Shown: positions 1-64,000 of the stretch, piece by piece
Numbering within the stretch: position 1 is the first letter of the stretch
Layout: every line of letters begins with the position of its first letter
NCBI RefSeq assembly: GCF_019649055.1
Contig: NW_026570222.1
Coordinates: 3,410,001 to 3,474,000 of the forward strand
DNA length: 64,000 nt
Source: Paramacrobiotus metropolitanus
Lineage: Eukaryota > Tardigrada > Eutardigrada > Parachela > Macrobiotidae
Reading direction: 5' to 3'
Notes under the pieces: generated by a model
Database searches by the model: none
What the model was told of the DNA's origin: nothing
The model's input: the letters and a program-made list of their open reading frames with translations, nothing else
Translations under genes and position numbers: made by a program

Positions 1-422
1 TTCTGAAAGCAGATTGCTGCTAATTGCAGTTAACTGGTTTAACTTTTAAGAATTTATTACTGTCCGATTTGATCACATACTTATTATTAACTTATATTTA
101 ATAATTTTGCGATTCTTGGTTCAGTCGTTCAATTCACGTTGAGACATAGTGGATTTTTGATTGGCAAAATTGACCGTTTATTTTGGAGCTAAAATTATAG
201 GGCTCATTTCGTTTGCTCACAAAACTAAAAGCATAGTATACCAGTGATACCACCGTGCAGTACTGGACGTTGTGTTTGTACTTGGTCTGATTTTGTAGCT
301 CCAGCAGCGAAGTTTCAGTCCGTCATGAGCGAGGCCGACAGTTGTTTGCTGCGCACGCCCGGGCGCGTCGTGATGCACAACAACAACAATCCGCTAGCTT
401 CTCAGCAGCTTCAGCCTGGGAC
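1..422. other. 5' flank of the repeat-protein gene
   Basis: No gene is supported here. The reading frame of the downstream gene is open back to about 291, but its first in-frame ATG is at 423. A separate ATG at 325 opens a short out-of-frame peptide that overlaps the start; it could be an upstream ORF or the sign of an unresolved 5' exon. No clear TATA box was seen. Confidence 0.4.
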
Positions 423-2985
423 ATGCGTTTACAGTCTCCGTCTCCTCGCGATCATTCTGGATCATGCAGTTTAATTCTGGAGTCGCCGGCCCGTGAGATG
501 TGCACTCCGATACCTGATGACGAAGAGCCGTTGCATGTGTCTTCCCCGTGCATTGGTGCTGAAATGGATGATGCATCTATCGCTACAGGGCGTGCCGATG
601 GGGATGATGTTGATCTCAACAAAGAATCTATCGCTGGTGTAATGGACAAGGGGCGGCTGTCTTCACGCAGTAGTTCTGCATCGTGGAATATGAATTTGTC
701 CTCTCCGATCAGTAACGTGCGCAGGTCGAAACCGCTGGAAAAACCGATACGCTTATCTACTCCGTACGTTGATGCTGGGATAAATAATATGGATAGTGGT
801 GCAAAACGTGTGAAAAAGAACAACTGCTCTACCGTGGATGAAGAATCTGTCATCATGGCACTGGACAGTGATCTGCCGTCCTTGTCCGATCGTTCCGCGT
901 CGTTGAGTATAGGTCTCGCGTCGCCGTCCAGTGAAAACCGCACGTCGATACTGAACGAAGCACCGTTGCCGATATCTTCCCCGTTCGGTGATGCTAGAAT
1001 AAATAATCCGCGTAGTAGTTCGAAATGTACCGAAGAGGATGAGGTTAGCGACGACGAAGAACCTGCCGCTGGCGAGAAAATATTGCCATCCGCGCCCGAT
1101 GATTCTGGGTCATCGAGTATTAATCTGTCATCCCCGACTGGCGGAGCGCAGACGTTGACGCCGGATGGACGAGCGGTACAGGTATCTTCCCCGTTGGTTA
1201 GTGCTAAAAAGAATAATGTGGACAGCGGTTCAAAATATGCCGAGGATGGAGAATCTGCCATTGATGTGTTGGAAAATGTGTCACCGTCCTCGTCTGATCA
1301 TTCTGCTTCGTCCAATATAAGTCTGGCGTCGCCGGCCAATGGAAAACCGTCGCCGGCCAGTGGGAAGGCGTCACCCGCCAGTAGAAAGCCATCACTTGCC
1401 AGTGGAAAGCCTTCACCATCCGGTGGAAAGCCATCACTTGCCAGTGGAAAGCCTTCACCAGCCAGTAGAAAGCCATCACTTGCCAGTGGAAAGCCTTCAC
1501 CATCCGGTGGAAAGCCGTCACTTGCCAGTGGAAAGCCTTCACCATCCGGTGGAAAGCCATCACTTGCCAGTGGAAAGCCTTCACCCGCCAGTAGAAAGCC
1601 ATCATTTGCCAGTGGAAAGCCATCACCCGCCTGCGCAAAGCCGGCGCCGGCCAGTGAGAAGTCTGCACCAGCCAGTAGAAAGTCGTCACTGGTCAGTGGA
1701 AGCTCTGGAAAGCAGTCACTGGCCAGAGGAAAGCCGTCGCCGGCCACGGGAAAGCTCGCGTTTATACCGAATGAAATACCGTGGCAGATATCGTCCCGGC
1801 TTATTGATGCTGAAATGGAAGATGTGGGTAGCGAATCCCATTGCACCGAGGAGGATAATGTTTCGAGCGAAGATGAAGAATCTGCCGGTGGTGCACTGGA
1901 CAATGTGACGCCGTCCGGAGGAAAGCACTCGTTGTTAGCGGCGCAGTTGTCTTCCCCATTCGTTGATGTTGAAATGGAACATGTGAATAGCGGTTCAAAA
2001 TACGCCGAGGAGGATGACGGCCTCAGTGAGGATGACGACTCTACCAATGGTATATTGGACAGTGTGCCACCGTCTTCGTCCGACGATTCTACGTCGTCCA
2101 GCATGAATGCGGTGCTGACAGCCAGTGGGAAGCGCACCTCATTATCGGAGGAAGTTCCGGCGCCATTGTCTTCCCCTTATATTGGTGCAATAGATGGAAC
2201 GGATATCGGTGTGAAATATGCCGCAGAGAATAGTGTTTTTAGCGAGGATCAAGAATCTGTCCTGGGTGCACTGGATAGGCTGCCACTACCACCGTTATGG
2301 TTCTGCAACGTTCCGTTGTTTGTCTGCTTGGTAAAACGTCGCCTGAATGATGAAAAGCTGGCACTGGAAGGGTTTACCAAGATCATCTACGAGTAAGAAT
2401 ACGTTTCGTTGTGTTGGTGTTTTTATTTTGTGGCTTCTCCATTTTCGACCTATTTATAGATGTGCATCACGAGTAATTTTCCCCAGTGCAATGGAGGTTG
2501 AGGAAAATGAACGATTTCTGCATAAATGTTCCGGTTATAAACCCGCAGACTTGTACAACATGTGCGCAAGGTCCGATTCCTGTTGTCAATGGTTTTGTTT
2601 TCTTTGTTGTTAACACAGGACTAGGTGTTAGCACAAGACTAGTCATTTAAATAGGGGTTGCACTATCAATAATAACTGCTAAGTCTGCTGCTGCCATTCG
2701 AGTTGCCGTAGTTTCGATTTTGGTTGTATTGTTTTTGAAATCTTAAATTAGGTATGTGTAAGTTGATCCGTCACTTTCTGTTGAAATACAGAGGCGGAAA
2801 ACTTCGGGCATAATGCATAAGCTTGTTTTTGTTGTTGCAGATTTCTTATCAACAAAAATAGCCCGTTGGAGTACTATAAACTTTTGAGCGATATGTGCCC
2901 CTATCCATTGCTTCTTGAGCGTCTGGTGAAAGTTTATCGTGGAGGCAGTAACCGACCAGCAAGCTTGCTCAGCTTTACAGAATAG
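423..2985 (+). CDS. Ser/Pro/Lys-rich tandem-repeat protein, two exons
   Basis: Exons 423-2392 and 2841-2985 encode about 704 residues. The intron runs from GTAAGA to TTGTTGCAG and the phase-2 junction is preserved, ending in TAG. Most of the protein is low-complexity and probably disordered. It shows about seven imperfect acidic, Ser-rich modules of roughly 80-90 residues, each with a SSP turn, a NVDSGSKYAEE-like stretch and a PSSSDxSxSS stretch. In the middle (about 1330-1740) a basic array repeats a 7-residue KPSxASG/KPSPSGG unit more than fifteen times. The last 80 residues differ: they are hydrophobic and predicted helical, spanning exon 1 into exon 2. No signal peptide or known domain is recognised. 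The start at 423 is simply the first in-frame ATG. Alternating acidic and basic arrays suggest a nucleic-acid-binding, scaffold or phosphoprotein role, but that is only a guess. Confidence 0.7.
1333..1740 (+). repeat. 21-bp coding minisatellite (KPSxASG array)
   Basis: A 21-nt unit and 42-nt double unit are repeated head to tail within the first exon of the repeat protein. The unit is a multiple of three without stops in most frames, which is why long reading frames also appear on the other strand and in other frames here. Units differ mostly by single substitutions (SGG/ASR alternation). This is consistent with expansion by unequal exchange or slippage. Confidence 0.85.
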
Positions 2986-3149
2986 AACTAATTCTTTGGG
3001 AAGTTGATCCGGATCGGAGGGTATTGACTTATTGGTCAGTCGGCTTATTTGATTCGTATAAGAAAGTGACAGATCTTTGGTTGGGATAGCCTTTGACGTA
3101 TTTGGGCGATTAAATTTGAACTAGAGTAACTTGGTTGCTTTGCCCCAGT

Positions 3150-4668
3150 TCATTTGGTTTCTGCGTTGTTTGGATTGCTCGTTGTAGTATCCTTTTTCTT
3201 AACGGCTTCGAATTGATAACTTAAAAATTTCGTAGTGTCCCATACGTCTCGCAGTTGCTGGATGTCGGGATCGTTTCCGCCGGTTTCCTTTGATAATTCT
3301 TCCAGCATTTGCTATTATTAAGTTTTAGAGATTGATTGTTCTGTCGCTTCATAAAAATAAATCTTCATTGCAGTAAGACAACGTAAATTGGCTGTACATG
3401 TATAGTTAGTTGTACCGCTTACTTCCAGATCGCCGCTTACGCTGCCCTGCATCGTGTGGCTTGGAGCATTTGGATCATTTCTGAGCTGCAGTATTAACCA
3501 CGCTGTTAAGAGTAAATACTTGGAGTTTTGTGTATTAATTTTCGACAACACCGGCAATAAATTTATTTGTCAGTAAATAAATTGCTGGATCAGTTTCAAA
3601 TTCCGATCGGACAGAAAGCTGCGGCTTGGCTGCAGTGCAATGAAATAAATAAAAATGAAGACTCATACATTTTACAAGATCTACTGTAACGTACTGCTAC
3701 CTTTATTATGGCATAACGAACATTGAACGTTTATTGTTATTTGTTACGTGTTTACTGCGCCTTGGTGCAGGTACCTTACTCCGCAGTTCATCGAAATTTA
3801 TGCCATCAGTGGGTGCCGTATTCAATCCGCCGGAAAGCATTGTTGTATTATGCAGAAACTGGGTGGCTTCTTCAAGTGTTTTCCGAGCTTCGTCAATCTT
3901 AAGCAATTATGTGCGTTTTATTTGTTTGATCAATCGTGGCAGTTAGAAAGTACGAGAAAGTTCGAAACATTTGACCTTTACGCATGTTAGTTATTAAATA
4001 ACTAATGATTGCTTCCAAAACAGAAATTCTCGCTGTAACTCCACGATAAAAGTGATTATTACAGTGCTTTAACAGCTTGTGCAGGTATTTATGAAATTAG
4101 TGCGCGAAGAACTTTATTTGTAGATCTAGTATTCTGTTAACTCATCAGCACCGAATCGTTCAGAAGTTGCAATATAATAGCGCCATAATGTAACTTTAAA
4201 ATATTCCGGTGACACAGCTGGTGCGCTCCTAAAATTGTATTGTGTGAAATGCCTTCTGTGGCCGGTGTGGCAAAGTATGAATCTTCTACTCATTACGTAC
4301 AGTACTCGTAGTCTTCAACCAAATTACGTGGTACCACTGCGTTTAATATTTGAAAATCAGCAAAGTTGAGCAAAACACACCTCACTCCGCACCGAATCCA
4401 AACCCTCCGTTGTGGAAATTTGATGCTGATGTTCGGATTTGTGTGCTTTCGGGACTACAATGTTTTATCATCAAGAGGTTACCAAAATATCACCAGAATC
4501 ATCGGAGACACCGCCAAAACAAATTCTGTAGATATTATGTCAAAAATTTAACATTTGCAAATGTATTTCGCTCACAGTGTCATCACCTCCTAAGCTTGGT
4601 CGACTTTGCCTTTTGTGGGCAGCCGATGTAACATTTGCCTGAGAAGCCTTTTGAGGAGCCTGCTGCAT
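3150..4668 (-). CDS. Unrecognised small helical protein, four exons
   Basis: Reading the minus strand, exons 4576-4668, 3780-3897, 3423-3502 and 3150-3311 join in phase (0, 1, 0) to give 150 residues ending in TGA at 3150. All donors are GT (GTGAGC, GTAAGG, GTAAGC) and all acceptors are AG. The N-terminus is short, basic and polar. Then come charged, probably helical segments (IDEARKTLEEATQFL, then LRTWLILQLRN, then QMLEELSKE), and a hydrophilic Lys/Thr/Asn tail. There is no signal peptide or membrane span, so a small cytosolic or nuclear subunit is likely. I do not recognise the family. The second acceptor (TTGCTTAAG) has a weak pyrimidine tract. The 3' end faces the repeat-protein gene only about 165 bp away. 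Confidence 0.6.
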
Positions 4669-5794
4669 GGTTGCAGTTGCAGTGTTATGTATTCTCAGAA
4701 CAGTTAAGTATACTTAATAAATAACTACCGATCTTATCATTTTGAAACACTCGATTACAGTACGCATCAATAACTGGTCTCTGTATCGCTAATCGGGTGT
4801 TTAACTGGCGCAAATGAAAATTTTCCGAAAAAATATTTTTCCATGACAACAGTATGAGTACAGTACTGTACGTAAGCTTATTGTGGAAAAAACCACTTTT
4901 CAAATCAAATCAAATTATCAAAAATTAGTTACTTAATAAAATAAGTTTAACAATCTCTTGTATTAATAATTCAGTGGCAAGATTATAAACGCCAGTGAAA
5001 GATGTTTAACGTCTGAATTTTTGTTATTGTAAAGTGTAAACACTCATCGTTCAATAGCTTTAATGTGGAATCGCCAGTGGATTATGCTGATTACTTAAGA
5101 AGAATCATGGTTGGACAAACAATCTACAGTTATAGAAAACAATCTTTTGATTCATCTAACAACAAGACTAGCTAGGTACAGATACATACCGCCGGAGTTT
5201 CAAAATAAAATGAATTATTAAAAAAGTAATTACACAAAAGCTTCCCGGCTCGATAACAATTAAGTAAGAACGTCGCGCCAGTCCTGAGATATTATGTAGC
5301 ATATTATCCACTTGAAGAAGCTCATTATGCGCCAATTCTCATACTCGTATTGTTAACATTTTCTGCTCCACTTGATTGCTCCTTCAGGGAATGGCACAAA
5401 CACGTTACAGTAACGTGCAGTCAATAAAATTAGGGGTTTATTACAGCTTGCAGTAAATTAAAGACAGAGGGAAATGGACCGGTCGTACTGGAGCTCAGTT
5501 CAGAAAACGGATCTTATTGGACGAAAGAAAACAAAGCGATCTCCGCCTGATAATGAACTCGTACGTTCCCGATATCTTTGGGGAGTGACATAAACGGGTT
5601 TGTGGTGAAGCGAGAAAAATCTACAGCTTGTGCACGTGGTAGCACATAGAATCATCTGCATAATTTCGTTTTGGATGATACCTTGTCAGTTTCGAAAACT
5701 AATAAAGCTGAAAAGGATCTCGTGTATTGTTTCAGTTAGTTGACTACTGAGATACAAATACTTTATTATTCCACACTGCGCGTCAAAAAGCACT
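4669..5794. other. Intergenic spacer between divergent genes
   Basis: This AT-rich spacer lies upstream of both the minus-strand small helical-protein gene and the plus-strand Cys-rich gene, so it should hold both promoters. I found no convincing TATA box, RNA gene or long reading frame. Short GTAC-rich words (AGTACTGTACG near 4860) occur, as they do throughout the window. Confidence 0.35.
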
Positions 5795-7446
5795 ATGCTG
5801 CCATACAGTGTTTTGTTTTTCTGTGCTGGTAAGTAGGTTCATTTGACTGATTTGAGTGATCTTACTAGCGTACTGGAAAGTTGAAACAATAATACGTATT
5901 AGTATCAGAACTTCTTGTAAACTATTTTTAGGCAATTAATGTGTCGTGCGTAATATATAAAAAATTAAATCTGTAGTGTCAAATTATCGATATAATTAGA
6001 TTGTACGTACTTTCACTGAGATCGGAGCTTCATATTAAGGATTCACTGTAAAAGGTCATCAGTTTTTTATGCGTAAATGAACCCGCTTCGCTTTGGAATT
6101 CGCGATAACATTTGCAGGCGCATTCGCGGCCACCACTAACAATATGATCACCAACACCACGAATGAGTTCACAAAGTTTGAGACGAAACAGAACTTCACG
6201 ACAACGCCAACAACGTGGACGACCGTGCCGATCGTGGAATACTTCATGAAGCTAATTCAGGGTCAAGCCATTGGAGCCATGCATTGCAAAACCGACAGAT
6301 GCTGCGGTGATGGACTACGCTGCGACATGCTGCTGCACTTGTGTGTTCCCTTCACTACTCCAGTTTTCCGCGACACCGGTACGTGCACAATAGTGACAAT
6401 ACCTGAGAACAATTGATGAACATTCCGTAATGAATCCGGTTATCGTTACTTTGTGTAGACATTGCTGACCTGTGGTCTTTGATGATTTTTGAGATTATGT
6501 TTTCAAATTAAATATTTACTTTAAATGCCGGCTTTGCGTGGCTTGCATGGAATATACATAAACTGATAAACCTATAAACATTTTAGTTTCAAAATGCAGT
6601 ATTTGGTCCCTTCTGGTTAAAACAATTAGGATTTAGCTATTAAAATTTAATGCGAGTATAATCGTATCTGTACATACGTATTACCAACATCCTCCACAGA
6701 AAAAGCCTGCACAAAGGAAACGGATTGCTCGCCGTTGCACACCTGCATCATGGGCTCATGCCGCTTCTGTGGACCGCGTACCTGCCGCTCTAACATGGAT
6801 TGCTGCTCTGGTGGACCCAGCAATGTGACCTTTGAATGCGTTAACATCAAGAACTACGAAGAGTGGACCATTGCTCGCGATCTCGGCCGTATTACGCCAC
6901 AAATGTTCGAGCACATGAAGCCGCACAAACTCAGCCACCACGAAGATATCGACTCGGATGAACTGAACTCGATGGGCACCTGGGCGTGGGGCGATTATGT
7001 GATGCACGGAAAGCGATGCTGGGAAAGTAAGTCCGCCATCGCTTTATAGCGCAATAATTATGAATTTCTGTTACTACTTCTATAGCAAAGTTAATGCAGA
7101 CCGTGGTGCGGGCTGAATTTTCATTGTACGTTGGTTTAATGACTGAGTGAGTTCGTTTAACTTCAACTTCGTTATTTATTTCTGCAATATCGTTGACACC
7201 TGACAAATGTCTAACTCTGCAGAAATTGTTATTACAACAGCGTACCTTCGTACCTTCTTTCCAGGATGTATCAAGGACTCTGACTGCGCTCTGGACGGCA
7301 TTCCCGAAAAAATGTGGGCCGATCACTGGGGTTGTTGTAATGGCTTTTGTACCCGCAAGAAATCGTGTATCACCATGCCGGAAAACGTGCGTGGCATGGA
7401 CACTAAACTCATGATGCAGAACCGCTTCCCAAAAACTACTTTCTAA
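5795..7446 (+). CDS. Secreted cysteine-rich protein, four exons
   Basis: Exons 5795-5828, 6118-6378, 6700-7026 and 7265-7446 join in phase to give 267 residues. The first exon encodes a hydrophobic signal peptide (MLPYSVLFFCA), and the signal continues across the first intron. A Thr/Asn-rich mucin-like stretch follows. Then come Cys clusters typical of small disulphide-rich domains: CKTDRCCGDGLRCD around residue 80, CTKETDCSPLHTC and CRSNMDCCSGG around 105-135, and CIKDSDCALDG through CCNGFCTRKKSC near the C-terminus. The CxxDxDCC..G..C..G.C arrangement resembles dickkopf/colipase or WAP-like spacing, but I cannot assign a family. The protein is probably secreted and disulphide-bonded. No catalytic residues are evident. 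Confidence 0.8.
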
Positions 7447-7613
7447 ATCATTGCAGCACTATTGCGCTGTTAGACAGTTGCCGGGTTTGGCATTGTAATT
7501 AATTTTGTGCTAGTACTCTTATACTGTTGTTAGTTTGTACAACTGCGTTCCGTTTCCAGTATTACCACAATCATATTCCTTGCAGCAGCTGTAGGATGTC
7601 AGCGTCAGTTGAA

Positions 7614-7619
7614 AATAAA
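7614..7619 (+). promoter_or_regulatory. Poly(A) signal of the Cys-rich gene
   Basis: A canonical AATAAA lies about 170 nt after the stop codon of the secreted Cys-rich gene, before the converging EF-hand gene. Its position and orientation suit 3' end formation. Confidence 0.5.
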
Positions 7620-7935
7620 GCGACAATCGATGCCGCACCGAAACAAATCAAGAAATGACATGCCGGAAAGTAGCAGCATACCTTTTTAGATAATCGTTGA
7701 AAATCCATAAACGCAACTTGTAAGATAAAACAAACCATGAAAACCGAAACATCTTAATCGGACAACTTCCATCATACGTACAATATTACGAGTATTACAT
7801 AATATCCTGTTCAACATGCTGACCACGATTGAGTATACAGCTTTAGCGTTACAACAAAAAACCGTGCAGCAATCCCTATTGTAAAACCAGTGTACTGTGC
7901 TTTGCATTGTAAAAAATTCGTTTGCAAACCGCAGG

Positions 7936-10900
7936 CTACTTCTTGCTGCAGGTTGCAGCGTAGAAATTTTTTATCCCATCTCCACCTAAAACATACGCTT
8001 ATTATTGATCTAGATCTTTTACTGTAATTACACTGGGATGAAGTTTGCCCATGCCAGCAATGCATGACGAAGCGACAACGAAATTCAAATTTGAATGTCT
8101 AACAAACCCATTAGATAATCAATGTAAATGTTCTGCATTTTTTGGGGTTCTTTAATGACTTTATAAAATCGATACCGCATATTTGCACATTTGTTTGCGT
8201 ATGTTTGTTTAGGTTAACTACTCGCCACTGACCTTTCCTTTTGGCCTGGGCAATTGAAGTGATAATCAAGTTCAGTTCTTTTGCATCGATTGACCCGTTG
8301 GCGTCGGTATCGCAGACTTTCATAATCACTTTTTCGAAATCTTTCACGTCCTGAGCAGTGTAATCGCTGTTGGAGGCCGCCAGGATGTCGCGCACGAACG
8401 CCGATAGCTCATTACCTTCTAAAGAGCCATTTACGTCCTGCTGCAATAGTCGGGTTGACCATTACCAAACGGCTTTTTGCACATAAACGTGCAGCGATAT
8501 GCATTGTTATTTTAATCGGGCTCAGCATAATTATTCTTACTTTGTCATATTTTTCCAGTAATGATTGAATGTCTTTCGGCTTCAAGCCCTCAAGAGAAAA
8601 CGCCTGTAATAAATGCTCAATGTCGACTAATGATGTTATTATTGTCATCTAAAACAAGCCTTTTAAGTCGGCAAGTAATACTATAAATAGCGGCTTAAGG
8701 GTTTAACCGTAGTCAAGCTAACATGCTATCTGTACCATAGCACTAATGAAGGCGCATATTAAGATTGTATTGTATATAACAGACCTTCATTTGTGCTATG
8801 TCTGTGCCTATCTATCCTCTATTCAGCTTAACTACGGTTTAACCAGGCCCGTCTTTAGGTTTTTGGGAGGGGGGGGCGCACCATTGTTCTCCTCAAAAAA
8901 GAACAATGGCGCCAGTTGCGCCAGTCGGTTTAACCACACTTAGTTGGACTTTAAACAATACGCAAATTATTGAAAATGGGGATTCTACAGTGGATATGTT
9001 TATCTGGCGTCTGGACGGCGGTGCTTTAAATTTCCGATTGGAACGCAAAATGTAAGCACCAGAACACCACAAAAGTCAGTAGTGCAGTTGCAGTTACAAA
9101 TACTGACACATGAGCACTGACCTTGTCCACAGCCGCCTGAACAAAATTTTCCCTGGAAGGGAGCAGCCTGAAACAATCACACTTCCACACAATCATTTTA
9201 AACATTTAAAATGGTATCCTTTATGCCAGTACAGATAGAGTACCAACTAGGAATTTTTGTTGTCTCCAGATTTTTTTAAGTATTAGTTATTATAATTATT
9301 AAAGCGCTTCTTGGCGTGCATTTTTTCCCTGTCGATTTTTCGGGTACTTTTGTTTGTTCAGATGTTTATAATTTGTCTACAGAAGCGATAAGTCGAGTAA
9401 CAGGTACTATATCATGGCTGCTTCTTCGTGTCGATACCTTGCTAATTCATTGAGTCCAAGGTTGCCATCTCCATTAACGTCAAAAAAGGGCAGCTGCAAT
9501 AACCAATCACATTTACCAGCAGACGATGCATTCGTACCGCCGCAGACGTCTGCCAGTGCAGCTTATTGTTAAAACTTTTCCTTCAAATGTGACAAAAAAT
9601 TCCTTAATGTGTGAGTATGAATGGAAACATTTTACTGATGGTCGACTCCGACTGGACCATTCCTTTCAGCAAACAAACATTCATGTGCTAATGTCAATTG
9701 TACTAATATTGCAATGATACCGGTTTTTACGGTCGTATTAGTACATTAAAATTAAAAACAAACGGCAAAACTTAAACATTAAACGAATTACTGTGTTTTG
9801 CCGAACACCGTTTTTAACTTACGAATGCCTCTGCGTATTCACGAGCCTTGGAGCAATCAATCTTTTCCGATGGGGAGGCATTATTGCGAAGCATTTCCGC
9901 CAAGAGGAGCTTTAATTTATACATTGCATACATTGTACATCATGAACCGGTAAGAGAGGGTCGCAAGGGAGCAGGAAGTTAACACACAATTCATCATTTA
10001 CCGTGAACTCATTGGCATCTATATAGCCGCTTAAATCCTTGTCGTATTTCTTCCAAATCTGAAATTTCGACATATACTGCGATTTTTGGTTTAAAGTTTA
10101 AACACCAATACAGCTAACATCACATGCATGTCATGTACAAAAAAAGCGAAAATGGTGTAATTTAATTATAGGTGTACAGTACTACAAAAGTTGTTGATTC
10201 TGATCCGCGCTAATTTATACTGCGTTGCTGCAATATCCCTAATTATGCCTTTTTGACGCTTCGTTATGATTTACATTCTGGCTTTTGCCATTCATAATGC
10301 TACAGAATCCTAACGGATAAACAAATATGTACGTTTAGCCTATCGACTACGTACCTCCATAAATTCAACAGCGGTTTTCGTGCGACTTTCGGATCTGAAC
10401 AGGACAAAAATCCCCAATTCAACCGGAAGTAATTTGGCCATCTACAATCAGCATACTGTACAGTATGATTGCGTATGCCTACAGTGCATACTCAGCCAAG
10501 TGTCAGCTGTGCGCGATTAAACAGAAAATCATACAATCGCACGGCACGGCATCTTGGATACAGCGCATGTCGGAACAATGGGAACATATGAAAAATTCAT
10601 AATTGTTTTGAGTACTACATTCTGCTTGACGTAAGAAGTTAATTATCGTAATGCGCACAACATCTCATCAGGGTTAATTTCTTACATATCCCAGTGAGAT
10701 TCGGCCTCCTTCTTCCGCATTGAGCCCTTGCATGTAAACCTTCTTTATTCCTTTTATTTCGTTGTCCTTCATAACCTCCTACAACATTAACCAACCAAGT
10801 TGCTCATGCAGTCGTAGTTTTTGAAACGATTAATAACTGAATACATATACTATACTATACGTAAACATAAAAACTCAACATCTCACAATTCCCGAATTTT

Positions 10901-11472
10901 TATTTGCAGCTTGCAGACAAGTCCACAGGATTTCATAATACGTATGCAAGGGAGTTAGTTATCTTATTAATTTTATAATTTAAGTTTTTGACTACTTTGC
11001 TCGTGCTTTATTCAGCACTAACATTGTCAAATTTACTCTACTCTAGAGGTGTCAAACAGCGCTTGCTACAAAACCATTCTTATAACACTAAACAGAGATT
11101 CCTTACAACATATTTTGCATATGCAGATGTCAGATATTCATCCAAAAAGCTGTCCAGTTCCTGCTCCTCTATGGTCAGATTTCCTGTAAAATACGATAAT
11201 ATAAAATTTGTAAATGCCGAAACCATTATTATCACAATATGCAAAGTGAGAAATGGAATTGTGCAAAACTTTTTATATAATGTAGTAAAACCGTAAAAGT
11301 AAACAGTAAAAAACGGTACTTAGCGCGCACCGTCTTTGTCGTAATGAGACCAAATTTCAAGAAACCGGTCAGCCGACAGCGGGACTTTTTCTAATCCCTT
11401 TTCTCGAAGCTTTTCATCAATGTAATTCCGACGCTGAGTGATATTCATGAAATCCAAATCAGCAATCGACAT
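7936..11472 (-). CDS. Calbindin-32/calretinin-like hexa-EF-hand protein
   Basis: Eleven minus-strand exons (11331-11472, 11107-11183, 10686-10778, 10355-10441, 10002-10058, 9823-9909, 9438-9493, 9122-9167, 8541-8603, 8233-8437, 7936-7985) join in phase to give about 320 residues. Canonical or near-canonical EF loops are DKDGNLTIEEQE, DKDLSGYIDANE, DVNGDGNLGLNE, DKDVNGSLEGNE and DTDANGSIDAKE. A further, degenerate hand surrounds AEEGGRISLGYMAKLLP. The AKLLP and ARLLP..ENF linkers are hallmarks of the calbindin-D28k/calretinin/calbindin-32 family, which buffers cytosolic calcium mainly in neurons and muscle. The loop of EF5 is only correct if the second of two tandem CAG acceptors is used (exon start 8437). 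The last exon is less certain: without it the frame reads on through a GTCAGT donor into non-conserved sequence. There is no signal peptide. Confidence 0.88.
8699..8844. repeat. Imperfect foldback element in an EF-hand-gene intron
   Basis: The two ends are inverted copies: 18 of 20 outer bases pair (GGTTTAACCGTAGT against ACTACGGTTTAACC). An inner block around CATAGCACTAATGAAGG pairs 16 of 17 bases with its mirror near 8784-8800. The arms flank a roughly 30-bp AT-rich centre. It has no coding potential and looks like a decayed MITE. Confidence 0.6.
8835..8936. repeat. Small insertion with hairpin flanked by direct repeats
   Basis: CGGTTTAACCA occurs at 8835-8845 and again at 8926-8936. Between the copies lie a G run and a perfect 10-bp hairpin (CCATTGTTCT at 8881-8890 with AGAACAATGG at 8900-8909). 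This could be a short transposon remnant with a target duplication, nested at the edge of the foldback element. Alternatively, it could be a local duplication. Confidence 0.4.
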
Positions 11473-11730
11473 TTTCCAGCACTTTTACAGTCCCAATAAT
11501 TGATTACCATAAACCAAGGTTAAACAGCGATTCACACGGCATACACGCGCTTAACTGGCAAGACCAAGAATGACTGGGATGCCGTGTAATTATAAGTTAA
11601 AAGTTATCGCACCCTGACAGATTCTCCGGATAATAGATTTCAAAAAAATTCTTGGGTGCGTAAAGTTTGTTCAGAATTGTGGTGTGCGCTGTGCGTTGTG
11701 TAGCTGACTAATCCGTTGGATGCTCAGGGT
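11473..11730. other. Upstream region of the EF-hand gene
   Basis: This is the presumed promoter side of the minus-strand EF-hand gene. No recognisable core promoter motif or coding sequence was seen. Confidence 0.3.
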
Positions 11731-11732
11731 AA

Positions 11733-12325
11733 ATTGCCGATTGCATACGGTGCAAAGTGCGCCTGTTTTACGTCCTTCACCCAACCGGAAGTATTTCTCA
11801 TCCCATAGTTCATATACTACCCATTGTGGCGCGCACATACCAGGCACTAATTCGCCGAGTGCGGGATGCTGTTGGCAGCATATTAAATCCTGGATCGAGT
11901 TGCGTACTCAGGATGACAAAGTATTTGCCTTATGATATCGTTAGTCATCCTGCAGGACAGTTTAGTTTGCCGAAACGAATGAATTTCCGCTCCCTGGCGG
12001 CTGATTTCCATTTCCAGTTAATATTGATCGACGTATGCGTCTTTTACAAGCCGCATGCTGAACGAGTGCCTTATGCTGTCGCAGCGGCTCAAGCGAATCG
12101 CAGGATGCCGGTTTCTGTATTAAATACCGAGTAAGTACAATACAAAAGTTTACCTATGTAGCAGCTAGGCGCAACGTCAATGTTGAACAGTTATGTAAGA
12201 CATATATCGTATAGGCTTTCTTCCTGTGGTTTCCTTCTTCCTGTAGTTGTATGACTTGCGCATTTACATCCCGTCATTTACAAAAAATTCAAGAAGCAAG
12301 ATCCATAGAGGTACAAGTTACTTAG
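11733..12325 (+). other. Unassigned possible coding remnant
   Basis: A frame stays open for about 130 codons (11736-12134) and ends at a plausible donor (ACCGA then GTAAGT, 12130-12131). It could splice in phase to an exon starting after TTCCTGTAG (about 12247) and stop near 12325. However, there is no in-frame ATG at the start, no recognisable domain, and the upstream edge is a stop codon without a good acceptor. A further stretch of open frame lies at about 12326-12495. It may be a gene whose 5' exons I cannot place, a pseudogene, or chance. I assign no function. Confidence 0.25.
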
Positions 12326-12499
12326 TACATTGCATGCGAGCCCGTCATCGATTTTCTGTCCCGCATGGTACCGTGATATTGGAATAAGACAGCTGGAGCG
12401 ATCGGTTACGACAATCGCCGGGATGTCCGACGGCGACTCCTTACAATTAGCAATTCTGCATGCATCTGGAAAAAGTTCCAGACAATAAATAATTCACAA

Positions 12500-13198
12500 A
12501 TGCAGCGAGGAAACACATCAAAACGACGGTCACCTTCCCATTGATCCCATTGATAGCTACCCTAGTACAGATTGTACTATTTATAGGGATCCCTATGAGA
12601 TGACAGTGGGTCTATATATTTTGAACTGACTGTTAACCAATAGTACAATGACCATCTCAAGAAAATCTTAGGAATTGCAGAAAATATCGGCGAAGTTTTA
12701 AAAAATTATGTTCAAAGGAACATGGCGTGGTACCGTGCTTCTTTTACGTGCCGGTGGTGCCGCTATCGATTAACGAGACTACCAATGTCGAAAATCTACC
12801 AGATTTACCTGTTTCTGACCTCTCAAACTTTTTTCATTACGAATTTCTTCCAGCATTCTGTCGTGGACCTATGACCCGAGCACAGAATAATTAAGCCTGA
12901 TAATAATATCATGTTTTATGACTCGGTCTTACCTGGTTAGGGTTCGTCTTTGTATAACGGGTGGTTTTATCGACTTGTATAAAAGCAAAAAGAGCGATAT
13001 GAGTCGGTAAAATGGTAGTGACTGCTGTCTATTAGTGTCTACTGTGTATGAATTAATAATCATAAAAACAATATCAATTTTTTCTCTTGTGATACGATAT
13101 CGAGTGGAACTGATAAACAAGGCGCTGTTGATAAGGTTTTATCATTTGCACATGGTCTGCTCTAGCACACGTACTTACCATTAGGTTAGTACTTAGTA
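12500..13198. other. Non-coding spacer
   Basis: I see no gene. The sequence is AT-rich with a few short palindromes, for example TAGTACAGATTGTACTA near 12564 and a TATAGGGATCCCTAT palindrome near 12585. Confidence 0.35.
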
Positions 13199-13631
13199 GT
13201 AAGGGTATTCAAACATCCTTTACGAACGGCTCTCTAAGTTATAGATGCGATTTCCCTTTAACTCTCACTAGCCAATCATATTTCTCTAAATCGGTTAATG
13301 ATGAAATAGGTGTGAATGGGTGTTTACGCATCCCACTTCACAGGAGGACAGAAAGTCTAAAACCATTGAAAACAAATTTCAGTAGTCCGCAAAAGATATC
13401 TGCACATTAGATGCAGGATCGGTTTCAGTTTGCACTAGCGATTTCAAACTCAGCGGGCCCTATACCGAAAAGTAACGATTTCGGTACTTTAAGTTAAAGG
13501 ACTTTAAGTTAAAGAGAGGAAAATTATAGAGCCTTTCGTCCAATGGCAGTGCAGAGGCGGAGCTACAAGTTAGAGGATCTGACCCCTTTAAGTTATAGAG
13601 CCGCTCGTAAAGGATGTTTGAGTACCCTTAC
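13199..13631. mobile_element. MITE-like element with ~32-bp terminal inverted repeats
   Basis: The left end GTAAGGGTATTCAAACATCC.. and the right end (13600-13631) are inverted copies matching at about 30 of 32 bases. The 433-bp interior has no coding capacity, but contains short repeated ACTTTAAGTTAAAG motifs near 13488-13515. No target-site duplication could be recognised. This is consistent with a non-autonomous DNA transposon. Confidence 0.65.
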
Positions 13632-13636
13632 AATGT

Positions 13637-13791
13637 AGGACTAAATGGTCGCATAGCCCCATACCCAGCATTCTGTACGCAAGCGGTGCAGTGCACTTGT
13701 ACGAAACGGATATTTTGAACTCAGTCGTACAGTGCACTGCGCTGCATTCGTACTGAATGTGGAGATGTTGGGTATGCGACCATTTTGTCCT
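13637..13791. repeat. 155-bp foldback element
   Basis: The arms AGGACTAAATGGTCGCATA.. and ..TATGCGACCATTTTGTCCT form a long imperfect hairpin. Inner blocks GTGCAGTGCACTTGTAC and GTACAGTGCACTGC also pair, around a loop near 13705-13727. It lies six bases from the MITE-like element on its left. There is no coding sequence. Confidence 0.6.
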
Positions 13792-14151
13792 AAGCTGTAG
13801 TGTATATTAACGTAAAATTAATATGCATCGCTGTTTGCAACACTTGCTGTACGATCGCGAGTACGGTGCAGACTGAAATGTACTTGAGTTACTATCCATA
13901 AGGCATAAGTACTTGATGCCAAACAGCGGCAAACGCCGATTGCTTATCACAGTAACTGTTATCAGTTCTTGGATTTATCAGCTGATTGTCGGATACCTGT
14001 GTGAGCCGTCTGTAAATCTATTCCCCACCGCTGCCATCAGCCTGAGATTTTGTTTGAATACAGGTACATGCTTCTTTTGTAGAAACTGTTGCTGGAGCAT
14101 CTCATTCAATAAATCGCAGCTGAACAAGATAACACCGCCATCCATAAGAAA
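13792..14151. other. Upstream region of PGM2
   Basis: This stretch holds the presumed 5' flank and leader of the phosphoglucomutase gene. A stop codon in the gene's frame at 14110 excludes an N-terminal extension without another exon. No core promoter motif was recognised. Confidence 0.3.
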
Positions 14152-17100
14152 ATGAACGGCAACATGGATCGAAAGAGCATGGATCTTGGTGGCAGTCCTG
14201 AACTGGATCGCAAAGTCGAAGAATGGCTCGCTTGGGATCAAGTCAGCCTTTGACTACTGTTGCGAAATCTTTCCAGCTGGGTAATCTTTGGCTCTTGTAG
14301 AATGCAGCAACGCGAAAGGAAATTACCGCTCTGGTGGAAGCCAAACGTTTTGATGAGTTGGAAGGACGACTCGGGCAGCGGCTGGCTTTTGGCACTGCAG
14401 GTTCGACGTTTTGTTACTTATTTGTGGAAAATTGTAGTTTTTATAAACAAGTTGATATTTTCAGCTTCTGGATTTGTCAGTTTTTACTTTTACTGGTATT
14501 TGACGTATTTAACCATTATGGCAAAAATGTTTATATAGTCGTATAGTACCAGTACATCGTACGTGTAAATTGTAATTAACAGGTCTGCGTGGAAGCATGA
14601 GCGCTGGATTCAACCACATGAACGACTTGGTGATTATCCAAACAACACAGGGAATGGTTAAATATCTGCTGAAAACAAAACCCGAAATTCAGAAACACGG
14701 TGTTGTTATCGGCTTTGATAATCGACATAATAGCGATCGGTAAGATTTTCTGGGAAGCTTTGTGCGATGTTAAATATTACTACTAGCTCAGTAGCTTTTT
14801 AGAAGTAGTCATTTTTTTGAAGATTTTCGATGTTTTATTAGATTTGCGAAGTTGGCCGCGGCAGTTTTTATCTCCCAGTCAGTACCCGTGTATCTGTTTT
14901 CCAAGATCTGCCCGACACCGTTTGTGGTACATCCGTGACTGAAGTTTATTCAATGCTGGCTAGAACTATAGCAGTGTTTACTTTGGCGTTTTGCTTTTGC
15001 AGCCGTTTGCGGTGTTAAATCTGAAATGCAGCTGCGGCATTATGATTACGGCATCGCATAATCCCAAGCAGGATAACGGGTACAAGGTGTACTGGGACAA
15101 TGGAGCCCAGATCACCTCTCCGCATGATAAGGGAATTGCTGCTGCCATCGAGGAGAATTTAGCGCCATGGCCTGCATCGTGGGATATTCCTTCTCAGCAT
15201 TCGTTGCTCACTGATCCATTGGACAAAATCATGGCAGCTTATTTGGAGTCCGTGAAAACACTTTCGCTCTATAGGTGAGTATTACTTTTGTCGCTTTAGA
15301 TTGCTTAATTTCGTTGTGGTTATGTCTTGTATTCCGATTTTCTTTCCGGAATCCCGGAAAGAGAATCGGGGATTTCTCTTTCCGGATACGGACAACGTTA
15401 TTGTTGTCATTAATATTTTACAGTGCCATTACAGTTGTTAGGCACCTCCCAAACCTCCGGTTTTTATAGGCGCCCCTTTTTTTACACTCCGTTAGTTATA
15501 GGCCAGCTTTTTCAATAATTCTTCATTTAAAACACCTGGATATTGCTGGCAGCATTTTAAAACTGAATTTTTGTTTTGTACGGTTCGCACCATTTTGCAA
15601 TTTCCTTTAAAATGGCTTTGGAGGATTTTATATGCTGAAAGCTTTTTCAAGGTGAAAGCTGTTTCCGGTGTTGCCCTAGAAGGCGACTTGATTATAAGAA
15701 CGGAGTCACAGAGGAAATGGCTAGAAAATCCCTCGAGAAAGCAGAGTTCAGCTGGACCAAAAACAGCGCAGCCTATTTTATTTTCATTTATATACAAAGA
15801 TTTCTTTACATACCGGGTGCGAAAAGAGCCCTACAAAACGGGAGGTGAAAAGGGGCGAGGCAATAGATGTGATGATTTTAAAAATAGCGAAACTGCAATA
15901 TTTGCATTACCCTTTGCTGGATAACGTTTTTATGAATAAATGAAAAACTTTTTTGGTGGTTTATTGACAATGAGTTTTGCAAAACGCAGTGACAACAATG
16001 CGAAGTCGACAATGAAGTTCGTTTACACTCCGATGCACGGTGTAGGACATTCGTACGTCGAAGCAGCCACCAAGGCATTCCGTCTGCCACTGTTTATCCC
16101 TGTCGAAGAACAGGTGAGCAGACAGATTCTGTAGTCACTTTTATTTTCGAAAAATTTTCGATTGCAATAATTAATTTCTCGTTCACAGAAAAACCCGGAT
16201 CCTGAGTTCCCCACAGTGGAATATCCTAACCCAGAAGAAGGGAAGAGTTCCTTGGTAATGATTATCCATATCGTTGATGCCTACTGCACACAATCCTAAA
16301 CATCATTATCTCGTTTTACTTGGTACCTTACAGGATTTGGCGGTTGTGACAGCAGAGCAGCATGGTTCCTCAGTCATTCTTGCTAATGATCCCGATGCCG
16401 ATCGTTTCGCACTGGCGGAAAAGCAACCCGGGTAAAAGTGCAAGTGTTAGAATACTATTTGTATTTCTCAAGCCTGCAGCAAGTATAGAACTGAATTTCT
16501 TGTGAATTTGTTTTTGTTCTTTCACGGTAGGTACGCTCTATGTTCTGTAATAATTACTACTCGATCGTGGTTCTGTAATCATGACCGAAAGTCATTTCTC
16601 CGCAGAAATTCATGGAAAATCTTTTCTGGAAACGATATTGGCACCATGCTTGGTTGGTGGATGTGGAACAGTTATTGCAAAGCGCACGAAAACAGCAAAA
16701 AAGGTACAGCATTACCTTAAATTACTATAATTAACTGTAAGCCGTGCGCATACACATCTCTCATTGACATATGTACATACAAAAAATATTATTTCTTATT
16801 CGTGACGTTATAGGAGATGAATGTTACATGATTGCCAGCACTGTTTCCTCCAAAATGTTGCGGGCCATTGCTAAAATGGAAGGATTTAACTTTGAGGAAA
16901 CATTAACGGGTTTCAAATGGATTGCCAATCGCGCTGATGAATTACGGAAAACCGGCAAGACAGTGTTATTTGGTTTTGAAGAGGCCATTGGATTTATGTG
17001 TGGAGATTTCGTTTTGGACAAAGACGGGATTTCGGCCTGCATGGTGGCTGCCGAAATGATTGTGCATTTATATTCCACCGGAATGACGATTGCCAAGTTT

Positions 17101-17921
17101 CTGGAGTCTCTGCATATTAAGTAAGTCCCGTTCCCTTTCCCTTTGGACAGCTTCGTGTATTGCGAGAAAAAAATTATGTTGATGGCTGTTTGGAGAATTA
17201 TTGCTTAAAATGACACGTAGTAACTACAGGCGTATGTGAATAATGTATTGTCACTTACTTGTTAAGGTATGGACATCACGTCACGAATAATTCTTATTTC
17301 CTGTGTTACCATCCTCCTACAATCGAAGCTATATTCAAGCGCCTCAGAAATTTCAACGGGACTAACGGAGTAAGCGATGACACGACCAGCGGCATTTCAG
17401 ATTTGAGGAACTTTATGTTGCTGTTAATTGTTTTGATAACAATAGTTTTTTGAAATTAACACGAAAATTTGATAGTATCCAAAAGTGTGTGGACGTTTTC
17501 ACGTGAGCGGTGTGCGGGACTTAACAGCCGGTTATGACAGCGCTCAACCTGACGGCAGACCTGTAAGTCATCGAGTGTCATAATTTGTGGGCTTTCCTGC
17601 ATTAACATAATTATGATTCACAGATTCTACCGGTCAGTAAATCCAGTCAGATGATCACGTTTACATTCGAAGAAGGGATCGTTGCAACGTTGCGTACGAG
17701 TGGCACCGAACCGAAGTTGAAATATTACACAGAAATTTGTGGTCAGCCAGGATCGGGGTAAGGTTAATCGTTAATGCACTGCTTGCGTAAACATTATCAT
17801 ATTTTTTATTCATTTTAGAAGTCGAGAGGAATATGAAAAGACACTTGGCGAACTGGTACAATCGATGATTTCGGAATTCTTGGAGCCTGAGAAAAACAAC
17901 ATTCATCCTAAAAAAGACTAA
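14152..17921 (+). CDS. Pgm2: Phosphoglucomutase-2 / phosphopentomutase
   Basis: Fourteen exons (14152-14241, 14301-14400, 14583-14739, 14842-14926, 15003-15274, 15990-16113, 16189-16254, 16334-16431, 16606-16703, 16814-17120, 17267-17369, 17476-17562, 17624-17757, 17819-17921) join in phase to give 607 residues. Animal PGM2 is about 612. The enzyme moves phosphate between C1 and C5/C6 of ribose or glucose phosphates in the cytosol. Diagnostic motifs are intact: the FGTAGLRG substrate loop; the catalytic phosphoserine loop [21 protein letters not shown]; the metal-binding loop DPDADR; the sugar-binding [10 protein letters not shown]; and the phosphate-binding RTSGTEPK near the C-terminus. A short WLAWD segment at the N-terminus matches the family. 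The gene appears full length and functional. The largest intron (15275-15989) carries only chance open frames. Confidence 0.97.
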
Positions 17922-18492
17922 AACGTTCCCGGTTTCAGTTCTTAAAAGTTGCGTAAAGGTTGCCGATTCACCATTGATTTAGCTATTCTGTGATCTGGTG
18001 TTGTCAAACCTCTGCTGGGAAAATGGACTTTAGATATTGGATGTTCCTCGAGCTGTGACGAAAATGGGGTGTAGTTATAATTTATTTATTTAAGTGTCTG
18101 TTTCTTTTTGGTGGAGTTTTATATTTTACTTGGACTTGTTGAGCTGGTAGCATGGTTTGAGAGAATTGTAGTACACCTGCAGTTTCCGCAGTAAGCCTGA
18201 ACAAAACAGAACTATTAAAAAAAACGATTCTGTTGACGTAGAATTTGGTCTGCAATTAGTACTGATAATGATTGCGGTTTCAGTACTTCTACTGTACAAT
18301 AAAACGTGCTCTTATCGAGTACTGTACATGTACTTCGTACTGCGAGGGGTAGGTAGAAAATAATATTACTTATTATCGTAGTTGTAGTTGCCCTTTAACA
18401 ACAGTATTGTACTACAGGTATTGTACTAATTTTTTATTGCGTTCTCACCATGACATATTCAATCATTCAAAATCCCACAATAATGGACTATG
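17922..18492 (+). other. PGM2 3' flank
   Basis: This is non-coding sequence after the PGM2 stop. An AATAAA at about 18298-18303 could end the transcript. GTACTGTAC-type words are frequent at 18235-18420. No gene was seen. Confidence 0.35.
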
Positions 18493-18642
18493 TGCGAAAA
18501 CAAGCTGCCGGCCGCGCCGAATTGAAGCTGCCCGGCGAAAATCTTTCGATTGGTCGCTTTATTTAATTTCTAAATAAACCGACCAATCGAATGATTTTCG
18601 CCAGGCAGCTTCATTCGGCACGGCTGGCAGCTTGTTTTCGCA
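18493..18642. mobile_element. 150-bp palindromic foldback/MITE-like element
   Basis: Arms of about 70 bp pair at roughly 90% identity, starting TGCGAAAACAAGCTGCC and ending in the mirrored GGCAGCTTGTTTTCGCA. The centre is near 18567. There is no coding content. The high arm identity suggests recent formation or gene-conversion-like maintenance. It sits just upstream of the dead retrotransposon. Confidence 0.75.
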
Positions 18643-18879
18643 TTCGCGTCAATGTGTTCGTCTAAGTACTTAAAATTAAATAATTGTAAAGCCTCATAAT
18701 TATTACAGTAACATTGCCTCGACGCAGTGGAGGGATTTGCAGTGCTCGTAAAACAATTAAACAAATATTTATCGTTTTTATAATAACAACAATAACAAAA
18801 TGTTTTAAAAAGTTAAAATTGCAGTTAAATGCAAAACAATGTTTAAGCAGGCGTACTTCGTATGCCATTTGGCATTTGT

Positions 18880-19949
18880 AAACGTACAGATTACAGAGTG
18901 AAAGTAACAGCGCATCTGTCGGACTGGCTCCCTGTGCGGTCGGGAGTGCCACAAGGCACAAAGGGCCTGTGTTGTTCATTGTGTACATAAACGATATGCC
19001 AAATGGAAATGACGCAGAATTGTTCGCCGATGATACGGTACTGTATGGCATTGGCCGCACGAAAGAAGAAGCTGCAGCGAAGTTAAGCGTGCAGATTGGC
19101 AGTGTGACAACCTGGCTTGCAGATAACACCCTCTGCATAAACGAAAAGAAGTGCAAACTCATGTACATCTGTTCCGAACCGAAGAACAGCCAACCTTCTC
19201 CAGTGGTGATGATCAATGGCTACCAGATGGAGGAAGAAAAGTGCGTTAAGTATCTGGGGATCTTCATAGACCGCAACCTGAAGTGGGGAACGCATGTAGA
19301 TCACGTGCTGCGAAAAGTTAACTACGGTATCGCAATGATTAACTGCGCGAAAGACGGCCTGGATCTGCCCCAGCGTAGGAGCCTTTACCATGCTTGTGTG
19401 CAGCCACACTTGACTACGGGTCGGATACGTGGTCACCGGCATCTTTGGCTTTGCGCGGCAAACTGGCTAAAGCACAGCGGAAAGCACTGCGGGCGATTTC
19501 TGATTACAAGGAGCGGGTAACCCCCGAGCTGTACCAGAAACTGCGCATCCTGCCGGTGTACGACCGTTGGAAGCAGTCCGAGGCAGTATGGTTGTACAAG
19601 ATCTACAACCACGAAGCGTACCATCCTCCACAGTACCTGGTCGACATGATTGACTTTACGGATGTTACAGCGCGGTATAACCTCCGGAAGCCAAAAAGAA
19701 TCGAAGCCAAAGCGAAGAAGAAGATCGGGGAAGGCACGTTGACCATGCGTTTAAGGGACATTTTCGAGCGCATACAAAACGTTAATATGCAGATACTCCG
19801 CGTTGATGGTGTTGGTTTTTTCAAATTTGCTCTCCGAATGGTGGATCTGTCGTAATCTTAACGTTGTTTTTGTAGCGGCCAGACGTTAAACGTTAAACCC
19901 GTTAAACGCTAAACGTTAAACGGGTTGTCTGCTCTTGATGTAATAATAA
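18880..19949 (+). pseudogene. Truncated non-LTR retrotransposon (RT domain remnant)
   Basis: A 5'-truncated LINE encodes the C-terminal half of a reverse transcriptase. It shows a VPQGT block near 18945, LFIVYINDMP near 18975, the catalytic FADD box at about 19023-19034, a KYLGIF block near 19245, and a thumb/C-terminal region to the stop at 19855. The frame is broken at least twice: at about 18960, between VPQGT and the following GPVLF block, and at about 19400-19410. It is therefore dead. After the stop come GTTAAACG-type short repeats, then GTTGTCTGCTCTTGATG followed by a (TAA)n tail. Microsatellite tails of this sort are typical of Jockey/I/CR1-group elements. The exact clade and the 5' edge are uncertain. 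Confidence 0.85.
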
Positions 19950-20597
19950 TCTCTATATATTAAAAGAATAAGACTTTCAGAAATTCCATTTCCATACAGT
20001 TCGCCAGGACTCTACACTGAACCAAACTTCGATAGCTATATACCATTCGATAGCCCTAAGTTTCTATATTTGCCATCAAAAGTCAGTTTTCAAAACAAGA
20101 AAACGGTTTGAAAGAAAAGTTTAAAAAACTTAACATGCAAAGTCTATGGTAGAAGTGGAGAACCCACCACTGCAAAACGATCACACCACCACTGCCAGTA
20201 GAGCAAGTCACACTTTTGGATAAATCAGCAAAAACGTTACAATGGATGAAATTTTAAGGCCTATATATAAGTTGAAAGCCCTGAATTTATAGATTTCACC
20301 TCCAAAGCATGGCTACAGGGGAATGTCAAGATTTGATAAGAAAGTCTCATTGCAAAGCAAAAATCTGGAGAACATTCGAGGTTCTCATTTCCGAACACAA
20401 GTTTTTCAGGTAGCCGCCCTACACAGCGCGGGTGATCAGTTTTAAAGTTGCTGCGCTCTTTTGGGCGGGTACAGTATCTCGCTAGGGTACATCAGCTCCA
20501 CCGCACGAGGTGGCTTTTATAAGCACTTTTTGTTTCCGATATTATTGTTTAGTACTGTACAGAGTACGTTTGAGGCTTTGAGCAGAACAGAATAAAA

Positions 20598-20703
20598 ATG
20601 GCAAATACGAGTACTAAAATTTTAAATCGTCAAATCCTGTACCAGCCGAATTTGCGCTATTTTCTGCGTTTTGATTTCACGGAAAAAGCAGTTCGAGATT
20701 TGA
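20598..20703 (+). other. Possible captured first exon inside the Helitron
   Basis: An ATG after AACAGAATAAAA opens a 35-codon, coding-like segment (MANTSTKILNRQILYQPNLR then YFLRFDFTEKAVRDL). It is followed by a good donor, GTAAGT at 20704. No downstream exon could be joined. Confidence 0.25.
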
Positions 20704-21663
20704 GTAAGTATTTTATGGTGTGCTTACCCAGCATGCCACAGGGAGAAATGAAATCCATGAATTACTTAATGTTAGCCACTGCAGCACAGATTTGACAACA
20801 AATGCGGAAACGTGCATATTATGCAAAAATTATCAATGTAAAACCGTCTTTCGTTAAACAGAATAAATGGATTAGATTACGTACTGATTAGCGTGGCCAA
20901 CGGAGTTGATTGGATAGATGCAGTTAACACGGGCCGAATGTTATAATTACATTCACGAGAAGGTTTTGTAAAGTTCCAAGTACAGTAATTTATCCGTTTG
21001 TAATAATAACGAGCCGCAAAAGGCGCCGAGCTGTGACAAGAGCGAAGCCCGCGAAGTAGCAAGTTTAGCAACCGAGTCAATTTCAGTAACACTATACAGC
21101 ATTTGATTTTGAAGGGCAATTTTTACAAAAATTTGATAGTTTAATTGGCATCGAAATTTAGCAAATAAATTATTAAGTACTTAGTTACTTCAGCCCACAG
21201 ATACTTGGTAACTTGGTAGTAATTACACTGTTGTTTTCTTTATGCACAGCAATATAGTGGAAAAATATTATTATGCACCTATTAATAAGCCTATTGATAA
21301 GCGTTTCGACAAGGGCACCAGCGATATTTGACTAAGTCAAATTACATAAAATTGCAAAACTTTGGATTAGTTCAAAGCTGCTGATTAACAACTAGAGTAA
21401 AATTCTCTTGATGGATGATCAGGAAAAAATGAATTATTGCTACCGGTAAAGCTCAAACCTGAAAAGAAAAGAGCTGTTTCCGGGGAAAAAACTTCGATTT
21501 TTGACGTTATCTAAAGCTTTTAATCTAAAGCTTCTAAAGCTTTTAATCTAAAGCTTCTAAAGCTTTGTATGTAAGTGCAATCGACGGGATGGGAAAAAAT
21601 TTAAAATAGACACTGTACTGCGAAGGTATTACCAGTATTTCTGATTTCTCTGTTAAGAAAAAG

Positions 21664-21770
21664 GTTACACTTCGCACATAAAAGTTATGGAAATACAGAT
21701 ACGTAGATATACGGCATGTATGTAACTAATGTAAGTTATGGAAATACAGATACGTAGATATATGGCTATA
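21664..21770. repeat. Short tandem duplication in Helitron interior
   Basis: The phrase GTTATGGAAATACAGATACG with the following TAGATATA occurs twice, about 50 bp apart (near 21684 and 21734), separated by TACATACATGCCG-type filler. It is an internal duplication of the Helitron. Confidence 0.6.
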
Positions 21771-22988
21771 CAAGTGTCGGTCGCGCTAGCGCGCGACCAG
21801 TTGTGTTCAAGGTATGGAAGAATGAAAGAAATTACAAAATATACTTCATACAGCAATAAAATATTTCAATATAAAACCCCACCGAAGCCAGTTACGAAAA
21901 TATTTTTAACACGTAGAAATGCGGACAGCTTTCAAGCTTTTCGGTCAAAGTCGATCAGTTTTCAAAAACTGTAATAATTTCCGTAATTTTTTTGTCTTTT
22001 TCATGTTTTTAATGTAACTTTAAATTGCTGATCTAGCCAACTCAAAACTTAAATTTTTTGGTACGACAGGTAGTATTTAAACGGTGATAAAATGGATGGC
22101 GTGGGATCACTGACACGATGCCCATAAATGATAAACCACCATTCAGCCGATATTTCGGCGCAGAATTAATGGAAACTTGTGGAAAACAATTAATAGTTGC
22201 TCAAAGTGACCTCACAGACTGCATCTTTAGCTACTAATTGCAAGATTTTCAGCCATTCAGCCAGCTGTTCAGTATCTAATAAAATAAATTAAATACATAT
22301 TTATTAGATTTTAGGTTAGTGAATACCAAAGCTGCCACCAGTATTACAAAGTAACGTAGGTTTGTGAATGCCCAAGCTACCACCAGTACCACAGAGCCGC
22401 TACGTGAGTGAATACAATATACGGGCCGCGGGCCGGCTTTTATATATTCAGAAATTACATATAAATTAGGCAATTTAGACCGTGAGATATTGAGGTACTC
22501 AGATTTCTAGATATTTTAAAATTTTGAAACTCTGGAGGCTAAAAATGTTTAGAGGTAACGGCCCCGCTGCGCGGGGCCGAGTCGAAGTATTTAGAAATTC
22601 TTGAAATAAAAAAGCTTTAAAGCCGACTTTGAAGAATTTATAGTTATTCTGAGGTAATCGAACGGATTTAAGAATGTATTAAAGGTTTGAAGAATTAGAA
22701 AAAATAAAATTATAATATTTGATGTAATTGGCAATTTTAAAAAACAATTGTTTAGGTTGCTAAGTTGCGAACTCTCTAGAAGCTAACAGCATTTAAGTAC
22801 TACAACTTACGTAATACGTAGTATTACATTAAAGTACTAACAACATTAATTTTAAGTACTACAATTTTCAAAAATTCATGATATCGATACGCCGGCGATT
22901 AAGTGATAGGTTTGTACTAGAGTACATTTAATTACTTACTGTACTACAAACTAAGTAAGTACTACTACACTGCCACATTTAAGTAATA

Positions 22989-23347
22989 CAACCTTAAGTA
23001 CTAACAACCCTGAAGTACTACAACTTTCAAAAATTTTTTTTGGACCTTCTCCAAAACTTAAGATTTTTTTAAAGATGAAGGTAGGAACGTTTGTGCGATG
23101 CTCTATTTTTTAAGATTAACAACTTATTGAAAAAATTAATGTTGATTTAGGAGATAATTTCCAAAACCAACAACCTTTAAGTACTAACAATCCTTAAGTA
23201 CTACAACTTTGAAAAATTCTTTTAGACCTTCTCCAAAACTTAAGATTTTTTTAAAGATAAAGGTAGGAACGTTTGTGCAATGCCTTATTTTATAAAATTA
23301 TCAACTTATTGCAAAAATCACTCTTGATTTAGGAGATAATTTCCAAA
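22989..23347. repeat. ~180-bp tandem duplication in Helitron interior
   Basis: Two head-to-tail copies (about 22989-23166 and 23170-23347) share the blocks ACCTTAAGTACTAACAA, CCTTCTCCAAAACTTAAG, GGTAGGAACGTTTGTGC and GATTTAGGAGATAATTTCC in the same order. Partial AAGTACTACAA copies lie upstream near 22795-22865. This looks like local tandem amplification within the transposon. Confidence 0.75.
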
Positions 23348-23489
23348 AAATACGGACGTAAGGATATATGAATCTATTGATATACAGTAACCAATGTAAG
23401 TCTTTTTGAGATTTACATTAAATTATTTATCCATCGCTGCTATATTCCGCGCAGTTTGCGCGGGGTCTACTAGTAATAATAATAATAAT

Positions 23490-23593
23490 AATAATAATTA
23501 CAGAATAAAGTCGTTAAGTCCCGTTAAACGGGTTGTCTGCTCTTGATGTAATAATAATAATAATAATAACAATAATAATTACAGAATAAAGTC
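23490..23593 (+). mobile_element. Extremely 5'-truncated LINE tail with target duplication
   Basis: The LINE 3' end (CGTTAAACGGGTTGTCTGCT with CTTGATG and a (TAA)n tail, about 23513-23570) is repeated here. It is flanked by a 23-bp direct repeat, AATAATAATTACAGAATAAA plus GTC, at 23490-23512 and 23571-23593. The layout fits target-primed reverse transcription of a dead-on-arrival copy of the same family as the element at 18880. Confidence 0.7.
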
Positions 23594-24049
23594 ATTTGCG
23601 AATACGAAACACGATGTAAAAATTGTAAAAAACGAAACCAAGAAACAATTTTTCTTGTTAGAATAAGATCCATACTATTTTATTATTTGACAAGAGCGCG
23701 GCTCTTACCTGCTGTACTTCGTAGTTCGTACCATGATTTCATCATTTTGATGACTGGATGATGATGCATATGTTCAAAACTTCAAATGTGTGACGTTTCG
23801 ATTGACAAGTTGGCGTGAAGACTGAAGTTGCCTATAGTCATTCATAATCAGTTTGTTGTTGTTTTCCGAGTTTCTCTTTTCTGTGTCAGATTTTCTGAGC
23901 TCGTATGATTATTTTTTATTCCTGATTTGCAGTTTCTAAAATCTTGACGGCGAAGCTTTTGTTTTTAGCAATAAATACCAGTGGAACCAGTGGTCTACCG
24001 TATAGCTTATTCACGTTTCTCACGATCGACAGTCGAAACGCTGGATGCT
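23594..24049. other. Upstream region of the kinase gene
   Basis: This is a non-coding stretch upstream of the first in-frame ATG of the kinase. The kinase frame is open from 23975. An acceptor-like TTTGTTTTTAG near 23960-23970 leaves open a non-coding or coding 5' exon upstream. Confidence 0.3.
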
Positions 24050-26293
24050 ATGGATGGCAATGGAAGAATCTTCGTTGTTGACGATCTCCACAACGACAAC
24101 GGCTTTTGCGAGGATGATGTTGAAGATCCCACGGACCCACAGCCATATCTCAAGAGCGCAGATCACACTCAGACTAACCATCATGTAAAGATCGTTGAGT
24201 TGCTTCCCGAGGACAAATTTCACACTAACCGAAGCATCATTGATCTGGCAAGCTTGGATCCTGTCGCTTACACTGCAACGGAACAGGGACTGGTTCCGCT
24301 GGACGAAACTGTCCCGGTGGCCGAAGATCTTATACAGCAGCCCTTGGCCGCGATTGGGGATATTGTAGCGATCCCGCCGGCTGTTCTGCAGAAAGTCTTG
24401 GCGGTGGAAGACGGTGAAAGGGATCTGCATCAGCGTGATGACATTGTTGCTCCTATTATCCACGGCTGCGTTACTCCCAGGTAATTTTGCAGTTCATTGA
24501 CATTTGACTGTCCAGTTTAATCTTTCAGTATCTGTTACGTTATAAACTTGTGATGGTTAATTATGGGTTTATTTGGTTATGATCTCGTCAGGTGCCTGGG
24601 ATTGACTAGCAGCATACGCTCGCCGTACAGTGCTTCATCATAAAAGCGTAAACATCTAGCGCATCCAGCATCACTCTGAAAACTGTTTGAGTTCTCTTTC
24701 GAAATGGCGGTTTTATCCTGTGTAGGCTGTGTATCACCCTTGTTAGGTACCTGTCCTGTTGTAAATAATTTGGGTATTTTCCTGTCATGTTGTAGAGTCT
24801 GGAAAATGCACTTGAGCAAACTAGATCTTTATATTCTTTGTGTATTGATTTGGTACGAGTAGTTCGTGTTCCCTTTGTTGTTTTCCTTGCAGAGTGTACG
24901 CGCAGTACCTACATACAAAATTAATGTTACAATCATGATACTAAACGTACTTGTAGTAACTAATTGTTAATTTGACATGTTTCAGGCTTTCCGTAAGCGA
25001 TGATGGGTTTATAAAATTGAAAAATTATAAAGTCTCCTTTGATGTTATTGGAGGTGGCACATTATCGGAAGTGCGAGCTGCCATTAACGTTATCGATGGG
25101 AAAAAATATGCTGTGAAGATATTCTCTAAAACGAAGCTGAAGAAAGTCAGCATGTTGAGAAGGTGAGCTGGGTTACGTGATGGCGGCTTGCCGATCGACT
25201 GTGCGTTTCGTAATTTTTTTTCTCTGTAGGAACTCACGGAATCCGGTGGAAGATGCATACAGAGAAGCTGCACTACTTCGCCGTTTAGACCATGAAAATG
25301 TTATAAAGCAAGTGCACTGTACTAACGAATTGTGCAATATTTTAATGGTTAAAAGTTTTGTATGCTCTGGTACATTATTGTTTATGATGCCCGTTTATCA
25401 CAACCGTTGATGCATGTGTTTATGTGTTTGAATGATGCGAAATTATTTTCTAAACCTCCCAGATTACTTAAGCTTTACAATATGAATTCATAGTTTATTT
25501 TGCAGGCTGTATGATTTCATCGATGATCCGGAAGATCAGAACATTTATATAGTGCTGGAATTTATGGATCGTGTGTTGATGGATATTCCTTCAAGTACGT
25601 AATGAACGCTTTATTGCCAATTACATCTTCATGAGAACCATAAGAACGCGGGCGCGTAATGAAGGCGTTTAGGCAGCTTTCGTCACGAAATAATGGACTG
25701 CGAGATATAACTGCGATAACATAGTTGAGCTTAATTGTTTTTTTAAAGGCTCTCTTTATTGTGTTTCAGCTTTTTATTATCAAGAGGAGGAAGCACGAAG
25801 ATACTTTATGCACATTAAAGAAGGCATCAAACATCTACATAGCTGTGGAATCGTTCATCGCGATCTGAAGCCGCAGAATCTTCTTGTATCAAGTAGCGAC
25901 ATCGTGAAAATTGCAGACTTCAATTTTTGCGATGAACTCGTACTGCAGGATGATGGTACAGAAGCCGTTTTATTAACTGCGGCCCAGGGGACGCCGGCGT
26001 TTACTGCACCGGAATGCCTGCTGCCTGATGAGCGGTACTGTGCTGGTCGTCCGTTGGATCTGTGGGGACTGGGTGCGACGCTGTATGTTCTCGTGACGGG
26101 AGAACTACCATTCAGGGCACTTTTGCTGCCGGAATTATTTGAATCGATTCTCAATGATCCAGTCGAGTTCCCGGAGAAGATCGCTCTGTCGGGGGAAATA
26201 AAGTCAGTCATTTTGCATCTGATGGAAAAGGACCCGAAGAAACGGTTAATTATGAGTGACCTTGAGCTGCTTCCTTGGCTTCGATTTGTTTGA
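24050..26293 (+). CDS. CaMKK-like Ser/Thr protein kinase
   Basis: Exons 24050-24480, 24986-25162, 25230-25307, 25506-25594 and 25770-26293 give 432 residues. The first 160 are acidic, unconserved and probably regulatory. The kinase domain follows. It has a loosened glycine loop (IGGGTLSEV, ~165), the ATP lysine in YAVKIF (~188), a CaMKK-type stretch NPVEDAYREAALLRRLDHEN, the catalytic loop HRDLKPQN (~288) and the activation-segment end GTPAFTAPE (~340). The order and inserts match CaMKK, the kinases that activate CaMKI/IV and AMPK. Two oddities stand out. The magnesium-binding DFG is DFN (25916-25924). The intron after 25307 starts with GC, and only that GC-AG choice keeps phase and alignment. 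No clear calmodulin-binding tail follows the kinase domain, which ends almost at the stop. The start is the first in-frame ATG. Confidence 0.85.
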
Positions 26294-27480
26294 TCGTTGC
26301 GGGCGTTTCCTTCTAAATTATTTAATCAGTTACCTGTGCTATTTTGGGTTGTTTGTGGGAAGTTGGGAGCTTATGGCTCCTGACTGCCAGCGGCTACGTA
26401 AACGCTGTCTCATCTTCTGTGTCATCTCGGAAATTTTCGTTTCTTTTGCAGTTGATTTCTCGATTTATTCAGTTACAGTATTTGATCTCCTTGTGGCTTG
26501 TGGCATACCAGTCTTTTATTTTGGTATGACCTTGGAAGTTAAGATTACGACTTTGACCAAAAGAAAGTTCCAAAGAATGATTGAAAGTGTGCTGTCGATC
26601 AGTCGATGTAGCTCGTGGACTGAATATTGGAATACAGAAAAGAATCTATGAAATCTGCCTGCTTGTGCTGTTAGCTCGTAATTTGATCTGAGTCAACAGT
26701 GCATACTATAATTCAACAATCTGGCTGCTTTTTTCATTTACGGATTATAAAGAGTGTTCTGCGGACGGGTTCCCATTGAATTTACGAGTAAAGGAACTTT
26801 AAGGAAGTGATACCCGTGGCTATACCATGGCCTTGGCTATACTGCTGCTATAGCGTACACCGCACGGTACCCGGCGGCCGGCCCTCAAAACAAAAGGAAG
26901 TGGTTCTCAAATTTTCCGTCAGCCCTTATCGTACGTGCCCTGTTACCGCGGGGTATACTAAGTAATAAGTATTATATTCATGTGTAAGGGCGTTTCCTCA
27001 ACTTTCCAGACGGTATTTTTGATACTTGTGCAATACTTCTGGAGCTAAGTAATTAATTTCAGTATCGAAATAAAGCTTTTTGTGCCCATTTATGATCTTT
27101 AAATTTTCCAACTACTTTTAATAATTAATTTTCAAACTACTTATATTAATTATCAAACTACTTTTTCTCATAATAATTATAGTATGAAAAGCAAATAGCA
27201 AACCGCGCAGTGGCGCGCCCGTGCGGTGCGTAATACCCACTGCGCAGGGCACAGGGCATTCTGTTAAGTACTCGTACTCATTTGTTCTTGCCACAGACAG
27301 GATTCGAAAATAATTATAGAAAATCGGATGCGAAAATCGAAATGGATGGATTCGAAATTAGCCTCGAACTTTCGCTTAAATCCGTTTTCTCGAAAAGGCG
27401 ATAGAAAATTTCGATCAACTTCGAAATTCTGAAGTTTGTCTACACTGCTCATTCAGCCTCATCTATTCCACGGAACCATC
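26294..27480. other. Intergenic spacer with GC-rich islets
   Basis: No gene is supported. A GC-rich patch at about 26855-26885 and another at 27195-27255 stand out. The second contains CGCGCAGTGG and, inverted, CCACTGCGCAG. At 27115-27175 an AACTACTTTTAATTAATTTTC-like phrase repeats about three times. Open frames just after the kinase stop look like chance. Confidence 0.35.
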
Positions 27481-29434
27481 ATGTCCATCCAGGAGAAGAT
27501 CATTAATCAAAATCCCGTCTCGTTTCTCTACGAATTCACCACAAAAAACAAGTATCCCGCTCCAGTTTTTACAGACGAAGGAGCATGCGGGGAGTTCCGC
27601 AACTTTCAGTGCACGGTGCGCCTGGAGAAGCCACCGATTGTTGCCTGTGGTTCAGCAAGAACCAAAGTGCTTGCCAAACGAGAAGCGGCTCGCAAGGCTG
27701 TCGAGCAAATCTGCCCGAGTTTCAGTGGAGAAAGCGAGCCACAACCAGCTATCGGGAACGGGAATTCTGCTGTCCTCGGGTAAGTAACCATTAATGATTA
27801 ATCCAATTCATCCTTTACTTATGCAATGGTGGACGTGTGAAGAAAGTTTTCGCCAGAATGAAGTTTTCCATAACGGATTCTTTGAGTACACATAGGTTAC
27901 GGTGTATTTACAAAAAAATTTTAAAAAAGCTTGGGTTATACGTTACAGACACGTGCACCAATAAGCAGAAACGTGTCACATAACTGATAGCGAATGTTTT
28001 TCGAAAGCCTTCCTTTGAGTTTAAATACAGTAATGCGTGCTGCGGCCTGGTAAGCTTCATTAAAACTTGATAGATTTAATATTTTATTTAATCTTTACAG
28101 GAAGCGAAAAGAACAGGAAGAGCAACAGGAATTTCCGAGATTAAACACGATTAATCCTCAAGAGACGTACGTGGTGTGAATTTGTGAACCGCTTGGTTGT
28201 CCTACGAGCTGCTCGTTTTGTAACTGCCAAGTAGTGGGTATATATTTCACTTGTTCGTAGGATTGTTAATCTGCTGCGTGATGTAAAGTGGCCCGATAGG
28301 ACCTTTAGTGACCCAATGTCCACACTGGATGGAACTTTCAAGATAATTGTCCGCGCTGGTCCACCAGAAGATATGAATAAATTCTGTGGAAAAGGCGTTG
28401 CCATGAACATTATGGAGGCGAAGAAGAGCGCCTGTTGTGATTTGTACCAGGCGCTGGAGCGCGATTACCACTTTTTGGCGCTGTGGTATTCAATCAAGTC
28501 GCCATCTCACCCTGTTAACAAGGTACAGTACATAAGATCGCAAATTTACTGCCATCTGCATCTTGTTAAATGGGCGCTTTCATTCAAGTTAAATAATTCC
28601 TTCAGCAAGATTTTGATTTCTGCTGTCTTTTGTACGAGCATAAGTTATGAGCAGTTTTGCGCTGTGCCCCATTAAGCGCCGATTAAGCATTCAGTGTCAA
28701 TCTCACTTGACAGTATGCAGTCGAAATTGAAAAAAAACTGTTGTATTTCATAATTTTGTGTAGCGTGTGGCATGTATTTGGAATTGTGCTTCGCCTTTTT
28801 TGAAAGTGAAACAGTTTAAACTATTCGATTTTACGGTTTTTAAGCTCAGGTGATGTCAGTTAGAAAGGTATTCTTTCAGCTTTAGATTCCGACATTCGTA
28901 TTCGAGCAGTGAGCTTTGGTTTACATCCACGTTTCCTCTTTGTAGAAATTGAAAGCCAAGGTGGCGGAAATGATTAGCACATCGGACATTGGCCTGAAGG
29001 GTGATGTTAACGAAGACTCTGCAGCCCAAACGCCGTTTGAGGACTTGAAACTACGTATTGTGGCCATATTGCGCAAAATGAAGCAAGCAAAATCTCCCAA
29101 CGAAAATGCAGATGTAGCGGTCATGGATTTCATGCCGCTTTCGGATCTGTTGGAAAAAGTCGCTGCCCAGTTGATAGAACTGGATCTGAAAGTGCACTTT
29201 AGCAGAGCAGACGAAAAGACTTTAAATGGCGTTTCTGATGAAGATAGCTGTGAGGCGGTGGAATTGCAACTTCATTGGAAGGAAACAGGGTCAGGAGCAC
29301 AGCGTGGATATCCTCGGGAATTGTCGTTCGATGGAACTGGACAAACGTGGAAAGAGGCAGCCAATAATGCGGCCGACAGGTGCTTCGGATTTTTGGACGT
29401 ATCGGAAGAAGATACCCAGGTCGTTCAGGGCTGA
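27481..29434 (+). CDS. Double-stranded RNA-binding-domain protein
   Basis: Exons 27481-27779, 28101-28166, 28261-28522 and 28946-29434 join in phase to give 371 residues. Residues about 10-75 form a dsRBD: NPVSFLYEFTTKNKYPAP at the start, a central strand region around FQCTVRLEKPPIVACGSART, and the basic helix KVLAKREAARKAVEQI. After a Glu/Gln-rich linker, a middle region ends in EAKKSACCDLYQAL, like the second helix of a degenerate dsRBD. The C-terminal 90 residues (from MPLSDLLEKVAAQLI to AANNAADRCFGFLD) look like a third degenerate copy. A three-dsRBD layout recalls TARBP2/PRKRA/loquacious partners of Dicer, but that assignment is tentative. It is probably cytosolic, with no catalytic domain. 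The start is the first in-frame ATG. Confidence 0.8.
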
Positions 29435-29958
29435 TTGGTTCATTTTTAATTTATATTTTTCCAATGTTTTATACCCGAACAATGCTGTTGCATTGATAGT
29501 AGTTTTGTTGATCTTCTTCCGATGCTTATATTGTTTTTGAAATAGCTTTATTGCCGTGTAAATGTGTTTAAACTGTGACTTGCGTCTTCAACGTTTGTAC
29601 TCCTACTCTACTACAATATACTATTTTCTGTGTTGTAAACGGAATTCTGAAACTTTGTCCCGCTTTTCTTTCTATGGACGGTTGCACCTGTACCAGTAAA
29701 TATTGTTATTGTGGTCTGATTGTTGGTATTAATAGATAAGTAGAACTAAATTAAATGTTGATAATTGAAAGTTTAATGATCATCATTAATGATAACAGAA
29801 TACTGTATGTCTCCAGTTGACAATTAGAACAGCTTAACCGTCATTCATCACAGACGAATGCCGAAGTCAATACAAACGGCAAATTGTGTTTGAATAATTT
29901 TGCATGGTTCAAAATACCCGACTAGTACTTTATTCCTAGATCAGCAACTTTTGTTTCA
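29435..29958. other. Convergent 3' ends
   Basis: This region holds the 3' UTRs of the dsRBD gene (+) and the SLC26 gene (-). No gene was seen. The SLC26 poly(A) signal is at its right edge. Confidence 0.4.
29929..29934 (-). promoter_or_regulatory. Poly(A) signal of the SLC26 gene
   Basis: AATAAA on the minus strand lies 25 nt after the SLC26 stop codon, a good distance for a short 3' UTR. Confidence 0.6.
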
Positions 29959-32900
29959 TCAAGGATTGTGACCACGAGTGACTGTAGTTCCATTTCCGGC
30001 TTGAGGATGAGGCAGTGGTTCCGATGCCGGTTCGCTGTACCATCGTTGCAAACGTGACGCATGGACGCTCGAATTAGGAATTTCTACCAACGAAGTTTTC
30101 GGCTTGGCTTTCTTTCGATGGTTTGCAGTTGCGACGAAAACTTCATCGGTTTCATTATTACTGGAGTTTTCTTCGTCGTCTTGCAGATGCTCCGATGAAG
30201 GATATGAAATCTACTCAATAAAAATCCCGTTATACAGGAACAGCAGCAACAACGCGCAAGTTCAGATAAGTCATAATTATGACAACAATTAGGTATGATT
30301 ATAATAGATCTCAATAGGTATTTACAGCGTGTTCCTGGACAGCTTGCATGATGGCGTCGTGAATGGAAACAAATATGTGATCAACGTTCAGCTGGGGTGT
30401 GAATCCAGATAATGCCAAAGATTCTCGCATGTTCGCTACAACGAAAATAAACAAAAAGTAACGTTTATTAATCAGTTTAAGTAGAGATTCTACCGATTTT
30501 GACCTCTTTTGACTGATCTCGCTGGCGCAGTGCGTGTCCTTGTGCTGCATGATAACTATGCGTTGCACCAAACACTACTCTATGATACTTTCACTACATA
30601 CATTAGAAGTTTGAACTCGGTTTGGCTATTTCAAAGTTACTGATTTAAAGTCGTTATTTTGCGGACGCAATAATATATAGTGGAATTCCCACTACATAAT
30701 GAGAAAGCGGTCAACGCGTGATAGTAAACGAATAAGAACACTAATACCTTTACAGGATGCGAGGAATAAAGATATCTTTGCATCGCTGCACTCCGCCGCC
30801 AACTGATTAATCGCCGCAATTCCGTTAACATCCACGAAACATACACTAGAACAGTCGACGATTAGGTGGGTTAACGGCTCAACTGGAGCCAGGTCCATTG
30901 TCAACGTGGCGGCATCGACCCGGCCGCCGCGTTCCGGTGCACTGAAGGGAGTGTACTGGATGTCCTGGGAGGGGTGATTGTCGTACAGGGTGGTGGCGTG
31001 GGAAACGGTATGCATTTCAATGTCATGATCATTCGTGGAGCCGGACTCCACGAAGCCCTTGTAGCTGGCAGTTGAGCCCTGTCGGCTGCGCGCTTCCCTT
31101 TTCGACGGACGAGCTCTGTACTTGCCTAATTTAGCGCTATGGTGAATCTTATCAAGGAAGTATTCGCAGTTCGCAAAATAGAGCGGCGCTTCAAAGCGAA
31201 TAATCTTGCAGCCAGGAACTTCCACTGCCTAAAATTTTTGTTGGAACGCACTTATAATTTAATTGAATGTTTTATAAGGCGCTTTCAATTCCGGAGCAGG
31301 AGAATGAAAGACCGCGGCGGTTAGCTTACGAACTATGCTCTAGAGAATATACGTATAAGTAATACCGATTTGTACACATCGATTCGTTTGTAGATCTCCG
31401 TGCCCAGTGCTCTTCCAAGAACAGAAACGTCCGGTCTCTTAAAAAGCATTAGTTGGTAAGTGACTCCCTTTTTGTGCCATCGTTCCGCATGGTACATACG
31501 CAAACTTAAGCAGGATTATCTCAAATCGTACATACCTGGGTGCGGAATACTACGGTCAACAGACTCCACCCCACAGCAATGCCCAGACCCAAATCTATGT
31601 CCGTCAACAGCACACCGCCAAGGGTCACAACAAACACCGACTGCAAAAACATCAGGGTTTATAATCATAAACCAGATGCGATATTATTGTTAATTATGAC
31701 TGAAGATGTACAGTATCGATGGCAGAAACTCGCGAAAGTTTCCTTAATTCCATGATCTGCTTGAGTAAACCAATTAAGGCCACGACGATCACACATCCTA
31801 AACAGGCTTTCGGCAGCGGTTCCAGTAGACGCCCAAGTGCTAAGAGGACAATCAGGACGAACACTGTGGATATGACACTGACAATCTGCAAACATTATTA
31901 ATTGAAGCCTATAAGAATTAATTTGCACATCTCGATGCTTATACGCAAAGTCATTCTAGCAATTCCCGCAAAAGAGAATTAATTACCTGTGTTTTCCCTC
32001 CGATGGATGTCTGCACCGCTGTTCGTCCCAGTGATCCCGTTGACGGGATACACTGGAAGAAGCCAGCAAAAATGTTGCTGAACCCCATTGCTCGCAACTC
32101 TTGATTGGCATCGATGCTATATTTGTATTTATTCGAGAACAGCTTAGTCAACGATAAGGTGATGGCGAAGCTGACAATCGCTATTGCAAAACCTATTTAA
32201 AAACAATGTTTCCGGTAATCACATGCATATATAAAACCTGTATGTAAGTGGATCACTCACTATCAAGCGCAAAAGCTGGAAGAATCGAAAGGTCAGGAAG
32301 CCTTGGTGCCGGAAGCCCAAGAGGAATGTGACCCAAAATATCCACTCCATAAGCAGTACCCAGGCTCATAAGGTATGATGCAAGAGCTCCGAAAACAACC
32401 TGGATGACGTACCACACGACAGTTGTGCGCGTTCAGTTTTATGTAAATATTAGTATCATATGCGCGCACAATACATTTATGCATTTTAAATGCATGCACA
32501 GCGAAGTTGTTGACCTGCTACTGACCACAACCAGTTCCGATGGAAATGGTATTTTTACGGGCAGCCGTGACTGTATCCAGTTGTTTTCGTTAATTAAAAA
32601 TTTCGCCGATAAAAGGATGACCAGACAAATGATGGATATGACGAGAGTTGGGATGTGGGTTTCTTTGATAAGTTTAAAGAAATCGATGTATGCCTGCAGG
32701 GAGATTCAGAAGCTGTATTTAATTTAATTTTGGCATTTCGCATTGATATTAGTTGATAAGTTCTTACATAAACGAGCTTTAATGCTCCAGAATATTCCTT
32801 CAGCTTTCGTAATCCAAAAATTGAACTACAAACATTCACCACTTTAATTAATTATGTCAAGAGCCTTATGGCTAATACTGTATATGCAGAGTACTTGCCT

Positions 32901-35370
32901 ACGTACCGTAACTGACTGGTGAACACATGAAATGCCGCTCCCGTAGTAAATCTGCGAACATGTAATAATGATGCCATGTGGGCATTCCAGTTTACACAAA
33001 TACCAATATAGGTGTGGAATATGAACTATAACTTATGAGAAAAGGGATTAAGGAACAATAAATTTTAGCACAATATGCGTGAAGCCATTGTGAACATATC
33101 TCAGAGTAATTTTCGACATGAAAATTTCTTAAAGATTATCTATGGATAATTACCCTTTCACGAGTTGATCGGAAAGGTATATGCTGAGATAGCCTAATCC
33201 AAGTATCCCCATGATCAGCTACAATAAAACGGGTTGCATAATTATGTTACTTAATTTTTAACTACAACGTTTAACTACGTGCAGAGTATTTACAAGTACT
33301 CTGAAATGCAAAGTCCATAATTGTGCATTGAGAGAGAAACCGTTACTTTGTTTTATTTTAATTGTAATAAGAAGTTACGATTATATATTTTCACAGTCAC
33401 AAAATGTGGTCGAAGATGACTGCAAAATAATTTTTGCAAGCTACATACTTTCACAGCAACGATACGATAAATGCTTGCTACCTGCCAAATTCCAACAGTT
33501 ACTGTGAGAGCCACCAGCACGGTTATTCGCAATTCCAGGTTGGCATCCAAATCGCCTGGATTTGTGACCTCCACCGTTTGGAGCTGTGTCATGTTGGAGG
33601 TGATTGAGTGAAGCAGCTCAGAATTACTTCCGGCCAGTGCATAGCGTTGGACAACCTTGCTATGCAAAAGCAAGAAAGCTTTTTTTTAAATTGACTTAAT
33701 TTTTTAAAGGGTCGAGAATCGAGATCTTTTATATATCTAATCACTGAAATCCGGTAACCTGGCTCCGTCGTAAAAATTTTTTTAGATTTTGTATACGAGT
33801 ATAGACAGTTTGTTCTCTATGTATATTACTGCTAATAACTATACAGTACACAGTCAAATAAATCCAGCCAAGTCAAAATCAAATGTTGTAAACGTGGCAT
33901 AATTACTGCGCCAATTGTATCCCACCTTGTCATTATCGATGCAATGGCGAATGTTCCTGCGAACAGAAATTTAGATCACGAAAAAAGGTCATAGTATTAT
34001 AGCATGAGTTATACTAGTACAATACTTGGGCAGTGCTGTCTGTACTCTTATACGAATTACGGGTTGGCTTTGCAAAGATTTTACAAGAAAGCTTACCGAA
34101 GGAAACATGCCTGGAAGTGCACATAACGGTGTATAACAAAGCTGGAAAAAAACTGGTGTAGAGACCATAAACTGCCGGTAATGCCGCCAGCAATCCATAC
34201 GCCATGCCTGCATGAGAATTTATTAAGTACTCGTACCTCCGTATGCGATACTGTTGAGTATTCAGCACTTGCTCAAACATTGTTTACCGATATTAACGAC
34301 TTTAATTAATAACGTGAATCAAGTAAAAACACCAATAAATCAGGTGTTGCAACCAACTTGAGTTCATATGATGGGGTCTTCAAAATTGTCATTTTTTGCC
34401 TTTCAATGGGCAAGTGGTCACAACTGACAATTCAGAAAAGGCATTTCTATTAGTGTCCGCGCTACAGTGCTTACTGATTAGTACAATACTGTAGTGGCTT
34501 GGTTGCAACATCAATGCAAAACATGACAAAATGCATAATAAAAAAAGACTGATTGCAAAAATTTTAAATCTCTAAATGAAAATGATCATCGCTCGCGTAT
34601 GCTCGGTAGTGAAAAGCTGTGCTGAGGTTTCAGTGTAACCTACCTTGTGGAATATTCATAACTCCGACGGTGAAACCTATAAAACCGGCATCTTTGTTGC
34701 ACATGCTGGAGACAAAATCCAAAAAAATTTTTGGGTACGTTAAGTTTCCAGTGGGAAGAAAAAATATGCATTTGTCAGAAACAAATTACGTATACTTCAG
34801 TAGTGAAACTTGAAAAATGCATTTGTCTGAGACAAATTATGTATAGTGATAACATTCGTACCAGCAATACTGTCCTGCAGTAGATCTTGTCGGACATTGT
34901 ATTTTGGTAGCCACTTCAAGATCGGGAACGTGTTGACGAAGAATCGCACCAGCAGTCGGAAAACGTTGGGTTGCCAGTGTTGGACTTTGTACGCTTGATG
35001 GCTGATGTAGCGCTTCAGTTTATCCCAGGGACTGGTCGGAGTGCCGTGTTCGCCAAATTCCTGACTGCTGTCAAATCTGCAAGATGGCATATCCCAGGAC
35101 TGGTCGGAGTGCCGTGTTCGCCAAATTCCTGACTGCTGTCAAATCTGCAAGCAATCGATGGCATATAATGATATACCCAGGAGTACACGATATGTCAGGA
35201 CAATATCGCGTTTTCATTCTTTTTTCACGCAGTTGTATTGCATACTTGTAACTGGCGGAATTGCGCTTACTTGTCTTGACTGAAGATGGGACGACGAAGA
35301 ACAATACTTTTCCGCAGATTTCCGGCATTTGACCGCCGTTGGTATGCGCTGCTAGCTGCAGATATCGTTC
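29959..35370 (-). CDS. SLC26-family anion transporter (SulP/STAS), 5' exon not located
   Basis: Eighteen minus-strand exons give 846 residues: 35271-35370, 34862-35076, 34644-34676, 34097-34207, 33926-33956, 33482-33659, 33154-33218, 32907-32951, 32768-32825, 32526-32693, 32261-32399, 31987-32192, 31712-31885, 31536-31640, 31366-31437, 30748-31228, 30326-30435, 29959-30210. Landmarks are [10 protein letters not shown] at the N-terminus; [32 protein letters not shown] and [11 protein letters not shown]-like text in the early membrane helices; and [18 protein letters not shown] in the core. The C-terminal STAS domain shows [20 protein letters not shown] and [18 protein letters not shown], with a long Ser/Arg-rich insertion between them. 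These proteins exchange chloride, bicarbonate, sulphate or oxalate at the plasma membrane. The N-terminal start exon, ending in phase 1, could not be placed between 35371 and about 36400. An ATG exon ending GTAAGT near 36344-36370 has the wrong phase. Confidence 0.92.
35021..35163. repeat. ~70-bp tandem duplication across a splice acceptor
   Basis: The block from TATCCCAGG through CAAATCTGCAAG to ATGGCA is present twice, at 35021-35089 and 35090-35163, with only a one-base indel and a short tail difference. It contains the 3' splice site and first codons of SLC26 exon 2, so two identical acceptor sites exist, at 35076 and 35144. Using the upstream one would shift the frame because of the missing base. 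Confidence 0.85.
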
Positions 35371-36898
35371 CTGAATAACCCAAATTGTCTAATTGTGGCA
35401 TTTCAAATTTGATCAATTATGCAGCGTATGTTAGTCTCAGTCTATCAGATCACTATGAAGTTTCATTAAATGCATCCGTATGCTGGCGTGCAGTACATGT
35501 TTTCGTACTGCGCTATTAAAGTGCGCTTATGTACAATAAAACAATACAACAGGTACACATTAAATACGTACACGTATTGTTTTGTATTTTTCAGTTTTGT
35601 ACGCAGTAATATGTCCAAACGTTTGCTAGCAGTAAGTACTACTTCGGAGCAGGCACTGTCTTAGTCTGTACAGTACCTGTATTGTACAATGTACCTAGAC
35701 TATAATCTATATATTATATCTATATTATACGTATCTTACTTCGTGGAAGAGTAGTTTTCCTACTAGCACAGTAGCACAGAATCTTATGCAACCGCTTTGT
35801 GTTGGTGTCGCAGTATTGTTAACGGTAAAGTGAATGTTGGGACTGGAAAACACCCGAAAAAGAATTTATTCCGCTTTGAGCGTGAGCCTCGATTATACTT
35901 ATACACTGCAGTACTTTATATTTGTGATAAAGTCTGAGGCGAAGCCGAAACTGTTTCTTGTAAGATTGGTATATGGTACAGTAATGATACCGTGGACTGT
36001 GGTCCATATAAATATAAGCGGACTTGTTTACAAAGGTTTTGACCATAGACTACGTACAATATAGAACACAATAATGTTTTGTCTATGGATTATACTTAAG
36101 TATCATCTTCCGGCTCATTAAAGCTAATTAAAAAAGTTCTGATATTTGTAATTTTGTATGTATCTGGTCATCAGACTCATCACACAGAGTACTACACTAG
36201 TAATTTTCACGGTACAGTTTAATCACATGGAATTATATATCTTTCGATCAAGTTGTGCGATAAAATAATGCTGTACCGGTACATCTTAAGCAGGGTGCAG
36301 TAATTCTTCGTGCCAACAATCAGTGAGTTCGGTTTGCTTAACTTACTGCGTTGAGTGCGGACATATACCTAGTTGCGCGTCAGTTTCGGTCTACAAATTA
36401 TTTGTACAAGTATTCATCAGACTCATTTGTATTCATCATACTCTTTCTATATCACGATGCCCGCTCCCAAGTTGTGAGCCTTCCACTTCACCAAGGTGAA
36501 GCACCGAAATTCTTTGAATATTATTAATGCCGCTATGGATTTATCAGTTATGATCCGAATGTTCTAAGCCAGTTTATTCATTCATTCTGTCGTACAACTA
36601 CATACTGTAATGGATTCCATACAGGTAAGGCAACATGATTAATGTCTGTACAAGTACGGGACTTGTGTAGTTAATTGGTTTGTGTACTTGTAAACGCCGC
36701 TTTAATAGTGACCACTGAGCATAGCATTCGATGTTAGCCGTACAGTATCTGTTCATAAATATATACGTATTATCATGCTACGCGAAAGCCTTAGTTATTC
36801 CTCTGTTTAAAATTTACTATCACAGGTCTGGGATTTATTAAATTTGTACTCTGAGTAGTGTGCTGTGCATATCAGCAAAATCCTCCGTTATTCAGACT
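35371..36898. other. Spacer between SLC26 and the four-pass protein gene
   Basis: This spacer lies between divergent genes. It should hold both promoters and the missing SLC26 start exon. A strong minus-strand donor (GTAAGT at about 36344) follows a short ATG-containing exon candidate, but the phase does not fit. GTAC-rich words and TATATTATATCTATATTATA near 35705-35730 are conspicuous. Confidence 0.35.
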
Positions 36899-38573
36899 AT
36901 GGATGCAACGGCGGACCCCAACGATCAAGAGAACAGTTCCATGTCTTCCAATGGCAGCAACTGTTTTGCGCGTTGCATTGTCGACGTTAAAAAATGTGTT
37001 GCTGGTACGCAAATCTGTGCAGGAATTATTCTGATCCTGTTGGAGATTGCCAGTAAGTCGTTAACCACTGCTAATATACTTCGTAAACCTACATATGTAC
37101 ATGTCAATCTATATTTCGAATCCTGATCGAGGTGTTAGGTCTTGTGATTTCGTGTCTCTACTTTTTTTAAAGGTTCCCCGCTTAAAATTCTGGGTGTAGT
37201 TTTTAATGCCTTCTAAAACATTTGCCTCTAAAGTAGTACAAGCACTACCCGTACTTGTTTTTCGTAAGTTTATACCGAATTACCAATACCTATACCGAAT
37301 ACCGAATTACCAATATACCGAATTACCAATACCTATACCGTTTATACCGAATTACCAATACCGAATTACCACTGCACCTGTTGCTCTCTGTATACTGACT
37401 GTTTGGTCAAACGGCGGTATAAAACGGATCTGGCGGGCTAAAATTAATTTTGTACACAAAGTTTGCTACAGTTTTAGTTAGGTACGACTAATGAGGTTTT
37501 CAAGTTTTAACCAAAAAATTAGAACTTTTGAAGGACCGGAAGACGAAATATGTCTGATAAAAGCAATGCCAAGCCCAACCTTTTTTTGCACGCATAGCGT
37601 AAACTAAAAGTTATCATAAAGACTTTGCATGATGCGAATTCAGAAGCAGTTCAGAATGTATGTATTGTATAAGTGTCTAAAATGGTTCTACTTGTGTACT
37701 CTTTAAGTCGGTCAAGTATGTAAATCTAGATAAGACGGGTGCGTATCTTGCAAAATCCATTTAACAGGAATAAACCAGCATAATCTTTACGATCACTTTT
37801 CGGTTTTTCGTGCTTGCAAGTTTAATCGTACAGAAAACTCCTTCGTGACTAAAAAAATACTAACAACCGAAACAATGAGCAATAAAATCACAGTTTAAAA
37901 TTAATAATACTGTAATAATCACAGAATCAGTTCCTAAAATCCGATAAAATTTATATATTTTATCTCGAAATTTGTTTTATTTATTGTTAGATTTAATTAC
38001 ATTTTTATTTTTGCAACTGTTTAAACATCCGCTTTAAGTTTTTATATTTTTATATTATTTGCTTATTTTGCAGATTACACCACATCTCTGTGTCCTTATT
38101 CGCGCAGCTTTGTCCCGGGTATTTGGATCGGAATTATCGTAGTGGCTACGGGCATATCGAATTTCATGCATTTCAGAGTGGAGTATATGCAAAACAAGCG
38201 ACTTCCTGCTAATGCCACTCCAGTTTCCTATGGTTGTTTGTTCCGAAGAGTGTATTTGATGTTGAGCAGCCTGACCGTGATTCTCTGCTTATCCATGATA
38301 GCTTTCTTATCGTGGTTTCTGTATGATCTGGGAGATATTGCCGAAAAAGGTCAAGATCCAAAAAACTACGATGTGAAAAAGAGTACTTTTGCGATGACCA
38401 TGGCTATGACATGTTTATATTGCGTCGTACTAATCGCTACATTATTTGGCATCGTTTATGTGGTGTTTTTTTGCAAAATACTGACCACGAAATCGGACCA
38501 AAGGAATGAGACTATGCTGCAGTCGCACAATAACACACCTACCGTTTCCGGCCAAGGACTGGCTGGAAATTAA
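36899..38573 (+). CDS. Four-pass transmembrane protein, MS4A/tetraspan-like
   Basis: Exons 36899-37052 and 38074-38573 give 217 residues. Four hydrophobic segments are visible: VAGTQICAGIILILLEIA (residues ~40-57), FVPGIWIGIIVVATGISNFM (~70-90), LMLSSLTVILCLSMIAFLSW (~120-142) and AMTMAMTCLYCVVLIATLFG (~165-190). The N-terminus is acidic and Ser/Asn-rich, and the tail is short and polar. A short first loop, a longer loop with NYD between spans 3 and 4, and cytosolic ends are the layout of CD20/MS4A-like or TMEM212-like proteins. No family motif is decisive. The 1-kb intron carries an imperfect tandem repeat. The function is unknown, but a membrane role is clear. Confidence 0.75.
37269..37372. 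repeat. Imperfect tandem repeat in intron
   Basis: TATACCGAATTACCAATACC-type units of about 17-25 bp are repeated roughly five times inside the intron of the four-pass protein gene. It is a simple minisatellite. Confidence 0.75.
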
Positions 38574-39048
38574 AGCATATATCATTAATTTTGCATCGCA
38601 AGCAGTTTTGTGATTCGACAGTTTCGTTGATCTTAATAATTTTGTATGGAAAATTATATGCCGTTTTCTGATTCGTTTATCGTATCATTGTTTTACCTCT
38701 GGGCTGCGCTAATTGAGCAAATTAAACGGATCCGCTAATTGCGTTGAAGTTGCGCGCGGCTCAACACGTGCCAGTTACATAATTATCATAATAATATTGT
38801 CAACGGATGGTTCGACTACAACTGGGGCGAAAGACAAGACAACTAGCAAAAAACGGAAGTTTAATTGTTGGTATCGGCGTCTGCGTTCGGATGAGCATCA
38901 ATCGAGTGGGCTATCTGTGTTTTGTTCGTGCTTTGTTATGAGTAAATGTTGCGTTTAATTGTTGACCTCACTTGTGCGTGGCGTGCATTCTGGCATTGTA
39001 GATTGCACAAGTATGTTAGACAGCTGAGATTCTGCAGCTTTTAATTAA
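38574..39048. other. Spacer before the protease gene
   Basis: No gene is supported. A short open frame at 38713-38958 lacks homology that I can recognise. Confidence 0.3.
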
Positions 39049-42000
39049 ATGAAAAAATTTCCCTGTCGAATGCACCGCCCGGTCGACTTTTTGATACGTT
39101 GTTCTGTGATTGTTTTCGTGTCCCTGTTGTTGTTGCAGTTGTTGAACTTGGAATTAGTCCACGCGCACTCTACTAGAGGTAAAATAATCCTTCTCATAAC
39201 CGGTTTTGAAATAAAAAACTTTTGTAAGTCGGTGATATCAAAGTACCACAGTCGCTTGCGCATCGAAAATGATGTTACAGTATCGTTTAAAACATTTTTT
39301 TCTAACGTAAATGCGGCGAAATTTGTAATTATATAGATATGATTTGAACGATAAGCTTAAGAATTTTATACTTACATTATATGAATTTTGATGTTGTTTA
39401 TATTCCAAACAATGAATTAAGTTTTTATTTTTGTACTGCTAGAAAAGCAAAGGTACAGTTGTATATCTATATCTTATCAAGTTGCGCAGAAAGCTATAAC
39501 CTAGAGTACGAAATACAATGTGCGTAAAAATACTAGTATTGACGAATAAAATTAACGCATAAAAACCAAAATTTAATTTGCCCAAATGGTTCAACTAGCA
39601 ATAGTCGAAGACTCGAATTCAAAGTTCAGTGGTGCAACAATAATATCCGCTCATTTACGAGAAGTACTCAAACCACGTTACCGCGTCCAAATCTCTTGAA
39701 TTTCGGCGGGAACATATTTGCCATAGCGCAATAAGGTCTTCCCGAGCTACCACATGAAGTGGATTACAAATTTAAACGCACCACATCTTGTAATATTAGG
39801 GAGTATTAATTTAAAACTTTAACAGAAAAGCGCGAAGCTCCCTGCCGAGCGTCAGAAGAAAATGGGGCAGGGTTTTGTTTGGATGCAGATAAACTGCAGT
39901 CGCAGTGCGTCGGTCGAATGGCCATTGCCCAACAGTCCCGGGAGTGTAAGGCGGATCAGTGGTGCTGTTTACGCAGCGGAAGACGGTTCCACGGTAAAGT
40001 TGCCATGAACAGACTACTGAAAAGTACTTCGGTCGATGATGCACCATGCGGGCATGGTAGCAACTTCAACCGCAATCTCTTCACATCCGGTGGCGAATCG
40101 AACATACGGCGTTTCGCCAGAATTTTCGACGGAAACCCAGTTGATCCGGGTGATGTTTGTTGGATTGTAAGTATCTCTGTACAGGTTCACTGATACTTTA
40201 CTTACTACTATTAATTATTCATTTTTGCTGTCACGTTAAATTTTAGTATTGGTGCCGACGAGCATTGCTCTGAGAGAAGCAAATTTAGATATGCTTAATC
40301 ATTAATTTTATGGCACGCGCAATTGAAAGATGTACGTATTGACGGATTAGCTTATTATGTTTACAAATTGTCTTGGTGCGAGCGTTTGCGACCAAACGAT
40401 CCTTAGCTGGAATGAACTAATTAAGCATTTTTGTAATAATTAACAATTAACGTTACTGAAATTTGCAACTATCAAAAATATTAGGAAGCACAGCATGGTT
40501 GGTGCAGAAATCGAACTATAAAAATATACGCCCGCGTGCAAAGCAAGCGAAGCTGTGAACTTTGAAATTCCTTAAAATTGTTTTTACCGTTTTATGCTAG
40601 TTGACACATAACAGGGTCTGTTTGCTTAGGCTGCCATATTCGACAAAGGCAACGCCACGTTAGGAATTCCATTTACTTATTTGTGTGCCGGCGCTGTTTT
40701 AAATTCCACTCATGTTATCACTGTCGCCCACTGTGTCGACCGTCTGTTGTCCGATACCGGCCAAATACTCATCCAGACAGGAATCACCGACGCATCGCCT
40801 GGCATGCGGAATGTCAATGACGGTTGTAGTCAGAATTTCGCTGTGGCAGACCTGATCATCCCAGATTCCTACGATCCCGATACGCTGGATAAGGATTTCG
40901 CCATACTGAAGGTTAAAGGGAAGATCCGCAGCAATGACTGCACTTGTCGTGCATGTACATTGGACCGGACAGTGTCCAGTTCCTCTATGGTAACATGCTG
41001 GGTGGCCGGTTTTGGCGCAACACGAGGTAATTATTAGCTTGTTAGCTCTTAAGTGTTATGTACTCACAAAAACTAAAAAGGCTTTTGAATGATAAACTGA
41101 AAATACATTGCTTCCGATCCGATGCCAGAGCTCCTGTGCTGACACCTGCTTCGTTTACTTATCTGGTTTCGGCACAGTTTTAAATTGTTGTATTTTCAAT
41201 TTCAGAAGGAGGACAAGGTTCCTTGCAACTTACAAAATCGACTATCGATGTAGGTGGTTTTCTGCAACAATGTCATCGACAGCAATATAAAACTGCAACC
41301 TTCTTATGTAATAAAAGGTTTTTAATGTGTACAATATGTCTAAATGTACGTTTGCTGCACAATGTGCAATACAAGTACATTATATATTATTTGAAGGTAT
41401 GCATATCTGTACGAATAGATTGCTTAAGCGCGGCGATGGGTATTAAGTAGATGACATTGTAATGGATGCAACAGTACTCGTATGCTTAGCATTTGGTGCT
41501 TATTACTAACTATTATTATAGTGTTACCTGATTTTGGTACTGAATGCATTCTTATAAAACCTGAAAAAAACTGGCAGTGACTATCGTGACCTTTAGTTTG
41601 TGAGACGAGACCGATGTGAAGTGTTGCTCGGAAGTCAACTGTCAGGATCCAAAAGATTTAAATTAGCCGACTCATCCGTGTGTGCTGGCGATATCCAACG
41701 GGGAGGAATTTGCACGAACGACGGTGGTGCTCCTTTGACCTGCATCGTCGGTACAGTAACTTTTACTTGAGAGACTAAGAACAATTTTCGACGGATTTTC
41801 GCAAGGATCATGTAAAGAAAACTCTGTGACAATTACGAGTATTTTTGATGTTCAATTGTTTTGCTCTCAGACGGCCGGCACACACTGGTAGCGCTGGGAA
41901 GTTGGTCTACCGACTGTTCCCGAATGCCCAGCATTTTCGCCAGTCTGATGTCCTGCCCGCAACTTCTCCAGGATCCTAACGTCCCCTGCAACCTTAACGA

Positions 42001-44227
42001 AGCTGTCTTAACCGCGGCAGTCGCCCTGACGGATACGGTAATGGACGGAAGTGGACCGAAATGCGGCATACCCGGCACCAACGAAGTCGATCCGTTTGCT
42101 CTGGCCAATCAGAGCCCGGATAAACAGGCACAAGATGCGCTGCGCGTCAAGAAAGAAGCCAAATCCCTGAAGACGAAGATTCTGACGACCGGTTTTCCCA
42201 TGATGAGCGATCATACCATACCGGAAATCATTACCGACGACGATGAGATCAGATCGAAACAGGGCACCATCATGCTGCCCGGCGGTAATCTCTCCTCCAT
42301 ATCCAAACTGTTTCCGGCGGAAACCATCGTCGGTGGTGCAACCGTGCCACTTAATCAGATCTGCTGGCAGGTCCTGGTTTCCACAGGCTGTGGAGGGAGC
42401 ATCATTTCGGATCAGCATATTTTGACAGCGGCACACTGCGTGACAATGTACGTACACGGGGCAACGCACACAATCAGTAGAGTAGAGGTTAGGTATATTG
42501 TTTATCACCACTTTTCACGCCAATCTGCATCAGTTTTACATACAACAGATAAAATACACGAAATATTTACTTATGTTAGATATATGATACTAATAAACAT
42601 TTAGATTAAAGTGCAATATAGCAATCAACTGCAACAATCATACATCAAAATTTCTCACTAGTTATTTTCGCTTAATTTGCGAATAACGAAGAAATTGCAA
42701 AAGGCTAACAAATTATAAGAATTACCTAGGTCTCGGTAAGTACAAATATCTGAGTAATTATACTGTGAATGTTATCGAATAAAAATTGCTGGAGGGAGAC
42801 TACGCTATTGTCAGACTGCTAATATGGTGCGATTTTATCGGAGATCAAACTAATAGAATCTATTATGCTTAGAAAACATCTGCACATTTTAGAGCGGGAA
42901 CGACGAAAGCTAAAGATCCTCGTAGTGTGCGTGTTGTCCTTGGGGTAAGCATCATGATTACTGACAATGTTGCAAACTAAAAATTCATGGAACTGTACAG
43001 ATATATGTGTGAGACACTGCCGACCATTTAGTTAGTAGTATTATTTTTGTTTGCTTCCGTGAACTATTTGCTCCGCAAAAAATATTGCATAATTACGTGC
43101 CGATTTTTCAACAGGCTACTCAGTCTCCTGTGCAGTTCCCACTGAAAGACTGTCAAGAACTGCGCTCTGTTCGGCGGGTTATCGTTCATCCGGACTACTT
43201 CCTGGGCAACGACACTAGCGAATGGGTGTCCAGCGATATCGCCATTCTCGAACTGGATCGCAGCATCGATTTCCGCAACCCATGCGTGTGCCGGATCTGT
43301 CTGCAGAATTCCGAACCGGCACCCGGTGAGAAGTGCACCGTTAGCGGTTTCGGCTGCCAGGTGCCGACTAAGCCGTCGTCACCGTGTCAGGATCAGAAAG
43401 TGCGTGACCTTATGAAGCTGAATGTCATCATGCCGGGGATGACGTCTGTTCGTCCTTCTTCAATACTGACTTCCCAGCGAAAATGCTGACCTGCTCCGCA
43501 TCCAATCTCAGCCATGCGCCCTGTTTCGGGGACAGCGGTGGCCCGGTGGTGTGTTACAACAGCGAGCAGAGCACGTATTATCAGGGGGGTGTGACAAGTT
43601 TCGCCATCTTCCCCGACGGAATGGAGGAATGCGGATTGGCGAAATGGAATTTTCAGTATTATACCAAAGTCAAAGCGTTCGTTAGCTGGATACAGGAGGA
43701 AGTGCCGGATGTCATGGTGCGTGCTTTATTCGCATTAGCTTGCCTTTGTTTACTGTTCATTCGTACTTGGTACTCGTATACAGTTTGCAATACAGACACC
43801 AGAAACGGTAGGGTAGTGCTAGTGATGTGGTAATTTGAATCAACCTAGTATCCATTAAATAATTACAGGGCGCAGTCAGTCATTTAATTAGTACGTATAC
43901 CGTGAATGCCCTGCGCTTGTTTTGATAAACAATTTTTAGCAACGCAGTAGCTCTACAGCAATATACTGCTTATTGTAACAAACTGACTTGCCACGTGTAC
44001 ACTTTACAGTTGCCGCATTCACAGTATTAGTATTACTGTATTACCAAAGCACAGCAGCTTTAAATGTACAGGTGTAATGAGTACTTTATTGATTTATAAA
44101 AATTGTTCTTTGCATTTTATAGGTCACTGATCCTGGATCTTTTTCTTTTCACGCTTCCTTCAAGGTCGACCTGGGCAAAGGTGTTTCCTCCTTAATATCA
44201 TCGAATAACCTTCTTCCAAACGTGTAA
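39049..44227 (+). CDS. Clip-domain tandem serine protease; first domain inactive, second frameshifted
   Basis: Nine exons (39049-39178, 39826-40166, 40630-41026, 41206-41249, 41597-41750, 41871-42447, 42893-42944, 43115-43716, 44123-44227) encode about 800 residues. Exon 1 is a signal peptide/anchor. A six-Cys clip-like domain (ending ECKADQWCC) follows. Trypsin-like domain 1 has RIFDG activation, His in TVAHC and Asp in DKDFAIL, but the serine block is NDGGAP, with Gly (41723-41725) in place of the nucleophile. It should therefore be a non-catalytic homologue. A linker of about 110 residues leads to domain 2: IVGG, LTAAHC, SSDIAIL and FGDSGGP, all triad residues present. Domain 2 is preceded by Thr rather than Arg/Lys, so activation would be unusual. 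Exon 43115-43716 is one base short of a continuous frame. The frame changes at about 43400-43415, and without correction it stops at 43489. Clip proteases act extracellularly in melanisation, Toll or clotting-like cascades. Confidence 0.85.
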
Positions 44228-44660
44228 ACAAACAGATCTTAATAATTTTTGAATCTCAAGAAGAGCTTGTGATGCAAAATGAGTAGATTTAACTTGACAT
44301 GAGAAAAAAGAATATAATTCGTACATGCGAAGCCTAGTTAGGTTCTATGAAGTATACCTACTATACGGGTATGCATATGTATCGTATTATATGCATGAAT
44401 AATAATACTCGTGTATCTATAGTATTTTTTTTATAAAAGTTCGTTAAAATGGCAAAGTCAGGAGGACAGCGTTCAAAATGAAATGAAGAAACGAAATATC
44501 GGTCTGAATTCTGAAATGACACGATTGTTTTAAGTCCGTAAGTTAGTTTTTACCGACAACATCACCATCACGCATCTCTGCAACTCTGTAGTCTCTACAG
44601 CACCAGCACCGCCGTAGTCTACAGCACTTGTACCACTTTAGTGATAACGGAATATAAAAT
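44228..44660. other. Spacer between protease and GPCR genes
   Basis: This is non-coding, AT-rich sequence with TACTCGTA-type words near 44405. No gene was seen. Confidence 0.3.
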
Positions 44661-45136
44661 ATTAACTGTATTGCGGTGACTCTCAGATCGCTACATCTCA
44701 GCATACCGCTACATCTCAGCTCTCCGCCGGCTGATCCGAAAAGGCTGCGTTTTGAAAGAAGCTTGCGAATATGCAAAGTACATAGCAGGCGTTTAGCACA
44801 TCAGCACCACCAGATCTGATGTACAATAACCGCTAAAAGCGCGTGTAGAGCAAAGGGTAACTGGCCTGCCATTCTCTGTGACTTTTTTGAAAGGGAGCAG
44901 GGAGCTGCAGGACACCTGCCCTTCCCTGTGTCTTTTTTGAAAGGGAGCAGGGAGCTGCAGGACACAAATACCTACCGGTTGAAAAAGGCGATTTGGACCG
45001 TGCTGCAGGATCGTCACAGAAGATGGTTTGCAGGGAAGAATGGGTCTGATTCAGACCGCTTGCCATTTTTATGGCTTTTGGACCGTTCTGCGAGGCTGCG
45101 ATGTAGCGATCTGAGAGTCACCGCAATACAGTTATT
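44661..45136. mobile_element. 476-bp MITE-like element with 42-bp inverted termini
   Basis: The left arm 44661-44702 and right arm 45095-45136 are inverted copies matching at 40 of 42 bases (core TTGCGGTGACTCTCAGATCG). The interior contains a direct repeat CTTTTTTGAAAGGGAGCAGG (with GAGCTGCAGGACAC) at 44882-44915 and 44932-44965. No transposase is encoded and no target duplication was recognised. The high arm identity argues for a fairly recent non-autonomous DNA element. Confidence 0.75.
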
Positions 45137-45219
45137 GTAGAACTTTAGGTACTCGTAGCTCACAGATATACTGCTGCAAAAGACTATGTCATGTCGGGAC
45201 GGAAATGGATCAAAGCAAA

Positions 45220-46999
45220 TCATATCGTCTGTGCTCGAACTTGTGAGCGTGGAACCGCCAGTTCCTGGAAACAATTTCCGGACATTCTGGAACTGGCCTG
45301 AGAAAGGTCATAACTGTAAGATTGTATCGGTAGATTGACATTCAGGTGCTTATCCGCTTCGCTGACAGTGGCGACGCTTGAAACATGACGACCGTAAAAA
45401 ATTTTGCCAACGAGTCGAGCAACATCTCTTCTAGTATCGGGATTTGCGCTTACATACACCAAAGGGCACAGCCCACAACCTATTCAAGGAAAATAAACTC
45501 AAAACGGTTCCGTTTAAGAGTGAAATAATACGTAATTTCAAATTATTTCTCTAATAAGGTAATAGTAATATAATAATAATAAGGTAATAATTATAAGGTA
45601 CTATCTATTGCCAATTTATCTAGTACTGCAGCACTAGTGCTATGCACCACATTTCTACTGAAGCGAGTACCTCGTAATACATTATAAATTTTTAGACAGA
45701 CCTGAATAAGTATTTAGCCATGTAATGTGCATAAGTCGATATCGGCAAACGCCGCGTTTATGCTGGAAACTTGAATTTAAAATACGTACGTAAAACAATA
45801 AAATGCGAACAGCAGTTCGAATTTAAATGACAAGTATTCGCTGTAATCGTTATGTTTAAATAAAAAACAAATGCCTCGTTTGTTGCTACTAAATTATTTG
45901 AGCTAACGTAAAAAGTACCTGCAAAAGCCATGGCAAGCAAGGCTCCTGGAAAAATACCGCGAGGGAGGCTCTGAAGAAGCGGTGCTCCAAAACCAAAGGA
46001 CGATCCAGGAAGAAAACAGACAAAGAAGACAGCGGATGTGGTAGCCGTAGCCCTGAATTAAGGGAGCCAAGAATTAGTTATCAGTCCAGAAATGCTATGT
46101 CACGAATTAAATTCTATAAAACCACAATTTATGACATGTATGTAACAAGATATGTATTCTAAAAATTATAGTGTAGGCGGCTGTAGGTAGGCAATCTTGC
46201 GAATACAGTACTTCGTTATGCGTAACTCCGATCGCATTTTCTGTGCCTTCTGTCGCGCGTACCGCACCATGTCCTTTCCAAACGGCTCCGTCGAGGTGGT
46301 GGTGCTCAGCCGCACCATTCTCTGCCCGCTAATTTTCTGCTGTGACCTTTTAATGCGCCACACCACGTAGCCATAACATCCGCACACCACCGCGAACGGG
46401 ACAATAACGGCAAACACCAGGAAGCTCATCTGGTACGCTAGCGAGGTCACCTGAACGAGACTGCAGCGGCGCATGAGAAACGAATAGCCATACTGCCCAC
46501 CGATGCGGAATAACGGGAAGACGAACAAAGAAAACGATATCCACCATGTGAGCCAGATGAGGGTGATGTTCAGCCAGATATTCTGCTGATAGGTCTTGCT
46601 CCGGCCCAGATGACCCACGGAGAAGGCCCGATCCACCGACAACACGGCGTGTGCGTAGGCCGACACGCACCATGACGCGTACGAGAGGAACGCCACGCTT
46701 TGACACAATATACAATCGGGATTGCTAACCCTGTCCAGAAAACTCATGTAGATCAGCAGCGGCAAGACAATGCCGCAGACAAACAATGTCACCACGGCTA
46801 GGTTAATCAGCATCGCGTTGCTGGGACGATGCTGCGTAGAGACATGGGAGGAAATCAGGATGATCGTGATACTACTAGCCACGCCGATACAGCAAATAGG
46901 CACAAAGACAATGGTAAGAGCGTATCCGTACAGTGAGTAAGAGCTGGTGGAACTGTTCTGTGCAAAGGGGGACAGCGGCTTCGCGGTTAAATTGTCCAT
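45220..46999 (-). CDS. Rhodopsin-type (class A) GPCR with degenerate motifs
   Basis: Minus-strand exons 46212-46999, 45919-46052 and 45220-45479 give 393 residues. An N-terminal tail with NLT and NSS glycosylation sites leads into seven hydrophobic segments. TM1 to TM5 are in exon 1, TM6 (FFVCFLPGS) in exon 2, and TM7 spans exons 2-3 (LAMAFAGCGLCPLVYV). Conserved class-A features are NLAV in TM2, the extracellular Cys before TM3, a W in TM4 and FxxCxxP-like TM6. The TM3 DRY motif is DRA, however, and the TM7 NPxxY motif is CPLVY. The Ser-rich tail after TM7 could be phosphorylated. The moody/Tre1-like or melatonin/opsin-related orphan groups are possible, but I cannot assign a ligand. The start is the ATG at 46999. 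Confidence 0.85.
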
Positions 47000-48094
47000 T
47001 TTGTGTGGACATTCAAAAAAGGATCGAAATGGAAAGATATGCACTATGTTCGCGACAGTAAGATCGTGGAGTTGCGGAAGGTAGAATGATATAAACCGGC
47101 ATCAAACGACTACACGGGAGCGCTGTGCGTGCCATGGAAATGCGTGCAGAGCGTGTCAATAACGATTTTGGTTAATTGTCCGGTCACGTTGTTCGGATTA
47201 AGCGATAATATGACACAATTCACTTGAACGCATATAGGCAATTTCTGATGAAGAAAATCACATAATATGTTCTTCGTATTAGTTAAAACACAGTAATAAA
47301 CTATAATTTTATTGATCTTTAAGCTAACTGACATCGCATACGCAGGCCTCGGCTTCGCGGTTCAGGGCGTGGGAATTATCTCACAATCAGTCAGGGGATA
47401 CCGGAATACGTATTTTAGTGTTTCGAAGTCTGTTTGCAGTAATGCTAACAGTATTTGCAGTAATATTACAGTATTTTTGAAAAGCGAATATCTATTAACA
47501 GGTTGCTGAAAATCATGGAATCACGTTCAAATGCATAGTTATATTCGTAGAATTACCGAATTTCTTCTATTATCGTAATTTACGAGCTACAACAGAAACG
47601 CTTATTGTACATCCGCACAATGAATGCTACAAGTTTCCTATTGTTTACTTATTTATTTAGCTTACTGGTTGACTGCAAAATGCAGAGTAGATCTGGACCA
47701 TTGTCAGCGTATATTGTATTTACACAGTTACTGGGTGGCTAAGCTAACTGGTAAGCATCTGTTAAATAAACTGCAGAGACGTATGATCAAACCGAATAAA
47801 CTAAAAACTGCCCGAAAAATTGAAAAGTTCAGAGTCTGCAAAATTATCCGTTAACGTTTATTTATCATATCCGGTGAATTATGAAACTTATCTTAAGGTT
47901 TCAAATGAATTAAACGGCTGAGACGAGAAATTTCGTATATAAGCTATGATGAATTTCGCAGTGCGCTGCTGGAAGAAGTATGTTGAAATTAATAAATACT
48001 AGCTGCCAGTAGCGATATTGCCGTAGTATTATATGACACGATAGTCAGTGTCGTCGATAACATTTTGTGGTCATTTTAACTGTTACACAAAATA
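47000..48094. other. Spacer between divergent GPCR and cadherin-like genes
   Basis: This should contain both promoters. No gene or RNA was recognised; a TTGCAGTAATATTACAGTA-type repeat occurs near 47440-47475. Confidence 0.3.
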
Positions 48095-51000
48095 ATGGAT
48101 CTTACAACCAGATTGACATTTGGATTATACAGATTTATTTGGGCATTAATTGCTTTTTGTATCTCATCCACTGGCGCACATGAGGTACACTGTACATGTA
48201 TATGTGAAATACTGATCTATATGTGTAATACTGATCGCTGATTGCAGCAATCTTTACAGTTTTTGTTACAATTAGATGATCCTGACGTTTACGGAATTTA
48301 TTTATATGTAACGCACTGAATAGTGTATAATTTTTAAAAGGCTCATATGCTTGTACATGTTGCTTGCTATGATAAAATATTACATGTACTGTATTAAAAG
48401 CGATTTCATTAAAATTTTAGATTCGAAAGCGGCAATCGCAGCCGGTTGTTTGTGGGCAACCCCTTTACACTGGTGCCGTTGTGGAAACCGCGCAACCTGG
48501 AACATTCATACTAAGGGCATCGGCCACAGACACAGCTGGAATACCTTTAACATGGTCGATACCGGATACCTCATTAAGATCGTTTCAGATCAATCCTACC
48601 ACTGGTGACATCACTACAGCGTTGCAGCTGTCCCGGAGATTTACCCGATCAGCACTAGAGTTCCGAATTCGGGCTTCAGAAACGGGCACACCGGCAAATG
48701 TAAGCGATGCTACGAGTGTTAAATTCTTTCTGAAAAATATCATTAATTTTGTCATTACTACAAAATGTGAAATCATCAGGTGAGTGTTTTCAAAATTGTA
48801 TACTAATGTATAGTACTGCGAGGCTGCCGTGCGCTTAAACATCCTCCCGGTGACCGGGCCCGGAACGTCCGCATCCGGCATATTTTCCCAAACTTCGTAT
48901 ACCTTTACGGCATCAACGTGTGCCGTGGGCGCCACTGTGGGAACAATAACGCCGGCCACGACAACGACCGGTGTGACGTACACGTACACCATACCAAGTG
49001 GAAACAGTTATTTTTCGGTCAATCCAACTAGCGGATTAATCACGCTTATTGCCATTCCTCCCACGGGGACGCAGACCTTCTCCGTCACAGCAACCGGCTC
49101 CACTGGTACCACCGGTACAGTCCCCGTAACGGTGTCCACCACCTGCTCCGGGACGGGAACCACCGGGCTGACCTTCTCCCAACCGTCGTACACCTTTACG
49201 CAGACAACATGCATACCGGGTTCCATAATCGGAGCCGTCAGCGCCTTTTCGACAACGGGCGGCACGGTGACCTATACGCTACCAACCGGTAACGGTCTGT
49301 TTACTATCAATCCAACCACAGGACAGATCACATCGCTGTCCACGACCAGTCTAGGAACACAAACGCTGACCGTACAAGCCATCTCCAGCACCGGTCAGAC
49401 CGCCACGGCTATGGTGCTGATCTCGTCAGTCTGCAGTGGAACCGGCATCGGAACGGGAGCACCAGTTTTTACGCAACCGTTCTATTCGTTTACAGCGGCT
49501 ACTTGTACTGTCGGTGGTACAGTGGGGCAAATTCAAGCCATATCTTCGTTTCCGGTAACATATCTAGTATTTCCCACAAACCCCTATTATTCCGTCAATC
49601 CCACTACCGGAGTGATTACAATCATCGCGGTGCCACCTGCGGGAATCGCCCAAACACTCACGGTGTGGATCCTTGTGACATGCTGCATGCTGTCATTTTT
49701 TATCGAAATTAAAACTTTCTTTCCAGGTGCAAGCAATTTCAACCAGCGGCATCCCAGCTACCGCAACAATATCTATCACCGGTTGCACTAGTACGGGCAT
49801 CATCAGTGGAACTGCTCCGGTCTTCCAGCAGGCTGTATATTCTTTCACCGCCACAGTATGCACAGCGGGGTAAATTTAATTTCTTATTTCCAAAAAAATC
49901 GTTTCTTAATCTTTAAGTTGACAAAATAATACTAGGTACCCAATCGGTCAAGTCGTCGCCACTTCCGCCACCGGACTGGTTACGTACACCGGAACAAGCC
50001 CATACTTCAGCGTGAATCCCACAACTGGGCAAATTACGGCCATAACCACTCCCCCTTCCGGTGTGCAGACTATACAGGTAACTGCCGTGTCCAGCAGCGG
50101 TCAGAGTGCCAGCACACTGGTTACCATCAACACGCTGTGCACCGGAACCGGCATCGGCACCGGTATATTCCCGGGCATCGGTCTGGGGATCGGTGGCACC
50201 GTGCCGACTTTCGTCCAGCCCTTTTATTCATTTACCGTCACCTCGTGTACATCGGGCACGGCGGTTGGATCAGTTACGGCCCAGTCGCCATACGGTATCC
50301 CGGTGTACTCCATTGATGCTGCCAATGGCGGGACCAATCCATACTTCGCCATAAGTCCACAGAGCGGAAGCATTTCGCTTATCGGCACACCGCCTTCGGG
50401 ATATTCCCAACAACTGACGGTCCGCGCGCAGGCCAGTGGCTATACAGCATCTGTCCCGGTCAACATTGCCATCACTTGTTCAGGCACCAGTACCGGAACT
50501 ATCGGCATTACCGGAAGCACGAGCGGGTTGTTTTCGCAGTCGTCCTACAGCTTCAGCGCCGGCGCATGCACACCCGGTGCACAAGTTGGTCAGGTGACAG
50601 CCAATGTTCCGGCTGGCACAACTGTAACGTATACAATCAACAGCGGCAATAACGGACAATACATCATCAATCCTTCTTCCGGTATTATAAATGCTGCGAC
50701 TCAATTGTCGCCTGGTGTGCCATCGACATTGACTGTATCCGCTATATCAACATCCGGTCAGTCCGGAACTGCTAATGTTATTATCAGTCCGACGTGCAAT
50801 GGTCAGCAATTGGTGATTACTGGCTCAGGTAATAGCTACGTGATGAGCGTACGTATTGGAAAAATAAGTCACGTCATTGTAGTATCGTTAGATTCAAATC
50901 ATCAATTACCTTACCTGCCTAGAGTAGCTGTTTGCCGTATACGGCCGTATACCATCGCGGATTGAATTAAGGGCAGATGTACTCGTACAAAAAATTTACA

Positions 51001-51999
51001 AAAAATTTACAAATTTACAAAATTTTTTGCTTGTGCAGATATATTTTGCTTTTGCATTTTCTGTTGATTATTACGACCCCAGAAATTACAAGGTAATAAC
51101 TAATAACTATAGCGAACAATGCTGATAAACTGATAAAACATTACGTAGTTAAACTACAAAACTAAATGCCTTAAAGGAGACAATTTTAATTTTGAATGAG
51201 ATAAATCATAAATGACAATTGTTAACAGGTGGTGCACCAACATTTTCTCAATCATCGTACAGTTTCCCACTTTCCACGTGCACTGCTGGGTCTGTTATCG
51301 GTTCAGTCGCAGCAAATGTGCCGGGCGGTGGCCAAGTTTCCTATACTCTGACCGGCTCGCAGTACTTTGGCATCAATCCTGGGACCGGCCAAGTTGGCCT
51401 AATTTCCGTACCGCCCACGGGAACGTATCCCTTGACAATTAACGCACTGAGCACCAGTGGCCAGACCGCGACGACCACCGCCACGGTCACCGCCAGTTGT
51501 TCGGGTGCGCCCATATTGACGTCGAATACCGGCGTCAATACAATTTCCAGCCCCGGTGTTAATACAATTTCGAACACGGGAGTGATCGGAACAAATACCG
51601 TCAACGCTAATCCCCTCAATAACGCGGTGGCCATTGGTGGAGGACCAGTGTTCAATCAGTCTAGTTATCAGTGTTCCGCCTCCTGTTCGACGGATTCGGC
51701 CCGCGTTTGCGTTGTCCGGGTACGTCAACTTGGAGCGCTAGAAAGAGTTAATTGCATCACTGCTGCAGACCGTGCACAAATATAATTTTACTCACTTTTA
51801 GGCGACAAATTCACGACAGGATTCGATGGACTACGGATTAAGTACGAGCAACCAGTTTTATATTGATTCCAGTTCGGGAGAAATCCGTACCATTACTGCA
51901 GTTCGAGGCGGTGGAACGTTTTCTCTTGCGGCCACCGCTACCGATCCTTTCGGTAACCGAGGAACCGCGCCGGTCACTATCACTATTGTCGGCTGTTAA
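48095..51999 (+). CDS. Secreted protein of tandem cadherin-like repeats
   Basis: Exons 48095-48184, 48421-48699, 48823-49662, 49727-49869, 49936-50828, 51229-51719 and 51802-51999 join in phase to give 977 residues. Exon 1 is a signal peptide (ALIAFCISSTGAH). A first cadherin-like domain includes SATDTAGIPLTWSIPD, FQINPTTGDIT and IRASETGTPA. Then come seven full repeats of about 90-100 residues and a broken eighth. Each runs FxQxxYxFTxxxCxxGxxVG, then a YTI/YSV strand, FxINPTTGxITxIxxPPxG, an LTVxAxSxxGQTAT strand and a CSGTG linker. The last exon ends ATATDPFGNRGTAPV. The spacing follows cadherin beta strands, but the calcium motifs (DRE, DxNDN) are absent and two Cys per repeat are added. 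There is no transmembrane segment, so it is probably extracellular matrix or cuticle. It is Thr/Ser/Gly-rich and likely O-glycosylated. Confidence 0.85.
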
Positions 52000-52445
52000 T
52001 TGTTAGTATAACAATGTTGTTGTCTGTGTTAAATACAATTAGGCCACGAAAACTATCTACCCATAGTTTACAAATTTTGTTAAACAATTGCCACTTTCCT
52101 GCGTTTTGTAAGAGGCCAAGAGCGTATTTTTGTGAAATTGTATACCGTCGCTTTGTGTGCACTGTGCAGTGCATTCTCTGCACACGTACGAGTAATTTTG
52201 TACTTCCACACGAGAATGTTGGAAAAACTATAACAAAGAAGTCGTGAGTGACCGACCATAAAACTGGCGCCCCTGACACGATAATTATGGTGTTCGTAAA
52301 CCGTGTTAACCTGAATTATCAATTTCTGAAACCTGAAACACGTGCGAAATGTCGCTGCCGCTATACAGATGTCATGGGAAGACCGGGAACATGAGGCAAT
52401 CAGCCACGTCATGTCGACATCAATCTTCGTAATTTTATGTACATA
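52000..52445. other. Convergent 3' region
   Basis: This lies between the stop of the cadherin-like gene and the stop of the next minus-strand gene. No gene was recognised. Confidence 0.35.
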
Positions 52446-54702
52446 TTACACGTTGTCTTGTAATTCGGGATAGAAAGGCGATAATTTTCTCCACGAGCTC
52501 CCATCATTCAGAATAGGATTCCTGTCCTTTTCTGGAACGAATGGATGAGGTGGGTCGGCGGAAAATGGCACAAAAGATGTCCCAGCTGTAGTTCGGTAAT
52601 CCAGACCGTGTTTGGCTTCGACAATGCTGGTTGCCTGCATGTTCTACAGTAATAAGCGCTCGTTCATTGAGGCGTTATCGCAAAACACTTTGCAAACTAA
52701 AGCGGCGGTCTGCTGCTTCCGTGTAACCAAAATTCGTACGAGTATAAAAAAGACCTTGTGAATTCTGCTTTGATCCGGCAGCGGCAACTGCTTGTAGGAC
52801 TGCTGGAAAACTGTTTCGTTTGTCATCATAGGAGCTACAATTAGATACTTACGTAAATCAACGAATTATGCTGATAATTTTTAACGAATAATCAATTAGT
52901 TGTTCTGGCCGGCTCCAACTATATTGATCCATTTTCCGAATTAACAATGGTAAGGGAGGAATGCTTATTAGTTACCTCCGAAAGGAATCGCGTCTACAAT
53001 ACGGCTTGGAGGAGGGCGAATCGCCTGTGTGCGGTCCACGCTGTGCGGGACCATGGATTCGCGGTGCTCCGTAGTGACCACGGCTGGGTCATTTTCCAGC
53101 CCTGGAGGAAGCGCGCTAACGAATGAACCAAAATTTCGTTTTGGTCGCCGATAGTGTTCATGACTCCACTGCAAAATCGCACATCACTATCAGCTGTTTA
53201 ATTCCCAGGGTAATTTGAAATTAAGATTGTGATTTCAGTTGTGATTTCAGTGTGAGTATGAACATATGTATGTTTGCAACAGCAACTGCAATAATTATTT
53301 TACCCTGGGAAAACTGTCGATGGTCATTGACTGTTGGTGCAAATGTTTCGGCAAGAATTTTTCTTCAATCTTCAAATCCTGTCCAACAATATCGCCATAT
53401 TTATGTTTATAGTCCATTTTGCCGTTTTTATCCATCATTTGCACATTTCCAGGATAACAAACGTGTTCCGCATGGCTGGTTACAGTGTGATCTGTCAGAC
53501 GCTCGTCCATGTGATACAGCTCGGCCAAATCACGATGCTGCTGCTTCACTGGATCGCTTTTGGCCAACAGCATTTGACTAAGGGAAAATGGACGATGGTC
53601 AGCTCGGGACCGAGTATTTCCGGTAGACTCGTTAGTTAGTGGAAGCAAAGCGGACTTCGGCTGCAAAAATCCGTTCTCCTTGTACACAGAAGTTGGACAG
53701 CGATGTACAGTAATTCAGACAAAACTGTTCCATCTGTGTAATTCAGTACGTACTGTGAAGTTTGGTACTGCCGCAGCTCCTTTAGCATCTGAATAATCTT
53801 GGGCACTATAAACGGGGTACGTATCGGTAACCGTGGTCGTAGCATTGAATTTTGATTTCGGTTGCTCTTTGAAGACATTTTCAATGCCGCCTGCAATAAC
53901 TATGATTAAAATTCTAGGCACCACATAAAACAAAACATCAAACAGTAATAACAAAGTTTAAATGAACCAGAGTAAAATGCACCGTACAATTAAACTTATT
54001 ACACAACGACCATAAAGCAGTTAACAATATGGTTAAGACCGTTAAGCGTATGTTTATAGTTAGGCGGAGAGTCTACCCAAAGCTTCTAATAATTAGTAAC
54101 TACTACAAGTAACTACCTAGTACAGTAAGTAATTAAATCGCGGAATTACATCGCGGAAGATTTATAAATCGGGTCTTTCCTGCACTGACATGAGTATAAT
54201 TAGGAAATTCCATGACGTTTTTCGCTGTTAGCTTTTCCACTGGTCTGTCAGCGAGAGAAAAGCTTTTTATTTGTTCGAGCATGGCGATTTTATCTACCGG
54301 CTTTCGCGGATGAATTTCCAATGCCGGAAAAGCCTGGGTGGATGTTGTTTCAAAATCTACAAGGCGAGTGTCTTCGTGGAAGACTTTTGGGTTCGATTCT
54401 ACGCTCTTGGAATGCGAGACAGTGTTTCTGTCACGGACGGAAGGCGCTTGATCTACAAAGGCTGTTCGACTTTCTGTAGTGCTGGCTGGGCCGTTCGGCT
54501 CTCTGATTATAACCTCGGCTGCCTTCCGCAGCCCGTTTAGTCCCGTTGATTCTAATTCATTTTCCTGGTATAAACGGAAATCCTTTTTATATCCAGATTT
54601 CCAGTGTTTGAAAGAATCAGAGCCAAAATAATTCAGATCTCGAAGATTTTGTATCGTTGATTGGTGGGGAGAAACACTGAGTGTGGTGTTCATCGCAGGC
54701 AT
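52446..54702 (-). CDS. Predicted cytoskeletal/ciliary-type protein, six exons
   Basis: Minus-strand exons 54150-54702, 53754-53890, 53304-53660, 52976-53168, 52755-52834 and 52446-52634 join in phase (1,0,0,1,0) to give 502 residues. There is no signal peptide, membrane span or catalytic motif. The sequence is polar, with many short aromatic/proline motifs (YFGSDSFKHWKSGYKKD, HEHYRRPKRNFGSF, QQSYKQLPLPDQSR, AKHGLDYRTTAGTSFVPF). This style is seen in axonemal microtubule inner proteins and sperm-tail proteins such as SPMIP, TEX and SAXO families. That is a resemblance, not a homology call. The last exon has two possible AG acceptors nine bases apart. The start is the ATG at 54702. Confidence 0.65.
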
Positions 54703-56172
54703 GGATTCGGTTACTTCTGTTAATTTTGAGCGAGAAGGTCACCTACAAAAATATTAGCTACAGTATAAAGATTGGGTGAATACTTATTGATGTTTACGCA
54801 TAAAAATCGAAATCCTGAGCGTTTTAGATTTAATGATATTCCAACCAATCATATCTTCTATAGAATGTTTATTTCAGATCAAACACCGCGCTTACTTTGT
54901 GCAAGTTTACCTTTTCTTAGATAGAGGTGCTATGTCTTTTAGCACTTCAGCTTCGTACAAGAGTTGCCGGACAGTTCCCATCGTTACACAATTGTGCACA
55001 GGCATAGTTGGTATGTGTTGTACTAACTGGATACTGCAACTTTTTCGTATGGAACTCACAAGGCTAGTTCCTTAATGTTTAATTAGCGCTTCCGGTGACA
55101 CCAAAAGCGCAGAACCTGCCTAGCAATCTGATGAACTGAAGAATGACCTCAACGACGTATCAACAACCGCATACGTTTCTATCTAAATCGTTTAGTTTAG
55201 AGTGAGAATGAAAGGACAAGCTGGGCGCAAGTTATAATAATAAGTATATTTTAAGATGACATCGTTATGCGGCTTACAAGTACTTATAAGCCGCATAACT
55301 GTACGCCACATAACTGTATTACTATTACAGTTACTTTGAGCAACTGCTCCACTTAACCATAGCCATACATTTAACCATACTATATGGTTAAGTGCGAGCG
55401 TATGGTAAGTGTGAATACCATACAAACGCGTCGTATGGTGATGGACTTTCAAAGGCTCTCCTTAACACCTGCCCAATTTAACTTCCCCAGATATACACTT
55501 TTTGAATAGAGAAAACATTTTTGAATGTAAATGTAATTTTTTGGAAAGAGTTCGTTTCACGCAGTGCGAGAAAACAAATTAAATCTGAAGGGACCCAGAG
55601 TCAACTATGCGCCTTCGCTGAGTACTTTGTACACTGCTACCTCGATGGCGGTCGTCCAACTACACGATAAGGTATGGTTAAGGTATGGTTATGGTGTTTT
55701 CTGCTCAAAGCCTCTAGTAACTACATATAAGCCATATAACTGCATTACTGTACGCGTAGCCTGCAAAGCAGAACAGAGTACTGACCGTAACATAATCCTG
55801 CAAACCGCAGACTGGATTTTTTACAGCAAGCAGTTGAAAAATTTTAAAGTGCAACTGCAAAGGAAAAAGAACGTGCACATACAAAATTCTACGAATGCAA
55901 AGCACGAAGATTAAAATCGCAAGCTCAATTCTACAGTAGTGTGTAAAAAGTAAAACCACATATCAAAAAGCAATGTAAAGAGGTAAAAAACGAAAATTCG
56001 AAGATTAAACACTTTACCACAAAGTAAACGGCATACAACCCGTCACCAAACGGCTGATGTATGCCGATACAAAAACAGCGGTACGGTTATGACTTCGGAG
56101 ATCTGGCATACAGCATTTCGTCCCAATAGAGAACCAAGACGGATCGTAACAGACTTGGAGGTACAGCACAGC
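54703..56172. other. Spacer with foldback and AACCATAC-rich repeats
   Basis: No gene is supported. At 55269-55294 a perfect short hairpin occurs (GCGGCTTA..TAAGCCGC). From 55365 to 55445 and again at 55665-55695, CCATACTTAACC/GGTATGGTTAAGG words recur in opposite orientations. They suggest a decayed inverted repeat of roughly 500 bp. Confidence 0.4.
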
Positions 56173-58002
56173 TCACACCGGACCTTTATCGCTCTCGTTT
56201 CCCATGTCAAGTTTTGCTCTTTTAGCAGGCATTTCATCAATCTCGCCGGAAGTTCGCCTTTGATTCCATCCACTGGATCCTAAAGCAACAGTCTGTCATC
56301 TGACACGAGCCGGCACTCAGTTTTAATGTCTCCAGCACGTATTACTGGTGTTTAACGAATTGTGATGACTTGACTAGCCTAGCATATTCGAAGCTCTTCA
56401 ACGGATAAGGATATGTAAGAGAGCCCGTTTAAGGGTTTCTGCTCGAAAATAAATCAAATCAAATCAATATAAGATAGCGAAAATCCCATTCCGAAATAAA
56501 TCACATAACCAATTTGCAATGGTCAGTACGAATCCCGAACCGCCAGCCAGCTCATGAACTGACCACCGCTAACTTGTAAGTTATTTTTAAATTCTCTTAC
56601 ACATTAGCACTATCTTCTGCATCGACGGTTCTGTTAGTTTTCTTACCGTGGGATGTTAGGGACTGAATTTCCGGCGCGTCCGCATCAGAAGACATTACTG
56701 GAAAAATGTCAAGCGATTCTGTCTGTACAGGCTGGGCAATGCCATTGGCTTCGGCTAAATATAAAAAAATCAAACTCATTCAATCTGAATTACAAGGTCT
56801 ACTACGCACTAAACTGAAGTTTTTGAAAACTGAAAACGTTTTCGTCTTAAAACGCTAACTAGCGATAATGCAAACTGCAAATACGAGTGCTCACAAAACG
56901 TAAACCAATGCTTAACAAAACGTAAACCAATGCTCCTTGCAATGAGCAACGAATTTACAGTATTTAGCATATTAATTTTTACTGCATAATCTGTTATGAC
57001 AGCACGTACAAATTTCACGTTAGGAGGACTAGAAGTATATATAACAGCAGCAAGGAGAACGGTGCAAAAAATTAAGTAATTATTGCAATAATAATTAAGA
57101 ATAATTTACTTACTCTGTATGCAACTTACAACAACTACGGCAAGGCATGTAAGTGATATAAATACAAAAAAGCTTAAATTTAAAAGGCAGTAAAGCACTT
57201 TTACAATCAACTCGGACCTAACTGCTTATAAGAGCCATCTATGCTTCTAAGCGAAAAAGTAGTCAATTTATAGTCAATTCGAAACCATTTCTTTTACTCA
57301 CAATGAACTAGTATAGTTTTTTTTAATTCATGGCTTTACCTTCGGATGTGAGTTCACTTGCAACGCCGATAGAACCTGGGAGATCCTTAAGAGTTTGAGA
57401 AGCTTCGCTCGCTCCTGGCTCTTCGCCATTACTCACAGGCTGACCGTCTGTAGCAAATGATACCGATCCAGCGTCATTCCGCAAAGTATGGTTATCCTTT
57501 GCTGCACTAGGCTGATCTAAAAACATAATTCATATTTTACCAGCGCACATTTAACGCCAAGTCACCAACCATGCACGTAGATCTGTAGGGCGCGAATCAT
57601 TTTGCACTAATGATTAATAAGGAACAAGGTTATAAGTTAAATATATTACTATTAAGCGATTATTATCATTACTAGAAAGTAGAAGATAATAAGTTATAAG
57701 TACAAGCCTCCGTAAAACAACAAAACCATGAAAACATCAATCGTAACTTGTAAGCCGTACCAACTATGGGAACCCATTTGTAAACGCGCAGCGTTGTATC
57801 CTTTATTGTCACCCATTTCTTCTCCCTGAAAACGTCACTGCATTTCTAAACAACGTTGATAACAAAAACCCTCGAGAAGCGAAATCACGCACCATTTTCG
57901 CACACGGTCAATGGCCATGCGAATTTTTTTCAGATCATCTTTGGCACGACTCCGTGTTTCCGCACGGAACGAGCGGGTAACAGACTTGGTAGGTGTGAAC
58001 AT
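56173..58002 (-). CDS. Bcl7: BCL7-family SWI/SNF (BAF) subunit
   Basis: Minus-strand exons 57893-58002, 57761-57825, 57340-57516, 56647-56754 and 56173-56279 join in phase to give 188 residues. Mammalian BCL7 proteins are about 200. The conserved N-terminus is unmistakable: SFRAETRSRAKDDLKKI, then MAIDRVRKWEKKWVTIKDTT and LRVYKWVPIVD. The central part is Ser/Glu-rich and unconserved, and the tail carries a basic AKRAKLD stretch. BCL7 is an accessory subunit of BAF chromatin remodelling complexes that contacts the nucleosome acidic patch through its N-terminal region, so nuclear location is expected. Without splicing at 56647 the fourth exon would stop at 56597. The in-phase fifth exon, with its AKRAKLD motif, makes the longer form more likely. 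Confidence 0.92.
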
Positions 58003-61000
58003 CTTTAAAGCCCGCGTAAAATATTATTCCATCCAGACAAAAACTATTTTCAGGAAGTGTTTTTATTCCGAAACAGCTATTGTAACTGTTAAAAAGTGCT
58101 GCATGCCTACGGAACCCGTGCTACGAGTGTGAATTTGACAAATGGGTATTCAAAAATTTACGACTGAACTTGATTCGCAGTTGCCAGTTCGCTACGGCTA
58201 GCCTGGCACTGTAACAGCCATCGCAGGCGGTTGAAGCCCCTGGCCAAAAAAGGGTACTAGTACTGTACTTTGCACTCAAACTTTACATTTTTGCTACATA
58301 TCTATATATTTTTGCTACATTTAGTATTATGTACTCCCATCGTTAAAGTTATAGGCGGCTGCTGGACTGATTGATGGTTGAGTGAGATTTCAGGATAAAT
58401 TTAAAATTAGTAATTAGCTAATTAGTAAGCGGTTTCTTAGCGCTGAATCCCATTCGCTGCTAAATCCCTTTCATTCCTTATTAACAGTTAATGAATTATT
58501 AAAGTTGACGCTGGGGTTCTACTTGTACAAGTAGAGGTACGTTTAATTTGCAAAAAAAGGTAGCGCCGGGCCTCTGTTGGGTAAATTCGTACTGAATGTA
58601 GCGATTTCGTGCATATTATTTTGTTATGTATTACTTCCATCAAGTAGTCAGGTTTGTAAATTATAATAGCATTTGAATTTGGAATAATCAGCAATTAATT
58701 AATTACAGCGGTAAATACTGTATATTCTGATCATATAAATATTATAACATTTCTACCGTACAATGTTACCTTCTAACAATGATCCTGTGGGTTGTGTATA
58801 GTAGACTGCGGCCGGTTCAGTTGGAAATCGGAATTCGTCGTGACCGTAAATTATGCAGTGTATCATATTTCAATGCCATGCAGTTTCGTACCTGTTTATG
58901 CTGACCTTGGGGCTGTCCAGATAAATTACCTCATTAAAAGGATAGTAACAAGCTATTTCAAATACTGTTGTGTTTAGACATCCAGTCATTCGATTGTTCA
59001 AAGCCGGCCGACACCGACTCCAGGACATCTTCAGAAGCCGTTCAAGCCGAATATATACATCGCCACTAAAACACACGTTAATGGAAATATTGCAAATCGT
59101 GAAATACAGGAAGCAAATAATTCAGACACTATTATAAATAAGCGCAAGGATTAGAAGAAGCGTATTTTAATTAGATGAAAATCAATTATATACTAGAAAC
59201 ACGAAACATGAACTTACAATTTACTGCTTCACAGAGACAACAAAAATTTTCAAGCTTAGAGTAGATCGAATCTTGTGGTCAGTGCAGCATCCACTTAAAT
59301 TCGGCTATATACGTACTCGTAAATGGCGATATTCTCTTTTCATGGCATGCTGCAAATTTTGCCCACCAGCTATGCTTGGTAATCCGATCCTTGAAAATTT
59401 CATGCTGCGTAGCAGATCTTTATCTTGTGCGGTAACCTTTCGCGTAAATAATAGTATTATTATAGGATGCAGTTAGCAAAAAAAGCCTAATCTAGCTTGT
59501 TTGTACACCAACAATTCAAGTTCAAATGTGAAATGAACACACGCGTAGAGCTATTTCGACACCGTTCTGAATCGATTCTAGTACGTTTAATGTTGCAGCT
59601 CAACAAACAACTGACTTATGGGCACATAAAAACTTTGCACTGTCTTTTTTGTAATCAATAAAGCTGTATATTAACATAACTTCGTTCGGGCAATTAAAAG
59701 TTTTAATTTTAATTATTAAAACTCTCCGATTGTCCAAACAATGCGAAAGGGCAGTGTTTTCTAGTACCATAAGCGGTCAAGTCCAGCTGCACTATAAATA
59801 AAGGTTGTACGTGCAATGCAAGTTCAAAATAAATTATAAGTAAAGTAGAAGTCAATAATATTCTGCATTTCCTGCATTTAAGACCCTTATTCATTAAGCT
59901 TTTAATTAATAATTTTCGCAAACGACAGCATGGATGCTTGCAGGAAAGTGATGAAAATGTCGCACCAATAGTACTGTAATGTCGAGCAGTTAGCACTAAT
60001 GTCACAGAAACAATTACTACGACGAGTAGTTTCTTTGCAGATGTGGATTACTCGTATATTACTGTACTTGTTCTACAATACGATTATACGAGTACATAAG
60101 CCCTTGCGCTACCAGCGTCGAGATGGATTGTGCTAATGGGTTATCTCTCGAACACTTCTGTGAATTTCGCAGTTACCGTGCGATCTGCACTCCTGCAGCC
60201 TCCCTGGGATGTAATTAGGCAAGAAGGTAAAATAGATTGCATTATAACGTGATTGTCTTCTTCTATACTAGGGAATTTGGTTGATTAAAATAGAATATCA
60301 CAGCTAATTTCTCCTCTTTGAAAGCATTGTTATCGTGCAGACCTTTCCTGTCCTTTATTGTATTTCCTTCACGCTTGTGCAGTGGACGGATCCGCTCAGA
60401 CGGCATTACCATAAATTTGACGGTTAATAAATGAAAACTCCCGCCGTAAGTAACCTTATTAAATCCATACCTCATCGTAATAATAGCAGTTATGGGCCAG
60501 GCAGATGGATTTGGACAAAACTCTCTTTACATAAGAGCTCAATGGCTCATACGCATGTCGTCAAGAATGCCGAATTATTATTATTGAGGACTTTTCAAGT
60601 AGGCTGCAGCTGCTGATAGAGAGTTGTCTATGACAGAATAACTGACCAAAAGCCGGCTTGTCTCTCAACCAAATAGCTAATATCGAAATGAAAAATCTTT
60701 TGGCGCAATACAAACGTATCATCAAATGAGATTAATAAATTTTTATTGTCGGCTAAGAACAGAGTCTACTGTCAAAATTTAAGCTCGGCTCAACAGGAGT
60801 TCGAACAAATTACCCACCCCTCGAGCGCGCCTCATCGTTTATATGTGGGTGGTGGACACGCGCTTGATGCTGCACTATCTGCCGATCTTTGACACGGTTG
60901 AAATTGTAGCGCGAAATCGGGTGTCTAATATCGGTGGTGCAGATTTTAAAATTAGATTTTTGCTAAATGCAATGAGCAAGCATTACGCTAATTGTTAAAT

Positions 61001-61143
61001 AGTGTAAAGATCAAAATTCCTTCCATTTTTCCTTTCTTCCATTCGATCAAACGCATAAAACCGTAATATGAGCGTATATTCAAGCTTACGTTATGTGCAG
61101 GTACACTGTACACAAACCATATTGACAGTACAACCATGGCATA
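58003..61143. other. Long spacer between BCL7 and hedgehog, left part
   Basis: About 3.1 kb without a recognisable gene. Small open frames look like chance. The sequence is AT-rich with scattered TACTCGTA/GTAC words (for example 59310 and 60050). Cis-regulatory elements of the flanking genes would be expected here, but none can be read directly. Confidence 0.35.
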
Positions 61144-61824
61144 GTAGAACCACGGTATAAAAGAGATAAATCTCTGGTAGCGAAAGACATTGTAGGAAAA
61201 TTCAGTACTTTTTTTGCCGTCACACCTCATTAACATTTCTTGAAAGACAAAAGAAATACAATGGGCGAAACGGCCATCAAGTTGAAAACGTGTGGCAGTG
61301 ATTTTCTGACGATCCATAAGGGCTACAAACTTTTTACAGACAGAAAGCCATAGCAAAATTTTACGCTGATTCTGAATCTGCAATTTGTTTTTTGAAATTC
61401 CAAAAAACATCTGAGTCGAGTAAAGTAGTAGAAATGTGGTTTGAATCGGGCATGTATACGTAGAGGCCAGGCAGGCAGAGCGCTAGCGACAGTCTGTCTG
61501 CGCCCAACAACCGCACTCACTCCGACTGCTGCTACGATTTATATAAGGCTCACTCATATTCATAATTCGAGTTATGCAAAAATCATAATTTTGTATCAAA
61601 CCGATAACGAGCATGGAGAGCATAAAAAACTAACAAGAGAATGTGCAATCCGTTTTAAAAAATTCCAAACGGTTGAGGCTGTAGGCCGTGCCACACGTTT
61701 ACGCCCTTAATTACAACTTGATGCCTTTGACGAAAACATGCCGAAAAGTACTGAATTTTTGTACATGCTAAGTTCAGCATCATTCGCTACCAGAGATTTA
61801 TCTCTTTTATACCGTGGTAGAACT
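61144..61824. repeat. Decayed foldback with a 36-bp perfect inverted core
   Basis: ACCACGGTATAAAAGAGATA and the following 16 bases (61149-61184) recur exactly inverted at 61783-61818. Weaker matches continue inward, for example AACGTGTGGCA against TGCCACACGTT. The region between carries an open frame on the minus strand (60988-61410) with no family resemblance. It is probably an old inverted-repeat transposon about 680 bp long. Confidence 0.65.
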
Positions 61825-62529
61825 ACCAATTATAAGCATAAACCAAGCATAAAAAAATCTACATGTAATTAATGTAATTGTGTTTTCACATAAGAATATA
61901 CCGAGCCTAAATTCTTTAAAAAAAACTACAAGTACCGGTATGTGTATGTACTTACTGTAAGAAGTTAAAGTAAGAAGGCAACAGCCTTACATAATATTCT
62001 AACGATAAGTAAGTACATAAACAGGAGAACGGGAACTCGTCCATATCTTTGCAGCACAGGACTGAATCTGTGAACGGTCATTGGCTACTCCGTCGGCTGT
62101 TTTCGCCATCACCCAATCCATGGCGGGTTTGACTAACTTCTACAGTAGGGTGCACAGGCCAGAGCGTGTGTGACGGCTGTTTCTCAATCTGACAATAAAT
62201 CGGTCTTTCCGAAGTGTGAACATTTCCTCGTTAACTACGACTACCGCAGATCCAAACACACTTTGAATCAATAAGTAACTGCTACTGTTGGGTTTATTTC
62301 CTGATGTATTACGGACTATGGTTTCGTAATTTGCATGAATTACTTAATTTTTTTTGGAACGAAGCTTCATTGTAAACGCAACTGCAATAGCCTCATCGCG
62401 AAATCACCGTTAATCGTTGGCAGTATGGCGTAGTGGTCAGCCAGGCTGTGTGAAATGATAACCCATTCCCAGAGATTCCTTCATCTAGTCACGCTGTTAT
62501 GGCCTTTTCGAGAGTTCCGTCGGACAAGA
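61825..62529. other. Upstream region and leader of hedgehog
   Basis: This is the probable promoter and 5' UTR of the hedgehog exon. The frame is open from an upstream ATG at 62455, which could extend the signal peptide by 25 residues. A TGGCGTAGTGGTCAGC motif at about 62426 resembles a tRNA A box, but no cloverleaf can be formed. Confidence 0.35.
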
Positions 62530-62847
62530 ATGATCAGAATCCTATATTATTTTGTCTTAACGTTGCTGTTAGTCATGTGTAGTGAAAGCTGTGGCCCAGG
62601 AAAAACGGAACTGAAACGCCGAAGAGTACCGAAAAAGTTCCAGCATTCTCAGCACTGGCCACCGTTTGTCAAAGGACAGTACGAGCCGCCCTTCGCGGAA
62701 ACAGCATGGAAGGCCAGCGGACCCGCGCGCGGAAGAATAGCAAGGAAGTCTCAACACTTCAGAGAAGAGCTCGTTCGCGTTACTCATCCGGATATACTAT
62801 TCCGTAGAGATCGGTTCAGCAGTTCGACCGATCGTTTTATGACAAGG
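62530..62847 (+). CDS. hh: Hedgehog ligand, first coding exon (gene continues past window)
   Basis: This exon encodes 106 residues: a signal peptide (MIRILYYFVLTLLLVMCSES), then the invariant CGPGK at the mature N-terminus. In the family, that Cys is palmitoylated. The start of the signalling domain follows: ETAWKASGPARGRIARKSQH, then FREELV, NPDI-like HPDILFRRD and DRFMTR. It ends at a GTAAGT donor in phase 0, directly after DRFMTR. This is the position where vertebrate hedgehog genes also end their first coding exon (DRLMT-). The remaining signalling domain and the self-splicing Hint domain are not in the window. The spacer between CGPGK and the ASG block is longer and more Lys/His/Pro-rich than usual. 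The start could instead be the ATG at 62455. Hedgehog is a secreted, lipid-modified morphogen acting through Patched. Confidence 0.92.
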
Positions 62848-64000
62848 GTAAGTCCATTTTAAAAAATTAAAAAAAATTTATCTAAAAATTTTGAACACTG
62901 TTTATGATGTGAAGTATGCCTATTACGGCTTCTTCCTTCCAATTAATCTGTGGAAAAGCCAGGCTTGAGAATCTGTCATTTTTCTTTAATTTATGTTTTG
63001 TATGCCAAGGTGAATAGGGTAACCCTAATCACCTTGTGTACGCTTCTATATGAGACCGATTTATCGTTCTTGACTTTCGAAACCGTGTAAGTATATAATC
63101 TAAAATGTAGAAATTCGCTGAACTTGAGTCGTAACTTTCAGTTCGGCACGTAACAAGGAATGAAAAAGCTTGGATAACTAGGCACAGCTTTTTTCTGAAT
63201 GGATGATGTACAGATTCTGTACAATACAAGTGTTGTGTGAATTATCTAACAAACATTGTTGCATACAATATGTATTCGGGCCTTTGGTGCTCAAATAATT
63301 CGAAAATTTGATTTACTTGTTTTGAAAGATGTTACAAAATCAGCGGCTTTTTTAAATTTTGGGATTAATTAACTATGCTGTAAACAAATGACCGCTGTTT
63401 GTTTATGTTGGTTTGTTACCATTTAGTAGGCATTTACCAACAGTAAATGATTGTTAGTGACACAGTGACGCCGCATAAACTTTCGTGATATACTAAGAGA
63501 GCTATACGGGCAAAATGCGTGTCAGAATATCTTTTAATTAACAGAAGAAAGTCCTGGATGATGTTTGCTGAATTTGATGTGATCTGAACGCTGTACCAGT
63601 ACAAGGATGTTTGCTTGTGCAATGAGAAACCAGGTTAATCCTCGTGTGTTTGTTTTTTTCCAAAGATTTCACTTCGAGTGTGGCTGCTGTAGTAATCCCT
63701 TTTCGCGATGTTTTGTTCTGTGTTTCGTTGCGCGGACAAGGATGGGTAAATCAGCCTCTTGTTGCGGAAACAAAACTGAGCGGGGCTTTTTCGCACAAGC
63801 CAGGGAGCAGTGGACTGAATAGAAGGACATCTGTTTTCTTATGGATGTAAAAGCGAACAATTGTTGGAATAGTATTTATCGCCTGGACAAAAGTCTGAGA
63901 TAATCTCGTATAGAGCGACAAAACAAACATGCCGAAATCGAGTAAACAGTCCAGTCGGGTGGTATCATCTCTCTTGCAATGACCAACCGCAGCTGCTATG
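62848..64000 (+). other. Hedgehog intron 1 (start only)
   Basis: No second hedgehog exon was found before the window ends. Short open frames at 63434-63860 have no family resemblance. An ATG near 63930 opens MPKSSKQSSR, followed by a GT, but this is too short to call. Confidence 0.4.

Follow-up and report, generated by a model that had tools for sequence, protein, structure and literature searches.

Cadherin (EC) repeats are the textbook example of extracellular chains stiffened by calcium, and most calcium-dependent cadherins carry a transmembrane anchor. The ion is held in ordinary EC repeats with the help of a Glu that closes strand A and of the DxNDN linker that follows strand G. More precisely, PMC5120219 describes calcium as being bound in EC chains by the XEX and DYE motifs of one repeat, the DXNDN linker and the DXD motif of the next repeat. 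The same source also deals with EC repeats that are joined without calcium, namely PCDH15 EC9-10 and Drosophila N-cadherin EC2-3, where single bent linkers go together with an inter-repeat interface. Moreover, disulphides have been described within EC repeats: PMC8691648 places them in EC1 of PCDH15 and CDHR5 (strands A-F) and in EC2 of PCDH24 (F-G hairpin), and its authors compare the bond in CDHR5 EC1, in its effect, with calcium at site 0.

The locus described here, which lies in a window of 64,000 nucleotides (the whole stretch of DNA that was analysed) from the tardigrade Paramacrobiotus metropolitanus, encodes a tandem array of repeats with the same fold as, and a sequence homologous to, the EC repeats (PF00028) of CDH23, PCDH15, CELSR1 and FAT4, the signature INP.TG being common to CDH23 and the window repeats. 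In contrast to canonical EC repeats, the array lacks the four calcium motifs in all seven repeats and bears a Cys pair near two of the motif positions; it also has Gly/Thr-rich linkers, almost no charged residues and no clear membrane anchor. Its repeats are likewise joined without calcium motifs, as in PCDH15 EC9-10 and N-cadherin EC2-3, but those cases involve single bent linkers and an interface between repeats, whereas the present array has lost the motifs throughout, and a disulphide would take part. Such a bond would stabilise the repeat as in PCDH15/CDHR5 EC1 and PCDH24 EC2; however, the bonds described in PMC8691648 join other strand pairs, in single repeats and with canonical calcium linkers at EC1-2, while each repeat of the present array has one Cys where strand A ends and the other where strand G ends. 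The best reading is that a known domain occurs here in a new form, a calcium-independent EC array, putatively disulphide-locked and presumably part of an extracellular matrix.

A seven-exon gene coding for 980 aa is predicted at 48095-51999 (+), the exon joins having been inferred from GT-AG sites, consistent phase and comparison with paralogues. Exon 1 (48095..48184), placed by translation and splice phase, provides the start codon and a likely signal peptide (MDLTTRLTFGLYRFIWALIAFCISSTGAHE; hydrophobic residues 7-25), and exon 2 (48421..48699) a dibasic KR|Q site (KR being residues 33-34) and most of a first repeat, R0, with 24.7 bits for PF00028 (cut-off 28.8). Exon 3 (48814..49662) completes R0 (YCEAAVRLNILP) and includes R1, R2 and most of R3; it is followed by exon 4 (49727..49869), exon 5 (49936..50828; end of R4, R5 and R6), exon 6 (51229..51719; R7 and the first part of R8, with a 50-residue linker between them) and exon 7 (51802..51999), which carries the stop codon, all of them on the plus strand. 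A sequence-only reading of the same DNA had started the gene at 48823, but the predicted gene starts at 48095, upstream of the range 48823-51999 to which that reading was confined. As the beginning of exon 3, 48823 is less likely than 48814, which follows a TAG acceptor and adds the residues that complete R0; the latter is preferred because YCEsTVR is also found in three paralogues. An arrangement of one repeat per exon is ruled out by the introns inside R3 and R4.

The signal peptide claimed by the sequence-only reading, here judged by eye and hydropathy, is likely present, although it sits in exon 1 (48095-48184) and therefore outside that range. No clear transmembrane segment was found in the 980-residue model by hydropathy, although the gene may have a further exon: of all 19-residue stretches in the chain, the one with the greatest mean (1.589, residues 389-407, GVITIIAVPPAGIAQTLTV) falls inside R3 and is broken by PPAG, with the signal peptide marginally below it (1.579). 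The protein is likely to be secreted, as the sequence-only reading proposed. The chain is rich in Thr (180), Ser (121) and Gly (117) but poor in Asp (10), Glu (6) and Lys (1).

As regards other features of the window, a piece of a rhodopsin-family GPCR (7tm_1, 7.6e-16) lies at 46169-47044 (-), upstream of the cadherin-repeat gene and on the opposite strand. Pfam also identifies pieces of a trypsin-like protease (41861-42601, +), a STAS-domain protein (30695-31225, -) and a protein kinase (25808-26290, +), and a reverse transcriptase fragment (RVT_1, 4.9e-7) at 18969-19517 (+) is perhaps the remnant of a retroelement. A 684-residue open frame at 342-2396 (+), with an internal 42-base tandem repeat (1356-1701), has no Pfam match at E<=0.01, and the Rfam scan of the window gave 0 matches at the gathering score.

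From its N-terminus, the predicted precursor consists of the signal peptide, the KR|Q site, R0, the Cys repeats R1-R7 and R8, which makes nine cadherin-type modules. R0, encoded by exon 2 and the start of exon 3, is a cadherin repeat that keeps 7 acidic residues. The Cys repeats follow on the plus strand as R1 (48877..49152; Cys 159 and 234), R2 (49165..49440; Cys 256 and 330), R3 (49459..49792; Cys 354 and 426; split by the intron 49663-49726), R4 (49817..50146; Cys 451 and 522; split by the intron 49870-49935), R5 (50204..50485; Cys 558 and 635), R6 (50525..50803; Cys 665 and 741) and R7 (51237..51506; Cys 769 and 842). R8 (51627..51999, +; split by the intron 51720-51801) is divergent, reaching 18.4 bits with PF00028, under the cut-off; it contains Cys 900, 904, 912 and 980, the last being the C-terminal residue of the chain, and related exons exist on contigs C29 (3.0e-10), C32 (3.3e-7) and C14 (8.8e-4). 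Thus, the seven Cys-bearing repeats counted by the sequence-only reading are indeed present, at about 90 residues each, but R0 before them and R8 after them went uncounted.

R2-R7 are 41-51% identical to R1, and the alignment of the seven repeats has 15 invariant columns, both Cys among them. In leave-one-out profile searches all seven repeats were recovered with 76-99 bits, the best of 1000 self-shuffles reaching <=13.2 bits. The two conserved Cys residues reported earlier occur in 7/7 repeats, as does the signature F.Q..Y.F..(2-4)C..G..[VI]G; the literal INPTTGxIT is found in one repeat out of seven, though its relaxed form [IV][NS]P.[TS]G.[IV] is found in all of them. R1-R7 together with their linkers amount to 701 residues, with one basic residue and one acidic residue, which belongs to R5, and 46.5% of Thr+Ser+Gly. 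The six linkers, counted from Cys2 up to the array repeat that follows, are Gly/Thr/Ser-rich and 9-23 residues long.

The seven repeats are cadherin (EC) homologues. When a profile of the seven was compared with the sequences of the PDB, the whole-chain E values, which are sums over several repeats, were 5e-13 for CELSR1, 3e-11 for PCDH15 and 8.4e-8 for CDH23, and the best single-repeat values among the PDB alignments listed were 0.04 (CELSR1) and 0.0075 (PCDH15). At E<=1 the profile matched 102 sequences of the PDB, and the best 60 of these 102 are all cadherin-family by name. PF00028 passes its cut-off (28.8) in exon 5 alone, with 33.0 bits, the other four pieces of the gene giving 15.5-24.7 bits; in exon 3 the Pfam model of the FAT4 N-terminal cadherin, likewise sub-threshold, outscores PF00028. 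Among single repeats, PF00028 matches four of the seven at E<=1, and of the bacterial Ig-like models Big_3 matches one (E 0.01) and Big_9 one (E 0.63). Furthermore, 6 of the 10 open frames scanned from the relatives pass the PF00028 cut-off, and a scan of prokaryote genomes with exon 5 gave 74 pattern matches and no relative.

The computed fold agrees with this homology. The AlphaFold model of R2 alone (pLDDT 88.4, pTM 0.78) is a cadherin Greek-key beta sandwich. With this one-repeat model the top 50 Foldseek rows are all cadherin-family chains (best 7.4e-7), and so are the top 50 VIA rows, where the maximum Z is 14.7, obtained with CDH23 EC22-24 and FAT4 (rmsd 1.6 over 92 aligned residues), CELSR1 giving Z 14.5 (rmsd 1.4, 92 aligned). 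Hence the cadherin strand order and beta sandwich put forward by the sequence-only reading are borne out by the R2 model and its superposition on cadherin repeats, and the absence of a beta sandwich, which that reading had named as the outcome that would speak against it, is not what structure prediction gives. The proposal of novelty fared differently: the idea that the repeats belong to no known family is ruled out by PF00028, by the PDB profile matches and by the superposition onto cadherins, so that the domain itself is known, and what is new is a Cys-paired variant free of calcium motifs. The other outcome that would have counted against that reading, a profile search placing the repeats firmly within an established family, was thus obtained as far as homology and fold go.

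The loss of the calcium motifs, which had also been noticed from the sequence, was confirmed by counting: XEN, DxD, DRE/DYE and DxND are each found in 0/7 repeats, and R0 is also devoid of all four. Four canonical repeats of the same genome served as controls and showed XEN in 3/4 and DxD, DRE/DYE and DxND in 4/4 each; they come from one contig (C34) and, as the DxND linker was the criterion for choosing them, DxND is present in them by construction. Acidic residues make up 0.2% of the array repeats vs 14.6% of these controls.

The search of the P. metropolitanus genome (169,799,020 bases in 533 contigs, the window's contig being C1) indicates that the gene is a member of an expanded multi-gene family, as judged by sequence. 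At E<=1e-3, exon 5 as query gave 27 matches, among them the window's own, and a relative on C29 gave 31; at E<=1e-6 the two queries together reach at least 11 contigs (C2, C3, C4, C7, C12, C14, C29, C32, C61, C62 and C157). Homologues of the exon that encodes most of R0 occur at 10 other places in the genome, 8 of them at E<=1.1e-17, and of these eight, C14 has three inside 9 kb and C3 two inside 8 kb. In a FastTree of 48 repeats, printed with no support values, the repeats of the window are mixed with those of the relative L032 and of others. A KR|Q site shortly before the first repeat is shared by seven open frames, the window's included. In addition, some relatives have Tyr/Pro/Gly-rich stretches (YSAPPSY, GGYG, TGTTGLTYPY); on C14, the frames of L030:3838-8453 (-) contain Tyr/Pro- and Gly/Tyr-rich low complexity (YSAPPSYAAPPTY, SGGGYGTPQP) beside the Cys repeats. 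In the tardigrade literature, no title or abstract among the matches listed describes such a family, the words "cadherin" and "cuticle" were absent on a word search of two tardigrade papers, and nothing was found that combined cadherin repeats, cuticle, secreted and disulfide, these searches covering mainly literature other than subscription journals.

The position of the two Cys residues is of particular interest in relation to the missing calcium. In a joint MAFFT alignment with the controls, Cys1 occupies the column that follows the calcium Glu in every row, and Cys2 precedes the D of DxND by three columns. Hydrophobic residues occur at -4 and -6 before Cys2 in 5/7 repeats, and 4/4 controls show the same spacing ahead of the D of DxND. 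In most of the E-cadherin rows of VIA, the model residue 91 (Cys2) is the last one aligned, to residue 213, which corresponds to the first D of the EC2-3 linker. The spacing and the superposition favour the D itself; taken together with the alignment, they put Cys2 where strand G ends, no more than three residues ahead of the first D of DxNDN. In the R2 model, Cys17 lies three residues past the strand 9-14, which in cadherins presumably runs parallel to strand G, and Cys91 two residues past the strand 80-89 (strand G), in a last block with a mean pLDDT of 68. Given these strand positions in the model, both Cys should be at the same pole, where calcium would act.

The joint occurrence of both residues was computed over 48 full-length repeats out of 110 matches (model position <=13 to >=88, E<=1e-3), of which 43 come from relatives and five from the window, the intron-cut R3 and R4 being excluded and none of the 12 L029 matches qualifying; the profile behind the count was derived from Cys-bearing repeats, which it may pick up preferentially. 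The first count gave 42 repeats with both Cys, 2 with neither and 4 with one; after three were re-read by eye (two with the residue past the match end, one round an insertion) the figures became 45, 2 and 1. Fisher's p for co-occurrence was 0.025 before and 0.0027 after re-reading, values that are not probabilities of independent events since the repeats are related. The two Cys-free repeats are the first array repeats of L015:4569-5282 (-) and L016:1825-2256 (-), with the rest of the repeat kept; they are the same repeat in two tandem duplicates on C3, and so perhaps one event. L032:48-132 keeps Cys1 alone.

One disulphide within each repeat is favoured by sequence and model. Besides the topology, this reading draws on the joint occurrence of the Cys, the Cys1-Cys2 spacing of 71-77 residues in 7/7 repeats against linkers that vary from 9 to 23, and the even number of Cys in 9/9 modules. 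The alternative is that the disulphides run between repeats or between chains, forming a covalent network instead of self-stapled beads. The additional Cys of R8 and the one at the chain end would fit such a network, as would the three Cys found in 4/5 repeats of the frame L030:6009-8453 and the repeat of L032:3168-4190 (+) that keeps only Cys1 and adjoins a three-Cys repeat, a pattern in which neighbouring repeats may be linked by a disulphide. Nevertheless, the near-constant spacing beside variable linkers, the two repeats from which both Cys are missing together and the predicted location of both at one pole of the same domain all argue against it, and we regard the network as improbable.

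With the intra-repeat bond as the favoured arrangement, the protein is moderately likely to be a secreted one of nine cadherin-fold modules, the middle seven Cys-stapled and calcium-free, that builds apical extracellular matrix. The precursor would be secreted and then probably cut at KR|Q; each repeat would adopt the EC fold, with a disulphide staple taking over the holding role of calcium. The seven middle modules would have traded calcium for disulphides, leaving an array independent of calcium and almost uncharged, and the linkers of 9-23 residues, rich in Gly, Thr and Ser, would let the stapled beads swing. The likely use would be as building material of the cuticle, the egg shell or the lining of the feeding apparatus, and a nearly uncharged chain insensitive to calcium would suit an extracellular material that dries and swells. 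The "matrix or cuticle fibre" of the sequence-only reading is suggested by the composition and, by analogy, by the relatives. As to the fibre itself, a two-repeat model (pTM 0.53; five models with mean pLDDT 45.8-79.3) falls below 50 at the linker residues 92-96, and this value, together with the Gly/Thr-rich linkers of 9-23 residues, suggests a flexible chain of beads and not a single stiff fibre. A version in which the calcium bridges of an EC array were swapped for intradomain disulphides and the array then expanded in the tardigrade into matrix proteins, whose calcium-independent stiffness would survive drying and osmotic swings, seems possible but doubtful.

The same domains could also belong to a soluble or mucus-like secretion (saliva, gut lumen, seminal or adhesive), the Thr/Ser-rich faces of which may carry O-glycans. 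The composition of the 701-residue array, with nearly half of its residues Thr, Ser or Gly and a single residue of each charge, the long flexible linkers and the clustering of related stretches on C29, C14 and C3 would all be compatible with it; the Tyr/Pro/Gly-rich stretches of several relatives are not what it would predict, since they presumably resemble structural proteins that are cross-linked in cuticle and egg shell, and this kind of secretion is rated rather unlikely. The structural matrix proteins of arthropods and nematodes (cuticular, resilin-like), Gly/Ser/Thr/Pro/Tyr-rich and likely secreted, are similar in these respects to the relatives of the window gene, but no such family appeared in the Pfam scan of its pieces, nor did any chitin-binding domain, of the Rebers-Riddiford or another kind, among the matches at E<=10 (the gene being scanned as 5 pieces). 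Finally, a ligand in cell adhesion or signalling, i.e. a soluble partner binding membrane cadherins, would agree with the cadherin homology and fold and with the seven acidic residues retained by R0. Such a role is very improbable: the four calcium motifs are absent from R0 and from R1-R7, no clear transmembrane segment was found, and the expansion of the family and its low-complexity partners look structural.

If the reading of a Cys-stapled matrix protein is true, the family would represent a second way to hold cadherin domains, in which the fold is kept, the calcium motifs are dropped and a Cys pair is set near that pole. It would then be a natural template for protein engineers, and its members would be candidate protein constituents of the extracellular matrices of tardigrades.
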